10,027 bases of DNA from Nostocaceae cyanobacterium CSSed10_463m (GTDB lineage: Bacteria > Cyanobacteriota > Cyanobacteriia > Cyanobacteriales > Nostocaceae): assembly GCA_003556955.1 (NCBI GenBank), contig PWQB01000307.1, positions 1 through 10,027 of the forward strand. The letters run 5' to 3'. Positions 1 to 10,027 of the stretch are shown here, piece after piece. The first letter of the stretch is position 1, and every line of letters begins with the position of its first letter. Under the pieces are notes generated by a model. That model made no database searches. It was not told the DNA's origin and saw nothing but the letters and a program-made list of their open reading frames with translations. Position numbers and translations under genes: made by a program.

Positions 1-66
1 AGTAGGAGTCCGGACTCGACCGCGATCGCTTGGTTTAATGAAGTTAGAAATAAATGCTATAGACAT
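1..66 (-). CDS. NHLM/NHLP-type peptidase-containing ABC exporter, N-terminal fragment
   Basis: Only the first 22 codons are in the window; the gene continues past the left edge. It starts with ATG at 66, six bases after the stop of the HlyD-like gene, so the two are almost certainly co-translated. The visible peptide ends in KPSDRGRVRTPT. The R-V-R/K-T-P-T segment is what normally precedes the catalytic-Cys motif (LQMEAVECGAA) of the N-terminal C39 peptidase domain in NHLP-family peptidase/permease/ATPase exporters. Such proteins cut leaders after double Gly and export the core peptide. Peptidase, membrane and ATPase domains are all outside the window, so the call rests on this short match plus the position next to its usual HlyD partner. 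A HIP1 octamer (22-29) lies inside the coding sequence. Confidence 0.82.
   Translation of the reverse strand, partial: MSIAFISNFIKPSDRGRVRTPT
22..29. repeat. HIP1 octamer GCGATCGC (one of six)
   Basis: GCGATCGC occurs here and at 2726-2733, 3434-3441, 4342-4349, 8450-8457 and 8496-8503. This palindrome is strongly over-represented in many cyanobacterial genomes. All six copies lie inside coding sequence, so they are a taxonomic marker, not operators. Confidence 0.9.
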
Positions 67-72
67 AATCTG

Positions 73-1695
73 CTAATAAATCCCCGTAATCGACCTAAAA
101 ATCGGAATAACGTAGGCTATTGGTGCTATTTCTCCTACTTTTACCCGAACTTGTACGGTAGTTCCTGGAGACAGTTGGATGTTAGGGCCTGTGGAGGAAG
201 ACCATTGATAGCCACTGTTTGTATCGGCGGTTTGCAATTGGGCAAACACTTGTACAGGGGCATTACCACCGCCTGATACTAAATTTTGAGCCAGATTTTC
301 AGCCAGATTTTGGTTACCGATCATGGTTGACATATCTTGCACTGTTACGGGGAAAGGTGTCACAGTTTGTACCTTGCCTAAAATACCTCCAAATCGTTCT
401 CGCTTGACTAAACTGGGGGTGACTTGAACTTCCATTCCCTCTTTAACTTGTTTGCCATCTTTATCAGCAAAGTAGATGACGCTCATGAGTTTGGCATCAG
501 TACCTTGAGAATTAATTGCTCCCAGGCGAGATCCTCCTGAGACTATTTGCCCTGGAACCACTGATAATTCTAGAATTTTGCCATCATAATCACTGACGAT
601 TTTGCTTTTTAATTCTATTTCGCTTTCTAATTGAGCTATTCTTCTTCTGACATCTGCAATATTATTGTTTCTATTAATCTGAACTTCTAATTCGTCTTGC
701 TCTAACTTGGCTAGTTGACTATTAATTTCTTGCAATTTGCTATTTAGCTCGTCGATTGTATTCAGGCTTTGTTGGTATTGCCTTTCAAGATCAACCTGTT
801 TTACCTGAATTTCTTGCAGTTGCACGTTGAGTTGGTTACTTTGGTTAATACTGTCTAAATACAGTCGTTCTGTATTTACCTGCTCTAGTTCTAGTTGTTT
901 TTGTTGGGCTTCGAGATCAGACAATTGGGCTAGACTATCAAAGTATTCTCTTTGAGCGCCTAACATTACATCAGCACTGACGATTTTTTGCTCATACAAT
1001 CCGCGACGAGCATCTAGCTGGGTTTGTAGTTCTGGTAGTAATTTATTAATTTGTGCTACACGCTCATCAAGACCTTCTCGTTTTTGGGTAATGGAATCGA
1101 AACTTCTTTGACGCAAGCTTGGTAAAACTTTTTGGTCGTTACGCAGTCTTCTTTCAATCACTTCACGACTTTGCTTAAGTAGGATCAAGTTTTGTTGGCG
1201 TAAGGTGGGGATGATCGACTCTCGTTCTAAACTAGCTTTGAGGCTAGCTTGTTGTTTGGCTAGATTGGCTCTTTGTGAAGCCACACTTCTTTGGAGGGCT
1301 GAATTGCTATCTTGTGCTTGAGTTAATAATTCTGCTAACTTATTCTTTTCTTGCTGGAGTTGGTGTTCTAGTCCAGGTTGGCTAATTAGTCCGATGATGT
1401 CTCCTTGTTTGATCTGATCTCCAGATTGAACGTTGAGTTTGATGACTGTCCCATCACTAGGTGCTTGAAATTGAACGACGCTGCGAGGATAAAGCAAAAC
1501 GCCTTGTCCATTAACTGTGAGGGGAAGCCGACCAACGACACTCCAAATTGCGCCGACTGCAACCAAAGACCCCAATCCGGCTAGTGGTAACCAAGCTCTG
1601 GGATTCACCACATTCATGAGCTGGTCTAGTCTTTCTGGTGAGGATAGGCGTTCTAAAGATTCCTCTCGAAATAGTTTTTTGGATGAATCTGACAT
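73..1695 (-). CDS. HlyD-like secretion protein of the NHLM bacteriocin export system
   Basis: This is a periplasmic adaptor (membrane fusion) protein expected to work with the ABC exporter encoded directly downstream. A cytoplasmic N-terminus is followed by one transmembrane segment (about residues 35-55). Next comes the first half of a biotinyl-lipoyl-like barrel (about 72-104, with DGTVIKLNVQSGDQIKQGD), then a long Gln/Leu/Glu-rich coiled coil (about 108-370). The second barrel half follows (about 373-400, with VVPGQIVSGG), then a beta-rich C-terminal domain ending in PIFRSITGIY. The 540-residue length and the conserved C-terminal part match the NHLM system secretion protein group rather than generic type I secretion adaptors. 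The ATG at 1695 directly precedes a polar N-terminus; only a weak AGTGAG (1705-1710) serves as ribosome site. The gene lies 38 bp after the CNBD gene and 6 bp before the exporter, consistent with one operon. Confidence 0.9.
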   Translation of the reverse strand: MSDSSKKLFREESLERLSSPERLDQLMNVVNPRAWLPLAGLGSLVAVGAIWSVVGRLPLTVNGQGVLLYPRSVVQFQAPSDGTVIKLNVQSGDQIKQGDIIGLISQPGLEHQLQQEKNKLAELLTQAQDSNSALQRSVASQRANLAKQQASLKASLERESIIPTLRQQNLILLKQSREVIERRLRNDQKVLPSLRQRSFDSITQKREGLDERVAQINKLLPELQTQLDARRGLYEQKIVSADVMLGAQREYFDSLAQLSDLEAQQKQLELEQVNTERLYLDSINQSNQLNVQLQEIQVKQVDLERQYQQSLNTIDELNSKLQEINSQLAKLEQDELEVQINRNNNIADVRRRIAQLESEIELKSKIVSDYDGKILELSVVPGQIVSGGSRLGAINSQGTDAKLMSVIYFADKDGKQVKEGMEVQVTPSLVKRERFGGILGKVQTVTPFPVTVQDMSTMIGNQNLAENLAQNLVSGGGNAPVQVFAQLQTADTNSGYQWSSSTGPNIQLSPGTTVQVRVKVGEIAPIAYVIPIFRSITGIY

Positions 1696-1733
1696 AACAA
1701 TTAACTCACTGATGATTTATGCTTGCTCAAGGT

Positions 1734-2840
1734 TTAACTGACTTTTAATCGTTTGAGCATCCAGTCAAATCTGGCTCCGCCCAGAGTGAGGTTATCCATG
1801 ACCTCTAAATCAAGCTCGTCTTCATAAGCGGCTTCTAGGTCTAGGCTTTGCCCGATTTGATAACGACTGCGCCCGTATCCTAAACGGCTAATTAGCCCTT
1901 GTAATCTCCCTGAAATTAACATGGAAACAACGCGATAGAAGCGGGCGGATGTGCCTATATCCTGCTGTAATTTGACTAGCAGTTGTTGTTCTGGAATTTT
2001 CAATAAGATGGAATTTTCTAAGGCTTTTAACGTACAGGTTGACATGGGGCTATCTAAGGTGATGGCTTCTCCTACAATTTCGCCTCTGTAGAGACGGATA
2101 ATTTCAGTTTCTAAAGATTCATCTGTTTGTTCATCACTTTCTAGGGCGCTGAAAAGGCTAACAAGTCTGTTAGGTTTTTCTTCTTGCACAAAAACCGCAA
2201 TTGCTCCTTGAAGGATAATGTAAAGATTTTCGATTTGCTGGCCATTGAGAATGAGAATTTCTTCGGCTGATATTTGTGCTAATCTGCCTACCCCTAGCAT
2301 CCAGTCCACATCGCTATCACTGAGTTCACCAAAAATTAATGGTACGTCTTCTAGAGGGGGAATTTGCCCTTTTTTCTGACGCACAAGATATTGGATGAGT
2401 CGCCCAAAACGATCTGAGAGTACAGTTGCTATTCCTTGATAAAGTCGGGATGCAAACCCGAAATCCTCTGCTATTTGCTCTTGGAGTATTTCATGGGGAA
2501 TGGACAGTAAGGTAGAGTTTTCTGTGGCTTTCACAGTCATGGCTGCTGGAGTTAGCTCGATTTGAGATATTTTTCCTATTATTTCTCCAGGAGAGAAATT
2601 GGCAATTTCTTGTTCTAAATCTTGATCTTCCTCCAGGGCAGCAAATACACGCCCTAACCTACCACCTTGATTTTGACTAATGCTTCCTGTGAGTTCGCCA
2701 CTAATAAGCAGGTATAAAAAATCAGGCGATCGCGCCTGATCAATTAACACATCTCCTGCTTGAATGTTTTCCATCTGTCCGTTTTGTTTCAGCCATTGGA
2801 TATCGCTATTACTTAAATGTTTGAGAAAAAGGTCGATCAT
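1734..2840 (-). CDS. Tandem cyclic-nucleotide-binding-fold (Crp-like effector domain) protein, probably ligand-degenerate
   Basis: This 368-residue protein has two Crp-type beta-roll domains, about residues 10-150 and 175-315, and no DNA-binding helix-turn-helix. Each carries the PGEIIG/RGEIVG turn and the following helix. The phosphate-binding cassette is damaged in both. In the first, the normal G-E is G89-K90 and the usual P-R is P98-A99. In the second, G257-E258 is kept but the Arg position is M266. Binding of cAMP or cGMP in the normal way is therefore doubtful; a structural or scaffold role is possible. Similar two-domain proteins accompany NHLM exporters in cyanobacteria, as far as I recall. 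The start is supported by AGGTG (2846-2850) five bases upstream of the ATG. It lies between the predicted peptidase gene (41 bp gap) and the HlyD-like gene. Its role in export is unknown. Confidence 0.8.
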   Translation of the reverse strand: MIDLFLKHLSNSDIQWLKQNGQMENIQAGDVLIDQARSPDFLYLLISGELTGSISQNQGGRLGRVFAALEEDQDLEQEIANFSPGEIIGKISQIELTPAAMTVKATENSTLLSIPHEILQEQIAEDFGFASRLYQGIATVLSDRFGRLIQYLVRQKKGQIPPLEDVPLIFGELSDSDVDWMLGVGRLAQISAEEILILNGQQIENLYIILQGAIAVFVQEEKPNRLVSLFSALESDEQTDESLETEIIRLYRGEIVGEAITLDSPMSTCTLKALENSILLKIPEQQLLVKLQQDIGTSARFYRVVSMLISGRLQGLISRLGYGRSRYQIGQSLDLEAAYEDELDLEVMDNLTLGGARFDWMLKRLKVS

Positions 2841-2881
2841 AATTTCACCTATTTAATCATCAATGTCTCAAGGGTTTTATT

Positions 2882-4063
2882 TCACAGGTTAGTGTTTTCA
2901 TCCCATTGAGAAATAAGTTGTTTGGCATCACTAAAGGCTGTTTCTATGTGAGATACTCCTTGTTCAGATGCTATTTCTTCTAGTCTGAGGGTTGTTAAAG
3001 CTATGAATATGGCTATTTCTTCCGATTTTATTCTTGCTAGCTTTTGAGACTTTTGCTCAAACTTTTCCAAATTTTCTGCTGCTGTTTTCACTAGCTTTTG
3101 TAAGACTTGAAACGCCCCTGGGGAAAGTGGCGGTTCGCCCCGATAATTTTCTAATCTGCCTCCTTGACGATAGGTAGGAAAAGCTTCTAAACCGACAAAA
3201 CGTAAAAACCAATCCGCTCGATAATTGCCGATAGCGCTGACGATACCACGATAATCTGCAATTAATTCGTCGAGGATGTTATTTCGCATCGAGCCGAACC
3301 AACGGCGCGTTACATAATGGGTGCATTCGTGTTCTAAACGAATTTTACCAGAGAGTTCTAACCATTGTTGTTCGTCTAGTCCTAACTCACTAGCTTTAAC
3401 GTTGCTATATGTGCCTTTACTCAGCAAAATAAAGCGATCGCGATATAGTTCTGGACGCTGAATTAAATTTTTAAACTCTACTGCCCAATTTAATTGATGA
3501 TTTTGGTGTTGATTTTTGTCAAGCCATTGTTGTTGATATTGCCGCACTCGATGCCAATTGTTATATCCGAATACAATGCAAGAACCCATTGATTCTGGAA
3601 TAGGCGTAGGTTCGTTACGTTTAGTTAAGGCTTGGACTAAGCTGATAAAATCTGGTCGGTTAGCTGCAACTATGACGGGAATTTCACCAGCTAAGGTGGG
3701 ATAAAGATACAGTTGCAGTTTTTCTGGTTGTTGTAAGGTTAACCCTGTGGACATCTGCATTTGCTCAGTTGATTCCCCTTTGCGAGTTGCGGCTCGATAT
3801 TCTGGGGTTTCGCTGATCCCAGCGACAATCGGAAACTGTAACTGAACCAAGTAAGGTTTCAAAGTTGCATAAGCCCCAATGCTATGAGACTCTTCGACAT
3901 ATTGTTTCCAGGTAGCAAGATAAGGTTCACAATGGTTTGGGTGTAAGTTTTCTAGCCGGGGAGGAGTAAAAATATTTTGATTGTAATTAAGCAGTTCCAG
4001 AGTTTCTGACTCACTGGCTCCATAAGCTGTCAAGGTATCGGCACACAATTGTAAAGAAGTCAT
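2882..4063 (-). CDS. Predicted gluzincin-like zinc metallopeptidase of the export operon (uncharacterised family)
   Basis: I do not recognise a characterised family; from memory it may belong to the DUF7005 group (unverified). With the start at 4063 it has 393 residues and no signal peptide. Residues 245-249 read HECTH, a textbook HExxH zinc-protease motif. It is followed after 16 residues by D-E-L-I-A-D (E266, D270), which resembles the NExxxD third-ligand helix of thermolysin-like gluzincins. The N-terminal two-thirds has no motif I know; the C-terminal 80 residues are helical and Lys/Glu-rich. The frame extends upstream to an ATG at 4174, but that would overlap the divergent gene's start codon and cover the promoter at 4097-4125, so M38 of the long frame is preferred. 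First gene of the export operon, it could process the leader, the core or the exporter; the substrate is unknown. Confidence 0.7.
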   Translation of the reverse strand: MTSLQLCADTLTAYGASESETLELLNYNQNIFTPPRLENLHPNHCEPYLATWKQYVEESHSIGAYATLKPYLVQLQFPIVAGISETPEYRAATRKGESTEQMQMSTGLTLQQPEKLQLYLYPTLAGEIPVIVAANRPDFISLVQALTKRNEPTPIPESMGSCIVFGYNNWHRVRQYQQQWLDKNQHQNHQLNWAVEFKNLIQRPELYRDRFILLSKGTYSNVKASELGLDEQQWLELSGKIRLEHECTHYVTRRWFGSMRNNILDELIADYRGIVSAIGNYRADWFLRFVGLEAFPTYRQGGRLENYRGEPPLSPGAFQVLQKLVKTAAENLEKFEQKSQKLARIKSEEIAIFIALTTLRLEEIASEQGVSHIETAFSDAKQLISQWDENTNL

Positions 4064-4096
4064 TGCTACCGCAAAGGCCAAAAAGGTATGTAAGAA

Positions 4097-4125
4097 ATTA
4101 TCATAAATCAAAAAGCTGTTGTAAA
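4097..4125 (-). promoter_or_regulatory. Predicted sigma70-type promoter of the export operon
   Basis: On the minus strand TTTACA (4120-4125) and GATAAT (4097-4102) are separated by exactly 17 bp. This gives a leader of about 27 nt before the ATG at 4063. It would drive the peptidase, CNBD, HlyD and exporter genes, and it argues against translation starting at 4174 or 4162. No strong Shine-Dalgarno sequence is visible before 4063. Confidence 0.6.
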
Positions 4126-4136
4126 ATATACTCTTA

Positions 4137-4142
4137 TATAAT
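4137..4142 (+). promoter_or_regulatory. Candidate -10 box of the ATPase/FHA-GAF operon
   Basis: A perfect TATAAT lies 30 bases upstream of the ATG at 4173. No good -35 hexamer is found 16-18 bp upstream, so an activator or an extended element may be needed. Its upstream side adjoins the opposing promoter (4097-4125), so the two operons may compete or be co-regulated from this short divergent region. No clear Shine-Dalgarno precedes 4173. Confidence 0.45.
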
Positions 4143-4172
4143 ATTTTTGTTACATTCTGCATAGTTAGCCCC

Positions 4173-4949
4173 ATGCCAAAAATTATTTCTATTCACTCTT
4201 ATCGTGGCGGTACTGGTAAATCTAATACCACAGCCAATCTTGCTGCTTTGGTTGCTCGTGAAGGAAATCGTGTTGGCATTATTGATACCGACCTTCCTTC
4301 TCCAGGGATTCATATTTTGTTTGGTTTAGCTGTTAAACAGGGCGATCGCACCCTAAACGATTTCCTCTGGGGTAAGAGTAAAATTAAGGATGCTGCCTAT
4401 GATGTTAGTCATGTCCTAGAAGAATACGAAACTCCCAATAGCAAGCTTTACTTAGTGCCTGCAAGTGTCAAAGTCAATGAAATTTCTCGGATATTAAGAG
4501 AAGGATTTGATACCGAATTGTTATTTTCAGGATATCAGCAGCTAATTAAGGATTTAAAATTAGATTATCTATTTGTGGATACTCATCCTGGTTTGAGTGA
4601 AGAAACGTTACTTTCTTTAGCAGTTTCTCAGGTTGTGCTATTGATATTACGACCAGATAGACAAGATTTTCAGGGAACTGTCGTGACTGTGGATGTGGCG
4701 CGGCGACTCAAAGTCCCTCAAATGTTTCTCATAGTTAATAAAGCTTTACCTGAATACGACTTTGAACAAATGCGCCAACAAGTCTCAGCCACCTACAATT
4801 TGCCTGTTTTGGGTATTTTACCTGACTCTCACGATATGCTGCGTTTAGCTAGTGAAGGGATATTTACGATTAAATATAGAAATCATCCCATTACTGACGT
4901 TATGCAAAACATGGCTAAACAGATTACCAACAAGGCAGTTAAAATTTAA
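4173..4949 (+). CDS. ParA/MinD-type ATPase with variant Walker A motif
   Basis: This 258-residue P-loop ATPase belongs to the SIMIBI class. The Walker A motif is R11-G-G-T-G-K-S17. The overall pattern is that of the deviant ParA/MinD motif (KGGxGKS/T), but the signature lysine is Arg. Residues 35-40 (GIIDTD) form the A' motif, DTHPG (136-140) is the Walker B/switch II region, and V-N-K (188-190) matches the base-contacting strand end. The length is that of a stand-alone MinD/Soj-like protein with no N-terminal DNA-binding domain, and no ParB-like partner is adjacent. Such ATPases usually form patterns on membrane or nucleoid to position protein complexes. It lies 32 bp upstream of the FHA-GAF gene and is divergent from the export operon, so a role in locating the exporter is an inference. 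Confidence 0.85.
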   Translation: MPKIISIHSYRGGTGKSNTTANLAALVAREGNRVGIIDTDLPSPGIHILFGLAVKQGDRTLNDFLWGKSKIKDAAYDVSHVLEEYETPNSKLYLVPASVKVNEISRILREGFDTELLFSGYQQLIKDLKLDYLFVDTHPGLSEETLLSLAVSQVVLLILRPDRQDFQGTVVTVDVARRLKVPQMFLIVNKALPEYDFEQMRQQVSATYNLPVLGILPDSHDMLRLASEGIFTIKYRNHPITDVMQNMAKQITNKAVKI

Positions 4950-4970
4950 ATTAATATCTCCAGAATATCT

Positions 4971-4975
4971 GAGGA
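4971..4975 (+). promoter_or_regulatory. Ribosome binding site fixing a GTG start
   Basis: GAGGA sits six bases before GTG at 4982. This is the best Shine-Dalgarno on this side of the window and supports the GTG as the true start of the FHA-GAF gene. The resulting N-terminus (SYLIYVPET) begins the first FHA strand. Confidence 0.7.
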
Positions 4976-4981
4976 ATTAAG

Positions 4982-6079
4982 GTGTCTTATTTAATCTACG
5001 TTCCTGAAACACCAAATGAAAGAGTTTATGAGTTGAAACCAGGAATCTACTCCATTGGTCGCCAAATAGATAACACTATTGTGCTACTAGAAGACACTGT
5101 ATCTCGTCACCATGCTCAGATTCATGTTACATCTGACGGCGTGACAATTAAGGATTGTGGCAGTAGCAATCATACTTTTGTTAATCAAGTCCAGGTGGAT
5201 GTCTGTCAACTGAATGAAGGTGATCAAGTTGTGTGTGGTACAGTCCCATTTAAATTTGTTCATCACCTGACAACATCCCAGTTAAAACCCATAGATGACA
5301 AAGAATTATTAGGTGACAATTTCAAACAAATTCCTCTCCCCCAAGTTGTAGATCAACTCCAGGATTTGGTGGGTAAGAAATCCAGGCATCAATCAACAAT
5401 CAACTTCACTACTGATAATAGTCAACAACATCTAGTTAACAAACTCAAAATTCTTTTAGAGGTCAGTAAACAACTTTGTTCGACTGACGAACCCGATCAA
5501 CTTCTCCACAAGATTCTCAATATGTTGTTTGAAATTTTGGAAATTGATCGGGCGGCGATTCTCTTAGTAGATGGAGAGTCTCAAGAAATAGAACCAAAAG
5601 CCGTCAAGTCACGAGAGGATATTCATTCTACTCAGGAGTTTTATAGTCGTAAAATTGTTAATCTTGCTTATGAAAGCGGGGATGCAATTATTAGTCAAGA
5701 TCCTCAAGGGGATCAGCGATTTCATGGTTCTGTCTCCATTCTTATAGATGGAATCGAGAATTGTATGTGTGTCCCCCTGAAAAACTATCAAGAAACTATC
5801 GGTGTCTTATACGTCGATAATTTATCTCCTTTTGTTCGTTATACCGAAGAAGATTTAGATTTTTTAAGTGCTTTGGCTAACCAAGCAGCAGCAGCCATTC
5901 ATTTGTATCGTGAATTTCACAAACGAGAACAGAAACTCAAACAACAAGTATTAGCATTGCAAATTCAAATTGACCAATCAAAAAGAGAAAGTGAAGTAGC
6001 TGAGATTGTCGGTGGTGAATATTTTCAAAAGTTACAGCAGAGGGCAGAGCAACTCAGGAACGACCAAGATTTTAGTTAA
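4982..6079 (+). CDS. FHA-GAF domain signalling protein
   Basis: An N-terminal FHA domain (about residues 3-95) shows the phosphothreonine-binding residues: G26-R27, S41-R42-H43-H44, and S62-N63-x-T65-x-x-N68. The Gly usual after N63 is His64. A linker of about 55 residues leads to a GAF domain (about 152-308, with AAILLVDGES, MCVPLKN and GVLYVDN). A coiled-coil tail (about 311-360) follows. There is no output domain: no kinase, cyclase or GGDEF module, although cyanobacterial FHA-GAF proteins often end in an adenylyl/guanylyl cyclase domain. It therefore probably acts by binding a Thr-phosphorylated partner, with the GAF domain sensing a small ligand or dimerising. Start is GTG with GAGGA at 4971-4975. 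It is cotranscribed with the ATPase gene, 32 bp upstream, and the two products plausibly work together. Confidence 0.85.
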   Translation: MSYLIYVPETPNERVYELKPGIYSIGRQIDNTIVLLEDTVSRHHAQIHVTSDGVTIKDCGSSNHTFVNQVQVDVCQLNEGDQVVCGTVPFKFVHHLTTSQLKPIDDKELLGDNFKQIPLPQVVDQLQDLVGKKSRHQSTINFTTDNSQQHLVNKLKILLEVSKQLCSTDEPDQLLHKILNMLFEILEIDRAAILLVDGESQEIEPKAVKSREDIHSTQEFYSRKIVNLAYESGDAIISQDPQGDQRFHGSVSILIDGIENCMCVPLKNYQETIGVLYVDNLSPFVRYTEEDLDFLSALANQAAAAIHLYREFHKREQKLKQQVLALQIQIDQSKRESEVAEIVGGEYFQKLQQRAEQLRNDQDFS

Positions 6080-6131
6080 AAAGATTTAGCTTAATTAAGA
6101 TACAGTGATTTGAAGCAATATATATGAAAAC

Positions 6132-6161
6132 CAGGGTATATGATTTAGTGCATATACCCTG
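6132..6161 (-). terminator. Hairpin between convergent genes, likely intrinsic terminator
   Basis: An 11-bp perfect stem (CAGGGTATATG at 6132-6142 pairing with 6151-6161) has an 8-nt loop. On the minus strand the stem is followed directly by GTTTTC, giving a short U-tract, so it best ends the precursor-peptide transcript. On the plus strand there is no T-run, but it lies about 50 bp after the FHA-GAF stop and could also stop that transcript. The rest of the short gap between 6080 and 6248 shows nothing gene-like. Confidence 0.6.
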
Positions 6162-6248
6162 TAGTTCTGAAACTATTTAATTATGATTTTGAGTAAATCT
6201 CTGAGTGATTCAGCACTAAACTAGCCTACAACCACTATAAAAAAAGAC

Positions 6249-6356
6249 TTACCAACCACCGATCTTAATTTTGATCTTGATGCTACTACTCACACGAACA
6301 AATCTACTAGCAACAGCTTCAAGGTCTTCGTTTGATAATTTTGCTTCTTCTACCTC
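6249..6356 (-). pseudogene. Truncated second Nif11-leader precursor (3' half only)
   Basis: In the frame shifted by -1 from the intact precursor, this stretch encodes VEEAKLSNEDLEAVASR followed by a core-like end SIKIKIKIGGW and TAA. The first 63 bases match the leader end of the intact gene at 56 positions (my count). The 5' two-thirds of the leader is missing, there is no ATG or plausible start, and homology begins at the stop codon of the intact gene. The Gly-Gly processing site is Ser-Arg through two G-to-A changes (GGTGGA to AGTAGA). It looks like a tandem paralogue partly deleted by recombination. Its core alternates Ile and Lys, unlike the Asn-Ile core of the intact gene, though both end in I-G-(G)-W. 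Expression would need a -1 shift or an unusual start, so it is called broken. Confidence 0.75.
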
Positions 6357-6643
6357 CGCCAACCAATGTTAATATTGACTCTCCCGACTCTAATGTTAAT
6401 ATTAGCACTACGAACAAATCCACCAGCAACAGCTTCAAGCTCTTCGTTTGATAGTTCTCCTTCTTCTACTTCAATTCCTTGTTCGGAGATGAAAGCTTGG
6501 GCTTCTTCTTCTGAGAAGTTAAAGCCATTTTCTGCACCAATACTCACAGCTTCAGTATACTCACTAGCATTTTCTAGTTTTTGCCGCAAATTAGGATCTT
6601 CGCTAGCAGCTAGAAACATTCGCTCAAGAGCTTCTTTCGACAT
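6350..6643 (-). CDS. Nif11-like leader RiPP precursor peptide
   Basis: The 97-residue product has a Nif11-type leader (residues 1-75) rich in Glu and Ser, with LERMFLAASEDPNLRQKL near the N-terminus and LSNEELEAVAGG at its end. The double Gly (G74-G75) is the expected cut site for the C39 peptidase of the neighbouring NHLM-type exporter. The core (76-97, 22 residues) is FVRSA, then NINIRVGRVNINI, then GWRR. It is cationic (five Arg), has no Cys, no Thr and one Ser, so it cannot form lanthionines. Alternating polar and beta-branched residues instead recall cores of radical SAM peptide epimerases (PoyD/OspD type), and Arg could be changed to ornithine as in landornamide. No such enzyme is in the window, so modification is inference. 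The ATG is preceded by AGGAG (6652-6656). A decayed second copy lies directly downstream. Confidence 0.88.
   Translation of the reverse strand: MSKEALERMFLAASEDPNLRQKLENASEYTEAVSIGAENGFNFSEEEAQAFISEQGIEVEEGELSNEELEAVAGGFVRSANINIRVGRVNINIGWRR
6365..6403 (-). repeat. Block-repeat A-B-ccc-B-A in the core-peptide coding sequence
   Basis: Plus-strand order is AATGTTAATATT (6365-6376), GACTCT (6377-6382), CCC, GACTCT (6386-6391), AATGTTAATATT (6392-6403). Both pairs are exact direct repeats. The 12-mers are 27 bp apart, a multiple of three, so they encode NINI twice in frame; the 6-mers belong to the RV units. The exactness at DNA level suggests recent internal duplication of the core. Confidence 0.9.
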
Positions 6644-6651
6644 TGTTTTAT

Positions 6652-6656
6652 CTCCT
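6652..6656 (-). promoter_or_regulatory. Ribosome binding site of the Nif11-leader precursor
   Basis: AGGAG on the minus strand ends eight bases before the ATG at 6643. It is among the strongest translation signals in the window and supports this start. Confidence 0.75.
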
Positions 6657-6690
6657 AGTAACTAATTAATGAAATTGAGTTTTATCGTTA

Positions 6691-6714
6691 CTGATTTAAA
6701 TAAATATAAATCAG
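6691..6714. repeat. Palindrome in the precursor's 5' leader, possible operator
   Basis: CTGATTTA (6691-6698) and TAAATCAG (6707-6714) are perfect 8-bp arms around an 8-nt centre. The site lies between the predicted -10 box (6725-6730) and the ribosome site, where a repressor or an RNA hairpin could act. The arms are AT-rich, so chance is possible. Confidence 0.4.
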
Positions 6715-6724
6715 GCATAATCTT

Positions 6725-6753
6725 TTTATAACTCAGAGGTTGTTTGATAGCAA
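6725..6753 (-). promoter_or_regulatory. Predicted promoter of the Nif11-leader precursor
   Basis: On the minus strand TTGCTA (6748-6753) and TATAAA (6725-6730) are spaced by 17 bp, giving a leader of about 75 nt. The -35 match is only partial, which fits a promoter helped by an activator. AAGTT repeats begin eight bases upstream of the -35 box. Confidence 0.5.
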
Positions 6754-6760
6754 TCTCAAG

Positions 6761-6826
6761 AAGTTACTAAAAGTTCAGGAGTTTATCAAAAAAAATTCTG
6801 CAAGTTGAGAAAAGTTATGTAAAGTT
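6761..6826. promoter_or_regulatory. Helically phased AAGTT direct repeats, candidate response-regulator sites
   Basis: AAGTT occurs at 6761, 6771, 6802, 6812 and 6822. Steps within each cluster are exactly 10 bp and the step between clusters is 31 bp, so all lie on about the same face of the helix. Two longer copies, AAGTTACTAAAAGTTCAGG (6761-6779) and AAGTTATGTAAAGTTCAGG (6812-6830), match at 16 of 19 positions. Tandem short repeats with about 10-11 bp period just upstream of a -35 box are typical of OmpR/PhoB-family sites. No known cyanobacterial consensus is matched, so the binding protein is unknown. Confidence 0.5.
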
Positions 6827-6984
6827 CAGGTTCAGCTTGATTGATTAATCTTTGTACTGATGGAGATTGCCAGATTAATTTAAAAATTTACTATTTTCAG
6901 CTACAAAACACTCATATAAGAATCATTTAATCTAAAATGTTTGAAGATAATTGTTTTGTTTATTGCAAATTCTCTAGAAAATTG

Positions 6985-7020
6985 CACCTAATTTTAAATT
7001 ATCTAATAGCAATTTAGGTG
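6985..7020 (-). terminator. Imperfect hairpin downstream of the NB-ARC/WD40 gene
   Basis: CACCTAA (6985-6991) can pair with TTAGGTG (7014-7020) around a 22-nt AT-rich loop; one bulge would extend the stem. It lies about 130 bp past the WD40 gene's stop, on its downstream side, with no clear U-tract. It is a weak terminator candidate. Confidence 0.25.
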
Positions 7021-7150
7021 TTGCTGATTCAAACTTGGGCAAAACGTTGCCATGCTCATAAGTCAACAAACTGCACATTATTTCTACGTTTTTCAAACTC
7101 ATCTGGGTAAGGCTACCGTGTATACTCACAAGTTAAAAACACATTACCAT

Positions 7151-10027
7151 CTAATTCACTGCGCCTAAAAATTTTAAAGCTTCTTTCTGCACATCTGTAA
7201 TGCCTTTTACGTCTTGAATACACATACCTTCATAGGGTCGTTTTGTTCTCAAGGTCTGTAGACATTTTCCTGTGTGAATATCCCACAGTCGCATAGTTTC
7301 ATCTTGTCCGCCACTGACTAGAATTTTACCATCGGGACTAAATGCCACAGACCACACCCAACTATGATGAGCTGGTATTGTGAGTTGACATTTACCTGTT
7401 TTGAGATTCCAAAGTTTCACGCTTTGGTCGCAACTACCACTAGCTAAAATTTTACCATCAGGACTAAATGCTACTGATTGTACCCAACTGCTATGTCCTC
7501 GTAACGTTTTTAAACATTCCCCGGTGGCGACATCCCATAAACGAATTGTACAATCGCAACTGGCACTGGCTAAAAGTTTACCATCAGGACTAAAAAAGAT
7601 GCCTTGTACCCAGCTAGTATGTCCCACGAGGGTGTTTATACAGTTACCTGTGTTAATATCCCACAATTTAATGGTTTTGTCTTCAGAAGCACTTGCTAAA
7701 ATAGTTCCATCAGGACTAAATTGAACTGACCACAGCCAACCCTCATGTCCTTGTAGAGTTTTTATACAGTTACCTGTGATTATATCCCATAATTTCACGG
7801 TGTAGTCACCACTGCAACTGGCTAAAGTCAGTCCATTCGTACTAAAAGCTACAGAACCAATCCAACGGCGGTGTCCCTGTAGTGTCTTCAGGCATTGACC
7901 TGTATTGACATCCCACAGTTTTATACTATAGTCGCTGCTGCCACTAGCCAGATGTTTGCCATCAGGACTAAAAGCCACGGAACACACCCATCCGCGATGT
8001 CCTTCTAAAACTATGGAATGAGGCGAAGTTTCTGAAGATTGCGCTGTTTCCAAATTCCACAATCGGATGGTTTTATCTTCACTACCACTGGCTAGGGTTT
8101 TGCCATCAGGACTGAAGGCGACTGATTGAATCCAACTACCATAACCTTGCCAAATATCAATACAGCTACCGGTGCTGACTTCCCACAGTCGTACTGAGCG
8201 ATCTTCTCCAGCTGTGGCTAGAATTGTACCATTGGGACTAAAGGCCACTGAGGTGAGCAGACTATTATGACCGTGGAGGTTTTTCAGGCATTGTCCATCA
8301 GCAATACTCCAAAGTCTGGCTGTGTGATCGCCACTGCCACTAGCTACCAGCTTACCATCAGGACTAAAGGCGACTGAGCGCAATCTTTGGCTATGTCCTG
8401 TGAATGTTTTCACACATTTGCCAGTACTAGTTTCCCAAATTTTCAGTGTGCGATCGCCACTACCACTAGCTAAGAGTTTACCATCAGGACTAAAGGCGAT
8501 CGCCCGTATCCAACGGTTATGTCCTGATAGGGTTTGCAAACATTCCCCTGTATCCGCATCCCACAGTTTAATAGTTTTATCTTCACTACCACTAGCAATT
8601 ATGCTGCCATCGGGGGAGAAAGCAACAGACCAAATAAAATTTTCGTGTCCTGACAGGACTTTAAAACATTCACCACTGTTAGCATCCCAAAGTCTAATGG
8701 TGGTATCGCTGCTGCCACTGGCAATTATACTACCATCAGGACTAAAGGCCACTGAACGTACTCGCTGATGATGTCCTGTGAGTGTTTTTAAACAACTACC
8801 ATCGAATACATCCCATAATTTTACTGTATGGTCGCTGCTGGCACTACAAAGCATTTTGCCGTTGGGACTAAAACTAATTGAATGTACCCAACCTGCGTGT
8901 CCTTTACAACTAAGGACTGCCTGGCCGTTATCAATTTGCCAGAGGTGAATTTCCCCATTCACATCTCCAGTAGCTAATAGTTTGCCATTGTCGCTAAAAG
9001 CCAAAGATAAAATGCTAGTTAACTGTTTAGCAAATACTGATTGACTCAGATCAGTACGAGTAAAGTTAACATTTTGTAAATTGATTTTTTGTAAACAAGC
9101 CGACCAAACAGTTAAATCAGAGAAGTCATAGCCACTCAGTTCAACTTGTAATTGACATAAGATATTAATCAGATTTCCAGCCGCATATCCTGGCTCTAAG
9201 GCTGTATTTTCTCGCAAATTTACCAGGATGCTTTGAAATTTAATTTCAATTTTATGCAAACTTTTGTACAAGGTTAAGAGTTGGTCAGCTAAAGGTTTTA
9301 TAAATAGCTGAATTTGTCCTTGCTTCACATACTCTTTTGCTTCTGATTTGAGTAAAGGGTATTGATTTAGTAAAACTATATTTTCTGATTCTATCTCCTC
9401 CAGAAGTTCTTGAATTATCTTATTTTGTAAATATTCTCTAACAACAGGCTGTAAAAAGAACTTTTTATTTTTTTTCTCCAACAGAGAACGATGTAACAGT
9501 GACCGAATAGTTTCACTAATGACTTGAGGGGGTATTTCGGGAATATATATGGATTTTAAAGCATTTTGATCAAATTGTTCTTGTTCTAGAGTTAACCAGT
9601 ATAAAAATTTCTTTTCTGAAGCAGGTAAACGATTAAATTGTTGTTCTAGAACCTCATTAATTTCTCCGGGAATGAACAATTTACTTTTGAGAAGATCGGA
9701 AATATTCCCATTATATAAATCCTTAGCAATGGCGGCGATAATTTTTAAAGCTAAAGGATTACCGCTATATTTTTCAATAAACTCTTGTAAACATAATTCT
9801 GATTCGAGGAAACATCCTTTTACTTGTAAAAGTTGTTGTCCAGCTTGCAAAGTTAATCCTGCTAATTTGAAACAACGAACAGGTAATGTTTCTCCTTGCA
9901 TGAAGCTAATTTCTTTAGGTTTTTCTCGTGTAGTCAAGAGTAAGCAACTGTTATGCTGGCGTTGTCCTAAAGCTTGAAAAAATGTTCTGTAGTTTTCATA
10001 GCCTTGTTGATATTGTCCTGCTAAAAC
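7151..10027 (-). CDS. NB-ARC/WD40 STAND-type protein, C-terminal 958 residues
   Basis: The frame is open to the right edge, so the start and P-loop are outside; an apparent start at 9937 is an internal TTG, since the preceding 30 codons are uninterrupted and fit the family. Numbered from the window edge, residues 28-34 (CLLLTTR) are the NB-ARC RNBS-B/sensor motif and GNPLAL (about 89-94) is the GLPLA-like motif. A winged-helix region follows (about 125-205, with LPASEKKFLYWL). Next is a helical linker ending in a short pentapeptide-like stretch (about 317-332). Fourteen WD40 repeats (about 336-930) would form two seven-bladed propellers. The tail RPYEGMCIQDVKGITDVQKE is shared by many cyanobacterial proteins of this design. 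Members are thought to be ligand-sensing switches that oligomerise; the N-terminal effector domain is not visible. It is transcribed toward the precursor gene, 507 bp away. Confidence 0.88.
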   Translation of the reverse strand, partial: VLAGQYQQGYENYRTFFQALGQRQHNSCLLLTTREKPKEISFMQGETLPVRCFKLAGLTLQAGQQLLQVKGCFLESELCLQEFIEKYSGNPLALKIIAAIAKDLYNGNISDLLKSKLFIPGEINEVLEQQFNRLPASEKKFLYWLTLEQEQFDQNALKSIYIPEIPPQVISETIRSLLHRSLLEKKNKKFFLQPVVREYLQNKIIQELLEEIESENIVLLNQYPLLKSEAKEYVKQGQIQLFIKPLADQLLTLYKSLHKIEIKFQSILVNLRENTALEPGYAAGNLINILCQLQVELSGYDFSDLTVWSACLQKINLQNVNFTRTDLSQSVFAKQLTSILSLAFSDNGKLLATGDVNGEIHLWQIDNGQAVLSCKGHAGWVHSISFSPNGKMLCSASSDHTVKLWDVFDGSCLKTLTGHHQRVRSVAFSPDGSIIASGSSDTTIRLWDANSGECFKVLSGHENFIWSVAFSPDGSIIASGSEDKTIKLWDADTGECLQTLSGHNRWIRAIAFSPDGKLLASGSGDRTLKIWETSTGKCVKTFTGHSQRLRSVAFSPDGKLVASGSGDHTARLWSIADGQCLKNLHGHNSLLTSVAFSPNGTILATAGEDRSVRLWEVSTGSCIDIWQGYGSWIQSVAFSPDGKTLASGSEDKTIRLWNLETAQSSETSPHSIVLEGHRGWVCSVAFSPDGKHLASGSSDYSIKLWDVNTGQCLKTLQGHRRWIGSVAFSTNGLTLASCSGDYTVKLWDIITGNCIKTLQGHEGWLWSVQFSPDGTILASASEDKTIKLWDINTGNCINTLVGHTSWVQGIFFSPDGKLLASASCDCTIRLWDVATGECLKTLRGHSSWVQSVAFSPDGKILASGSCDQSVKLWNLKTGKCQLTIPAHHSWVWSVAFSPDGKILVSGGQDETMRLWDIHTGKCLQTLRTKRPYEGMCIQDVKGITDVQKEALKFLGAVN
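7238..9022 (-). repeat. Fourteen tandem 126-bp units encoding WD40 blades
   Basis: Thirteen units are 42 codons long; unit 8 is 48 codons through an insertion (AQSSETSPHS). The unit consensus is W-x-x-S-V-A-F-S-P-D-G-K-x-L-A-S-G-S-x-D-x-T-I-K-L-W-D, then T-G-x-C-L-x-T-L-x-G-H. The DNA itself is repetitive: plus-strand CCATCAGGACTAAA recurs with the 126-bp period. This makes the array prone to unit gain, loss and conversion. Units 1, 7 and 10 are the most diverged. Confidence 0.9.

Follow-up and report, generated by a model that had tools for sequence, protein, structure and literature searches.

We report that the window, meaning the whole 10,027-nucleotide stretch of Nostocaceae DNA analysed here, encodes a member of the DUF7005 family, and that the link of this family to the export of double-Gly peptides is firm. 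At the level of sequence, a HExxH...ExxxD site is strictly conserved in the family. We hypothesize that DUF7005 may be a cytosolic, single-metal peptidase of the gluzincin type that serves double-Gly export by acting on precursors or leaders, a reading to which we give an even chance and in which metal, chemistry, location, substrate and timing are all putative. More tentatively, and with the balance tipping slightly against it, DUF7005 could represent a new zinc peptidase family that provides a dedicated second cytosolic proteolytic step for double-Gly systems (with Nif11 and NHLP leaders), irrespective of core chemistry, and that has been kept in picocyanobacteria with LanM, in filamentous cyanobacteria and in Bacteroidota.

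By score, the window protein is a member of Pfam PF22541 (DUF7005; Table 1), covering positions 2-361 of the 361 in the profile, and it shows no difference from this family, to which no function has been assigned. The initial annotation had called the protein unrecognised, which holds for its function but not for the protein, as it is already in Pfam. No NCBIfam model matched it at E 0.1 and no PDB chain was found by sequence below E 0.4; a known peptidase family was not matched in the Pfam, NCBIfam and PDB sequence searches. The longest open reading frame over the gene (2882-4174, reverse strand) would encode 430 residues. We consider the start at 4063 likelier, because the homologue P0002, 84% identical to the window protein, has the same length of 393 residues and because AlphaFold gave pLDDT values below 50 for residues 1-32 of the longer frame. 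On these grounds the 37-residue extension, and with it a secreted or membrane form of DUF7005, was set aside. A position in the 393-residue protein plus 37 gives the position in the 430-residue frame.

Table 1. Features of the window, in window positions; residue numbers are those of the 393-residue protein.
Feature	Position	Strand	Basis
C39-ABC exporter, first 22 codons, cut by the window edge	1..66	-	MSIAFISNFIKPSDRGRVRTPT matches the C39-ABC N-termini of relatives
NHLM-type HlyD secretion protein	73..1695	-	TIGR03794, 333 bits (cut-off 156)
cNMP-binding bacteriocin-type transport-associated protein (cNMP protein), next gene downstream	1734..2840	-	TIGR03896, 267 bits (cut-off 161)
DUF7005 protein, candidate cytosolic gluzincin-like metallopeptidase	2882..4063	-	393 residues; PF22541, 541 bits (cut-off 27)
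DELIAD: candidate third metal ligand Glu, second-shell Asp	3254..3271	-	D265, E266, D270
HECTH: two candidate metal-binding His, candidate catalytic Glu	3317..3331	-	H245, E246, H249
MinD/ParA-like ATPase, divergent neighbour	4173..4949	+	AAA_31 and ParA matches; minD_arch TIGR01969 below cut-off
FHA-GAF protein	4982..6079	+	PF00498 and PF01590 over cut-off
Nif11-leader double-Gly precursor, core FVRSANINIRVGRVNINIGWRR without Cys	6350..6643	-	TIGR03798, 45.9 bits (cut-off 32.3)

The DUF7005 gene is the first of a leftward gene run, in which it is separated by 41 bp from the cNMP gene, this gene by 38 bp from the NHLM HlyD gene, and HlyD by 6 bp from the start of the C39 exporter. The parts of the NHLM cluster found in the window are HlyD and a precursor, both over cut-off, and the start only of C39-ABC; ABC2 and most of C39-ABC, expected beyond the window edge, are present in four of the five closest loci. 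The initial assignment to a RiPP locus is borne out by the matches to TIGR03794, TIGR03896 and TIGR03798 and by the exporter start. Behind the Nif11 precursor (6249-6356, reverse strand) lies another precursor-like tail that lacks a leader, EVEEAKLSNEDLEAVASRFVRVSSSIKIKIKIGGW, in which SR replaces GG and which looks like a decayed copy. Further on, a large protein with 14 WD40 stretches (7151-10027, reverse strand) is open at the window edge, and a WD40 gene also occurs near DUF7005 in the loci L003, L031 and L035.

Gene neighbourhoods were compared across 38 DUF7005 loci from outside the picocyanobacteria (5 genome contigs, 8 from a phylum scan, 22 from an order scan and 3 plasmids), in stretches of 10.8-31 kb with neighbours assigned by homology. 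This set leaves out a locus holding a DUF7005 fragment (L040), nine picocyanobacterial loci, a broken copy in G498, a partial second copy in G447 and the plasmid NZ_CP117772, which was taken as the one holding L028. At least one of the exporter, cNMP-protein, LanM or Nif11-precursor genes lies nearby in 34 of the 38 loci. Gene by gene, an NHLM exporter gene was counted in 28 loci, the cNMP protein in 30, MinD in 26 (L078 ends just behind DUF7005, and its MinD neighbour, seen in L076, is outside this count), a C39-ABC match in 22, a Nif11 precursor in 18 and LanM in 8. The loci without exporter, cNMP, LanM and Nif11 genes are L030, L113, L114 and L123, the last with its DUF7005 copy listed in two pieces.

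The companion enzymes vary among loci, comprising LanM, a radical SAM maturase with TOMM-type genes, or an FAD oxidase with a Trp halogenase. On a Spirosoma plasmid the gene order is LanM, cNMP protein, TolC, HlyD, C39-ABC, ABC2 and DUF7005, and three precursors there carry an NHLP-type annotation. The association of DUF7005 with export is seen in two phyla (Bacteroidota being represented by one locus), with several different gene orders and core chemistries and with leaders of both types. Since both modifying enzymes and leader types differ, the shared element is the double-Gly leader peptide system and not one core chemistry. The Spirosoma plasmid copy and the Bacteroidota homologues also rule out a family confined to cyanobacteria. 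A phage origin was rejected, the window protein being without match in phages and the Spirosoma protein without match in viral contigs, as was a role in anti-phage defence, DUF7005 being without a PADLOC match.

Some loci showed further peculiarities. In L002 (3266-7902), four Nif11 precursors with Cys-free cores containing Trp and Arg precede the genes of an FAD-binding oxidase (PF01565) and a Trp halogenase (PF04820), and this cluster, adjoining the DUF7005 operon, is possibly a halogenated Nif11 peptide system. In L028 (6608-8422, forward strand), a dCache-HAMP sensor protein encoded immediately upstream of MinD and DUF7005 carries an N-terminal Nif11 domain. L040 (9863-10132, reverse strand) holds an 89-residue N-terminal piece of DUF7005 flanked by exporter genes, which looks like the remnant of a decayed gene.

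The same association was observed at the level of whole genomes. Among 291 cyanobacterial genomes, DUF7005 is present in 13 (in one as a fragment only), NHLM ABC2 in 21 and LanM in 24, the last two counted as matches over cut-off. DUF7005 coincides with NHLM ABC2 in 9 of its 13 genomes (Fisher 5e-9) and with LanM in 10 (5e-10), values that overstate the significance because species share ancestry. One or the other is carried by 12 of the 13, and 12 of the 21 NHLM genomes are without DUF7005. Within the picocyanobacterial family (151 genomes), DUF7005 and LanM each occur in 9 genomes and overlap in 7 (4e-9), and for the 74 genomes of at least 2.1 Mb the overlap gives 2e-7, both values again being inflated by shared ancestry. 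As a control, Cas1, one unrelated gene, is present in 10 of the 151 genomes and overlaps with DUF7005 in 0 of 9. The median number of Nif11-leader matches per genome is 18 in picocyanobacterial genomes with DUF7005 vs 3 in the other 142 and 6 in the other 65 of at least 2.1 Mb; three DUF7005 genomes hold at least 36 copies. Near the gene itself, Nif11-type ORFs were found in three of the nine picocyanobacterial loci: four with Cys-containing cores at 7-9 kb from DUF7005 in L056, Nif11-like stretches, partly with stops, at 3-4 kb in L054, and one at 5.5 kb in L053. Another ABC transporter lies nearby in L036 and L038. A database protein of 642 residues (P0158) was also observed in which a picocyanobacterial-type DUF7005 runs in frame into a GNAT acetyltransferase-like part (PF00583).

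HECTH at residues 245-249 and the DELIAD that follows were both found in the translation where the initial annotation had placed them, HExxH corresponding to H282, E283 and H286 in the 430-residue numbering used from here on. We aligned the window protein with 323 homologues, listed from searches that found 1950, 356 and 527 proteins and clustered at 90% identity. Among these listed matches, the H, E and H of HExxH are identical in 324/324 sequences, as are D302, E303 and D307, so that H, E, H, E and D, on whose conservation in homologues the first proposal had beforehand been made to depend, are invariant. The same holds, among the matches listed, for D175, F176, Y256, S275, R279, G328, R340 and Y344. 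A stricter pattern (R.EHE..H, 15 residues, DE..AD) is kept in 316 of the 323 homologues listed, and the seven that miss it carry changes at E281 or A306 and none at the candidate ligands. The catalytic region of 71 of the 323 homologues is 25 to 95% identical to that of the window protein. The motif is retained by the nine picocyanobacterial members at 25-34% local identity, by the Spirosoma protein and by seven further homologues found with it, which were inspected by eye. Shuffling the 393-residue protein 20,000 times produced HExxH in 1.7% of cases, and HExxH followed by ExxxD after 12-25 residues in 0.08%.

Both predicted models of DUF7005 (pLDDT 85.8 and 91.0) place HExxH and ExxxD on consecutive helices after four strands, and this predicted two-helix layout is consistent with a gluzincin. 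For the full model the best seven VIA structure-comparison rows are metallopeptidases. For the domain model 13 of the 50 listed rows align at least 150 residues, and 12 of these 13 are HExxH metallopeptidases, three of them (8wde_D, 8p2x_A and 8hxk_A) identified as such from title and chain length. Foldseek against the PDB returned nothing usable for the full and domain models, and the resemblance of the models to zinc metallopeptidases in structure comparison is weak. The spacing also bears on the thermolysin-type arrangement that was proposed initially: the order of the motifs is of the same kind, but 16 residues lie between the second His and the Glu in the window protein vs 19 in thermolysin. 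The gluzincin-like reading thus retains the conserved motif, the two-helix layout and the weak structural resemblance in its favour, with metal binding and peptidase activity as candidate properties of the family.

The catalytic residues of C39 peptidases are Cys, His and Asp, and all three are present in the 11 exporters aligned, which represent part of the C39-ABC proteins of these loci and include one from L040. DUF7005 as a replacement of C39 is ruled out by these intact residues. Any proteolysis by DUF7005 would therefore be additional, GG cleavage being already provided. This agrees with the early suggestion of a proteolytic step beyond C39, in which the intact C39 and the link to export stand and cleavage by DUF7005 remains the presumptive part. 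As C39 passes the core on to the transporter after cleavage, an enzyme in the cytosol could have access to the uncut precursor beforehand, or to the leftover leader afterwards. The probable role of DUF7005 is the intracellular cleavage of precursors or of their leaders. In the mechanism that we propose, Zn would be held by both His of HExxH together with the ExxxD Glu, the Glu of HExxH would activate water and the Asp of ExxxD would orient a His; the invariant residues Arg340 and Tyr344 may polarise the substrate. The enzyme would most likely shorten or destroy Nif11/NHLP leaders, or cull precursors that are not exported, and their removal would keep the exporter and the modifying enzymes free of bound leader.

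Action on leaders or precursors is favoured over exporter regulation, a non-catalytic role and oxidative chemistry. The gene order in non-picocyanobacterial loci could point to a regulatory protease that cuts an exporter component or regulator (cNMP protein, HlyD, MinD or FHA) and thereby switches export: in 21 of the 38 loci the neighbouring gene upstream is MinD (17 on the same strand, 4 divergent), and in 25 the neighbouring gene downstream, on the same strand and within 700 bp, encodes the cNMP protein. The DUF7005 ORF shares 4 bp with MinD in L028 (taking longest-ORF starts) and with the cNMP gene of a Pseudanabaena locus, and the Spirosoma cluster contains a cyclase gene. On the other hand, cNMP, MinD, HlyD and NHLM ABC genes were found in none of the nine picocyanobacterial loci at the thresholds used, two of these stretches being short (6 and 11 kb). 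TIGR03896 over cut-off is absent from five of the nine picocyanobacterial DUF7005 genomes, and the cNMP protein is thus not an obligate partner, yet DUF7005 tracks LanM and precursor number there. Since three clades share the double-Gly leader system and cNMP and MinD do not lie beside the picocyanobacterial members, we regard exporter regulation as unlikely and leader or precursor action as the better account.

The two other readings concern the chemistry of the site. The weak structural matches, and the fact that no activity is known, would suit an inactive zincin fold or non-peptidase with a structural or leader-binding role, which is nevertheless improbable given that the presumed catalytic Glu is conserved just as strictly as the candidate ligands among the matches listed (324/324). 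An Fe/alpha-ketoglutarate HExxH protein with a zincin-like fold, hydroxylating or oxidatively cleaving the precursor like PflC, PosC and ChlH, appears the least probable of all. It has to be taken seriously, since parts of PMC12636437 describe HEXXH proteins from other RiPP clusters, formerly annotated as metallopeptidases, as alpha-ketoglutarate enzymes with a zincin-like fold. However, TIGR04267 was matched by 0 of 49 DUF7005 members at E values up to 10, and the single cyanobacterial TIGR04267 protein found (in 1 of 146 genomes) has HEAGH without Glu at +17 and without ExxxD there. Among the matches listed, H282 and H286 are also the only His at positions of at least 97% identity in DUF7005.

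In some cyanobacteria, Nif11 precursors number in the dozens while there are only one or a few LanM enzymes and C39 exporters, and we know of no description of the fate of leaders in such organisms; DUF7005, as a conserved metallopeptidase-like companion, is a candidate that can be tested directly. If the peptidase role is true, a Pfam DUF for which a single search found 1950 clustered homologues would gain a function, and DUF7005 might supply a leader-specific protease for peptide engineering. Should DUF7005 turn out to be an oxygenase, it would represent a new family of peptide-modifying enzymes.

Among known systems, the gluzincins of clan MA (thermolysin M4, M1, M9, M30, M36 and M49) share with DUF7005 the HExxH, the downstream Glu and then the Asp, with each motif on a helix, and they are the best-scoring domain-length structure matches of the DUF7005 models. 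They differ from it in that neither sequence searches nor Foldseek gave a significant match. The profile comparison covered one peptidase family of the VIA rows, M1, for which DUF7005 has no Pfam match; hhalign against 11 cyanobacterial M1-like sequences set HExxH and Glu in register, but was not significant (probability 0.95%, P 0.057). The TIGR04267 alpha-ketoglutarate peptide hydroxylases likewise have HExxH in RiPP loci, with a zincin-like fold reported in parts of PMC12636437, but show no profile match to DUF7005, and the single example compared has no ExxxD pattern. A precedent for the role proposed here is provided by metalloproteases that trim RiPP leaders or cut them off, as covered in sections of the review PMC10885120 (M1 (AplP), M16, M61, M103 (TldD/E) and M50). 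DUF7005 is not among the families named in those sections, and it differs from them in matching no Pfam or NCBIfam peptidase family and in accompanying intact C39 exporters. Cyanobacterial bacteriocin clusters are treated in parts of PMC3140520, PMC10783134, PMC13060382 and PMC2887384. The name 'DUF7005', and 'bacteriocin-type transport-associated protein' together with cyanobacteria, were not found in the literature searched, which covered some of the possible synonyms. The words 'metallo' and 'HExxH' are absent from the main text of PMC2887384 (word search), in parts of which Haft et al. describe the NHLM export cluster (TIGR03794/03796/03797), and the same transporter genes flank DUF7005 in most of the non-picocyanobacterial loci.
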